A stretch of 47,553 bases of DNA from Deltaproteobacteria bacterium (GTDB lineage Bacteria > Desulfobacterota > Syntrophia > Syntrophales > UBA6807): the NCBI GenBank assembly GCA_016935565.1, contig JAFGQS010000021.1, forward strand, positions 1 to 47,553, read 5' to 3'. Positions 1 through 47,553 of this stretch are shown here, piece by piece. Each line of letters begins with the position of its first letter. The stretch's first letter is position 1. Under the pieces are notes generated by a model. It was not told the origin of the DNA and ran no database searches. It saw only the letters and a program-made list of their open reading frames with translations. The position numbers were made by a program, and so were the translations under genes.

Positions 1-11
1 AATGTGAAGAG

Positions 12-1244
12 ATGAAAGATCGATACGATATTGTAGTCGGTATCCCCTCGTATAATGAACACGAGACCATTGGCCATGTTGTCTCAACCGCAGGACAGGG
101 TCTTGATCAATTTTTCCCCGATTTACGGTGCATTATTGTCAACTGCGACAATAATAGTCCTGACGGTACAAAAGACGTTTTTATGACCGCCACGGTACCT
201 CCAAAAATTGAGAAAAAATATATTTCAACACCGGCAGGAGTGACGGGTAAGGGTAACAATTTCTGGAATCTCTTCACCTTTTGCACAAAGGTGAACGCTC
301 AGGCGATAATCGTTGTTGATGCGGATCTCCGTTCCATTACTCCGGAATGGATCAGATATCTCGGTTATCCTGTCAGAAAAGGATATGATCTGGTAGTCCC
401 TTTGTATTCGAGACACCAGTTCGATGGAACGATCACAAATCATCTTTGTTACCCTCTTGTTTTTTCCCTGACAGGCCTCGATATCCGACAGCCGATCGGA
501 GGTGATTTCGCCTTCTCACAACGATTATGTTCTCACTGGCTCAGTCAGTCATGGGACGATATGATAAGGCAGTATGGTATCGATATCTTTATGTCGTTGA
601 ATGCCTTCTTCGGTGATTTCAGGATTTGTCAGGCGGGACTGGGAACAAAAATTCACAATGCAAGCAGCCCGAAACTTGGCAGAATGTTTGAAGAGGTTGT
701 ATATACGCTCTTTTCAACATTACTCAAGTTCCGGTGTGAATGGCTGGATGAGTTATTATTGAAAAAATCAATTGCATTGTGGCAAAACGAGGGAGCACAA
801 AAAATTGAGTGTTTCGGTCTCGATAAGCTCGCTGAACCGCAATGGCTTGACATAGATATCCTGAAGCTGAAGCAGGACTGTCGAAATGAATATAACGAAT
901 ATCATACATGGGTCAAACGGTATCTTAATCCCTATGCTTATAAAAAAATTAATAACATGTTCATCATGGATAATTATGATGTGGAGATTATGCTCTGGTC
1001 TCAGATTGTTTACAGCCTCCTTTATACGTTTGGTGATGCTTCGGAACAAGAAAGATTTGAAATCATTAACGCACTGAAACCACTTTATTTTGCCCGAAGC
1101 CTTACGTTTGACTATGAAACATGGCGTTATAGTACTGCTTTTGCCGAAGAAGAAGTCCGGAGTCAGGCTATGGCATTCCTTTCGCAAAAACCTTACTTAT
1201 TCGGACTGTATCTTGGCGAAGGCAAATGCTCTCTTCCTACATAA
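12..1244 (+). CDS. GT-A family glycosyltransferase (glucosyl/mannosylglycerate synthase-like)
   Basis: This 410-aa protein looks like a family-2-type GT-A glycosyltransferase that uses a nucleotide-sugar donor in the cytoplasm. The N-terminal nucleotide-binding strand ends in IPSYNE (residues 11-16). A DAD metal-binding motif lies at 103-105, followed by a GGDFAFS segment (163-169) of the kind seen in glucosyl-3-phosphoglycerate and mannosylglycerate synthases. The C-terminal half is helical with no membrane segment. The ATG follows GAAGAG at a short distance. The preceding gene is outside the window, and the next gene is on the other strand. The acceptor is unknown. A role in making a compatible solute such as glucosylglycerate is an inference from the GGDFAFS region, not shown. 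Confidence 0.75.
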   Translation: MKDRYDIVVGIPSYNEHETIGHVVSTAGQGLDQFFPDLRCIIVNCDNNSPDGTKDVFMTATVPPKIEKKYISTPAGVTGKGNNFWNLFTFCTKVNAQAIIVVDADLRSITPEWIRYLGYPVRKGYDLVVPLYSRHQFDGTITNHLCYPLVFSLTGLDIRQPIGGDFAFSQRLCSHWLSQSWDDMIRQYGIDIFMSLNAFFGDFRICQAGLGTKIHNASSPKLGRMFEEVVYTLFSTLLKFRCEWLDELLLKKSIALWQNEGAQKIECFGLDKLAEPQWLDIDILKLKQDCRNEYNEYHTWVKRYLNPYAYKKINNMFIMDNYDVEIMLWSQIVYSLLYTFGDASEQERFEIINALKPLYFARSLTFDYETWRYSTAFAEEEVRSQAMAFLSQKPYLFGLYLGEGKCSLPT

Positions 1245-1319
1245 TAATAATGTGCTTTGAAAATGTTATACAACTATAGAGATACGATTAAACAATGGCC
1301 ATCAGCTTGTTTGTAATCT

Positions 1320-4025
1320 TTATAATTTGAACAGTCCTTTGAAGGACTTAAAAACAGATAATAATAACCCCCCTGCACATCCTGCAACGATAAAAGACTT
1401 CTGGTAAAACCACATATCGGTTATGGGAGAAATATCGAATTTCGGAAGAATCATATTAAGGTAGTAAAAAGCAAGGGGAAATATAACAGCGGCGATAAAT
1501 AAAATTGCCGCAATTATAACAAAAGTGTCTTTTAAAAACGTGGTTGAATATTCTTCTATTATCTTGATTACCCTTAATAGTTTCAATTTCGGTTCAATGG
1601 TGTCCAACTCTCTCGACAGATCTTCACATCGGATATACACATTGTTATATGCCTTGGATTGATTGGATTTTGTCAGTGCCCACATCTGATTGATTTCAGA
1701 TTTAATATTCTGTAGCTGGATGTCAGTTTGTTTGATAAAAAAGTGATGTCGATATTTACTCGTAAAGCTAGAGTATCTCTTAACACGACTATCCATACCA
1801 TCCAGAATTTCTATCAAATCACTCTTTCGGCGATTTGTAACTGTTCGACAGGTATGCAAAATGAACTTACAATGATGCATCATATCAAGATAACCAAAAT
1901 AACTGTCAGTTTCGGCTAATTCATGTAACTGCAGCAAAAGGGTTTCTATCTTTTTCACTTCATCATCATTTTCTCCAAGAAATGCCTTGAACCGGGAAAA
2001 TGCACTTTCAGCATCAAGTGCCATTTTTTGCGCCTGGTCTCTGACGTCAGCAAAGAGTTTTCTCAGTTCCGGATGAATAACCCTGTTAAATGGTGCAAGG
2101 TCAGGATCAATCAAGGCGCTTATATAATAATCTCTATTCGACAGGATGAGTTCAACGAGACTTGACAGGGCTTTTGATTCTTTCCTTTGCCGAAATTTGA
2201 AAATGATATCTTGATAGAGAGCCTCGGGACAAGAGGAATCAATATACTTAATCTCTTCAATCTTTTCCTGGGCCTTCCGTTCTTCATTATTCAAATCAAA
2301 TAAACGGGACAACAATAAGAGAATAAATATTCGCTGGGGATTCGTTGTAGCGTGGTCTACTGCTTTTGTGAAGTAATATTCTGCACCGATCCGATTATCT
2401 CTCTCAATATTGAGAAATCCAAGCGAACAGTAGACCCTGTAATCCCGTGGATATTTCTCCAAACAGGTTTGCAGGAGTGATTCTGCCTGAGAGAGGTTCG
2501 ACACTCGGATGCAATCTTGGGCCAACCAAACAAATCCCCCTTTCCCTTCTTCACCGGCCTTAGTTGTTGAAATCCTGCTCCAGTCATTACTCTGTGCATT
2601 CCAGATATTTTTAAAAAAACGAAGTTGAAAAACTTTTTTCAGTTCATAGAACCCATAGTGAGCCAGAAGACCAAGAGGATCGGAATCTTTTACCAACTTT
2701 GTACCAACTTTTTGATCCTGTTCATTTCTCCCCAGATATTGCAGATAAAGATCGTTTATCTTATCAAAAGAAAGGTACCCTAATTTGTTGAGAGCCCCTG
2801 CCAGTTCGGAAAGTTCCTTTGAAGGGCACCGCAACGCTCCGTGTTTTCGGCTACCGCAGTAGTAACATGGACGGTCCGCACCATGGAGCATGGCCCCCTG
2901 GTATAAAAAAAGAAGCGAATCGTTCTGTTGCCTGTTGTCATTTATCGTAATTTCGTAAAATGATTGATGTTGATCAGCATATCGTGACAGGGATGGAATA
3001 AACGATGGATGTTGTTCCGTTTTCATTAACTCATACGCGGAAGGAGAGATACATATTGAACCTGGATTGAAACGATCCCAATTAACTGCAAGGCCTTCTT
3101 GAGCCAGTTTATCCGTATCCAGATAGGCGCCGGAATCGATAATAATTTGAACCGGCAAAAAGCTCAGGTTCTGACTTTCATCCGTCTGTAAATGTTCCCG
3201 GACAAACGTTGTTACAGTGTAGGCTACATCGAGGGCAAATGGTGGTTTCAATATAATGAGAATGACAGACATATCGTCGAGAATTATTTCCTTTTCAACT
3301 TTATCTCCCCAGAAATGTCTTTTCTTTTTTATAAGCTTACCCCAGATCTTGTCAAAATTGACAATCCCCAATTCCCAGATTGGTTTGAGCCACATAACCG
3401 TTTTCTTAATTGGAACAAATTTAATGTTATTATCCCATATGACTCGATAGGCAGTAAGCCCTTTCGGTGCACCTCCTCTATCCGTATCAGCCGGCTCAAA
3501 TTGCAGTGACGATAAATTCTCGACTTGCTCGAAGACTTCCCGGGATATGAAGATTTGATCACCATCTGCAAGATTCGTCAGTTTAGATGCCACGTTTACA
3601 ACATCTCCGAAAATATCCCTATCCTCTATAATACCTTCGCCGAAGTGAATCCCGACTCTTATGTGAATCTGATTTTTTTTATCTTTATTGACGTTGTATC
3701 GATTAAATTCTTTTTGGATTTCAATGGCAACTTTCACAGCCTCTTGTGGATCAGGCAAATATGCCATGACTGAATCACCCAGATTTTTTACAACCGTTCC
3801 TCCGAATTGTATGATTGTATCTGTAACAATGTCCTCATGTTGCCGGAGCATTTTTCGTCCGGCCAGATTACCGTGAGATTGAAAGAACTCGGTCGAACCG
3901 ATGATGTCTGTAAAAAGGACGGCTATTTTTTTCATGGACTTTTCCACATACCTGTCCTCTGTAAAATGTGAACGGTTCATGTCTTTTTTTATATTCGTCT
4001 CACGTGAGTTGAAAATCATGATCAC
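1320..4025 (-). CDS. Class III adenylate/guanylate cyclase with CCHC zinc knuckle, helical repeats and C-terminal membrane anchor
   Basis: The open frame gives 901 aa from a GTG at 4025. The ATG at 3935 (residue 31) sits just before the cyclase domain and is a good alternative start. The class III cyclase domain (about 31-200) shows FTDIIGST and KNLGDSVMA, the two metal-binding Asp regions. The NxxxR catalytic pair is read here as NVASK, with Lys in place of Arg. Residues about 250-370 may be a degenerate second cyclase-like domain (inference). A CX2CX4HX4C zinc knuckle follows (C387, C390, H395, C400). Next come helical TPR-like repeats (about 500-620), a helical or coiled region, and two hydrophobic segments near the C-terminus. 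The likely role is cyclic-nucleotide signalling at the membrane. The substrate and the zinc-knuckle ligand are unknown. Confidence 0.8.
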   Translation of the reverse strand: MIMIFNSRETNIKKDMNRSHFTEDRYVEKSMKKIAVLFTDIIGSTEFFQSHGNLAGRKMLRQHEDIVTDTIIQFGGTVVKNLGDSVMAYLPDPQEAVKVAIEIQKEFNRYNVNKDKKNQIHIRVGIHFGEGIIEDRDIFGDVVNVASKLTNLADGDQIFISREVFEQVENLSSLQFEPADTDRGGAPKGLTAYRVIWDNNIKFVPIKKTVMWLKPIWELGIVNFDKIWGKLIKKKRHFWGDKVEKEIILDDMSVILIILKPPFALDVAYTVTTFVREHLQTDESQNLSFLPVQIIIDSGAYLDTDKLAQEGLAVNWDRFNPGSICISPSAYELMKTEQHPSFIPSLSRYADQHQSFYEITINDNRQQNDSLLFLYQGAMLHGADRPCYYCGSRKHGALRCPSKELSELAGALNKLGYLSFDKINDLYLQYLGRNEQDQKVGTKLVKDSDPLGLLAHYGFYELKKVFQLRFFKNIWNAQSNDWSRISTTKAGEEGKGGFVWLAQDCIRVSNLSQAESLLQTCLEKYPRDYRVYCSLGFLNIERDNRIGAEYYFTKAVDHATTNPQRIFILLLLSRLFDLNNEERKAQEKIEEIKYIDSSCPEALYQDIIFKFRQRKESKALSSLVELILSNRDYYISALIDPDLAPFNRVIHPELRKLFADVRDQAQKMALDAESAFSRFKAFLGENDDEVKKIETLLLQLHELAETDSYFGYLDMMHHCKFILHTCRTVTNRRKSDLIEILDGMDSRVKRYSSFTSKYRHHFFIKQTDIQLQNIKSEINQMWALTKSNQSKAYNNVYIRCEDLSRELDTIEPKLKLLRVIKIIEEYSTTFLKDTFVIIAAILFIAAVIFPLAFYYLNMILPKFDISPITDMWFYQKSFIVAGCAGGLLLSVFKSFKGLFKL

Positions 4026-4540
4026 TGTCTATAAAGCCTATTCGGCATTGGTTCTTTAAAACTTGAATATCCTCACCTTGAAGAAGTTGTCATTAATTTG
4101 AAACGCAATAAAATCAAAAAGATACGAGCACTTTTAATCCATATTGTACAGAAGATTCTGTAGCGAAACGCGCAGTACTCGTCAAATTCAGCCGAGCCGT
4201 CGGAGCGATTTTGTAATGCAGATCCCGATGTATCGGTATTGAGGAATGAAACTGTGGAATAAACGGAACCGCAAGGAGTTTGTAAGATTCTCCATTACCA
4301 AGCCTCGGAGGACCTTTGAAAAGTAAGTAAATCAAAAATGTATGCATGCTCGCTTTTTAATATTTACAGAGCCTTCGTCGTGGTTGCCACATAATCTGGG
4401 TTAAGCACTTATGATGATTGCTTTAAGCTTGACACATACCCTGATTTTGTCTATGTTGAATCGCTATAGATTGGTTTTGTTGATACGTATAATTGCAGTC
4501 TTGAAAATTAATCATCACCGGGAGAAAGGAGAATGTACGC
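4026..4540. other. Intergenic region, 515 bases
   Basis: No convincing gene is visible. A 77-codon minus-strand frame in the middle has no recognisable motif or ribosome binding site. The right-hand end holds the predicted promoter of the ABC transporter operon. The stretch separates two genes that are transcribed divergently. Confidence 0.5.
4429..4457 (+). promoter_or_regulatory. Predicted sigma70 promoter of the amino-acid ABC operon
   Basis: A perfect -35 hexamer TTGACA (4429-4434), a 17-base spacer and a -10 TATGTT (4452-4457) precede the binding-protein gene. The predicted start of transcription leaves a leader of about 75 bases. An AAGGAG ribosome binding site follows. Confidence 0.6.
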
Positions 4541-5296
4541 ATGGGAAAGAAGGTTTTGTGGTCTTTAGTGTTACTGCTGTCTTTTATTTTTATAACAACG
4601 CCAGCGAACGCCATTGCAAAGGAAAAAGTTTACATCAATGGCATCGATGCCAATTTTCCGCCGTTTGCTTATGTCGATAAAAAAGGTATTCCTGATGGAT
4701 TCGACGTAAAATCAATGGACTGGATCGCCGAGAAAATGGGGTTCAACGTTGTGCACAAACCAATGGATTGGGATGGAATAATCCCAAGCTTGAAAACAAA
4801 AAAGATTGACATGATAGCATCAGGCATGAGCGTTACCGAAGACAGAAAGAAACAGGTAAACTTCACCATTCCTTACTGGGTAATAGCCCAGGTATTGGTT
4901 GTACCAAAGGATTCGACTCTTACGGTGGATCAGATTTTATCGAACGGAAATAAGGTCGGTGTTCAAAGAGGAACGACAGAGGCCAAATGGATAAAAGCAA
5001 ACCTGATTAAAAAAGGTAAAAATTTTAAACTCATCGAATATGATTCGGCTCCCCTTGCTGTTGAAGACGTACTCAACGGTCGCATTGTCGCCGCCGCTAT
5101 GGATGATGCCCCCGCTAAAGATGCGGCACGAAAGAAACCTGTCAAGATTCTCGGGACTTTCGGTATGCCGTCGGAGGATTTTGCTTATGCAGTTCGGAAA
5201 GAAGATACAAAGCTTCTGGAAACATTGAATGAGGGACTGAGACAACTGATGGCGTCTCCCTACTGGGAAGAATTAAAAGAGAAATATAAGCCTTGA
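4541..5296 (+). CDS. ABC transporter substrate-binding protein, polar amino-acid type (SBP family 3)
   Basis: This is a 251-aa periplasmic binding protein. Residues 1 to about 25 form a signal peptide: charged MGKK, a hydrophobic core, then a TPANA cleavage region. The mature part has the family-3 layout, with FPPFAY near the start, then DGFDVKSMDWIAEKMG, WDGIIPSLKTKKIDMIASGMSVTEDRKK (the ligand-contacting first lobe) and VGVQRGTT at the hinge. This family binds polar amino acids, opines or related small acids. It is the first gene of a SBP-permease-ATPase-permease-oxidase operon. A strong hairpin directly downstream probably raises its expression relative to the membrane genes. The ligand cannot be read from the sequence. 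Confidence 0.9.
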   Translation: MGKKVLWSLVLLLSFIFITTPANAIAKEKVYINGIDANFPPFAYVDKKGIPDGFDVKSMDWIAEKMGFNVVHKPMDWDGIIPSLKTKKIDMIASGMSVTEDRKKQVNFTIPYWVIAQVLVVPKDSTLTVDQILSNGNKVGVQRGTTEAKWIKANLIKKGKNFKLIEYDSAPLAVEDVLNGRIVAAAMDDAPAKDAARKKPVKILGTFGMPSEDFAYAVRKEDTKLLETLNEGLRQLMASPYWEELKEKYKP

Positions 5297-5330
5297 TACA
5301 CGGTAAATTTCAATTTTCATGATGTTTATT

Positions 5331-5363
5331 GGAAGGCATCAGGATATATCCCTGATGCCTTCC
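5331..5363 (+). terminator. Intra-operon hairpin between binding protein and permease
   Basis: A perfect 13-bp stem (GGAAGGCATCAGG at 5331-5343 and its complement at 5351-5363) has a 7-base loop. It is followed by GGTTTTATAT. It probably acts as a partial terminator or mRNA-protecting stem after the highly needed binding-protein gene. Confidence 0.75.
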
Positions 5364-5403
5364 GGTTTTATATACTCACGATGACAGGACCCGGATTTTA
5401 AGA

Positions 5404-6072
5404 ATGACAGAAAGTCTTATCGCAATCTATGAAGCCCTGCCGTATCTGATCCAAGGATCGTTCGTAACGATCGGCCTTATCTGCGGAGCTATGGCACTCG
5501 GTTTATCCGTTGGTATTCTCCTTGCCGTGGGACAGGTTTACGGACATCCGCTTGTTCGATTTCTGGTCAGGGCATATGTGTGGTTTTTCCGGGGCGTACC
5601 ACTCCTTGTCCTTTTATTCCTTTTTTATTTCGGTCTCTTTACAGTATTGCACATCAACCTTCCCGCTTTTACGGTCGCTATCATCGTTCTCGGCCTCATC
5701 AGTGCAGCCTATCAGTCTCAGATCTTTCGCGGTGCCATTTTGTCCCTGCCGGAAGGACAGCTCAAAGCAGCCAGAGCCCTCGGGATGAGTGATAAAAAAT
5801 CAATCCTGTTCGTCATCTTACCGCAGGCCCTGAGATTATCCATTCCCGGTTGGTCCAATGAATATTCGATTGTCTTGAAAGATTCGGCTGTTGCCTATGC
5901 ACTCGGTGTCATGGAAATTATGGCCAGAGCACATTTCGTTGCGTCGAGAACATATGAACATCTTCCCCTTTACTTTACGGCCGGCGTTATTTTTTTGATT
6001 TTAACCTACCTGGGAACCAGAGGCCTCAGAATCTTAGAAGAAAAGGTCAGAATTCCCGGATATGCCGGGTAA
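5404..6072 (+). CDS. Amino-acid ABC transporter permease (HisMQ family)
   Basis: This 222-aa inner-membrane protein has about five hydrophobic segments. The EAA loop is visible as LPEGQLKAARALGMS, followed by LPQALRLSIPGWSNE, which contacts the ATPase. The N-terminal LIQGSFVTIGLICGAMALG segment is typical of the HisM/HisQ/GlnP family. A second, divergent permease of the same family lies at 6852, so the channel is probably a heterodimer. It is co-transcribed with the binding protein, subject to the hairpin just upstream, and lies 14 bases before the ATPase gene. Confidence 0.9.
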   Translation: MTESLIAIYEALPYLIQGSFVTIGLICGAMALGLSVGILLAVGQVYGHPLVRFLVRAYVWFFRGVPLLVLLFLFYFGLFTVLHINLPAFTVAIIVLGLISAAYQSQIFRGAILSLPEGQLKAARALGMSDKKSILFVILPQALRLSIPGWSNEYSIVLKDSAVAYALGVMEIMARAHFVASRTYEHLPLYFTAGVIFLILTYLGTRGLRILEEKVRIPGYAG

Positions 6073-6086
6073 GGACAGATACGATT

Positions 6087-6848
6087 ATGGCAGAAAAAGA
6101 ATCAGTATTACGGGTTGAGGGCATGACAAAGAGATACGGCCAGAAAGAAGTTCTGAAAGAGGCTTCTTTACGTGTTAATGAAGGGGAGCTGAAGATTCTC
6201 ATCGGCCCATCGGGAGGAGGGAAAAGTACACTGCTTCAATGTATCAATTTTCTCGTTATACCGGATGAGGGTCGTGTCTGGCTGAGGGGAGAAGAGATTA
6301 TTCGCTCGCATAAACGCGATCTGTATGCATACCGTCAGAAAGTGGGCATGATATTTCAGGATTTTAATCTGTTCGACCATCTCACCGCCCTGGGTAATGT
6401 CACAATCGGTCTGGAACGGGTTAAAGGCATGGCTAAAGGAGCGGCACGTGAAAAAGCCATTGCCGAATTGGAACGTGTTGATCTCAGAGACCATATTAAT
6501 AAATACCCGGCACAGCTTTCGGGTGGGCAAAAACAGCGAGTATCCATCGCCCGGGCACTCGCTATGGACCCGGAAGTAATGTTGCTTGACGAACCCACAT
6601 CCGCCCTCGATCCCGAACTGATCTCGGAAGTTCTGGCCGTCATCGAAAATTTGAGGGCAAATGGAATGACCATGGTGATGTCGACGCATCATATGGGATT
6701 TGCACGAGAAGTTGCTGATGAGATTGTCTTTTTAGAGGATGGGTGTATCCTCGAAACGGGATCTCCCGACAAAATATTTTCTCACGCAGAATGTGAACGG
6801 ACGAGAGAATTCTGCTCCAAAATTATCGAACTGTATGGAAATGCCTGA
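6087..6848 (+). CDS. Amino-acid ABC transporter ATP-binding protein (GlnQ/HisP type)
   Basis: This 253-aa cytoplasmic ATPase energises uptake. Walker A is GPSGGGKS (40-47), the Q-loop is IFQDFNLF, the signature is LSGGQKQRV, Walker B is MLLDEPTSALD and the switch His is in STHHMGF. Length and order match GlnQ/HisP. It sits between the two permease genes with gaps of 14 and 3 bases, which fits one polycistronic transcript. Confidence 0.93.
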   Translation: MAEKESVLRVEGMTKRYGQKEVLKEASLRVNEGELKILIGPSGGGKSTLLQCINFLVIPDEGRVWLRGEEIIRSHKRDLYAYRQKVGMIFQDFNLFDHLTALGNVTIGLERVKGMAKGAAREKAIAELERVDLRDHINKYPAQLSGGQKQRVSIARALAMDPEVMLLDEPTSALDPELISEVLAVIENLRANGMTMVMSTHHMGFAREVADEIVFLEDGCILETGSPDKIFSHAECERTREFCSKIIELYGNA

Positions 6849-6851
6849 TAC

Positions 6852-7526
6852 ATGGAAGAATTGTTATTTATACAGCAAGACGTATTGCCACCTCTCTTCA
6901 GAGGGTTGCTCGTCAGCATCAAGTTAATTGTCCCGTCCGCTCTATTAGGCCTGATAATCGGGATCATCATCGGTATCTTGAGGGTTTTCGGAAATATCGT
7001 TGCCGCAAGGATGGCTGATACCTATGTAGTCATATTCAGGGGGTTTCCCCTCGTGGTTCAACTCTTCATCTGGTACTTTGGCCTGCCTCATCTCGGTATA
7101 TATCTGGATCCCATCTCAGCATCTGTTATCGGTTTTTCCCTCTGCAGCGGTGCGTATCATTCGGAATATATCCGAGGTGCTCTCCTCTCTATCAAACGTG
7201 GTCAATTGCTGGCAGCCCAATCTCTTGGTTTTTCCACGGTAAAAATGGTTTTTTCAGTCATATTACCCCAGGCATTTCGCCGTGCCCTGCCCGGATGCGG
7301 CAATGAAATTATTTATTTGATCAAGTACTCATCTCTGGCATACATGATTACCTGCATTGAATTAACCGGTGAGGCGAAAATTATTGCCTCCGAGACATTC
7401 AAATATACGGAAATATTTCTCATCGTCGGGGCATATTATCTTGTGTTAACATCCGTAGCAAGCTGGCTCCTGCAACGTTTTGAAGACCGTCTCCGTCTTC
7501 CCGGCTTTGATCATTATAGTGTTTAA
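6852..7526 (+). CDS. Amino-acid ABC transporter permease (HisMQ family)
   Basis: This 224-aa membrane protein is the partner of the permease at 5404. It has about five hydrophobic segments. The EAA loop reads IKRGQLLAAQSLGFS and is followed by LPQAFRRALPGCGNE. The start lies 3 bases after the ATPase stop, indicating translational coupling. With two different permeases the complex should be an SBP/permease A/permease B/ATPase2 importer. Confidence 0.9.
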   Translation: MEELLFIQQDVLPPLFRGLLVSIKLIVPSALLGLIIGIIIGILRVFGNIVAARMADTYVVIFRGFPLVVQLFIWYFGLPHLGIYLDPISASVIGFSLCSGAYHSEYIRGALLSIKRGQLLAAQSLGFSTVKMVFSVILPQAFRRALPGCGNEIIYLIKYSSLAYMITCIELTGEAKIIASETFKYTEIFLIVGAYYLVLTSVASWLLQRFEDRLRLPGFDHYSV

Positions 7527-7571
7527 TCCGATGCAATAAGAACGGCCATATTCAAGGCCATATGAAAAAAC

Positions 7572-8966
7572 ATGGTACCATATTCGCCCATTACGAAAGA
7601 AATTATACATCACATTAAAGAAACCGTCGGATCGGATAGCGTCATCCAGGATCCGCACAAAGTCAGGGAATATGGGCAGGATGCGGGAGAATATATTCAT
7701 AGTCCCGATCTTGTTGTCGATGCCACCAGAGCCGATCAAGTCCAGGCATTGCTTCGTCTGGCCAACCACTACCATTTCCCCGTCACTCCTCGCGGCCTCG
7801 GCACGGGCGTTGCCGGAGGATCGGTTCCGCTCAGGGGAGGAGTCGTCCTGTCATTGACCGGAATGAACCGTATCATTTCTATTGAAAGAAACAATCTTAT
7901 TGCAACTGTCGAACCTGGCGTCATCAATCTTGATCTGAAAAATGCCGTACAGAGCGAGGGCCTTTTCTACCCCCCGGACCCTGCAAGCCTCGATACCTGT
8001 TCCATCGGGGGCAACGCTGCTACCAATGCCGGGGGTCCTTCCTGCGTGAAATACGGAACAACCAGGGACTATGTCCTCGGTATCGATGTGGTCCTTCCTT
8101 CCGGAGAGAAAATAGATGTGGGAGTTCAAACTCGTAAAGGTGTTGTCGGTTATGACCTCCTCCATTTGCTGATTGGATCAGAGGGTACATTAGGTATTAT
8201 TACCAAGTTAATTCTGAAGCTCATACCTCTTCCAGAAGCAACTACGACCCTTGTCGCATTTTTCCCGCAACTCACTGAAGCCATGGATGCTGTAACCAGT
8301 GTTTTGATTCATGGTTATGTGCCGAGTGCTATCGAATTTCTGGACAGGAGATGTCTCGAACTGATCGGGGATCTTCTCCCTTTCAATGGTGCCGGCAAAA
8401 CAGGGGCATTCCTCCTGGTGGAAACAGACGGCATTTCAACTGTTATAGACAGGGAAATTGAAGCCATCGGGAACATTTGCATGACAAACGGCGCCTTGAA
8501 CGTTATGCTTGCCCCTGATTCACAAAAGAGAAATCGAATGTGGCAAATCCGAAGAGAAGTCGCCTTGCGGATAGAACACAATTCGCCTGTTTACGTACCA
8601 GAGGACGTGGTTGTCCCCATAAGTCGAATTGCCGAGTTTGTATCGTATCTACCCGAGTTCGAACGACGACATGGTATAAAAATCTATTCATTCGGACATG
8701 CGGGAGATGGGAATATCCATTTGAATATTACGGCAGAAGATGAGACACAGAAACAACGGCTGGAAGAAGGAATAGAAAAGATTTTGGTCAGAGTTCTTTC
8801 CATGGGTGGAACAATTTCCGGTGAACATGGAATAGGAATAGCCAAAAAGCAATACCTGCCGTTAGAACTCTCTCCGGAAAGTATACGCCTGCAAAAGGAA
8901 ATAAAGCGAATCTTTGACCCACACCACATATTGAATCCCGGTAAGATTTTTGATATGGATGTGTAA
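7572..8966 (+). CDS. FAD-binding oxidase, GlcD family (D-2-hydroxyacid dehydrogenase)
   Basis: This 464-aa flavoprotein resembles the GlcD subunit of glycolate oxidase and D-lactate dehydrogenases. The FAD-binding PCMH domain shows PRGLGTGVAGG (about 77-87) and GGNAATNAGGPS (about 151-162). The C-terminal cap domain ends with FGHAGDGNIH and SGEHGIG, which carry flavin- and substrate-binding residues of the family. It follows the ABC permease by 45 bases on the same strand, so it is probably co-transcribed. The imported compound or its deaminated product may therefore be a 2-hydroxyacid (inference). No GlcE or GlcF partner is adjacent. The ATG at 7572 has no good ribosome binding site. Confidence 0.85.
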   Translation: MVPYSPITKEIIHHIKETVGSDSVIQDPHKVREYGQDAGEYIHSPDLVVDATRADQVQALLRLANHYHFPVTPRGLGTGVAGGSVPLRGGVVLSLTGMNRIISIERNNLIATVEPGVINLDLKNAVQSEGLFYPPDPASLDTCSIGGNAATNAGGPSCVKYGTTRDYVLGIDVVLPSGEKIDVGVQTRKGVVGYDLLHLLIGSEGTLGIITKLILKLIPLPEATTTLVAFFPQLTEAMDAVTSVLIHGYVPSAIEFLDRRCLELIGDLLPFNGAGKTGAFLLVETDGISTVIDREIEAIGNICMTNGALNVMLAPDSQKRNRMWQIRREVALRIEHNSPVYVPEDVVVPISRIAEFVSYLPEFERRHGIKIYSFGHAGDGNIHLNITAEDETQKQRLEEGIEKILVRVLSMGGTISGEHGIGIAKKQYLPLELSPESIRLQKEIKRIFDPHHILNPGKIFDMDV

Positions 8967-9085
8967 CATTCCTTCGTCGGACATTTTCTCATGTTATCTC
9001 AACAAAACACTATTTGAAAAGAGATGATGTAAACGAGATCATTATCGATTGCTATTTGCCGAAAAGTTTTGTACTGATAAATATT

Positions 9086-10507
9086 ATGAAACCCACCCTT
9101 ACAGACCTTGCCAGAACCTATAAAGGGAAGGCATTGATTGCCGATCCTATTTATCAATACATCTGGTTTACCGTGCCATCTCCTGATGACCCAGAAGAAA
9201 AAACCGAACAAGACCTCATTGATTCTCCCTGTATGCAGAGACTCAGGAGAATTCACCAACTTCAAAGTGCCCGCTGGGTTTATCCCGCCGCCGAACATAC
9301 CCGATTTCAGCACTCCCTTGGAACGATGCATATGGCAGGCGACTTCGGAAGGTATTTATATCCGAGTCTCAAAGAAGTATTTCCCGATATGCCGTCAATC
9401 AACTTTGTTGAGGAGCTTCTCAGGGTCGGGGGACTTCTTCACGATGTGGGACATGGCCCGTACGGACATTTTTTGGATGATAACTTCCTGTTTCAGTACG
9501 GTCTCACCCACGAGATTCTGGGACAACATATCATCGAAAAGAAACTGGGGAAAATAATTAAAAAAATCCGCAGAAGTCCGACGGGACATTTCAAAGATGG
9601 GGAATTTCTGAATCCGAAACAGATCAGCTATTTGATCAGGAAACCGGAAAACGGAGATGATGCAACGCAGCCCCCGTGGTTACAATTTCTCAAACAACTC
9701 TTTTCGGGGACCTACACTGTTGATAATCTTGACTATGTTCAGCGGGATGCCTATATGACGGGATTTTCTATTGATATTGTGGATATCAAGAGACTTTGCT
9801 TTTATACATTTTTTACGGGGGACGGTCTCACCCTTCACCAGGCAGGCATGTCAGCTCTCAGCAGATTCCTCAACGCACGGCTCAACCTTTACTCGAATGT
9901 CTACTATCATCGAACCACGAGGGCTCTTGATCTTCACCTCCAGGAGATATTCAAAGCCACCATGGACATTATTTTACCATACGATCCCTCAGAACATTTG
10001 GATGACTATCTCAATTGCGATGAGTGGAGCCTCTACCAGGAGGTAAAAGACTGGACAAGACAAAAAGACAGACGAAAGAAAAGGCTGGGGAAAGAGTGGG
10101 AAAAAATCTTTCTGCGACAGGTTAAATGGAAGATGTCATACTCAGCAGAGCTTTCCGTGGACCAGATGCAGAAGGGTGTCAAATTTTCCGATGCACAGGA
10201 CTACGAACATCAGATACGAAAACGGCTTCCGAAGTCTTTACAAAAAACAGATTTTCGGGTTGACCTGGCAACGCAGGACCCGCGGCCGATCAATCCCATG
10301 ATTGAAGGGAACAAGAGGATAAACATATTCAACCCCTCGACAGACTCTTCATCGTTGGAGCCTTTACGGGAAATTTATCGATTTATCCCTGCCAGAATCG
10401 TTCATTTCAGGGTATTTTCTCTTAACCATGATCATGACAGAGAATTGACTGTTGCATCGGAACAAGCACTCGGAACTCTGGGTAACGGGATAAAGACAAA
10501 CGTGTAA
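9086..10507 (+). CDS. HD-domain phosphohydrolase, dGTPase-related
   Basis: This protein is 473 aa from the ATG at 9086; an upstream in-frame TTG at 9014 would add 24 residues. It begins like YdhJ/SAMHD-type HD proteins: DPIYQYIWF, RLRRIHQL and a first metal His in RFQHSLGT. The metal-binding HD pair is in LLHDVGHGPYGH. A later His-Arg segment (YYHRTTRALDLH) is also typical. Such enzymes are metal-dependent phosphohydrolases, often on (d)NTPs. It is followed by a terminator and then by nrdD, so a link to dNTP balance is tempting but unproven. Confidence 0.8.
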   Translation: MKPTLTDLARTYKGKALIADPIYQYIWFTVPSPDDPEEKTEQDLIDSPCMQRLRRIHQLQSARWVYPAAEHTRFQHSLGTMHMAGDFGRYLYPSLKEVFPDMPSINFVEELLRVGGLLHDVGHGPYGHFLDDNFLFQYGLTHEILGQHIIEKKLGKIIKKIRRSPTGHFKDGEFLNPKQISYLIRKPENGDDATQPPWLQFLKQLFSGTYTVDNLDYVQRDAYMTGFSIDIVDIKRLCFYTFFTGDGLTLHQAGMSALSRFLNARLNLYSNVYYHRTTRALDLHLQEIFKATMDIILPYDPSEHLDDYLNCDEWSLYQEVKDWTRQKDRRKKRLGKEWEKIFLRQVKWKMSYSAELSVDQMQKGVKFSDAQDYEHQIRKRLPKSLQKTDFRVDLATQDPRPINPMIEGNKRINIFNPSTDSSSLEPLREIYRFIPARIVHFRVFSLNHDHDRELTVASEQALGTLGNGIKTNV

Positions 10508-10522
10508 CTAACGAATCAAGAG

Positions 10523-10566
10523 AAAGAAATCAGGATATCCACGCATTCTGATTTCTTTTGCTTTTT
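10523..10566 (+). terminator. Rho-independent terminator after the HD gene
   Basis: A 13-bp stem (10523-10535 with 10546-10558, one G-T wobble) has a 10-base loop. It runs into a T-rich tail TTTTGCTTTTTAT. It ends the HD transcript just before nrdD. Confidence 0.65.
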
Positions 10567-10584
10567 ATCGGGGAGATTACTTGA

Positions 10585-12660
10585 ATGTCTAACACGGAAA
10601 CAACGGATATTGCACTTTTCGTCAGAACGTCACGAGAGGATATTATCAGTTGGGACAGGCGGAAAATCATTGACGCTTTGATTCTGGAGACAAATGTCGA
10701 TATCAATACGGCAGATGAGATTAGTAAGGAAGTGGAAAAACAGATTGTTTCATCGGGGATCAGTTTACTGACGGCACCGCTGATCAGGGAGCTTGTCGAT
10801 GCAAAATTGATTGAGAGGGGTCTGGAAAAGGCCACCAAAATGCATGCCCGTCTCGGTTTTCCCCTTTACGATGTGGGGCAATTGATTCTCTATCATAATA
10901 AAGAAAATGCAAACATCCCCCACAGTCCTGAGGGTACCAATCTCACGCTGGCCGAAGGTGTCAAAAAAGAATACGCCATATTGAATGTTTTTTCTGATGA
11001 TGTTGCCTATGCACACATGGTCGGAGACATCCATCTTCACAATCTGGGCTACATTGACAGGCCCCATTGTTCATATCAGTCCCTTGAATACATCAAAAAA
11101 TTCGGGTTGAGCCTTCCCTCTTCCCTCGCCGTTGCTGCACCGGCTCGACATGCCGAAACGCTCGTGGCCCAGATGGTCAGATTTGCTGCAGCCCTTCAGG
11201 GAAATTTTGCCGCAGCCATCATATGGGATGCGGTTAATCTCTTTTTTGCACCCTATCTTGAAGGTTTGAGCGACCGAGCAATCAAACAATGTGCCCAGAT
11301 GTTGATTTATGAATTCGCACAACAGGCTGTTGCCAGGGGGGGGCAGACCATATTTACCGATTTAAAACTGTACTGGGAAGTCCCAAGACATTTTGAAACC
11401 GTTCTCGCCATAGGACCGGGGGGACACTATACCGGTAAAACGTATGGTGACTATGAGAAAGATGCACAGAGATTTGTCTGGGCCATTTTCGACGTATTTA
11501 AGGACGGTGATGCAGCAGGCAAACCGTTTGTATTTCCCCGGCCCGTCGTGCATATTACGGATAAGTTTTTTCTTACATCGGGCTATCAGGATTTTCTGCT
11601 CCATATCTGTGATGTTGCCAGTGATAAGGGAAATACATTCTTCGTTCTCGATCGCAATGACATCCTCAGCATATCCGAATGCGGTTGCATCGATTTTAAT
11701 ACGGATAAAGAGGAACTTGAACACACGAAAACTCCCTGGAAAATGAGATATGCAGCAATACAGAATGTAACGATCAACCTTCCCCGCCTCGGGTACAAGG
11801 CCGACGGGGACGATGAGAAATTGTTTTCTCTTATTCATGATGTCATGGAGCTTGCTGCACAAGCACATGTTCAGAAGAAGGATTTTATAGAAAGGCTCTT
11901 ATCCTACGGTGATGAAGGTCCTCTCTCCCTTCTGACCATGAATTATGACGGAATGCCGTTTCTCAACATGCAGCGGGCCTCATATCTGATAGGAATGGTC
12001 GGTCTTAATGAATTGATAAACATACATAAGGGTGTTCACCTTCATGAGTCGAAGGATGCAAGCGATCTCGGTTTGAGAGTAATTCGCCACATGAAGAAAG
12101 TAGCCAATAACCTGACAGAAAAATACGGCATGAAATTTGTCATGGTTCAGACACCGGCGGAGAGTACTGCCTATCGTTTTGCTCGATTGGATCTGAAACA
12201 TTTCTCACCGAAATCGGGGCATTTTATCAGAGGGGATATTTCAGAAGGAGAAGTATATTATACAAATTCCACGCTTCTTGACGTCTCATCCCCAACAAGT
12301 CCATTCGATAGAGTAAGAATCGAAGGATCATTCCATCCGTTAATAGAGGGCGGAGCGGTAACACACATATGGCTTGGAGAGGCACAACCATCGAAGGAGT
12401 CTTTGGCCGACTTCATTGTACGGGTATTTAATGATACGGAAAATCGCCGGCTCACGTTTTCTCCCGAATTTACGACATGTCTCGTTTGTGGCAGAACATC
12501 GCGGGGCCTTAATAAACAGTGTATTCACTGTAATGCTGATTATGTCGAAGGCATCTCCAAGATCACAGGATATTATTCAAAGATATCAAGCTGGAACAAA
12601 GGAAAGCTTGCCGAGCTAAGAGACAGAAAGAGAAATGAAAGTTACTTTGTTGACAAATGA
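10585..12660 (+). CDS. nrdD: Anaerobic ribonucleoside-triphosphate reductase
   Basis: This 691-aa enzyme makes deoxyribonucleotides without oxygen. An N-terminal ATP-cone allosteric domain covers about 10-100. The catalytic barrel contains ISECGC, a cysteine pair consistent with the active-site region, and NVTINLPRLG. The C-terminus has a four-Cys zinc site (C632, C635, C646, C649) and the glycyl-radical loop ITGYY with the radical Gly at 662. All key features are present, so it should be functional. It needs the radical-SAM activase NrdG, but no nrdG gene is next to it or elsewhere in the window. Its start follows GGGAG by 9 bases. Confidence 0.93.
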   Translation: MSNTETTDIALFVRTSREDIISWDRRKIIDALILETNVDINTADEISKEVEKQIVSSGISLLTAPLIRELVDAKLIERGLEKATKMHARLGFPLYDVGQLILYHNKENANIPHSPEGTNLTLAEGVKKEYAILNVFSDDVAYAHMVGDIHLHNLGYIDRPHCSYQSLEYIKKFGLSLPSSLAVAAPARHAETLVAQMVRFAAALQGNFAAAIIWDAVNLFFAPYLEGLSDRAIKQCAQMLIYEFAQQAVARGGQTIFTDLKLYWEVPRHFETVLAIGPGGHYTGKTYGDYEKDAQRFVWAIFDVFKDGDAAGKPFVFPRPVVHITDKFFLTSGYQDFLLHICDVASDKGNTFFVLDRNDILSISECGCIDFNTDKEELEHTKTPWKMRYAAIQNVTINLPRLGYKADGDDEKLFSLIHDVMELAAQAHVQKKDFIERLLSYGDEGPLSLLTMNYDGMPFLNMQRASYLIGMVGLNELINIHKGVHLHESKDASDLGLRVIRHMKKVANNLTEKYGMKFVMVQTPAESTAYRFARLDLKHFSPKSGHFIRGDISEGEVYYTNSTLLDVSSPTSPFDRVRIEGSFHPLIEGGAVTHIWLGEAQPSKESLADFIVRVFNDTENRRLTFSPEFTTCLVCGRTSRGLNKQCIHCNADYVEGISKITGYYSKISSWNKGKLAELRDRKRNESYFVDK

Positions 12661-12887
12661 TATGATCAGCGGGATATGACTGTTCAGATATCGATTGTGG
12701 AGGGAATACCAACATATGTACTTCTGAAATAATTCCTGCCTTTATAAATAATCATTATTCTCAGATCCATTGTCCATCGTGCTACGATTATTATTCACTT
12801 CCCTATCTTTGTCGGGCACAACACTCGTTGTAAACATGAAACGAACCTTCATTACAGGAAGCTCACGAATTAATTCCATTCCCTTTC

Positions 12888-12916
12888 TTGACATATGAAA
12901 GGTCGATTCTTATATT
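12888..12916 (+). promoter_or_regulatory. Strong predicted sigma70 promoter of gmhA
   Basis: Perfect -35 TTGACA (12888-12893), exact 17-base spacer and -10 TATATT (12911-12916, five of six). Transcription would start near 12923, about 20 bases before the gmhA ATG. Confidence 0.7.
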
Positions 12917-12944
12917 AAACCCAAAACCGGAACGTTGGTTGTAA

Positions 12945-13535
12945 ATGCAGGATATCGAAGATATAATCATAAGGATATTTAAGGAAAGTTGTCATCTTAA
13001 GGAAGTTTTTGTTAATGACAATGTAGTCAAAATCGTTAAGATCGTTGACATCATAACGGAAGCTTTCAAAGGTGGTAACAAGTTATTGCTCTTCGGAAAT
13101 GGTGGAAGTGCGGCTGATGCACAGCATCTGGCAGCAGAATTTGTGAACAGGTTCCTTATAGAAAGGCCGCCACTTCCGGCAATTGCGCTAACTACCGATA
13201 CATCCGTCATAACCAGTATTGGTAATGATTACGAATTTTCTGATATCTTTGCAAAACAGATCCGAGCAATAGGGCAGGCCGGCGATGTGGCCTGGGGAAT
13301 AAGTACCAGCGGTTCTTCAGCAAATGTAATAAAAGCGTTCGAAGCTGCAAAAAAGCTGAACCTGATTACGATAGCATTGACCGGCAAGGACGGGGGAAGT
13401 GCTGAGAAGATCGCTGATTATGCCCTCAATGTTGCATCGAACAGTGTTCCCCGTATTCAGGAAGTACATATTACGGTCGGCCATGTGATATGCCAGATGG
13501 TAGATTATAAACTCTTTCAGCGACCGGGCGATTAA
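12945..13535 (+). CDS. gmhA: Sedoheptulose-7-phosphate isomerase
   Basis: This 196-aa SIS-domain protein makes D-glycero-D-manno-heptose 7-phosphate for the lipopolysaccharide inner core. Characteristic segments are LFGNGGSAADAQHLAAEFVNRF, TTDTSVITSIGNDY and STSGSSANVIKAF, with the closing HVICQMVD helix. Length fits the family (about 190). It stands alone between the nrdD gap and grpE with its own promoter. No other heptose gene is in the window. Confidence 0.92.
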   Translation: MQDIEDIIIRIFKESCHLKEVFVNDNVVKIVKIVDIITEAFKGGNKLLLFGNGGSAADAQHLAAEFVNRFLIERPPLPAIALTTDTSVITSIGNDYEFSDIFAKQIRAIGQAGDVAWGISTSGSSANVIKAFEAAKKLNLITIALTGKDGGSAEKIADYALNVASNSVPRIQEVHITVGHVICQMVDYKLFQRPGD

Positions 13536-13667
13536 TGCTACCGTGACGTTCTGATTGTTACAGGTAACCATTATGAAACGCAATTCTCATGTGAGAAACA
13601 TTCATAAAAAGGCAATGAAGGTTCAGTACTTTCGACTAAAAGAAGCGGATGAGGTTGGAACGTTATT

Positions 13668-14255
13668 ATGGCACGACAGGTAAGAAAAAAAGGTATCGAA
13701 GAAAAGATTAACATCAAGACTGAATCAGACGAAACAGTAAAGAATTCGGATACGGAAAAGGAATCTCCCGAGTTACCCCTTAATGAACTAGAAAAAAGCC
13801 GACAAGAAGCAGCTGATAATTACGACAAATTTTTAAGGGCCTCGGCAGAACTGGAAAACTATAAAAAGAGGGCTGTTAAAGAGCTTGCCGATGCCATAAA
13901 CTATGGCAATGAAAAAATAATAAAAGATTTATTGCCCATTATAGACAGCCTGGAGCGGGCATTAGATCACGCCATTGCTAACTCTGAAGATTTTGATACA
14001 TTTGTGGAAGGATTGAAACTGATATATGAGAAGTTTCTGAAAACTCTCGAGAAGTATGGTGTGGAAAAAATCGACGCTGTTGGTATTGACTTTGACCCAA
14101 ATTTTCACGAAGCCATGCTACAAGTCGAAAGCGAAGATTATGAGGATAATAAGATCGTGGAAGAGTTTGAAAGAGGTTATTTATTGAATGGCAGACTCTT
14201 AAGGCCGGTCAAGGCAGCCGTTTCTAAGCATGTAACGAAAGGGAAACAGGAATAA
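13668..14255 (+). CDS. grpE: Nucleotide exchange factor GrpE
   Basis: This 195-aa co-chaperone of DnaK has a charged N-terminal tail, a long coiled coil (about 35-100, with YDKFLRASAELENYKKRA) and a C-terminal beta domain with FDPNFHEAMLQVE. It releases ADP from DnaK. It lies 28 bases before dnaK, which is the usual arrangement. No hrcA or CIRCE element was seen upstream, so heat-shock control may be by another route. Confidence 0.93.
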   Translation: MARQVRKKGIEEKINIKTESDETVKNSDTEKESPELPLNELEKSRQEAADNYDKFLRASAELENYKKRAVKELADAINYGNEKIIKDLLPIIDSLERALDHAIANSEDFDTFVEGLKLIYEKFLKTLEKYGVEKIDAVGIDFDPNFHEAMLQVESEDYEDNKIVEEFERGYLLNGRLLRPVKAAVSKHVTKGKQE

Positions 14256-14283
14256 TACCAGATTTTAAGGAGGTTTTTTTAAG

Positions 14284-16203
14284 ATGGGAAAAATAATAGG
14301 GATCGATTTGGGAACGACAAATTCGTGTGTTGCCGTGATGGAAGGGGGCGATCCGGTCGTAATAACCAACCAGGAAGGAAGCAGAACGACACCCTCTGTT
14401 GTAGCATTTACCGATAAAGGTGAAAGGATAGTTGGTCAGGCAGCCAAACGACAGGCGGTAACAAACTCTGAAAATACCGTTTATGCAATCAAGAGACTTA
14501 TCGGACGAAAATATTCTTCCAAAGAAGTTCAATATGATACCACCATTAGCCCTTTTAAAATTACAGAGGCGGCAAACGGTGATGCGCAGATAACCGTACG
14601 GGATAAAAATTACAGTGCCCCGGAAATATCGTCGATGGTCCTGGCAAAGATGAAGCAGACTGCCGAAGATTATCTAGGGGAAAAAGTAACGGACGCTGTC
14701 ATTACCGTCCCGGCATATTTTAATGACTCACAGAGACAGGCAACCAAAGATGCCGGAAAGATCGCAGGATTGAATGTGCTGAGAATCATCAATGAACCGA
14801 CAGCTGCATCTCTCGCCTATGGTCTCGATAAAAAAAAGGATGAGAAGATAGCAGTCTTCGACCTGGGGGGAGGAACATTCGATATTTCTATCCTTGAACT
14901 CGGCGATGGTGTCTTTGAAGTGAAGTCGACCAACGGTGACACCCATCTGGGAGGAGAAGATTTTGACCAGAAATTGATTGATTATGTAGCAGATGAATTT
15001 AAAAAAGATCAGGGCATTGATCTGAGAACCGATAAAATGGCACTTCAGCGAATCAAAGAGGCGGCTGAAAAGGCAAAGATGGAACTGTCCACGTCCATGG
15101 AAACGGACATCAATCTTCCTTTCGTAACTGCAGATGCATCAGGCCCCAAACATCTGAACATGAAACTGACGAGGGCAAAGCTCGAAATGCTTGTTGAAGA
15201 TCTTATTGCAAAGCTTGATTCACCATGCAGGACTGCCATAAGGGATGCCGGACTGACAGCGGGCGATGTTGACGAGGTTATTCTTGTCGGAGGTATGACA
15301 CGAATGCCCCGAGTACAACAAAAAGTCAAAGAAATCTTTGGGAAGGATCCACACAGGGGCGTCAACCCGGATGAAGTTGTGGCCGTTGGTGCAGCAATTC
15401 AGGCAGGAGTTCTTGCAGGAGATGTAAAAGATGTTCTTCTTCTGGACGTCACTCCTCTCTCTCTGGGTATCGAAACATTGGGCGGTGTCATGACGAAATT
15501 AATAGAAAAGAATACGACTATTCCATCCAAGAAAAGTCAAATTTTCTCTACGGCAGCGGATAACCAGCCCGCGGTAAGCATTCACGTGCTTCAGGGTGAA
15601 CGTCCGATGGCTGGAGACAACAGAACCCTGGGGCGTTTTGAGTTGGTCGGTATCCCACCGGCACCGAGGGGGGTCCCCCAGATTGAGGTAGCCTTCGACA
15701 TTGATGCCAATGGCATTGTTCACGTGTCTGCAAAGGATCTCGGCACAGGGAAGGAACAAAGTATCAAGATAACCTCCTCAAGCGGGCTGTCTGAAGAAGA
15801 GATTGACCGGCTCGTTAAAGAAGCGGATGCTCACCAAGAGGAAGACAAAAAGAAAAGAGATCTGATCGAAGCGAGAAATCAGGCTGATACATTAATCTAC
15901 AGTGTCGAAAAAAATATAAAAGAATTCGGAGACAAGATAGAGGCGTCAGAAAAAGAGAAGATCGAAGAAGCTACATCGAAGCTTAAAAAGGCAATGGAGG
16001 GTGATGATCTGAGTGCAATTCAATCCGCCCAGGAAAAATTGACGCAGGCGTCACATAAGCTTGCCGAAGCCATGTACGCGAAGGCCGCTTCTCAACAGGA
16101 AGGTGCTGCGGCCGGTGCCTCGGCGGGAGCGGAAAGTCAACCCGGTAGTACGGCAAAAGAGGATGACGACGTTGTCGATGCTGATTTTGAAGAGGTAAAA
16201 TAA
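14284..16203 (+). CDS. dnaK: Chaperone protein DnaK (Hsp70)
   Basis: This 639-aa Hsp70 starts with [17 protein letters not shown] and contains the ATPase signatures [12 protein letters not shown] and [14 protein letters not shown]. The substrate-binding domain follows ([14 protein letters not shown]). The lid is rich in A, Q and G, and the protein ends with the acidic [13 protein letters not shown] tail typical of bacterial DnaK. It is preceded by a strong AAGGAGG site and followed by a terminator. No dnaJ is nearby. Confidence 0.97.
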
Positions 16204-16235
16204 CAGAAGCCTGAGTATTAATAGTCTATTCCTGT

Positions 16236-16271
16236 GCCCGGAAATTATACCCATTGATTTCCGGGCATTTT
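16236..16271 (+). terminator. Rho-independent terminator after dnaK
   Basis: A perfect 10-bp stem (GCCCGGAAAT at 16236-16245 and its complement at 16257-16266) has an 11-base loop and is followed by ATTTTTAT. Confidence 0.85.
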
Positions 16272-16272
16272 T

Positions 16273-16917
16273 ATGTCAGCTTATATCACATCAGATCCGG
16301 TATCGCAGAGGATGGTCACGCAAACAATGTACAACACAAACCATAATAAAACCTTCATTCTTGTCTTGCTATCCTTGTCCCTGCTGATATACCCCCCCCA
16401 TTCACTCAAAGCTGCACAGTCGCATTCTGATTCGAACAATATTGCTATGACAGATTGTCATGTAACATTGCTGAAAGACACAGGCTATTTCCCCGTGATT
16501 TTAGATATGATAGATAATGCACAGGCTGAAATAGTCATGTCGTTTTTTTTATTCAAGACAAATGGTTATAGGGGCAGTTATTCCGATATATTCCTCCAAC
16601 ATTTGATCAAGGCGACCACAAGAGGCGTCATAGTAACAGTAATTCTCGAAAGAGAAAAAGAATCGAGATCAACACTCAACGAGGACAACAGAGACACCGC
16701 AAGAAGATTGAAAGAAGGAGGAATTCATGTCTGTTTCGACTCCCCCTTCACAACGACTCATACAAAAGTAATCGTGATAGACAGACGATATACCTGTCTC
16801 GGAAGTCACAACCTTACAAACTCTGCATTGAAATACAACCATGAAATATCCGTTCTTATAGATTCACCACTGATGGCTGAAAAGACATTGCACTATATCA
16901 ATTCTTTATATAAGTAA
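16273..16917 (+). CDS. Phospholipase D-family protein with one HKD motif, exported or membrane-anchored
   Basis: This 214-aa protein has a hydrophobic segment (about 27-41) that looks like a signal peptide or anchor. It has a single HxKx4D motif (H163, K165, D170) with the following GSHNLTNSA. One-motif members of this family are usually dimeric nucleases (Nuc type). The first ATG lies directly at the end of the dnaK terminator and has no ribosome binding site. The ATGs at 16312 or 16327 may be the real start, leaving a shorter signal sequence. The neighbours give no hint of substrate. Confidence 0.75.
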   Translation: MSAYITSDPVSQRMVTQTMYNTNHNKTFILVLLSLSLLIYPPHSLKAAQSHSDSNNIAMTDCHVTLLKDTGYFPVILDMIDNAQAEIVMSFFLFKTNGYRGSYSDIFLQHLIKATTRGVIVTVILEREKESRSTLNEDNRDTARRLKEGGIHVCFDSPFTTTHTKVIVIDRRYTCLGSHNLTNSALKYNHEISVLIDSPLMAEKTLHYINSLYK

Positions 16918-17034
16918 AACAAGAAAACGTGCCGGACGTGCCGGACGGATCAGAGATAAAAAGCTAACAGCTCCTGTATATTGTTTAAATTGGAATGAAC
17001 AACAATAATGAATGACGTTGACAGGCGTTGATCA

Positions 17035-18948
17035 ATGAAGAGATTGAAAAAAACACTATGGATGACCGGTTTGGCCATAATCCTGTTCGTTGCCGGGTGT
17101 GCCGGAATTCAAGTTTCGTTAAAGGAAAGACCCCTCATTAACCCGGATGAAATTCCTCAGGAAGTTCAAGCACTGTATCATAATGCCGAAGAGGCACGTG
17201 ATGCAGGAAGGCTGGACGACGCAATTGATTCATATCAGAAGATACTGATGCGGGTTCCTGACGGATCACCGATAGCGATGTTTTCTTATGTAAGAATAGG
17301 CGAAATATTTTTAACGAAAGGGAATTACGAACAAACAATCCACCAGGTACTTCACGTTGTCAAGCGATTTGAAGATGACCCGATCTACAATGAAGCGCAG
17401 TATCAACTCTCACGATCGTATTCAAAATTAGGGCAGTATGACCTTTCCGACAAGATTGCGGAAAAACTATTACAGACGAGCCTACCTCCTCGCCTTGAAG
17501 CTGAGTTGCAGGCAATTATAGGAGATAACTTGTTCGGACGGGACAGAGCCTACGATGCTTTGCCGAGTTATATGAAAGCCCTGAAAAAGAAACCCGCAAA
17601 AATGCTGACAATACACGTTAAAACGAAGATTGAAGATACAATTGTAAACAAGTTGTCTCTCGAAGAACTTCAAAACTTGAGGTCAGAATACAGGTTTGGT
17701 TTCCCTTCAGGATATATATTGTATGCCCTTGCGATATCATATTACGAATCAAACGATATGACAAAGGCAACAGAGGCCCTGAGCACGTTCCTGATATGGC
17801 ATAAAAGTCACCCCTATTATGATGATGCACTGAAACTTGAGCAAAAATTTATTGAAATGGAACTTGTCGATCACTTCGCTATAGGATGTTTGTTGCCTCT
17901 GACCGGAAAATTTGCCAAGTATGGAAACATGGCGCTAGACTCAATTCTGCTGGCAACGGGAGTTTTTGATCCGGTCAATACCAGTCCCGTCAAACTTATT
18001 GTTGAAGATTCCAAAGGCGATCCGGAAACTGCATGTCGGGCAGTTAATAAACTGGCAACCGAGGACAGAGTCATCGGTATTATCGGCCCCATGAGCAGCA
18101 TCACGGCTCTTGAGGCTGCACAAGAAGCCCAGCAACTGAGGATTCCTATGCTGACACTGACCCAGAAAGACAGGATAACGGCCATTGGTGATTATGTCTT
18201 TCGAAATTTTCTCACAGCCGTCATGCAGGTCAAGACACTGGTTCAATATTCAGTACAAAATCTCGGAATGACCAGTTTTGCCATTCTTTACCCGGAAGAC
18301 AAGTACGGTATTGAAATGATGAATCTGTTCTGGGATGAAGTGCTGCGGTGGGGTGGTGAAATTCGGGGAGTCGAATCATACGATACCAAGAAGACAGATT
18401 TTGGAGATGAAATCAAAGCATTGACAGGCCTCAATTTTCAGGAACGGGGGACAGAAGAAGAAAAATCGAAGCCTGTCGTCGACTTCGATGCAATCTTTAT
18501 CCCTGATTCTTATACCCGTGTAGCAATGATCGCACCCCAGTTGGCCTTTTATGACGTTACAGGAACCCAGTTGCTCGGCACGAATGCATGGAATTCGAAG
18601 GAACTTCTCAAAAGAGACAATGAGTATCTTGAAGGAGCAATCTTTGTTGACGGTTTTTTCCGGAATAGCTACTATCCTTCAGTGAGAACTTTCATTGATC
18701 GTTTCTACGTTGCCTACGGTAGAGAACCGACCGATATGGAAGCACTCGCATACGATGCGGCCAGCATCATTGTCAATATTCTCCAAAATAATACCATAAA
18801 AACAAGAAGCGATCTCAGGGATAACATACTTCAACTGCAAAACTATCAAGGAATAACAGGTACAACATCTTTTTTGGAAGATGGAGACGCTCAAAAATCT
18901 CTCTATGTTCTCATGGTGAGGGGAAACGATATCATTCAAATTAAGTAA
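17035..18948 (+). CDS. Lipoprotein with TPR region and periplasmic ligand-binding domain (LpoA/LivK-like)
   Basis: This 637-aa lipoprotein starts with a type II signal peptide ending in the lipobox VAGC (Cys22). Residues about 40-270 are TPR-like repeats (NAEEARDAGRLDDAIDSYQKIL). Residues about 280-630 form a type I periplasmic binding fold (IGCLLPLTGKFAKYGNMALD, then IIGPMSSITALEAAQEAQ). This order is that of LpoA, the outer-membrane activator of PBP1A. In other bacteria similar fusions have unknown ligands. Its role is therefore either cell-wall synthase activation or ligand sensing, and the sequence does not decide. Confidence 0.82.
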   Translation: MKRLKKTLWMTGLAIILFVAGCAGIQVSLKERPLINPDEIPQEVQALYHNAEEARDAGRLDDAIDSYQKILMRVPDGSPIAMFSYVRIGEIFLTKGNYEQTIHQVLHVVKRFEDDPIYNEAQYQLSRSYSKLGQYDLSDKIAEKLLQTSLPPRLEAELQAIIGDNLFGRDRAYDALPSYMKALKKKPAKMLTIHVKTKIEDTIVNKLSLEELQNLRSEYRFGFPSGYILYALAISYYESNDMTKATEALSTFLIWHKSHPYYDDALKLEQKFIEMELVDHFAIGCLLPLTGKFAKYGNMALDSILLATGVFDPVNTSPVKLIVEDSKGDPETACRAVNKLATEDRVIGIIGPMSSITALEAAQEAQQLRIPMLTLTQKDRITAIGDYVFRNFLTAVMQVKTLVQYSVQNLGMTSFAILYPEDKYGIEMMNLFWDEVLRWGGEIRGVESYDTKKTDFGDEIKALTGLNFQERGTEEEKSKPVVDFDAIFIPDSYTRVAMIAPQLAFYDVTGTQLLGTNAWNSKELLKRDNEYLEGAIFVDGFFRNSYYPSVRTFIDRFYVAYGREPTDMEALAYDAASIIVNILQNNTIKTRSDLRDNILQLQNYQGITGTTSFLEDGDAQKSLYVLMVRGNDIIQIK

Positions 18949-19010
18949 AAAAGCTGTCAGCATCCAGCGGAGAGCTGATCACTAATTGTTCTCATGCCTT
19001 TGATATTAAT

Positions 19011-19784
19011 ATGCATTTTCTTCTAACGAATGATGACGGAATATATGCCACGGGTTTAAGTTCCCTGAAGAAGGAACTTTCAAAGGAAGCAGAATGTTTG
19101 ATAGTTGCTCCTGAAAGAGAACAGAGTGCGGTTGGACATGCTATCACGCTCTCGCGTCCCCTGATGGTAAGGAAGTTTAGAAAAAACGGGAAGTTTTTCG
19201 GGTATGCCGTGGCCGGAACACCGGCGGATTGTGTAAAAATCGGGATTAAGGAACTGACTGATAAACCGATTGATCTCGTCGTATCAGGAATCAACCTCGG
19301 TCCCAATGTCGGAATTGATGTGATCTATTCGGGAACGGTGTCGGCAGCTACGGAAGCCGCTATTTTAGGCGTATCATCTCTGGCGATTTCTCTGGATACC
19401 CGCAGTGACGATGCAGACTTTTCTTTTGCCGCGAAATTTGCCAGGAAACTTGTATTATTCATGCTGCGACATTCGTCTCTTCTGAAGGGCACCCCCTTAA
19501 ACGTGAACATTCCTGCCGTACCGAAAGATCAGATTAAAGGCGTGGCCGTTACAAGACAGGGAAGTGCACAAATGATGGAAACGTTTGAGCGGCGAGTAGA
19601 CCCGAGAGAGAATATATATTACTGGTTGGTAGCAGAAAGTCTTACCAACACGGAAGGAATGACCGATTCTGATACGACTGCCCTCAAAAACGGCATGATT
19701 ACCATTACGCCCCTTCACTATGATCTGACGCACTATGATGTGATGGCCGATTTGCATGAAACAATGAAGGAACTGACGTTTTAA
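19011..19784 (+). CDS. surE: 5'/3'-nucleotidase SurE
   Basis: This 257-aa metal-dependent phosphatase dephosphorylates nucleoside monophosphates. The N-terminal LTNDDGIYATG carries the Asp pair that binds the metal. APEREQSAVGHAITL and VSGINLGPNVGIDVIYSGTVSAATEA are diagnostic. Its last 4 bases overlap the 3' end of the convergent universal-stress gene. The gene lies 62 bases after the lipoprotein gene on the same strand. Confidence 0.93.
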   Translation: MHFLLTNDDGIYATGLSSLKKELSKEAECLIVAPEREQSAVGHAITLSRPLMVRKFRKNGKFFGYAVAGTPADCVKIGIKELTDKPIDLVVSGINLGPNVGIDVIYSGTVSAATEAAILGVSSLAISLDTRSDDADFSFAAKFARKLVLFMLRHSSLLKGTPLNVNIPAVPKDQIKGVAVTRQGSAQMMETFERRVDPRENIYYWLVAESLTNTEGMTDSDTTALKNGMITITPLHYDLTHYDVMADLHETMKELTF

Positions 19785-20620
19785 CGCACCAGGAGTACGG
19801 GAATAGAGCTTTTCCGTATAACATACGATGTGGTACTTCCGAGAATCAATTCCCTGAGCCGACTATGGCCATATGCTCCCATAAAGAGAAGATCAACAGA
19901 ACCATCTTCAATAAACTGTAAAATTTCCTGCTCTTCTTTTCCCTTCCGTACATCGAAATCGTGCTCGATATCATAAGAGCTGAAGAACGATTCAACCTTT
20001 TGACGTATCTTTTCAGCAGACACTGTATCATTGGTAATGAGAAGGATTGATAGGGGCCACCGTGTTTTCATACAGAACTCTATTGCCAGTTGTAAGGCCT
20101 TCTCAGATGGTTTGCTCTCATCATAGGCCAGCCCCATTTTCTTTATTTCTTTATACTGAATCGGGGTAACGATAACGGGTTTCCCTGCTTTGCGAACAAC
20201 TGCCTCTGACGTCGATCCGAGGAGACCAACTCCTGTCAGGGGATAGTGCTCTCCCCTTTGAGCCAGTATAATGAGGTCAGCTTTTTTCCCCTCTTCGATT
20301 ATTGATTCATCTACGAGGCCGGTCACTTTTTTCAATGCCGGTCGTAGCCCGGCTTTTTCACATCTTTCTTGAAAATTATGGAGGATTGATTCGGCTCTCT
20401 CATTCAGACCCGATTCTATTAATGGTGTAAATTCCTGATATGGTGAAAGATCGATGAAGCCTGAAATGTCATTGAAAAGTGGGCCCTGAATTATCTTGAT
20501 GTCTAATACACAAAGACCCTTCAACTGTGCATCAAGTTTTTTCGTAAGCTCAATGCCGTATTCGAGTGACGTTTTACTATAATCGGACCCATCTGTCGGA
20601 ACGAGAATGGTTGTAATCAT
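19781..20620 (-). CDS. Tandem universal stress protein
   Basis: This 279-aa cytoplasmic protein is made of two Usp domains. The first starts ILVPTDGSDYSK. The second, from about 160, ends with GAYGHSRLRELILGSTT, the GX2GX9G(S/T) nucleotide-binding motif. Such proteins bind ATP and are induced by stress or growth arrest. It lies about 100 bases downstream of the cupin gene on the same strand and may share its transcript. Confidence 0.9.
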   Translation of the reverse strand: MITTILVPTDGSDYSKTSLEYGIELTKKLDAQLKGLCVLDIKIIQGPLFNDISGFIDLSPYQEFTPLIESGLNERAESILHNFQERCEKAGLRPALKKVTGLVDESIIEEGKKADLIILAQRGEHYPLTGVGLLGSTSEAVVRKAGKPVIVTPIQYKEIKKMGLAYDESKPSEKALQLAIEFCMKTRWPLSILLITNDTVSAEKIRQKVESFFSSYDIEHDFDVRKGKEEQEILQFIEDGSVDLLFMGAYGHSRLRELILGSTTSYVIRKSSIPVLLVR

Positions 20621-20722
20621 TCCAATTCCTCCTCACCGAGCATGTCTGCTACTCGTGATCACCCGTTGCGCGATATGAGCGCCGTAGCATTACCGAGATA
20701 AACCATCCGTGATGTAAGAGGC

Positions 20723-21082
20723 TCATATGACGTTCTGTGCCTCCGATTCCTCGACTCCTTGGGGAATGAGGCACATAAACCGAAAGATTCCCTCGCCCTT
20801 GTTTGTCAGGCAGTGTTTTTCATTGGGCGGGATATAGATAGTATCTCCTTCACCGATGGATATCTGATCGCCGGTATCGTTGGTCACAACAGCCCTTCCC
20901 TGTAAGATAAAGACTTCGTGTTCCCACGGGTGAATGTGATAGGGACTCGACTTCCCGGGATCGAGGTCGAATATTCTCATGATAAACGTAGGTGCCCCTT
21001 CGTTTTCGCCAATCACAACTCTCTTTTTAACTCCCTCCATCAGTTCGACAGCTTCGATATCTTGATAGTGATGAACAATCAT
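20723..21082 (-). CDS. Small cupin-domain protein
   Basis: This 119-aa protein has one conserved beta barrel. The metal-binding motif is visible as SPYHIHPWEHEVFILQG, followed by the second motif IPPNEKHCLTN. The function is unknown; family members are sensors or small enzymes with a bound metal. The mRNA may run on from the molybdopterin oxidoreductase region, but a hairpin separates them. Confidence 0.85.
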   Translation of the reverse strand: MIVHHYQDIEAVELMEGVKKRVVIGENEGAPTFIMRIFDLDPGKSSPYHIHPWEHEVFILQGRAVVTNDTGDQISIGEGDTIYIPPNEKHCLTNKGEGIFRFMCLIPQGVEESEAQNVI

Positions 21083-21206
21083 TGTTAGACTCCCTTTACA
21101 TACGATAATGCAAACTATCCTATTATTAAAGTTAAGTCGAGAAAAAAGAAGGCAGTATACTTTCCTGAAAGTGATTGCTAGATTTATCGTCTAAATTCTT
21201 GTGGAT

Positions 21207-21234
21207 AAGGGTAACGGTTCACGCCGTTACCCTT
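21207..21234 (-). terminator. Hairpin terminator downstream of the molybdopterin oxidoreductase
   Basis: A perfect 11-bp stem (AAGGGTAACGG at 21207-21217 and its complement at 21224-21234) has a 6-base loop. It lies 28 bases past the oxidoreductase stop. T-rich flanks exist on both sides, and the plus-strand tail is better, so it may act in both directions. Confidence 0.6.
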
Positions 21235-21261
21235 TTATACATCATGAGGACAAGGTCAAAA

Positions 21262-23343
21262 CTACTGGTTGAGACTGATCCGGCAACCGATCCCCTTGAG
21301 GTTTGGCGTGCCGTATTCTTTGCCAAGCTTGTCTGTTGAAGTCAGCATGTTGAGATTCGATTTATTCCAATCGTATTGATTTTCAGGATTTCCCTCAGGA
21401 AACCACCATCCGTGGGATGCATTAATGATCCTGGAATCAACAGTATCAGTCAGATTGGCAATTTGCACAATCTTGCCGTTCCTGGTTTCAATAATAACCT
21501 CATCACCATCCTTGATACCATACTTCCCAGCTGTTTCAGGATGAATCTCAACTTTCGGGTGCGGTCTCAGCTTTCGTAATCTCTCCAGCCACCTGTAGGA
21601 TGAATGGAGATAATATCTACTCTTGGAACTGTTCAATATGAGAGGATAATCGGGGTCATCATCTTCTGGAAGTCCGCTGAATTCAGGCAAGGGCTTTAAT
21701 CTGAATTTCTCAGCCGTACTCAATCTTAATTCTACCTTACCTGTAGGAGTTCGAAATCCCTTTTCTTCGTAAAGCTTGAATCTGTCAGGACCTTTCAAAT
21801 AACCCTTTTCAACGAACTGGCTGTAGGTAAGACCGGCCGGTTTGACAACGTCCTCTAAAAATTCTTCGTAATCATCCTTCCAGAGTTCCTGAGGACTTAC
21901 AAGTTTGCCAAGTTCATTCATGATTTTCATATCCGGCCAGCATTCTTCCGGTGGATCAACGATTTTTGGACGAGCAACGATGAATCCATGGCCGATACCG
22001 TAGTGTCCGATATCATTCATCTCGAACTGACTTGCAACGGGCAGAACAATATCTGCCATTGCTGCCGTAGAAGTCATGAACAAATCGGCAATTGCTATAA
22101 AATCGAGTTTCATGAATGCTTCATACGTTTGCCTGCTGTCAGCGTAGGAAAGCATGCCGTTCGAACACATTGCATAGAATCCTTTAATCGGATAGGGAAC
22201 TTCTTCAAGAATAGCTTTTTTAAAGTATGAGGGGGCGATAGTCATTAATCGCGGAATCACTCTGTGATAAGCACTTATCATTTCCTTTCTTTTTTCTGGA
22301 ATGAGATCAGCTCGAACGAATGGTCCCAACCCCATTATTTTAGGGTCATGGGCCGCCACGTTACCGCCGGGAATATCAAGGTTCCCCGTTATAGCCATCA
22401 AGCAGATAAGCGCTCGTATTGTGTCGAAGGTATTGACGTTGTGCTCGATCGGATTGCCCCACTGGATAACCGCCGGTTTGGAGGTTGCATAAAGCCGTGC
22501 AGTCTCCCTGATGAGATCGGCAGGAATCCACGTTATTTCTGATATTTTTTCAGGCGTATATTGTTTGACATGCTCTGCCAGGTCTTCAAAACCGTGTGTC
22601 CACTTCCCAATAAATTCGATGTCGTATAATGACTCTTCGATGATGACATTCAACAATGCGAGGGCGAGTGCATTGTCTGTACCGGGTCGTATCTGGAGCC
22701 ATTTCTTCGACTTGTCCACCATATCGATTTTTCTTGGATCAACTACGATCACGTCTGTTCCCTGTTTGATCTGCCCCATGAGAATACTGCATATTTCACC
22801 TTCCTCATTTGTTGAGGTGATGTTGCTCCCCCACAGAATCACTAACTTACTCTTATGATGGAAATCCGCTACCGGATAGAACCCGCATGTGTGTATCCCG
22901 GTAATTTCACGGGGAGCATGACACACATCCTGTGAGGCGATCACATTGGGAGAACCGAAAAGGTTGGCCAGGCGGATCAGAACAAAGTGTTCGAGACCTT
23001 TCGGCATGCCTACCCCAAAGGCGACACTCTTGGAACCGTATTCTTCTTTTATTTTATTTAAGCTGTCTGCCGTGTAATGAAGCGCTTCTTCCCATGAGAT
23101 CCGTTCCCATTTTCCTTCACCGCGCTTTCCAGCTCGCTTCAACGGATATTTGAGACGATCAGGATGGGTGATGCGATCGGGTGATGCAACTCCTTTCGGG
23201 CATATATATCCCTTATTAAAATAACCATCAGGGTCTCCTTTTACTTTCACGATTTTTCCATTATTTACGCCGACCAGAATAGCACATCCGCCGTGATCCA
23301 TTCGAGCGCAGTGGGTTTTTACCCAACGAATATCATCAGACAT
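21262..23343 (-). CDS. Molybdopterin-dependent oxidoreductase with an unusual Fe-S motif
   Basis: This 693-aa protein belongs to the DMSO-reductase superfamily (anaerobic dehydrogenases, polysulfide reductases, acetylene hydratase). An N-terminal Fe4S4 domain covers about 1-60. The molybdopterin-binding domains follow, with VVDPRK, WGSN and a C-terminal dinucleotide-binding domain (LILNSSKSRYYLHSSYRW, ASHGWWFPEG). C141 in DVCHAPR is a possible Mo or W ligand. The cluster motif reads C12-x3-D16-x3-C20-x27-C48, with Asp where the second Cys is expected. There is no Tat signal, so it is probably cytoplasmic. The start follows GGAGGAGG. The neighbouring upstream electron-transfer gene is broken. 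The substrate is unknown. Confidence 0.85.
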   Translation of the reverse strand: MSDDIRWVKTHCARMDHGGCAILVGVNNGKIVKVKGDPDGYFNKGYICPKGVASPDRITHPDRLKYPLKRAGKRGEGKWERISWEEALHYTADSLNKIKEEYGSKSVAFGVGMPKGLEHFVLIRLANLFGSPNVIASQDVCHAPREITGIHTCGFYPVADFHHKSKLVILWGSNITSTNEEGEICSILMGQIKQGTDVIVVDPRKIDMVDKSKKWLQIRPGTDNALALALLNVIIEESLYDIEFIGKWTHGFEDLAEHVKQYTPEKISEITWIPADLIRETARLYATSKPAVIQWGNPIEHNVNTFDTIRALICLMAITGNLDIPGGNVAAHDPKIMGLGPFVRADLIPEKRKEMISAYHRVIPRLMTIAPSYFKKAILEEVPYPIKGFYAMCSNGMLSYADSRQTYEAFMKLDFIAIADLFMTSTAAMADIVLPVASQFEMNDIGHYGIGHGFIVARPKIVDPPEECWPDMKIMNELGKLVSPQELWKDDYEEFLEDVVKPAGLTYSQFVEKGYLKGPDRFKLYEEKGFRTPTGKVELRLSTAEKFRLKPLPEFSGLPEDDDPDYPLILNSSKSRYYLHSSYRWLERLRKLRPHPKVEIHPETAGKYGIKDGDEVIIETRNGKIVQIANLTDTVDSRIINASHGWWFPEGNPENQYDWNKSNLNMLTSTDKLGKEYGTPNLKGIGCRISLNQ

Positions 23344-23382
23344 TAACTATTACCTCCTCCGTCTTAGTCTCTTTGAGGCGAG

Positions 23383-23398
23383 ATCTGCTTCAGCAGAT
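23383..23398 (-). promoter_or_regulatory. Palindrome in the leader of the molybdopterin oxidoreductase gene
   Basis: ATCTGCT and AGCAGAT flank a 2-base centre about 40 bases before the start codon. It could be an operator or an mRNA hairpin. A TATAAT on the minus strand lies further upstream at 23507-23512, without a good -35. Confidence 0.3.
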
Positions 23399-23544
23399 AT
23401 CGAATGCATTTCACATAACCCTCACAAAGCACTGATTTTAAATTTCAACATGAAACTGAGATTTTTGATTAAGAAATCATCTCTTTTCAGTTAGATTGAT
23501 GAGATCATTATACAAAATTATCAAAGATCTAAAAAGTTCTTCCA

Positions 23545-24165
23545 TTACAAAGGCTTGTCCTCCGGAGGTTCCTCACCCGGCGCGAGCCTGCAGATATCAT
23601 TGATCATATGATTATTCATTCCGGCCGCACGAACTTTTTCAGCCAGCGTCCTGAAACACATGCGACAGAGTTATACCATTGTCTCTGCACCATGATCCTT
23701 TGCATCGATGATGTTCTTTTCACGGAAAGGCTCAAAGTTCTTACCTCTCGGAAAGAGCTTTAAGTTCGGACCAGTCAGTCCAACGCCGCAGCAGATGGCT
23801 TTGATGTCATTATAATGACATGCGACGCTTTCAACTCCGATCGACTCGAAGCTCTCAGCAAAGAGGTAATCCTTCTCGGGAGTATAGCGTGAAGCACAGG
23901 GTCTTTGATAGGCAACCTTCACATTGAGTTTTGCGATATCCTCTGCATGCTCCGTCAGGTAGTCCCTCAGATACTCAAAAATTGGGACGTGACAGAAGGG
24001 AAGTTCAATACCACATTCCGGTGCCATTCCTCTCAGGAGTGCAGAGCAATCATCTTAAATAATGGTAATTTCTTCAGCACCCGATTTGGCCAGATTGTCA
24101 GCAAAACCCTGTAATCGATTACGTATGATCGACTCGTCACCCATATGGGCGAAAAGGTTAACATT
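23545..24165 (-). pseudogene. Broken CCG-domain iron-sulfur oxidoreductase (HdrD/GlpC-like), two in-frame TAA codons, 5' end missing
   Basis: One reading frame encodes protein-like sequence from 24165 to 23545 but is cut by TAA at 24055-24057 and again at 23671-23673. Between them is a 118-codon piece with ATG at 24027. The full frame shows a CCG domain: C in QRPCASRY, 34 residues, CCG (in KAICCGVGLTGP), 39 positions including the second stop, then CRMC. The last CxxC lies just 2 codons past the second TAA, so the stop removes cluster ligands. The N-terminal half of a normal HdrD-type protein is absent; a TGA precedes the frame. Intact relatives carry electrons between Fe-S proteins and redox enzymes. 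It lies upstream of the molybdopterin oxidoreductase on the same strand and was probably its partner. Confidence 0.75.
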
Positions 24166-24526
24166 TCAAAGAAGGATGCGTACTAATGTTAAAACGCATC
24201 CCCAAAAGATGTGTTCCATTGATACGCTGTATCGGTCGGGAAACAAATCCCGACCCTCGCACCGAAAAAGAAAACCCTCTTCAATAAAGAAAAATGTCTT
24301 TAGTCTTTTATTTCTTGACTGCAAATAGCTCATACAAACAACAAGTTATTAGATTTGCAGTCATTATTTACATTTCTTTAAATTTATCTATCTCCCCAAA
24401 CCCTTCTCAATCAGTCTTTCTGTTTGATGAACCTTACGTGTACTGCAGGCTCAACAACTCACTCTTAATACTCAAAACCGAGGCCTAATCTTCCGGCTAA
24501 TCATTTCTTTTTTAATATTTTATGAA
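24166..24526. other. Intergenic region with two inverted repeats
   Basis: No gene is visible in about 360 bases. GGATGCG (24174-24180) and CGCATCC (24195-24201) face each other across 14 bases. GGTCGGGA (24234-24241) and TCCCGACC (24248-24255) form a perfect 8-bp stem with a 6-base loop. Neither is followed by a clear T run. The region borders the 5' truncation of the broken iron-sulfur gene. Confidence 0.45.
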
Positions 24527-25237
24527 CTACTCTTTATCAGCAGATTTCTGGTCAAAACGTCGTCTGGCGGGAAGTTTTCTAAACTTCAGAGCTTCTTTTA
24601 TCATAGTAATAATCTTATCGGGGTCTATCAATTGAGTATTGATTACCATGTCGTAATTAACAGGATCATCAATATCAACATGGAAATACTTTCGTATAAA
24701 GGCTTTCCGATCAGATTCTTCTTTGATGATATATTTTTTGGCCTTCTCCTGGGAGATATTCTGTTCCTTCGCTATATTTTGAATTCTTACCTCGAGTGGA
24801 GCGATAAAGCGTACTCTCAGCGTTTCCTCGGGCGGAAGAACCATATTTGCTCCTCTTCCCAGTATAACTGCATTGCCATGTTCTCCTATGGTACCGATAA
24901 CTTTTGTCAGGTGATGAACATATTCATCTCCCCAGAACCAGCGGCTCGTTTTCAGAAACTGAATCCAGTTTTCCAGCAAACTCCGTTCCTTCTCATCCAG
25001 GGAAGAAACGACTTTCTCGCTCATGTGAGCACTTTTGGATACTTGGTGGATAATTTCGCGGTCGAATAAGTCAATCTTTAACTCTTCAGCAATCCGCTGT
25101 GCCAGTATATGGCCTTCGCTGCCAGGTTCTCTCGAAATCGTAATAACCGGTCCGGGGGGTTCCTGTTTTTTCTTTCTCCGGTCAGTCGCCTGTTGCCACT
25201 TTCGCGCCTGTTCATCGATCATGCGTTCTAAAGTCAT
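24527..25237 (-). CDS. Cytidylate kinase-like family protein
   Basis: This 236-aa protein has the fold of a nucleoside-monophosphate kinase of the cytidylate-kinase-like family, common in deltaproteobacteria and clostridia. ITISREPGSEGHILAQRIAEEL (about 32-53) is the P-loop region in its GSxG form. IDLFDREIIHQVSKSAHMSE and VILGRGANMVL follow, then a lid region rich in Lys and Arg. It is not the canonical Cmk. The start is preceded by GAGGAGG and a predicted promoter. Its substrate is unproven. Confidence 0.8.
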   Translation of the reverse strand: MTLERMIDEQARKWQQATDRRKKKQEPPGPVITISREPGSEGHILAQRIAEELKIDLFDREIIHQVSKSAHMSEKVVSSLDEKERSLLENWIQFLKTSRWFWGDEYVHHLTKVIGTIGEHGNAVILGRGANMVLPPEETLRVRFIAPLEVRIQNIAKEQNISQEKAKKYIIKEESDRKAFIRKYFHVDIDDPVNYDMVINTQLIDPDKIITMIKEALKFRKLPARRRFDQKSADKE

Positions 25238-25296
25238 TGTGCCTCCTCACTCTTTTATTTTCCGGTGGGTTCCGATTGAAAGCATCTATGTAGAAA

Positions 25297-25325
25297 ATAA
25301 TATCATGATGGTTATGTATCGACAA
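25297..25325 (-). promoter_or_regulatory. Predicted sigma70 promoter of the cytidylate kinase-like gene
   Basis: On the minus strand, TTGTCG (25320-25325), a 17-base spacer and TATTAT (25297-25302) lie about 60 bases before the start codon. Confidence 0.5.
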
Positions 25326-25447
25326 CCCATTTATTTAATTTTCAAGACTTTGTCAATACTAAAAAATAAAGAAACATACAGAAAAGCATACCGTTTATCA
25401 AGGTATTTTTTGATGGACAAAAGGCTCTTGCTTTGAAAAAAAGAGGT

Positions 25448-26392
25448 TCACGAGCGGCCCTTTTTCTTGAGAAACTGCCACATTGTGAGGAAACGAACGG
25501 CTATGACAGCCACGAGCAAACGAGGCACCCAGAGCCAGAAAGGACTGATACCAAGGGGTAAAAAAAGCGAAGGATCTTCAATCATGGCATGGTTGATACC
25601 TATGGAAAGATGCAACTCTTCCAGCTCTTCTTTTGTCAATTGTTCGTTTTTCGTTTCCTCAATAATCACGGCACCACCGTACGCCAAGCCAAAGATAACT
25701 GCTGTCATCCACAAAATACCTACACGACGGCTCAGGCCCATAGCTTTCAGAAGGGGTGAGAGAAACCTCACAATGTGGTTGATCCAGCCAAAGGATTTTA
25801 GAATTTCCAGCATCGTCAAAATGAACATGATAATGAAAAAGATTCGAATAATGAGATTGAGGGTCGTGATTCCCCAATCTTTAAGCATGATTACAAATGA
25901 CAGAGACTGGGGGGGTACTTCGTCGGTGATTGCCCGGATTGTCACAGTCATGTCAAAAAACCACGAGACAATTAATACTGTGACAGTTGCCACAATCAGG
26001 CGGAAGAGAGTGGCTTTTACTGGATGTACACCTGATTTCCCCTGAATGGCACCCTCCTGAACAAGATTGTGCGCGATGAGAAGAAATATGGCTATCAGTG
26101 TCATCTGTTCCAGAGAGAGGGGAAGAACAGCCATGGCAGCAACGCCGCCATATATGCCGGTCAGTGTTCCGATAATAAGTGGGAGCGCGGCAATAGAGGG
26201 CAGGTTGAGAATATTCATGACAGGCTGAATGAGAAAATCGAGCCGCTCTATCCAGCCACTCCAGGCCAGGAGGGCTGTCAGAAAAGAAATGGGGACAATG
26301 ATTTTCATCATCCAGATGTAACCATGCCACCCCTTATTCAGACCGTTCATAATAGCCGTTTTTAATTGATTGCTTTTGATAGAGTTCCTCAT
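25448..26392 (-). CDS. Nucleoside-recognition (Gate) domain membrane protein
   Basis: This 314-aa protein has about eight hydrophobic segments and two Gate-type regions (GTLTGIYGGVAAMAVLPL and FGLAYGGAVIIEETKN). That is the pattern of SpmA/SpmB- and FeoB-related nucleoside-recognition proteins. Its cargo is unknown. It lies 60 bases downstream of the TauE/SafE gene on the same strand, so the two may be co-transcribed. Confidence 0.8.
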   Translation of the reverse strand: MRNSIKSNQLKTAIMNGLNKGWHGYIWMMKIIVPISFLTALLAWSGWIERLDFLIQPVMNILNLPSIAALPLIIGTLTGIYGGVAAMAVLPLSLEQMTLIAIFLLIAHNLVQEGAIQGKSGVHPVKATLFRLIVATVTVLIVSWFFDMTVTIRAITDEVPPQSLSFVIMLKDWGITTLNLIIRIFFIIMFILTMLEILKSFGWINHIVRFLSPLLKAMGLSRRVGILWMTAVIFGLAYGGAVIIEETKNEQLTKEELEELHLSIGINHAMIEDPSLFLPLGISPFWLWVPRLLVAVIAVRFLTMWQFLKKKGRS

Positions 26393-26452
26393 GGACGAGT
26401 GTATATCAAACTCAAAGGGAAGATGGCAATGACAAAGAGAATGAAATCTGAA

Positions 26453-27190
26453 TTAAAAAGGAACCCAATGCGTTGATTTCACAAGCATGAAAGCACCCAG
26501 GAGAGCCAGGAGTATCAAGATAATTCTCTTATAGCCTTCTTCTTTTACCATGCCGTAAAAAAAAGAACCGGCATATGTGCCCCCTATCAGAAGAGGAATT
26601 GAAATTATAAAATACCTGATGACCAATCCTGTTGTAACGCCGCCTATGGCATGAGAAAAAACGACGGCCAGGCCGGAAAAGAAGAAAAAACCCTGTAACG
26701 TTGCTTTGATTTTATCCTTATCCCATGGTTGGAGAGATGTATACACGATAACGGGGGGGCCTGCGGCTGTAATTGCTCCGCCAAGACAACCGGCACAAAA
26801 ACCGAAAAAAACAGCCCACCGTTGATGAATAAACCGGTCAGGCGATCTGACGAAAAGACTGTAAAAGGAGAAAGAAATCAATGTGACGCCAAGGATCATT
26901 TGAATGATACTCTTGTCGAGTTCCTTGAGAAAAAAAACACCGACGGGTATGCCGAAAATCGAACCAATTAAGAGAGGATACACTTTTTTCCACTCTATAT
27001 GTCGCCATAATTGAATGAGAAGGATGGTAGTAAGAACCATTGCAAAGAGAGCGACAAGAGGGATAACAATCTTGATATCAACGAAAAGTGTCAGGAGCGG
27101 CAAAGAAAGCAACACAGACCCGAACCCTGAAAGACCTTGGGTAAAGCCTGCAAAAAAGGCAATTAAACATATAAGAAAATATGTTTCCAT
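26453..27190 (-). CDS. TauE/SafE family sulfite or sulfoacetate exporter-like permease
   Basis: This 245-aa inner-membrane protein has seven to eight hydrophobic segments and the TauE/SafE pattern: GFTQGLSGFGSVLLSLPLL near the N-terminus and GFCAGCLGGAITAAGPPVIVY in the second half. Members export sulfite, sulfoacetate or other anions. The actual substrate cannot be told. It is followed by the nucleoside-recognition protein. Confidence 0.88.
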   Translation of the reverse strand: METYFLICLIAFFAGFTQGLSGFGSVLLSLPLLTLFVDIKIVIPLVALFAMVLTTILLIQLWRHIEWKKVYPLLIGSIFGIPVGVFFLKELDKSIIQMILGVTLISFSFYSLFVRSPDRFIHQRWAVFFGFCAGCLGGAITAAGPPVIVYTSLQPWDKDKIKATLQGFFFFSGLAVVFSHAIGGVTTGLVIRYFIISIPLLIGGTYAGSFFYGMVKEEGYKRIILILLALLGAFMLVKSTHWVPF

Positions 27191-27433
27191 TCAGCTAATT
27201 TGATTATGCGAGGATATAATTTGCAAGAATATCATACATCAAATAGATGATATATTCTGTAATAGATCATTTTTTTGATTTCAAATTTTAACAGGAAGGA
27301 CTTTCATCCCTGAACATTTGAGGTATTCCCGTCGAAAGACATCAGTAGTGTAGCATGTTCATGGTTGCTATACAGGTCAGTGAAATGATGATGCTAGATT
27401 TCATCTTTTACAAAATGCCTTAAAATGACGGCT

Positions 27434-27574
27434 CTACTTTACACGTGGTTGTACTGCCTTGTCTCTCTCAGCTGAGGGTAGCAGCCCCTTTGCCCGAAGC
27501 TTCATTCTTTTTTTGCGTCGCCGCCTTCTTCGATCAATCTCTTTTTTCCGTTCCTGCTTTTTATGTTTCGCCAT
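27434..27574 (-). CDS. Tiny basic protein, 46 aa (DUF6800-like)
   Basis: This short gene starts with ATG at 27572-27574 after GAAAGGGG and ends with TAG at 27434-27436. The protein begins MAKHKKQERKKEIDRR and continues with a run of Arg and Lys, then MKLRAKG and a polar tail. Its composition and the KKEIDRRRRRRKKR pattern resemble the DUF6800 family of small proteins. Such a charge suggests binding to RNA, DNA or the ribosome (inference). A 63-codon frame on the opposite strand is its shadow. It stands alone between intergenic stretches. Confidence 0.65.
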   Translation of the reverse strand: MAKHKKQERKKEIDRRRRRRKKRMKLRAKGLLPSAERDKAVQPRVK

Positions 27575-27918
27575 GGACACCCCTTTCAACTAATGGTTGG
27601 TATGAACAATTCATATGCTTGCCCTGTGGAGGATAACTTATACATCATCAAGAAAGATTATCAAAGCAATAAGTTAAAATTTTTTCATAAAAATGAATGA
27701 AATTATTTACGCCAGGGTTGCAAAAGGTAATAATATCAAGTATTGAAAATGATCATTCATGTAAAGATTTCAGAACACAGGAACCATAACGAAGAAGATG
27801 ACAACATATAACTCATTAACATTATGTTGACTTCCGGCGGGTGAACCCTGTTTTCCAATCCTTGACTTCTGACTACCACACGGAATTATTGTAACATTAG
27901 TGAGTAAAGGCGATCAAC
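27575..27918. other. Intergenic region, 344 bases
   Basis: This AT-rich region lies between the small basic gene and the divergent flavoprotein gene. No gene or strong hairpin is seen. TTGACT at 27862-27867 could be the -35 of the flavoprotein promoter, but the -10 is unclear. Confidence 0.4.
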
Positions 27919-29067
27919 ATGTACGATTTAATTATTGTCGGCGGTGGACCGGCCGGATCATCTGCGGGAAGAAGAGCAGGCATAAAAGGATTACACACTC
28001 TTTTAATCGAAAAAGAAGTTTTCCCACGCTATAAAGCATGTGGAGGAGCACTCTCGGAGCGGGCATTATCTTATCTTGATTTTCCGTTACCCCAATCTGT
28101 ACGGGAAAGAGAAATTTTCGGAGTACGATTTCGGTTTAAGGACTCTGTAATCGAGGGCTTCCATGAATCCCGCATAGCTACGATGGTGACGAGGAGCATT
28201 CTGGACGACTATTTACTCGAAAAAGGGAGAGAAGCGGGAATTGAAATTAAAGTCGGTGAGAATGTGATTGACTGTAAAGAACAGGGTGAATTTGTTGAAA
28301 TCATTACGAATAAAGACGTCTACAGATCTAAATTCGTCATTATCGGAGAAGGCTCACAGGGGAAAATGAAACGAAAGGTAAGATCAATCGACACGAAATA
28401 CGAATATGGCGTTTGCATCGTGGCCGATGTGGAAGAAGACATTGAAAAGATTGATCAAGTCATGTCCAATATTATGGAAATTCATTTTGATGTTTTGAAT
28501 ATGGGCTACGGTTGGATATTTCCGCATAAGAATTATTATTCCGTCGGAATCGGTGCTTTTGCGTATAAGATAATAAATCCTAAAAGGATAATGAATGAAT
28601 TCCTCAAGACAAAAGGGTTCAACGGCACGTTTCGATTAAGGGGACATACCATTCCTGCAGGCGGGATCACAAGGAACGTGGTCAGTCCGAGGGTGGTTCT
28701 TGTTGGTGACGCTGCTGGTTTTGTTGATCCTTTTGCCGGAGAAGGTATAGCGTATGCGATACGGTCAGGTCAGATCGCAGTGGAAGTTATTGCCGAAAAC
28801 ATTCGAGATACTAATCATGGCGCACAATTGGGGCAGTACGAATCAATTTGTCAACGTGAATTTGCAGACGATTTCAAGTATGCCTTACTATCGGTAAAAA
28901 TGATGCATCGCTTCCCCAATTTCTTCTTCAAAATACTCACGGGCAACCAAGAAGTGTTTGAAAAATTTATACAAATTCCAAATCTCACACGACATTATCG
29001 AAGTTATCTGGAGTGGCTTATTCCGAGATTACCACAATACCTTTTCTCTTTGTTCGCATCCCGGTAA
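27919..29067 (+). CDS. Geranylgeranyl reductase-family FAD-dependent oxidoreductase
   Basis: This 382-aa flavoprotein has an N-terminal Rossmann motif GGGPAGSSAGRRA (about 8-20), the FAD-contact segment FPRYKACGGALSERAL and a second FAD motif VVLVGDAAGFVDPFAGEGIAYAIRSG (about 258-283). This is the layout of geranylgeranyl reductases and related halogenases and hydroxylases. In anaerobes these enzymes reduce double bonds in prenyl chains (quinones or lipids) with a reduced ferredoxin-type donor. The substrate here is inferred only. It is a single gene with its own intergenic region upstream. Confidence 0.85.
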   Translation: MYDLIIVGGGPAGSSAGRRAGIKGLHTLLIEKEVFPRYKACGGALSERALSYLDFPLPQSVREREIFGVRFRFKDSVIEGFHESRIATMVTRSILDDYLLEKGREAGIEIKVGENVIDCKEQGEFVEIITNKDVYRSKFVIIGEGSQGKMKRKVRSIDTKYEYGVCIVADVEEDIEKIDQVMSNIMEIHFDVLNMGYGWIFPHKNYYSVGIGAFAYKIINPKRIMNEFLKTKGFNGTFRLRGHTIPAGGITRNVVSPRVVLVGDAAGFVDPFAGEGIAYAIRSGQIAVEVIAENIRDTNHGAQLGQYESICQREFADDFKYALLSVKMMHRFPNFFFKILTGNQEVFEKFIQIPNLTRHYRSYLEWLIPRLPQYLFSLFASR

Positions 29068-29156
29068 AATACTGTTATAATAGATCCTGCATAAATAGCT
29101 TGCATTTCCCTGCAACAACAAACCGGAAGTCTCAGCAGGTAGCTGCCACTGATTCC

Positions 29157-29202
29157 CCATTGATTGTCAACCAAATTGCAAATCGTGGTTGACAATCAAT
29201 GG
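29157..29202 (+). promoter_or_regulatory. Biotin operator (BirA-binding site) overlapping the birA promoter
   Basis: A perfect 17-bp inverted repeat (CCATTGATTGTCAACCA and its complement) flanks 12 bases. Its core TTGTCAACC (29164-29172), 14 bases, GGTTGACAA (29187-29195) matches the known BirA signal TTGTNAACC-N14/15-GGTTNACAA. The right arm contains a perfect -35 TTGACA (29189-29194). TAGAAA, a weak -10, lies 17 bases on (29212-29217). Binding of BirA with biotinyl-AMP here should block transcription of birA and the gene after it. Confidence 0.85.
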
Positions 29203-29244
29203 TGATGGTGTTAGAAAGGCTACATTTTCTGAGGTTCTGTAATC

Positions 29245-30252
29245 ATGTCAACGAAAGTACAACTCCTGTCATATTTAAAAGAAAATAGGGAAACCTGGGT
29301 TTCAGGTGAGTCGTTGAGTACGAAAATGGCCATCAGCCGATCTGCGGTATGGAAACATATCAAAGCATTGAGGGCAGACGGCTATACTATAGAATCATCT
29401 CCCAAAAAAGGATACCTTTTTCAAAAGGCCTCTGATCTGCTCCTGCCAGAAGAAATCAGGGAAGGACTCAAGACACGGTCATTTGGCCAACAAGAGATTG
29501 CCTATCACAGAGAAACTGACTCTACTAACCTCAGGGCAAAAGAATTAGCAGATCAAGGTGCTCCGGAAGGAACAGTCGTTATTTCGGAAAAACAGACGTC
29601 GGGCAGAGGAAGGCGGGGAAGAAGCTGGTTTTCACCTGCAGAAAAAGGAATTTATGCTTCCCTCATACTACGACCATCACTACCGCCAAATGAAGCACCC
29701 AAAATTGTGTTATTGACGTCAGTGGCAGCAGCAGAGGCTCTTTCTATACGGACGAAGCTGCCCGTTACGATTAAATGGCCTAATGATATCCTCGTCAAGG
29801 GGAAAAAAATTGCCGGTATCCTTATCGACATAGAAACAGAAATGGATGCCGTTAATTATGTTATCGTCGGTCTCGGCCTGAATGTGAATATTCCATATCA
29901 CAGTCTTCCTGAATCAATCAGAAACGATGCAACATCCATTCTCATTGAAACGGGGAAACAAACACCCAGAAAGGATATTATCAGGGAATATCTACGGTTG
30001 TGTGAAAAATATTATGAGCAGTTCAATGAGGGACGATTTCAAGAAATCCTCGAAAGATGGGAAAAGTATGCCAACATTATTGGTCAACGGATACGGGTTG
30101 ATCTGGCCGGGAAAACACATATGGGAAACGTTTCTCATATCGATCCTGATGGTGTTCTGGTAATCATCGATTCGGACGGCAGAACGCACAGGATATTTTC
30201 AGGTGATATGACAGTAATGAATGAAATGAATCGAGGGGGTTCTATTACATGA
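29245..30252 (+). CDS. birA: Bifunctional biotin-protein ligase and biotin operon repressor
   Basis: This 335-aa protein joins biotin to carrier proteins and, because it has a DNA-binding domain, also represses biotin genes. Residues 1-60 form a winged helix (ISRSAVWKHIKALRADGYTIES). The ligase domain shows TNLRAKELADQGAPEGTVV, SGRGRRGRSWFSP (biotinyl-AMP loop) and KWPNDILVKGKKIAGIL. The C-terminal domain ends in the SH3-like FSGDMTV. A BirA operator lies 43 bases upstream, so it is probably autoregulated. Its stop overlaps the start of the symporter gene. Confidence 0.95.
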   Translation: MSTKVQLLSYLKENRETWVSGESLSTKMAISRSAVWKHIKALRADGYTIESSPKKGYLFQKASDLLLPEEIREGLKTRSFGQQEIAYHRETDSTNLRAKELADQGAPEGTVVISEKQTSGRGRRGRSWFSPAEKGIYASLILRPSLPPNEAPKIVLLTSVAAAEALSIRTKLPVTIKWPNDILVKGKKIAGILIDIETEMDAVNYVIVGLGLNVNIPYHSLPESIRNDATSILIETGKQTPRKDIIREYLRLCEKYYEQFNEGRFQEILERWEKYANIIGQRIRVDLAGKTHMGNVSHIDPDGVLVIIDSDGRTHRIFSGDMTVMNEMNRGGSIT

Positions 30253-31646
30253 ACGTAACAATTGTAGGTATATTTCTTATCGGAATGATCGTTGTCGGTA
30301 TCGTCAGCATGAAAAAGATCAAGACCACCGTTAGTTACTTTGTAGCGGATCGCAATGGCAGCAGCATCGCCATAACCGGATCTCTCTTAGCTACGCTGAT
30401 CGGCGGCTCAAGCACAATAGGCCTGGCAGGACTGGGGTATGCCAAAGGTCTTGTCGGGGCGTGGTGGATGCTGGTCGGTGTTATCGGCCTGTTGATTCTC
30501 TCTTTCTGGCTTGCCAAGAAAGTAAGGAGCTATGCCGTCTATACACTTCCTGAAATTCTGGAGAGGCAATATGGTGGTAATACGGTAAAAATCATCGCCT
30601 CCCTCGTCATTGCGACAGCATGGCTCGGGATCATTGCCGGACAGATTATCGCCGCCGGAAAGATTCTATCCGTTCTCTGGCCGGGTCACCTTGACCTTTT
30701 AATGGTCATGGCAACATCGGTTTTCATTCTTTACACCGTGCTGGGAGGCCAATATTCCATCCTGAGAACCGATTTTATTCAGTCTATTATCATCATTGCG
30801 GGGCTGCTCTTGTGTTTGATAATCAGCATATCTGCAGCAGGTGGATTTGCGTCAATGGCCGGGCATCTTCCCGAAACTCATTTCTCATTTCCCGTATCTC
30901 CCGTGTTTGGATGGAGTAATCTTCTAACATTTATCTTATTTGTCGGCACAGCGTACCTTGTCGGTCCCGATATTTATTCAAGAATATTCTGTTCCAGGAA
31001 TCCCGAAACCGCGAAAAACTCGATCATAACAGCTGCTCTCATAATGATTCCTCTTGCCTTTTTCATAACCTTGATAGGCATAACAGCGCGGGTATTGCTG
31101 CCGGGGATTCCGCCGGAAAGTGCCCTGCCTTCCCTTGTCATGAAAACCGTTCCCATCGGGTTGAATGGCCTTGTCATAGCGGCTCTTCTGGCAGCAGTAA
31201 TGTCGTCAGCAGACACATGCCTGTTGACAACAAGTACCATTGTGGCGGCGGATATCATCAATCCCGCCTTTAAATCAACAATCGATGAAAAGGCTCTGCT
31301 GATGATTACGAGAATCGGGGTGATTGTAATCGGTGTCATTTCTCTTTTTATTGCCTTGAAATTGAAAGGAATCATTACTTCTCTCCTTTTAGGATATACG
31401 GTCTACACAAGTGGCCTGGTAATCCCGGTACTCCTTGGTTTTTATGCAAAGAGCTTGAAATTGAACACGTCTGGTGTTATAGCGGCGGTCATAGGTGGTG
31501 GCGGAATGGGACTTATCTTGAAGTTGTCAGGCTACAATAACTTGGCACTTCTTACCTTTCCCGTTTCTGCCGTACTCCTTTTCTCAGGTAGTTATCTCTC
31601 TCGCCTGATGGAAGGGAAAGAGACTGCCGAAACGGTAGAAACCTGA
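30249..31646 (+). CDS. Sodium:solute symporter family transporter, candidate biotin or precursor importer
   Basis: This 465-aa membrane protein has about thirteen hydrophobic segments. It carries the SSS-family pattern: YFVADRNGSSIAITGSLLATLIGGSSTIGLAGLGYAKG near the N-terminus and LAAVMSSADTCLLTTSTIVAADI later, the region with Na+-binding Ser/Thr residues. The ATG overlaps the birA TGA by 4 bases (ATGA), so it is translationally coupled and sits under the BirA operator. SSS members carry sugars, amino acids, pantothenate and, in animals (SMVT), biotin. Biotin transport here is an inference from context. Confidence 0.85.
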   Translation: MNVTIVGIFLIGMIVVGIVSMKKIKTTVSYFVADRNGSSIAITGSLLATLIGGSSTIGLAGLGYAKGLVGAWWMLVGVIGLLILSFWLAKKVRSYAVYTLPEILERQYGGNTVKIIASLVIATAWLGIIAGQIIAAGKILSVLWPGHLDLLMVMATSVFILYTVLGGQYSILRTDFIQSIIIIAGLLLCLIISISAAGGFASMAGHLPETHFSFPVSPVFGWSNLLTFILFVGTAYLVGPDIYSRIFCSRNPETAKNSIITAALIMIPLAFFITLIGITARVLLPGIPPESALPSLVMKTVPIGLNGLVIAALLAAVMSSADTCLLTTSTIVAADIINPAFKSTIDEKALLMITRIGVIVIGVISLFIALKLKGIITSLLLGYTVYTSGLVIPVLLGFYAKSLKLNTSGVIAAVIGGGGMGLILKLSGYNNLALLTFPVSAVLLFSGSYLSRLMEGKETAETVET

Positions 31647-31706
31647 ACAGTCGATTACTGAGCACGACTGAAGGCGTTCTCGAAAAAATACAGGGGAGAT
31701 ACGCTT

Positions 31707-32579
31707 ATGGATCATGATTGGGTCTGGGTCGACAGTGAACAACAACTGGAACTTGTACGAGATGAAATACAGAATTCCTCCTTACTTGGTGTTGATACCG
31801 AGTATGACTCCTTCAGATATTTCAAAGAAAAACTCTGTCTTATTCAATTGGTCAGCGGATCGAAAACGTATGTTGTTGATCCCCTTGAAGGGCTCGACAT
31901 ATCTTTTTTAGGTGATCTTTTTTCCGATTCCAGAGCAATAAAGATCCTTCATGCCGGCGATAATGACATACGGATTCTGAATCGGGATTACGGTTTCGTA
32001 TTTAAAAACATCTTTGATACATCTCGGGCGGCCTCAATTCTTGGATGTAATTATCTTTCTCTTTCCCACGTTGTTAACCACTATCTGGGCGTGGCCTTAC
32101 ATAAATCAAAAAAAATGCAGCGATCACAGTGGGAACAAAGGCCCCTTACGGAGGAACAACTCCATTATGCTGTCAAGGATACAAAATATCTCTTAGAATT
32201 ATATCGTATACTGAGCGATATGTTACAAAAAGAGGATCTTGACCAGAGGGCAGATGAAGCTTTTAGCTCAATGGAAAATATCAGATGGCGTGAAAAAAGA
32301 CTCGATCCCTGGGGATATTTGAAGATTAAAGGATATCATGAACTCAACGAAAAGCAGCAAGAACGTTTAAAATCCCTTTTTTGCTGGCGTTTCGAAAAAG
32401 CAAGAGAGACGAATAAGGCTCGGTTTATGATTTTATCCGATCAGAACTTGTTTGACCTCTCAAAAGAAAAAATCGATACTATCACATCGCTCACGGAGCG
32501 AGGGAACCTATCATCTCGAAAAATCAGAATCTTTGGTTCGGAAATAATAGAAACGCTAAATAATGTTGATTCGAAATAG
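31707..32579 (+). CDS. rnd: RNase D-like 3'-5' exonuclease
   Basis: This 290-aa DEDDy nuclease has D30 and E32 in GVDTEYDSF, a later Asp in AGDNDIRILN, and the YAVKDTKYL motif with its Tyr and Asp. After the catalytic domain there is one HRDC-like domain (about 205-275, KGYHELNEKQQERLKSLFCWR), where E. coli RNase D has two. It should trim RNA 3' ends, for example of tRNA. The start follows GGGGAG by 8 bases. It is 60 bases downstream of the symporter. Confidence 0.85.
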   Translation: MDHDWVWVDSEQQLELVRDEIQNSSLLGVDTEYDSFRYFKEKLCLIQLVSGSKTYVVDPLEGLDISFLGDLFSDSRAIKILHAGDNDIRILNRDYGFVFKNIFDTSRAASILGCNYLSLSHVVNHYLGVALHKSKKMQRSQWEQRPLTEEQLHYAVKDTKYLLELYRILSDMLQKEDLDQRADEAFSSMENIRWREKRLDPWGYLKIKGYHELNEKQQERLKSLFCWRFEKARETNKARFMILSDQNLFDLSKEKIDTITSLTERGNLSSRKIRIFGSEIIETLNNVDSK

Positions 32580-32706
32580 AGCTGAAAAAAAGCATTGCTT
32601 CTTTTTTAAAATAAAAAATATTAGGCATTGCTTCAGTGCCCGTAAAGTTTCCGGCCCCCCAGCTTTGTTACTCCGAGGGGCAGTTTGCGAAAGCCGTATC
32701 TATCCC

Positions 32707-32922
32707 TTACTTTAAAACTAACAATACTTGATCCTCTTCTACTTCATCATCCGGTTTCACCTTAATTTCCGCTATAATTCCCGGTGAATCAGCGTAGATA
32801 GGATTTTCCATTTTCATCGCTTCTATGCTTAAAAGTTCATCGTCTTCGTGTATTTCATCGCCAACCTGAACATAAACTTCAAGAATTTTTCCTGAAATCG
32901 GAGCCATCACTTCTACACTCAC
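32707..32922 (-). CDS. Biotin carboxyl carrier protein of a Na+-pumping decarboxylase, 71 aa
   Basis: This is a short biotinyl domain with the EAMKMEN motif and biotinyl-lysine at residue 37. The GTG at 32922 is chosen because GGGGAGG lies 8 bases before it; the frame is open to 32976, but that end lacks such a site. The start MSVEVMAPISGKILEVYV matches the roughly 70-aa carriers of methylmalonyl-CoA and glutaconyl-CoA decarboxylases. It receives CO2 from the alpha subunit, which is not in the window, and passes it to the beta subunit encoded just upstream. BirA, encoded nearby, should biotinylate it. Confidence 0.88.
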   Translation of the reverse strand: MSVEVMAPISGKILEVYVQVGDEIHEDDELLSIEAMKMENPIYADSPGIIAEIKVKPDDEVEEDQVLLVLK

Positions 32923-32999
32923 TTTTTCTACCTCCCCAAATAATTTTAGTGTGACAAATTCACAAAATATAAACAAAGCATTTCATTGTAATTACTTAA

Positions 33000-34124
33000 T
33001 TACTTTAAAAGCATACTCAGAAAAAGCCCCGCCGCCGTGGCCGTTCCAATTGTACCGGCCACATTCGGTCCCATCGCCTGCATGAGAATAAATGTTTTTT
33101 TGTCCTCCTGCCGTGCCACCGTATGGGCAACTCTCGCAGCCATGGGAACAGCCGAAACACCGGCGGCGCCGATCAAGGGATTTATTTTATCCTTTAAAAA
33201 CAGGTTCATAAATTTTGCCAAGATAAGGCCTGCAGCCGTACTGAAGGCAAAAGAAATTAAACCCAGAAAAAAGATATAAAGGCTTTGAGATTTCAGAAAA
33301 ACCTCTGCAGGCATGGTAGCGCCGACGCAAAGGCCCAGGAATATGGTAACAATATTGATCAGCTCATTCTGGGCAGTCTTGGATAGACGTTCCACCACTC
33401 CGCACTCCCTGAACAGATTTCCCACCATAAGCATCCCTACCAGTGGTGCCGAAGCGGGGACAAGGAGACAGATGATTATTGTAGCCATCATGGGAAAACC
33501 AATCTTTTCTACCTTGCTCACGGTTCGCATTTTCTTCATCTTTATCTTCCGTTCCTCTTTGGTCGTCAACAGCTTCATGATCGGAGGCTGAATGATCGGA
33601 ACCATAGCCATATACGAATAGGCAGCAACCGCTGTTGCACCGAGAAGATGAGGCGCGAGTTGAGATGTCAAAAATATCGTTGTGGGGCCATCGGCTCCTC
33701 CGATGATCCCGATAGAGGCAGCCTCCTGTATATTAAATCCGATTAAAAGGGAACCAAAGAATGTTGCATACACTCCGAACTGGGCTGCGGCACCGAGAAG
33801 CAAGGTCTTTGGATTGGCTATAACCGGTCCGAAATCCGTCATGGCACCAACACCCATGAAGATAAGGGGGGGGATGATGTCCCACCGGTCGATAGCAAAA
33901 TGATAGAAGACCCAGAGCAGATTCTCTTCCTTCATGAGATTCGTAAGTGGAACATTTACCAGTAATATTCCAAAGCCGATGGGAACTAACAGGAGCGGTT
34001 CATATTGCTTAACGATTCCAAGCACGATAAGAGTAATCCCGATAATCCACATCAGAACATTACCGAATGTTAAATGGTAAAAACCCATCTTTGTGACCAA
34101 CTGATAGAGAAGACCTGTATCCAT
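33000..34124 (-). CDS. Na+-transporting decarboxylase beta subunit (OadB/MmdB/GcdB type)
   Basis: This is 374 aa from the ATG at 34124; ten further in-frame residues upstream lack a start signal. It is a membrane carboxybiotin decarboxylase with about eleven hydrophobic segments. Diagnostic stretches are [35 protein letters not shown] and [15 protein letters not shown]. The enzyme releases CO2 from carboxybiotin and exports Na+. Gene order is gamma-like subunit (34359), beta, biotin carrier, with 77-base gaps. The alpha carboxyltransferase, which sets the substrate (methylmalonyl-, glutaconyl-CoA or oxaloacetate), is absent. Confidence 0.92.
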
Positions 34125-34200
34125 TATAGCTGTATCCTCAACCTCGCAGAACAATATATTGAATGAAATTAGTTCCTTACTATATGAAAATGCCTTTGTC

Positions 34201-34359
34201 TCACTTATCTCCCGTGCTGCGCTTTATCATTTTTTCTACTTGATATACGATCATTGAAAACAGATTGATAGAAAGCTGCAATACAACCAGACAGGCGAAA
34301 ACACCACCGAAACCAATACCAAATACTGCAAACGCAAACTTCCATGGAATAGATTCCAT
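34201..34359 (-). CDS. Small single-span membrane protein, OadG/MmdD-like gamma subunit, 52 aa
   Basis: This gene is too short for most ORF calls. It runs from ATG at 34357-34359 to TGA at 34201-34203. The protein starts [17 protein letters not shown], has one long hydrophobic segment (about 8-40) and ends in a charged [10 protein letters not shown] tail. Position directly upstream of the beta subunit, size and one-span topology fit the gamma or delta subunit that anchors the decarboxylase complex. A longer 73-codon frame that overlaps it is a shadow. Confidence 0.65.
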
Positions 34360-34526
34360 AGTAACACCCTATAACCCTTCGGCTTTTTGAATCATATCGT
34401 ACCCATACCAATGCATAAATTCGCAAAAGAATCGAAATCTAATATCATATTTTTGCGTGAAATCATACAGGAATTTTAGATATATTTGCTTCGAACAATT
34501 CTAATAATAATAAATAATTTAAATAC

Positions 34527-35186
34527 TTATACTTGAAGGAACGCATACGACAGAAAATGACCATCATGACTTAAGCTGATGTCGATCATCGCTTCTTTGC
34601 CTTTGATATATACCGTGGGAGGACCTAATCCATGAGAACCCTTAAAACGAAAAATATCAATATGCTCTATATCTTCTTGAAAGCACAAGGCTATTTCCTT
34701 CGTTGCCACTTTCCGAATCTCAACGGATGCAGCTTCGGGTGAATAAATATATTCCTCTCCTTCAACCGGTTCGGCTTTATGGATCCCCCAGACAACTGAA
34801 TTCATCAATTCCTCTGGGCCTGTCACTCCAATACAATGAAGGTAATCCTCCTCGTTGAAAATCCTGATGGATACGGGACCATATGGCGTTCTCACAACAC
34901 CTGATATGATAGGTCTGTTATCGTCATGGTTATCATCTGAAGCACTCATTCTTACTTCATATCGGCGGGGTACAGATGTTATATGGCCATATAATTTACA
35001 CAGGATCTTATATGCTGTTTCCTTTCCCGCCCATAGACACCATATACGAACATCAGGATAACCGTCGTTAACGATCTGTTCCTGTTCATGTGAAGTAAAA
35101 ACTCGATCAATGAAACGCGTATCCATGCTTCGCCCCTTCGCTAGGGGGTCGGTCAGATCCACAATGTCGTTACCTACACGATTCAA
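34527..35186 (-). CDS. 4'-phosphopantetheinyl transferase
   Basis: This is 219 aa from a TTG at 35186, chosen because GGAGG lies 9 bases before it; an ATG at 35219 would add 11 residues with no site. GNDIVDLTD at the N-terminus and WAGKETAYKI (the W-x2-KE-x3-K motif) bind Mg-CoA. The protein moves the phosphopantetheine arm of CoA to the Ser of an acyl carrier protein. It ends the acyl-chain cluster and overlaps the acyltransferase gene by 17 bases. Its dedicated target is presumably the ACP encoded at 35916. Confidence 0.88.
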   Translation of the reverse strand: MNRVGNDIVDLTDPLAKGRSMDTRFIDRVFTSHEQEQIVNDGYPDVRIWCLWAGKETAYKILCKLYGHITSVPRRYEVRMSASDDNHDDNRPIISGVVRTPYGPVSIRIFNEEDYLHCIGVTGPEELMNSVVWGIHKAEPVEGEEYIYSPEAASVEIRKVATKEIALCFQEDIEHIDIFRFKGSHGLGPPTVYIKGKEAMIDISLSHDGHFLSYAFLQV

Positions 35187-35907
35187 AATACTTTTCCTCC
35201 ATTCGGGCCAGTTGTTCAACTATCTGCCGTGCACAATTTCTTTGAGCCTTCAGCCCCTTATCTTCAAGATCAGGTTCAAATGCTTCTATTTGAAGAGTAA
35301 ACTGCTCTCCAAACCGGGGGATGTTGCTGTATGTCGTTTGATTTTCACCGCGCATGTAAACACACATCACCTGACAATCAGGAACCGTACTGATCAGACG
35401 GCCCACACCATAGGAAAAGTTTGCTGTATCCACTCTGCCAGTTCTCGAACGTCCTCCTTCAGGGAAAATCATTATGCTTTCTTTCTGCTTGAGAAGATAG
35501 CAGCATTTCTCGAGGGTGGCTTTCATTTTTTTTCGATCACCTCCTCGATTGACGGGAATGCATTTGGCCAAATAGCAAAGACTTGCGAGAAAAATATTAG
35601 TTTGAAAATTTGTCTGTTCCGGAAGATTCCACGGCAGTAATCGATACCGTAGAATATATCGGTAAACGGGAACCATTGCATAGGCCAGAATAACAGAGTC
35701 GATCATTGTCAGGTGATTGGGGCATATTATCCAGGACCCCCGGTGTTTTTCAAACAGCTTTCGAACTTCCTTCCTTACCGTACCAAGGTCTTTTACCCGA
35801 TACCTCATAAGTTTTAAGGTAAGAATCACCAGGGGGCCGATAACAAAAACGGTCAATCGTCCCAGAATGTTCTGGAGGTGTAAGAAAAATTTTGCCATCC
35901 GGTCCAT
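35170..35907 (-). CDS. 1-acylglycerol-3-phosphate acyltransferase-like protein (PlsC family)
   Basis: This 245-aa acyltransferase has the catalytic NHLTMID motif (H65, D70) and a FPEGGRSRTG block (148-157), both of the PlsC family. Residues about 17-34 are hydrophobic and probably anchor it to the inner face of the membrane. It lies 8 bases after the ACP gene and overlaps the PPTase gene. It may transfer the chain made by the cluster to a lipid or other acceptor. Confidence 0.88.
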   Translation of the reverse strand: MDRMAKFFLHLQNILGRLTVFVIGPLVILTLKLMRYRVKDLGTVRKEVRKLFEKHRGSWIICPNHLTMIDSVILAYAMVPVYRYILRYRLLPWNLPEQTNFQTNIFLASLCYLAKCIPVNRGGDRKKMKATLEKCCYLLKQKESIMIFPEGGRSRTGRVDTANFSYGVGRLISTVPDCQVMCVYMRGENQTTYSNIPRFGEQFTLQIEAFEPDLEDKGLKAQRNCARQIVEQLARMEEKYFESCR

Positions 35908-35915
35908 AAAAGGCT

Positions 35916-36164
35916 CTAATTTAATTTACCCAGAATAACAGTAACGGCATCACCAATGGTTCTGATCTGATCGGCATCGTCATCTTCAATCTCAATATCA
36001 AAAACATCTTCGCATTTGATAATAACGTCAACCAGACGTGCCGAATTAACCTTGAGATCATCAAGAATATGCGTTTCTTTCGTCGCATTTTCCAGCAATG
36101 CCTGATCCTTGACGTACGGTTTGAGAATATTTATCATCTCCGTAAAAATTTGTTTTTCATCCAT
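35916..36164 (-). CDS. Acyl carrier protein, variant NSA motif
   Basis: This 82-aa acidic helical protein has the ACP fold: LDDLKVNSARLVDVIIKCEDVFDIEI. Ser41 is the expected phosphopantetheine site. The usual DSL triplet is NSA, with Asn in place of Asp before the Ser. This suggests a dedicated carrier that differs from the housekeeping AcpP and may be served by the PPTase of the same cluster. Confidence 0.88.
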   Translation of the reverse strand: MDEKQIFTEMINILKPYVKDQALLENATKETHILDDLKVNSARLVDVIIKCEDVFDIEIEDDDADQIRTIGDAVTVILGKLN

Positions 36165-36259
36165 TTTTTTACTCCTTGTATAATAATTTTTTATAAATTG
36201 TCACTACTCGGCTTTTAAGCCGTCTCTACAAAAGCTGAAGACTGATTGCTGAAAGCTTT

Positions 36260-37534
36260 TCATTCCTCCCACTTTTTAAAAATCAAACAGCTGTTTACAT
36301 CCCCAAAGCCAAAACATGCCTTGGCGATGATTTTTAAATCAGAATATTCCATAACTTTTTGAGGAATCTTATCTCCGTAAGCTTCAATCTCCGGATGTAC
36401 ATCCTCCGAATTGATCGATGGATGCAAAAATCCTCTGTCTAACTGTAAGACGACAGCAACACTTTCAATGGCCCCGGCAGCCCCGAGACAATGTCCGATC
36501 ATGGACTTCGTCGAGTTTACGTACGGAAAATCATCCGGTCCTCTTTTAAGTGCACGTGACCAACTTTTGATTTCCGCCGGATCGGCAAAAGTAGCAGTCA
36601 GGTGCCCGTTGATTGCGTCGACCTCGTCAGAACGTATGCCGGCATCGGCAATCGCACCTTTAATGCACCGTTGTACCCCATCCGGATTCGGTGCGGTCAT
36701 TGAACCGCCATTGCGCTGTCCACCGCAATTAACAAATCCTCCGAGGATTTCTGCATAGATTCTTGCACCCCGATTCAATGCTGTTTCCAGTTCTTCCAGC
36801 ACTAAAACTGCTCCTCCTGCGCCGGGAACAAAACCATTCGCCGAAGCACTCATGGGACGTGAGCCTTTTTCCGGTTGATCATTAAACTTGCGAGCGATCA
36901 CCCGCATAGAATCAAACCCGGCCCATATATAGGGTGATGCTCCCTCTGAACCACCGGCAAGCATCCGTTTTGCCAATCCCATCCGTATCCTCCACAGGGC
37001 ATCAACAATAGCTTCCGTACCCGTGCTACACGCAGCGGAGTTTGAAGTTACCTGGTTTCCCAGACCCAGTAATCCGCTAACTCGTGCACTGGTCCCGCTA
37101 TTCATAACCTGTTCAACTATCCTGCTTCCCATCCGCCGCGTTTTGCCTTCACTCACCATGGGAACAACTCGTTGGGCAATGGTATCCATACCGCCAATAC
37201 CGCAACCAAGTATAGCGCCCGTTTCCCAGTCGACTTCTCCGTCATCATCAGGCTGAGTAAACCCGGCATCCCGCCATGCATCGACAGCAGATACGGAAAC
37301 ATATCCAATATTGTCGTTGATAGAAAGGAGCTTTTCATGGTCAAAATAACTTTTGCGGATTTGTTCGAAACCTTGCGGGATACCGCCGATCTGACATGAA
37401 AACTTTAATTCTGCCAGTTCTGATAAGAATCGGATTCCCGACCGGCCTTCCCTCAATGCCTGTTCAAAATCGGCCAATCCATGACCGTTTGGGGCGGCAA
37501 CCCCCATTCCTGTTATTACCACTCTATGTCTCAT
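36260..37534 (-). CDS. Beta-ketoacyl-ACP synthase, FabF type
   Basis: This 424-aa condensing enzyme has the catalytic triad C169 (SAACSTGTEA), H311 (INGHLTAT) and H348 (SMIGHCLGAAG). The first His motif is NGHLTAT rather than the usual NAHGTST, a sign of a special subfamily. It extends acyl-ACP by two carbons using malonyl-ACP. Its start overlaps the end of the FabZ-like gene by 11 bases, and the ACP gene follows after 95 bases. Confidence 0.92.
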   Translation of the reverse strand: MRHRVVITGMGVAAPNGHGLADFEQALREGRSGIRFLSELAELKFSCQIGGIPQGFEQIRKSYFDHEKLLSINDNIGYVSVSAVDAWRDAGFTQPDDDGEVDWETGAILGCGIGGMDTIAQRVVPMVSEGKTRRMGSRIVEQVMNSGTSARVSGLLGLGNQVTSNSAACSTGTEAIVDALWRIRMGLAKRMLAGGSEGASPYIWAGFDSMRVIARKFNDQPEKGSRPMSASANGFVPGAGGAVLVLEELETALNRGARIYAEILGGFVNCGGQRNGGSMTAPNPDGVQRCIKGAIADAGIRSDEVDAINGHLTATFADPAEIKSWSRALKRGPDDFPYVNSTKSMIGHCLGAAGAIESVAVVLQLDRGFLHPSINSEDVHPEIEAYGDKIPQKVMEYSDLKIIAKACFGFGDVNSCLIFKKWEE

Positions 37535-38000
37535 GTAAATTCACTCCCCTACCGGTCAGTACTCCATAACAAATTTTCTCTCCGTCTTCTCTCTCTATAC
37601 TGACCTTCGTTTTTAAATTTCCTCTGCGAAAATATACCTTTTCGCCTCGTATGATGACCTTTTCTCCGGGATAAACGATCCCGCTGAACTCGACTTCATC
37701 TACCATAGTAAAGAGGGTAACTAATCGTTTCATATGATCAGATGAAACACCTTGCTTCATGAGCAGATATAATCCGAAGGCAACCACTCCTGTCTGGGCC
37801 ATTGTTTCAATTAAAATAACCCCTGGCGTTATCGGCTGTTCAGGGAAATGTCCCTTATAAAAATATTCATCGTCACGAAAGCGATATGTCCCGACAATAT
37901 GATCGTCATCCATTTCAAGTATGCTATGAATAAAACGGAACGGATGTTGTTGAGGAACCGAGGATAAAACCATTTCAATTGTTTTATGATCAGCCGCCAT
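37524..38000 (-). CDS. 3-hydroxyacyl-ACP dehydratase, FabZ-like hotdog protein
   Basis: This 158-aa single-hotdog enzyme has catalytic His51 in KGHFPEQPITPG and Glu65 in LIETMAQTG, the FabZ pattern. It makes trans-2-enoyl-ACP from 3-hydroxyacyl-ACP. It overlaps both neighbours (FabG-like and FabF-like genes) by 11 bases, indicating tight translational coupling. It is the second dehydratase of the cluster besides the FabA-like one. Confidence 0.9.
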   Translation of the reverse strand: MAADHKTIEMVLSSVPQQHPFRFIHSILEMDDDHIVGTYRFRDDEYFYKGHFPEQPITPGVILIETMAQTGVVAFGLYLLMKQGVSSDHMKRLVTLFTMVDEVEFSGIVYPGEKVIIRGEKVYFRRGNLKTKVSIEREDGEKICYGVLTGRGVNLHET

Positions 38001-38760
38001 AGAGCCCTCCGTTCACATGAATCACGCTGCCCGTAATATAGCTTCCTCGATTCGCAAGAAAGGCAACAACATCGGCCACCTCGTCCGGGTTTCCCATCCG
38101 TCCTAACGGAATGTCTTCAAGGATCTTTTCATGAATCTCCGAAGGAAGACTTGTTGTCATGGCGGTATCAATAAATCCGGGGGCCACTGAATTAACGAGG
38201 ATATTCCGTCCCCACAGTTCCTTGGCAAGCGATTTCGTAAAAGCATCGAGAGCCGCCTTTTCCATGGTGTATGGAATCTGGCCGCCGTTACCCGTATGGC
38301 CAACGACACTTGAAATGTTGATGATACGGCCGTTGTTTTTGCGAATCATGAAGAGGCGCAGTATTCGTTTCGTTAAATACCATATCCCGCGCAAGATTGA
38401 GCGCTGCGAATCAAACTCGTCAACCTTCATAGAGTTGATGTCACTGTTGATAGAGATTCCGGCATTGTTTACCAATACATCCACACGACCTTCCGTTTCT
38501 CTGATATGTCTTACCATTTCTTCTATCTGATCGAGATCGGCAAGATCGGCTTTCAGGAGAAAACCATCTTCAATTTCGGAAAGAACATTCTTTGCTCCAT
38601 CTTCGCTGCTTCGATAGAGGATTCCGACACGAAACCCTTCATGAGCAAGGGAGCGGCAGCACGCCGCGCCGATCCCCGTTCCTCCGCCGGTTACGATGGC
38701 AACGGGCTTTTCGTCATCTGTTTCGAGTTTCACGTTTCGAGTTTCTTGTTTCATGCTCAT
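37990..38760 (-). CDS. 3-oxoacyl-ACP reductase, FabG-like short-chain dehydrogenase
   Basis: This 256-aa NAD(P)H-dependent reductase has the cofactor motif TGGGTGIG (24-31), NNAG (98-101), Ser150/151, Tyr164 and Lys168 of the catalytic set. It reduces 3-ketoacyl-ACP. The first 17 residues, ahead of the fold, are encoded in part by a heptamer repeat and look like a recent N-terminal extension. The ATG at 38754 could also be the start. Confidence 0.92.
   Translation of the reverse strand: MSMKQETRNVKLETDDEKPVAIVTGGGTGIGAACCRSLAHEGFRVGILYRSSEDGAKNVLSEIEDGFLLKADLADLDQIEEMVRHIRETEGRVDVLVNNAGISINSDINSMKVDEFDSQRSILRGIWYLTKRILRLFMIRKNNGRIINISSVVGHTGNGGQIPYTMEKAALDAFTKSLAKELWGRNILVNSVAPGFIDTAMTTSLPSEIHEKILEDIPLGRMGNPDEVADVVAFLANRGSYITGSVIHVNGGLYGG
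38718..38752 (-). repeat. Five tandem GAAACNN heptamers at the 5' end of the fabG-like gene
   Basis: On the plus strand: CTGTTTC, GAGTTTC, ACGTTTC, GAGTTTC, TTGTTTC. On the coding strand these are GAAACNN units that encode the QETRNVKLET part of the protein. A related run lies at 43428-43455. Confidence 0.7.
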
Positions 38761-38854
38761 GGAATTCTTCCTTTAATAGTTTCAAGTCATCATTCGACCG
38801 GTTATTGACCAAATGAAAATGAATTTGAGCAACAGGCCGTCGAAATATAACTGT

Positions 38855-39451
38855 TTATAGTTCTCTCTTGATGATTCCCCCCTTTGCATTGGATGACTTC
38901 AGGGGATAATCCGGATAGACGATTCCCTTAAAGACTCCCGTCCTGGCATTTTTGACCGTCATAACCATCTCATCATCAACGAAGACCCTTCCGTCACCTA
39001 TAACAAGGCTCGAACCCGATTCTTTCAGTTCAGCAAACCGCCGAATATCGATTTCATAGCGGACAAGCCGGTTAAAGGGCCGTATTTGACCATTGAAAGA
39101 TATATCTTCACAACCCAATGCCCTTCCGCCACCCAATGCTCCTCGCCAGACGCAATAAAAACCCAACAATTGCCAGATCCCATCAACGCAGAGACACCCC
39201 GGCTGTACAGGATCGCCCGGCATATGGCACTGGAAATACCAAGCATCCACTTTTATATCTTGCTCGGCAATGATTGATCCCCTCTTGCCATGACGCTGTA
39301 TGGAAAGGATGCGGTCAACCATAAGAAATGGAGGAGCCGGCAGACGGGCATCGAAATTTTCCGGCGGATCGTCTACTAATCGTCCATAAGAAAAAGCAAT
39401 GAGCTCTTCCAGGTTGAACGATTCTTGTTGCATATATTGTGTATAGTTCAT
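38855..39451 (-). CDS. FabA-type 3-hydroxyacyl-ACP dehydratase (possible isomerase)
   Basis: This is 198 aa from the ATG at 39451, preceded by GAAGG; the frame is open to a TTG at 39511. CHMPGDPVQPGCLCVDGIWQLLGFY carries the FabA catalytic His76 and Asp90, and GRALGCEDISFNGQI follows as in FabA. In E. coli, FabA also isomerises trans-2 to cis-3 decenoyl-ACP, giving unsaturated chains without oxygen. Whether this member isomerises is unknown. It lies 94 bases before fabG. Confidence 0.88.
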   Translation of the reverse strand: MNYTQYMQQESFNLEELIAFSYGRLVDDPPENFDARLPAPPFLMVDRILSIQRHGKRGSIIAEQDIKVDAWYFQCHMPGDPVQPGCLCVDGIWQLLGFYCVWRGALGGGRALGCEDISFNGQIRPFNRLVRYEIDIRRFAELKESGSSLVIGDGRVFVDDEMVMTVKNARTGVFKGIVYPDYPLKSSNAKGGIIKREL

Positions 39452-39517
39452 TAATCCTTCTCTATGCATTCGCTTTTCGTTCTTATTCCCCTTTTTGTTA
39501 AAATCAAACAATTGTTA

Positions 39518-40501
39518 TTATGAGATTCTCAGCATGGTATGTGCCCACGTCAGCCCCGATCCAACCATAACCATCGCTATGGAGTCGCCCGGGCACAATC
39601 TGTCCCAATTCTGGCTCAGTACACAGGGGGCACTTGAACATCCCGTATTGCCATAATCAACAACATTGAACCAGTGATCCTCATCCGAAATTGCACACCT
39701 TTCACAGACCGTCTTCAACATGCCAAGATTTGCCTGATGCCCGACAAATTTAAACCGACCGGAATTTATCGGAAAAGCCTCCTGGAGCATCCGCACAGAT
39801 TCGGTTGTCTTACGAATGGCAAAACCCTGGACGGCACTTCCATGTTGTGAGAAATGTCCTATACGAGGAACCCGCACTTTGTCCCACGCCGTGGGTTGAG
39901 AACCACAGTAACACGATCCAAACATCTTATTGGATGAGATAGATGCTGATATAACAGCCGCGCTGCTTCCATCTCCGAACAACGGAGCTGCTCTTCGATC
40001 CGAATAGTCCACGGAGCGGGTCAGATTTTCAGGGTTAACCACCAGTATGTAGGGTGGAAGTGTGTCGGGTTTCATATTTGACAGGAAATTAATTTGCATA
40101 CCGAAACTTGAACAGGCGGAATTCAGATCAAAACAGAGAACATCAATTTCCAGCTCTCCCGCTATGGTTGCCGCCTCTGCCGGCGCAATGTGATCGGATG
40201 CCGAACTACCGGAAATAATCATTCCGATATCATCAGGAGTGAGGTTTGCACGATTAAGAGCCTGTCGAGCCGCTGCCGCCCCTGTTTGGGCATTGCTATA
40301 CTGAGTGGCTTCGCTGGCAGCACGAGGGTCCCGATTTTTTGTCAGTTTAATATAATCGAGGGGAAGACTCGTGCAACGGGTTCGTATCCCGACTCGCTCC
40401 AAAATCCACTCTTCGCTGCTTCCGATATCCAGTTCATCTAAAAACCGGTTGGTAATAACATTATCCGGATAAAAATGACCTATCCCATGGAGATATAACA
40501 T
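39518..40501 (-). CDS. Beta-ketoacyl-ACP synthase III-like protein (FabH family)
   Basis: This 327-aa thiolase-fold enzyme has the FabH triad C130 (NSACSSFG), H255 (VGHQANLG) and N285 (YGNTGCSS). It would start a chain by condensing an acyl-CoA primer with malonyl-ACP. The primer is unknown and may be unusual. It begins 15 bases after the acyl-CoA dehydrogenase stop, in the same cluster. Confidence 0.9.
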   Translation of the reverse strand: MLYLHGIGHFYPDNVITNRFLDELDIGSSEEWILERVGIRTRCTSLPLDYIKLTKNRDPRAASEATQYSNAQTGAAAARQALNRANLTPDDIGMIISGSSASDHIAPAEAATIAGELEIDVLCFDLNSACSSFGMQINFLSNMKPDTLPPYILVVNPENLTRSVDYSDRRAAPLFGDGSSAAVISASISSNKMFGSCYCGSQPTAWDKVRVPRIGHFSQHGSAVQGFAIRKTTESVRMLQEAFPINSGRFKFVGHQANLGMLKTVCERCAISDEDHWFNVVDYGNTGCSSAPCVLSQNWDRLCPGDSIAMVMVGSGLTWAHTMLRIS

Positions 40502-40516
40502 TTCACACCAAACCCC

Positions 40517-41716
40517 TCATACTATTTCTCGTCCGACGATCATGTCCTGTACTTCCCGTACACCTTCATAAATATCGATAATATGGGCATCACGGGCCAG
40601 CTTTGAAATTTCATATTCAGACATGAAGCCATAACCCCCATGCAGGTGGAGTCCCTCGTTCGCGCAGAACAGGGCTGCCTCAGCTGCTGTATTTTTTGCA
40701 AGTGACGCATAATTTCCTCTGTCTTCAGCTTTCTCCTGGATTTTCCAGGCAGCCTTCATCAAAGCCATGTCGGCGAGCTCTACTTTTTTCCACATCTTAA
40801 CCAGTGTATCTCGCGCTACGGGCATATCACAGATCCGTTGTCCGAATTGCTTGCGTTCTCTCGTGTATTCAAGTGTCACATCCAATGCACGTTTGGCAAG
40901 CCCAACGCCAATAGCAGCAACCATCGGTCGTGCATAATCGAGCACGTCCATCGCATACTGGAAGCCAAGCCTTCTGTTTCCGATAATGTGATCGTTGTCT
41001 ATCACCACATCTTCGAATTTAACCGTTGCCGTATTTGAAAGCAGCTGCCCCAGTTTGTCCTCAGGTTTTCCCGTACTGATAACACCGCCTTCCGGTAACA
41101 CGATCTCTCTTCCACCGGTCGGCAGAGACGTAACTGAACCATTGCGAATAGATTCGGAGGAGATAATAACGCAGGCAATCATAACGCCCCCCGGTTTGCC
41201 TACCTTGCAGAAAACAGTAAATTGGGACGCATATGAGGCATTCGTAATAAAACATTTCTCCCCGTTCAAAATATATTTTCCGCCATCCCCTTTTTTGATG
41301 AACGATGTCATGGCGGCGTTGTCGGATCCGGCCCCCGGTTCCGTCAAACAAAAAGATGCGATAAGCGGTTCCTCGACAAACGGTCGAAGGAACGTTTTCC
41401 TTTGCTCGTCCGACCCGTTTTGCGCAATGACCGCATTTGCAAGATCATTACACATGGCCGATGTAGAAATACCGGTGTCACCATATGACAGTTCTCGGAC
41501 AATCAATGCGGTAGAAACGATATCAATTTCATATCCCTTGACCGATGCGGGAATGCATAAATTAAGAAGACCAAGCTCCCAGGCTTCCGAAATAATATCC
41601 AGAGGGAATTCATGTTCTTTTTCCCGTTTCAGTATATCCGGTATAATTTTGTTTTTAACGAACTTTTGAACCATTTCGACATACATCTGCTGGTCTTCAG
41701 TGAGCGTGAAATCCAT
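40517..41716 (-). CDS. Acyl-CoA dehydrogenase family flavoprotein
   Basis: This 399-aa FAD enzyme has the family signatures FCLTEPGAGSD, GEKCFITNA, DYARPMVAAIGVGLAKRALDV and the C-terminal IYEGVREVQ. Glu384 is the expected catalytic base. It would oxidise acyl-CoA or acyl-ACP to the enoyl form or, with a low-potential donor, run in reverse. It lies between fabD and the FabH-like gene, an unusual place for a beta-oxidation enzyme. No ETF genes are close. Confidence 0.93.
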   Translation of the reverse strand: MDFTLTEDQQMYVEMVQKFVKNKIIPDILKREKEHEFPLDIISEAWELGLLNLCIPASVKGYEIDIVSTALIVRELSYGDTGISTSAMCNDLANAVIAQNGSDEQRKTFLRPFVEEPLIASFCLTEPGAGSDNAAMTSFIKKGDGGKYILNGEKCFITNASYASQFTVFCKVGKPGGVMIACVIISSESIRNGSVTSLPTGGREIVLPEGGVISTGKPEDKLGQLLSNTATVKFEDVVIDNDHIIGNRRLGFQYAMDVLDYARPMVAAIGVGLAKRALDVTLEYTRERKQFGQRICDMPVARDTLVKMWKKVELADMALMKAAWKIQEKAEDRGNYASLAKNTAAEAALFCANEGLHLHGGYGFMSEYEISKLARDAHIIDIYEGVREVQDMIVGREIV

Positions 41717-41751
41717 GTCTCATTCTCCTAAGAAACTTCTCTTATTAGCAT

Positions 41752-42702
41752 TTATGAAAACTTTTTTTCGAACAGGCGGGTTGCTGCCGACAGGGTTGTA
41801 ATGGACTGGCACTGGACACCAATTGTTTTGAAAAATTCTCTCAGCGGACGGCTGGGACCTATTTCGATTATCAACTGAGCGCTCGCAGCGAGTGACTCCA
41901 TGTTCTTTCTCCACTGAACCGTACCACTTAATTGATACGCCAGCCGATCAATGATCTCTCCACCACTATTCGTATGGAAGAAGCCTGTAAAGTTTGAAGT
42001 AACCTTACTTGCATTTTTGGGCGACAGTTTCATCACAATGGCATGTAATGCTTCCATAAACGCTTCCCTTATAATGGTCATGAAGCGGCTATGGAAGGGC
42101 GCACTGACATTGAGAGGAACAAAGCGGAATGATGTTGCATCTTCAAATGCTGCCTCAAGCCGTTTCCGGGCTTCGGGCATAAAACTGGACTGTCCGCTTA
42201 TAACGACTTGATTGGTGGAATTGTCATTTGCCACGTCGATGGGAAGCGTTTTCAATACCGTCTGCACCACGTTCACATCGAGCTTATTCGATATAACTGC
42301 AGCCATTCCACCCATGCCTATTGGTGTTGCCTCCTGCATGAGTTGCCCGCGGAGACTTACAACCTCAAGGGCATCTGAAAACGGCAAAACATCTGCAGCA
42401 ACCAGCGCTGTATACTCTCCGAGGCTGTGACCACCGAAATATTCAGGAGTGAAGCCATATAATGAATTAAGTCCGCGAAGCATAGCGATTTCCGTCGTAA
42501 GAATACAGGGCTGGGCATATTCTGTAAAATTCACCTTTTCACTTTCACCAAAACACATGGCCGCCACATCCCAACCCAGAACATCAGAAGCTTCATGGTA
42601 TGTATCCCTGCAAACGGAAATTTTGTCATAAAAATCTTTCCCCATACCAGGACGCTGAGAGCCCTGTCCGGGAAATGCAACTGCGATACTTACTCCATTC
42701 AT
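41752..42702 (-). CDS. fabD: Malonyl-CoA:ACP transacylase
   Basis: This 316-aa enzyme loads malonyl groups onto the acyl carrier protein. FPGQGSQRPGMG (10-21), GHSLGEY with Ser93, and the His in VSAPFHSRFM (about 207) are the family marks. It is the first gene of the ten-gene minus-strand cluster and has GAGGAG upstream. A second, housekeeping fabD elsewhere is likely but cannot be seen here. Confidence 0.93.
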   Translation of the reverse strand: MNGVSIAVAFPGQGSQRPGMGKDFYDKISVCRDTYHEASDVLGWDVAAMCFGESEKVNFTEYAQPCILTTEIAMLRGLNSLYGFTPEYFGGHSLGEYTALVAADVLPFSDALEVVSLRGQLMQEATPIGMGGMAAVISNKLDVNVVQTVLKTLPIDVANDNSTNQVVISGQSSFMPEARKRLEAAFEDATSFRFVPLNVSAPFHSRFMTIIREAFMEALHAIVMKLSPKNASKVTSNFTGFFHTNSGGEIIDRLAYQLSGTVQWRKNMESLAASAQLIIEIGPSRPLREFFKTIGVQCQSITTLSAATRLFEKKFS

Positions 42703-43108
42703 TACTGACGCTTTCTCCTCTTCATGAATTCAGCATGATATTTCAAAGTGGCATCTTTAGCTGCAGCATTCATGCCAACGGCATTACAAAAACACATTAT
42801 CAACTAACATATTGAAACATATAGAATTTTATATGTATACCCCTTTTCGATGGAACATGAACGAAATGGGACAAGATGTGTAATTCACTTCGCAGTTGGT
42901 ATTCAACTACGCAATGATGAGTGGTGTAAACAGTTTGAAGAGTTTGCAACTTTTTAGTAGTATTCATGAATTGTGCTTTTCATTATTGCAAATTATGCTC
43001 AAATAATATAAAGATCACTTATTTATGTAAAGGTTTTAGCATGTTATCCGAAAACAAAACGGGGAGAACCATACAACGCCCAATGAAAAATGAAAGAGGA
43101 GAAAAGAG
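42703..43108. other. Promoter region of the acyl-chain cluster, 406 bases
   Basis: No gene was found. It contains a near-perfect 20-bp palindrome (42817-42836) and a weaker inverted repeat CGCAGTTG / CAACTACG at 42891-42911. It lies between fabD and the divergent glmM remnant. Confidence 0.5.
42817..42836 (-). promoter_or_regulatory. Candidate operator upstream of fabD
   Basis: The 20 bases starting ACATATAGAA form a palindrome with nine of ten pairs matching. It lies about 115 bases before the fabD start. The site could bind a regulator of the cluster. AT-richness makes chance possible. Confidence 0.35.
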
Positions 43109-43421
43109 GTGGGCAAATTATTCGGCACCGATGGGGTGAGGGATATAGCTAATGAATATCCGACGACATCGGAAATGGCGTTAAATATAGGAAGTACCAT
43201 GACGTATCTCTTTAAAAGAACAAGACACAGTCTCAGACTTATCATTACACCGACGAACGGCAGCAATGATGAAGGAACAGAAGCCCCTATCGGAACCGGC
43301 CAGGTTTATGACGGTGTTCCCTCAAAAACTGATCAATATCGATGTGAAAGAAAAGCTGGAATAAAACAGAAAGTTCTCGAGTTTACCGTTGGAAGTTGTT
43401 AAGTGTGAGATTGACGATTCC
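43109..43421 (+). pseudogene. Decayed phosphoglucosamine mutase (glmM) remnant
   Basis: The first about 45 codons (GTG start after GAGGAG) encode MGKLFGTDGVRDIANEYPTT and SEMALNIG, the N-terminus of GlmM. From 43260, in the +1 frame, AAMMKEQKPLSEPARFMTVFPQKLINIDVKEKLE matches the late part of GlmM, then TAA, then further traces (SSLPLEVVKCEIDDS) to 43421. The central domains with the phosphoserine are absent. It therefore looks like a copy with a large internal deletion plus frameshifts. The intact glmM must be elsewhere, as it is needed for the cell wall. Confidence 0.75.
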
Positions 43422-43427
43422 TGAAAC

Positions 43428-43455
43428 GAAACGTGGAACGTGAAATTTGAAACCC
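43428..43455 (+). repeat. Four degenerate GAAACNN heptamers
   Basis: GAAACGT, GGAACGT, GAAATTT and GAAACCC lie in tandem just past the glmM remnant. It is the same heptamer family as at the fabG 5' end. Confidence 0.55.
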
Positions 43456-43635
43456 ACATACGGGAGAAATCAGTCATTGCCTTGAAAGGCATCATAACCT
43501 GTGATTTTGATTCCTTGAAGATCGAACGTGTTAATTTCGACGAACAGAGCGGTCTCGCCGGTGTTCATTAAGACATATGATCACCGTGCAGATTAAATAA
43601 CCAACAGCTAGAAATTATAAGAGAAAAAATCTACG

Positions 43636-45150
43636 ATGGAGACTTTCGCTGCAGCAGCAGTCAGTTTATCTATTGCAATTGCACTGATTTTCAAAAGAAA
43701 GAAAAGCCACCTTCATCTTTCCTTCGCTGTTTTATGCTTTGCCTTATTTTTTGAGAAAATAGGACTTTTCTCGCACGGGATATTACATACCGATCTTTGG
43801 AAAGTTATCCATTATCTGGGTGTTCTTTCGATACCGCCCATTCTGGTTATCTTCAGCCACTATTTGCTGAACAAACAGGCATTTCTGTTGAAATGGGATA
43901 TTCTTCCGACCTGTCTCGTGAGTCTTCTCGTAGTTTCGGCTCTTTTTACAACGCCTTTATTCAAATGGTCTTATTTAAACATACTGTTGTACATTTATAG
44001 CGGTCTTGCCCTTTCTTATTGTTTTATTGCTCTTATTCGCTATATCATGTCAACATCCTCTCACCCCGAAAAGAAGAGGATGGTCTACGTTGCTATTGCA
44101 TGTGTCTTTGTCATCGCTTTCGGTCTTTTTGATGTACTGCATAAATACGGTTATGGGGTCCCCCCGTTGTCTGATATAGCCATCGCAGGCCTTCTTTATT
44201 TCATCTTTATCATTATTACCCATACAGATCTCCCGGAGTTATATGAAATTATGTTGCGTACCCTTCTTGTTTTCTGCATTATCATTTTCGCAACGGTTGT
44301 ATTTATTGTTGTTATGCTTTTATTCGGTGAAATACCCAAAATCCCATTCACCAGCGTTTTCATGGCATCGTTTCTCATCGTGATTCTGATAGATCCAATA
44401 AGGATGCTCCTGAGAAAGACGTTCAGCTATTTCTTCTTTGATAAAAAAGAGCTTTCCGCTTCTCTCTATTCTATTGACGACGAAGTCGAGAGAAAAAACT
44501 TTGCCCTTCTCGAAGAGATGGCAACGGGCCTTGCCCATGAGATACGAAATCCCCTGGGTTCAATCAAAGGTGCTGCCCAGTTCCTGAAGACAGAAGCTGA
44601 CAGAATCGGAAATCCCAAGCTCCTCGATATTATTATAGAGGAAACGGACAGACTGAATACCGTCGTATCACAATTCCTTAACTATGCAAAACCATATGTA
44701 ATAAATCCTGAAAAGCAAAACATAAATCATATCATCAAAAAAGTTATATCCCTCATCAAGACAACAAATCTTCCCGACAATATAACAATAAACGAGGATC
44801 TGGCCACGGATCTGCCCGATCAAAAAATAGACGGTGAACAAATGATTCAGGTTCTATTAAATATAGCGCTCAATGGTATTGAAGCAATGCCCGACGGTGG
44901 TATGCTGACCTTTACAACGTCAAGAATCAAAAATGACGGAGGCAGGACTGTTGAAATTGCTATTCGTGATACAGGACGCGGTATTACCAGAGAAGATCTG
45001 AAAAGCATTTTCAATCCCTTTTTTACCACGAAGAAAAAGGGTACCGGTCTCGGCCTTCCCATCTGTGAACGAATCATCAAAAACCATAATGGTCATATCA
45101 ACGTAGAATCCACTGTCAATAAGGGATCGGCTTTTTATATCAGGATTTGA
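43636..45150 (+). CDS. Membrane-bound sensor histidine kinase (NtrB-like)
   Basis: This 504-aa protein has an N-terminal block of about eight hydrophobic segments (1-260) with no periplasmic domain, so it may sense something in the membrane. The kinase core follows: H-box with His301 in GLAHEIRNPLGSIKGAAQFL, then N-box NIALNGIEAMPDGG, G1 DTGRGI and G2 GTGLGLPICERI. It should phosphorylate the response regulator encoded 122 bases downstream. Confidence 0.92.
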   Translation: METFAAAAVSLSIAIALIFKRKKSHLHLSFAVLCFALFFEKIGLFSHGILHTDLWKVIHYLGVLSIPPILVIFSHYLLNKQAFLLKWDILPTCLVSLLVVSALFTTPLFKWSYLNILLYIYSGLALSYCFIALIRYIMSTSSHPEKKRMVYVAIACVFVIAFGLFDVLHKYGYGVPPLSDIAIAGLLYFIFIIITHTDLPELYEIMLRTLLVFCIIIFATVVFIVVMLLFGEIPKIPFTSVFMASFLIVILIDPIRMLLRKTFSYFFFDKKELSASLYSIDDEVERKNFALLEEMATGLAHEIRNPLGSIKGAAQFLKTEADRIGNPKLLDIIIEETDRLNTVVSQFLNYAKPYVINPEKQNINHIIKKVISLIKTTNLPDNITINEDLATDLPDQKIDGEQMIQVLLNIALNGIEAMPDGGMLTFTTSRIKNDGGRTVEIAIRDTGRGITREDLKSIFNPFFTTKKKGTGLGLPICERIIKNHNGHINVESTVNKGSAFYIRI

Positions 45151-45172
45151 TCACTTCAAATAATCAATTGCC

Positions 45173-45201
45173 TTGACAGTACGAATTACCCGTAATATTT
45201 A
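45173..45201 (+). promoter_or_regulatory. Possible internal promoter of the response regulator gene
   Basis: TTGACA (45173-45178), a 17-base spacer and TATTTA (45196-45201) lie in the gap between kinase and regulator. The regulator may be made separately from the kinase. Confidence 0.4.
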
Positions 45202-45272
45202 TGGTACATTCAACGCGAAGGAGTCATGAACTCAAGTAATAAGTAAAACTGGCGGAAGTTTATATTTAAAGT

Positions 45273-46652
45273 ATGAAAAAGATATTAATAGCAGACGACG
45301 AATTAAACATGCTCCTTGTCCTGGAGGCCATGCTTAAAAAAGAGGGTTACGAGGTTATAACGGCTTCCGACGGATTTGAAGCACTTAATATCCTGCATGA
45401 AAAAGATATAGCTGTTGTAGTGACCGATCTGAAAATGCCAAATCTTGACGGTCTTGGTCTCCTGGCCCGGGTAGTCAAAGAATATCCTTCCATCCCTGTC
45501 ATTATGATCACAGCCCACGGTACCGTGGAAACGGCAGTAACAGCTCTTAAAAAAGGTGCCTTTGACTATATCACCAAACCCTTTGAACAGGAAGATCTGA
45601 AAGCAATCATTCATAAGGCATTTAAAACCCATACATTAAACGATGATGAACTGTTTGCGGAAGCTGACGACATCGATCGATTTGACATTATCGGCACCAG
45701 TACTGAGATGTTGAAAATATATGATATTATTAAAAGAGTCGCCCCCACCACGACGTCAATATTGATTACGGGAGAAACAGGTACCGGGAAAGAGCTCATT
45801 GCAAATGCTATACACAAAAACAGCCCTCGTAAAGATGATCCTTTTATAAAAATCAATTGTGCTGCCATTGCAGAAAATCTGTTGGAAAGCGAGCTTTTCG
45901 GATATGAGAAAGGGGCATTCACCGGAGCGGTTAACAGAAAACCTGGCAGATTCGAACTGGCCCATAAGGGCACTCTCTTTCTCGATGAAGTCGGCGAACT
46001 GCCGAAGGATATGCAGGTAAAACTGCTCCGGGTCATACAGGATCAGGAATTTGAAAGAGTGGGCGGTCTCCGTACAATAAAAGTGGACGTGCGATTGATT
46101 ACGGCAACAAACAGGGACCTTTTCCAGGATGTGAAAAAAAACAGATTTCGCGAGGACTTATATTACCGATTAAACGTCTTACCCATACCGATACCTCCCT
46201 TACGGGCAAGAAAAGAAGATATCCCCATGTTGACGGATTATTTTCTCGACAAGTTTAACAAGAAACTATCCCGGAACATACTGAATGTAGAACAGGATGT
46301 ACGGGAAGCATTCCTGAAGTATGAGTGGCCGGGAAATATAAGAGAACTGGAAAACCTGCTTGAGAGGCTTGTCTTACTGGCACAGGACGATACCCTGCGG
46401 ATTGAAGATCTGCCCTCGGAAATTGAATCCCCCGACGAGATGTTGTCGGCAACTGATTTACGTAAGCCGGTCAAATCTTTCAAAGAAATCATTAAAAGCA
46501 AAACGGCTGAAATAGAAAAACAAATGATCATCACTGCATTAGATGAATGTGGCGGTAATGTAAGCAAAGCTGCTTCGCGGCTGGGACTCAGCAGAAAAGG
46601 TCTTCAATTGAAGATGATCAAATATGATTTACGTAAGGGAAACTCGGGCTAA
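45273..46652 (+). CDS. Sigma54-dependent response regulator (NtrC family)
   Basis: This 459-aa activator has a receiver domain with phosphoacceptor Asp52 (VVVTDLKMPNLDG), an AAA+ domain with Walker A GETGTGKE (167-174), the sigma54-contacting GAFTGA (214-219) and Walker B TLFLDEVGELP. A Fis-type helix-turn-helix lies at the end (NVSKAASRLGLSRKGLQLKM). It activates sigma54 promoters after phosphorylation by the kinase encoded just upstream. Targets are unknown; no clear -24/-12 site was found in the window. Confidence 0.95.
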   Translation: MKKILIADDELNMLLVLEAMLKKEGYEVITASDGFEALNILHEKDIAVVVTDLKMPNLDGLGLLARVVKEYPSIPVIMITAHGTVETAVTALKKGAFDYITKPFEQEDLKAIIHKAFKTHTLNDDELFAEADDIDRFDIIGTSTEMLKIYDIIKRVAPTTTSILITGETGTGKELIANAIHKNSPRKDDPFIKINCAAIAENLLESELFGYEKGAFTGAVNRKPGRFELAHKGTLFLDEVGELPKDMQVKLLRVIQDQEFERVGGLRTIKVDVRLITATNRDLFQDVKKNRFREDLYYRLNVLPIPIPPLRARKEDIPMLTDYFLDKFNKKLSRNILNVEQDVREAFLKYEWPGNIRELENLLERLVLLAQDDTLRIEDLPSEIESPDEMLSATDLRKPVKSFKEIIKSKTAEIEKQMIITALDECGGNVSKAASRLGLSRKGLQLKMIKYDLRKGNSG

Positions 46653-46885
46653 TACTTGCATAAGGATCACCCCCTCCACCATGAGAAAACAAGTAACAAT
46701 CTTCGTAACATCCGGGATTCGCTGGAAAGTAATTGAAATATCACTATCCTCAGTCGGCGTAACCGTCGAAAGGATCTATTTTTAAATTTTTCATAACTTC
46801 TGTAACTAACCGTTCTCCTGTGCTGAAACGAGATCATCCATATCGATAGGCGCTATTGTAAAAAAATGATTGGAGGTGCCGCGCA

Positions 46886-47452
46886 ATGGAATTTTCCGAG
46901 CTGCTGATAAAGAGACGATCCATAAGGAATTTTCAGGATCGAGAGATTCCCCTGTCTTTAATCCGTGAAATCATAAGGGATAGCTGTCTTGCCCCGAATG
47001 CAGCGAACAGACAACCGTGGCGATTCATTATCGTCAATAAAAGAGATCGCGTTGAAAAACTTGCCCGTGAGAGCAAATCAAACTTACTCAAAGATCTTGA
47101 AAACAATCCCACCTCGTTACTAAAAAATTATGAAACCATCCTCCGGAATGAAAGTTACAATGTATTTTATAATGCTCCCTGTCTGGTATATATCACGGGC
47201 CCCAAAGATGTGAGATCGCTCGATGTGGATTGTGCCCTCGCGGCGTCTTACTTGATGTTAGCGGCAACGACAAGAGGCTTGGGGACCTGCTGGGTTGCCT
47301 TTGGATCGAGAATAAAAAATCCTGACATTCTTAAAGAAATAGGATTGCCCGCAGATCATAGAATCGTCGCGCCGATCATCCTGGGATATCCGGAAGAGAT
47401 ACCGGAACCGCCAAAGAGAAATGAACCGCAGATTCTCAAGATAATTCAGTAG
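46886..47452 (+). CDS. Nitroreductase-family flavoprotein
   Basis: This 188-aa FMN-binding protein starts FSELLIKRRSIRNFQDREIP, with the Arg residues that bind the FMN phosphate. APNAANRQPWRFI and RGLGTCWVAFG also fit the family. It uses NAD(P)H or ferredoxin-type donors to reduce nitro groups, quinones or unknown substrates. The start follows TTGGAGGTGCCGCGCA. It is not obviously tied to its neighbours. Confidence 0.88.
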   Translation: MEFSELLIKRRSIRNFQDREIPLSLIREIIRDSCLAPNAANRQPWRFIIVNKRDRVEKLARESKSNLLKDLENNPTSLLKNYETILRNESYNVFYNAPCLVYITGPKDVRSLDVDCALAASYLMLAATTRGLGTCWVAFGSRIKNPDILKEIGLPADHRIVAPIILGYPEEIPEPPKRNEPQILKIIQ

Positions 47453-47553
47453 CTCAATCAATAGCAGTTAACTATTATAATTTTCAAAACTGTCACGCCA
47501 CAGGCATTCATAACAAGAATATGGTTTTTAGGACGTAATTATATTATAGTAAA

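Follow-up and report, generated by a model that had tools for sequence, protein, structure and literature searches.

A BirA-associated SSS symporter as a predicted biotin importer in place of BioY in Desulfobacterota

The birA–SSS locus and its operator

The window, by which we mean the whole stretch of 47,553 nucleotides analysed, comes from a member of the order Syntrophales (Desulfobacterota) and contains a biotin-protein ligase gene, birA, followed by a symporter gene of the SSS family (Table 1). The two genes overlap by 4 bases (ATGA) and a BirA operator lies upstream, an arrangement that had been noted before and that we confirmed from the sequence. BirA keeps its DNA-binding domain: the protein matches Pfam HTH_11 (4.4e-17) and BPL_LplA_LipB (1.2e-22), scores above the cut-off of TIGR00121 and thereby satisfies the criterion for a group II ligase/repressor, an HTH combined with a ligase domain. 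A second biotin ligase is encoded elsewhere in the same genome (G000:C116:24008-24730), and its 272-aa open frame suggests that it has no HTH domain; the genomes G139, G141 and G143 likewise have two biotin ligases each.

Table 1 Features of the birA–SSS locus (positions in the window)
Feature	Position	Strand	Description and basis
GGred (FAD-dependent geranylgeranyl-reductase-superfamily gene)	27919-29067	+	Upstream neighbour; TIGR02032 above cut-off, synteny
BirA operator	29157-29202	.	Perfect 16+14+16-base dyad (46 bases), CCATTGATTGTCAACC-N14-GGTTGACAATCAATGG; predicted, no binding data
Operator core	29164-29195		TTGTCAACC-N14-GGTTGACAA; read from sequence
TTGACA	29189-29194		Within right arm of operator; possible -35 box
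birA	29245-30252	+	335 aa biotin-protein ligase with N-terminal HTH; predicted autoregulated repressor
SSS symporter gene	30249-31646	+	465 aa; Pfam SSF; predicted Na+-coupled biotin importer
RNase D-like exonuclease gene	31707-32579	+	Downstream syntenic marker; Pfam, synteny
gcdC/gcdB-like genes	32707-34154	-	Biotin carrier protein; Na+-translocating decarboxylase beta subunit

The operator core is the sole exact match to the operator pattern in the 3.06-Mb genome. The motif is rare in the order, occurring in 16 of 155 genomes, and in 11 of these 16 it lies at bioB or 5' of birA–bioY; a reversed-pattern control gave no match over the same 155 genomes. The bioB gene of the genome under study has an operator with one mismatch (L120 6965-6996). 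Half-sites identical to those of the window, again separated by N14, have been published for biotin genes of Geobacter and Desulfuromonas (PMC545781, Table 1). A pattern with an N15 spacer had no match in the window because the spacer is 14 bases long. One possibility, suggested by sequence alone, is that the TTGACA within the right arm of the operator is a -35 box, and from this placement we infer possible competition between the repressor and RNA polymerase. No good -10 partner for it emerged from a consensus scan, so the promoter is not established.

Operators were also seen in other settings. In G073, a perfect BirA operator (L117 3377-3408) lies ahead of two genes, the first bioA-like and the second resembling fatty-acid-synthesis genes; this unit is a candidate pimelate-synthesis operon. 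Genes near the perfect operators of G116 (L119 3129-3160) and G025 (L118 3709-3741) match no biotin gene of the reference set. G139 has two different perfect operators near contig ends that flank its GGred–birA junction (L116 150-181; L071 14150-14181), possibly a tandem pair with the assembly broken between them. In G102, a short stretch near bioB and a degenerate operator (G102:C52:6786-6899, L128) scores against the biotin ligase model and is possibly a ligase remnant.

Whether GGred belongs to the birA–SSS system is uncertain; several genomes have it 5' of the SSS gene, and its tie to biotin is unexplained. The RNase D-like gene is not thought to be a functional part of the system. The gcdC/gcdB-like genes adjoin the birA–SSS–RNase D group, a position that makes a central role for both biotin and the Na+ gradient likely in this organism.

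Family, fold and sodium site of the SSS protein

The protein matches Pfam SSF (PF00474, E=4.6e-41) across profile positions 1-406 of 406 and thus qualifies as a whole-protein SSF member. An AlphaFold model, for which the input was the window protein and its relatives from the genome scan, has the LeuT-type fold of SSS proteins (pLDDT 86, pTM 0.86), and its best matches among solved structures are SGLT2, SGLT1, CHT1 and SiaT, at a TM-score of about 0.8. The Na2 site of vSGLT, which we take to consist of A62, I65, A361, S364 and S365, aligns with A48, I51, A316, S319 and S320, meeting our criterion for an Na2 site; A48, S319 and S320 are invariant in the SSS clade. Other residues invariant in the clade are S54, T56, G58, the VGPD motif with S244-R245, the MSSAD motif (318-322) and D175.

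According to the first-pass annotation, biotin transport would have been refuted by a clear match to a symporter already characterised for proline, pantothenate or acetate. No such match reached its cut-off. PutP, PanF and ActP, SSS symporters of bacteria, share its Pfam domain, but the protein scored 110.2 bits against the PutP profile (TIGR02121, equivalog cut-off 515.5), 107.6 bits against PanF (TIGR02119, equivalog cut-off 328) and 20.3 bits against ActP (cut-off 1099). In a tree of 47 sequences, 31 carrier proteins and one Bacteroidota protein (L003) formed a group apart from the E. coli PutP, PanF and ActP proteins; long branches limit the placement of the outgroups. Apart from L003, the genome-scan matches from Bacteroidota, Planctomycetota and Verrucomicrobiota belong to other SSS branches and were left out of the functional argument.

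The same annotation had proposed a bacterial counterpart of the animal biotin transporter SMVT (SLC5A6). As an analogy within the SSS/SLC5 superfamily this holds, with biotin and the same coupling ion predicted for the bacterial protein, but orthology is not supported, because SMVT is not among its closest superfamily members. SMVT matched at E=0.0084 in the single-protein search and 2.9e-11 in the profile search, compared with about 1e-33 for SGLT1/2 and vSGLT, and it ranked below SGLT1/2, CHT1, vSGLT and SiaT in both searches. Nor was it among the 50 best fold matches, with the caveat that the presence of SMVT entries in the library was unchecked. Unlike SMVT, the bacterial gene is predicted to be under BirA control. 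The biotin function of the SSS protein, if real, is separate in origin from that of SMVT.

Distribution, gene order and operators in relatives

We counted the SSS clade and BioY, the importer that bacteria usually use for biotin, in 155 genomes of the order, in 395 genomes across the phylum and in a combined set of 534; many are draft assemblies, and YigM/BioP-type transporters were outside the search. The Fisher tests reported here ignore phylogeny and are inflated by related genomes. No genome had both proteins: the order contained 17 SSS and 65 BioY carriers, the phylum-wide set 18 and 85 (above cut-off), and the combined set 34 and 143 (P = 1.7e-5). The biosynthetic gene bioB was absent from 27 of the 34 SSS carriers (12 of 17 within the order and 15 of 17 outside it), and phylum-wide it was present in 267 of 395 genomes versus 3 of 18 SSS carriers (P = 8e-6). 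The first-pass annotation had suggested asking whether the birA–SSS pair occurs in genomes without bioY and bioB; for the SSS gene the answer is clearly positive. The distribution is complementary to BioY and tied to auxotrophy, as we required of a biotin importer. The seven carriers with bioB, among them the genome under study, do not strictly need one. SSS and BioY also alternate within genera, namely g39 (three SSS, three BioY), g184 (three SSS, one BioY) and g175 (one each).

A biotin ligase was detected in 30 of the 35 genomes searched, these being the 34 carriers, of which 29 have one, and the non-carrier G097, which also does; the carriers without a detected ligase include less complete assemblies. 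Carriers with a ligase use biotin, and the 27 without bioB can neither make it nor use dethiobiotin. Among the 45 genomes of the order that are at least 90% complete and lack bioB, 31 have BioY, 9 have the SSS protein, none has both and 5 have neither (G005, G039, G051, G059 and G097). Perhaps these five have yet another biotin importer; of them, G097 is a 100% complete genome with an HTH-less BirA.

Within the order, all 16 SSS loci with an assembled downstream side have the RNase D gene directly 3' of the SSS gene; the seventeenth orthologue, in G102, was left out of this count because its contig ends inside the SSS gene. In about half of the order's loci GGred lies 5' of the SSS gene, either immediately or separated from it by birA, and birA occupies this intermediate place only in family f1, comprising the genome under study (G000), G141, G143 and, across a contig break, G139. 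Outside the order, birA adjoins a more distant SSS gene in G309 (L156). Adjacency confined to the window would have counted against the earlier proposal; it recurs, but in these five examined loci only. A close relative with 79% identity (G142) has prfA in place of birA, and SSS orthologues of the phylum outside the order have mostly unrelated neighbours. We therefore rejected birA adjacency as the main evidence: most orthologues lack it, making it a lineage-specific and weaker part of the case, and the constant neighbour within the order is RNase D.

The gene order of family f1, operator–birA–SSS–RNase D, parallels that of family f15 (L111-L114), in which the operator and birA are followed by bioY, ECF parts (a CbiQ-type protein) and RNase D. 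This comparison indicates that the SSS gene fills the slot of the ECF biotin transporter. A related arrangement occurs in G086 (L110), in which an ABC ATPase and CbiQ come after an operator–birA–bioY unit.

Predicted operators also precede SSS units that lack an adjacent birA. In G102, a perfect operator lies 5' of GGred–SSS, with GGred (L084 732-1898) between operator and SSS gene, and birA lies elsewhere under its own perfect operator (L084, L115). G424 has an operator with two mismatches 87 bp 5' of the SSS gene. In family f33, a variant site, TTGTAwACc-N13-xGTTGACAw, lies 53-104 bp 5' of the SSS gene in all six genomes, and both half-sites stand out in an alignment of the upstream regions; some of these operators have four mismatches, and two of those were matched by about 8% of single-sequence shuffles. 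The BirA proteins of SSS carriers divide into HTH-bearing and HTH-less forms. Of 13 genomes whose BirA bears an HTH, 10 had an operator at the SSS unit, versus 0 of 16 with an HTH-less BirA (P = 1.4e-5). The three exceptions are G111, G255 and G309, the last having a contig that begins 46 bases before birA. Loss of the operator together with loss of the BirA DNA-binding domain is expected if BirA controls the SSS gene. Membership in the BirA regulon, the other property required of a biotin importer, is thus met with these three exceptions, on predicted sites without binding data.

Biotin import and competing explanations

These data support the earlier biotin-transport interpretation, although transport itself is inferred and the comparative distribution weighs more than the position beside birA. 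The SSS gene very probably encodes a secondary active biotin importer, most likely driven by Na+, that replaces BioY and is repressed by BirA; the substrate, the coupling ion and the repression are all inferences. Exclusivity with BioY, enrichment in genomes without bioB, restriction of the operator to genomes with an HTH-bearing BirA and use of the bioY slot are computational observations. Close vitamers may possibly be imported besides biotin; a broader vitamer specificity has been suggested for BioY and YigM (PMC6593275). When cytoplasmic biotin is plentiful, BirA loaded with biotinyl-AMP would dimerise on the operator and switch the birA–SSS unit off. When biotin is short, BirA would be engaged in ligation, leaving the operator free, and importer and ligase would be made together.

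The first-pass annotation had allowed for import of a biotin precursor such as dethiobiotin, KAPA or pimelate instead of biotin. The predicted BirA regulation would also fit such a substrate, and the seven carriers with bioB could use one. The other 27 carriers, however, lack the last step of the known route and could not convert any precursor to biotin along it, and a precursor-only role is disfavoured to the point of being very unlikely. A pantothenate symporter placed near birA, much as E. coli panF lies beside biotin carboxylase genes (accBC-yhdT-panF), is a slightly weaker candidate still. PanF belongs to the same superfamily and gives a weak score, and animal SMVT carries both biotin and pantothenate. 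But that score falls far short of the PanF cut-off, the SSS clade is apart from PanF in the tree, long branches notwithstanding, and among the genomes checked for panB, 16 of 17 SSS carriers of the order and 6 of 7 comparison genomes lacking the SSS gene have it. Pantothenate need therefore does not track the gene, the distribution of which follows BioY and bioB instead.

It is also conceivable that the protein imports a carboxylate or other nutrient for a biotin-dependent, Na+-pumping decarboxylase metabolism, with BirA control reflecting biotin demand. The gcdC/gcdB-like genes near the SSS gene in the window and in some relatives are in keeping with this, but these genes lie on the other strand and are lacking at most loci of the orthologues, and strict exclusivity with BioY and the shared operon slot would be left unexplained; we find this less plausible than pantothenate import. 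Least credible of all, and close to negligible, is an unrelated SSS gene that lies beside birA by chance, with shared ancestry alone producing the profile and operator patterns. Such an account gains something from the SSS–RNase D synteny being wider than birA adjacency and from the inflation of the tests by related genomes. It does not sit well with the alternation of SSS and BioY within three genera, the operators 5' of SSS genes without birA in G102, G424 and f33, or the coincidence of operator loss with loss of the BirA HTH.

Biotin import remains the preferred reading. The SSS protein would share with BioY/BioYMN its predicted function, the BirA operator, the place after birA near RNase D and the role in auxotrophs, but the proteins are unrelated, and ECF systems use ATPases whereas the SSS protein presumably uses the Na+ gradient. 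We take YigM (BioP) of E. coli and the SSS protein to belong to different protein families. The predicted function of the latter is the same, YigM being a secondary biotin transporter outside the ECF family (PMC6593275); YigM is reported mainly in prototrophs, whereas the SSS clade occurs mainly in genomes lacking bioB. It is likely, if less firmly supported than biotin import itself, that BioY and YigM are joined by the SSS clade as a third bacterial biotin transporter family, present in many families of a single phylum, and that on several occasions it displaced the ATP-driven ECF system, including at least one case in which the operon slot stayed the same.

The first-pass annotation knew of no well-described bacterial case of biotin transport by an SSS protein, and we found no description of one in the open-licence papers searched; an earlier account elsewhere is possible. 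No SSS gene is mentioned in the accessible parts of work on delta-proteobacterial and proteobacterial BirA regulons or of a gut vitamin survey. On our best reading, the new aspect is a biotin importer from a family not known for biotin in bacteria, subject to that proviso. Vitamin surveys recognise BioY and YigM as biotin importers, and the biotin source of auxotrophs without BioY is open; about a fifth of the predicted biotin auxotrophs in a gut set lack BioY (PMC6593275). The SSS clade offers a testable gene family for part of this importer gap in syntrophic and related anaerobes and a means of predicting biotin cross-feeding from genomes. For Na+-coupled vitamin transport within the superfamily that includes human SMVT, it also provides a small model from bacteria. 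If true, our interpretation would explain biotin auxotrophs in which no importer is known, and it would imply separate origins of biotin use among the SSS carriers of bacteria and of animals.
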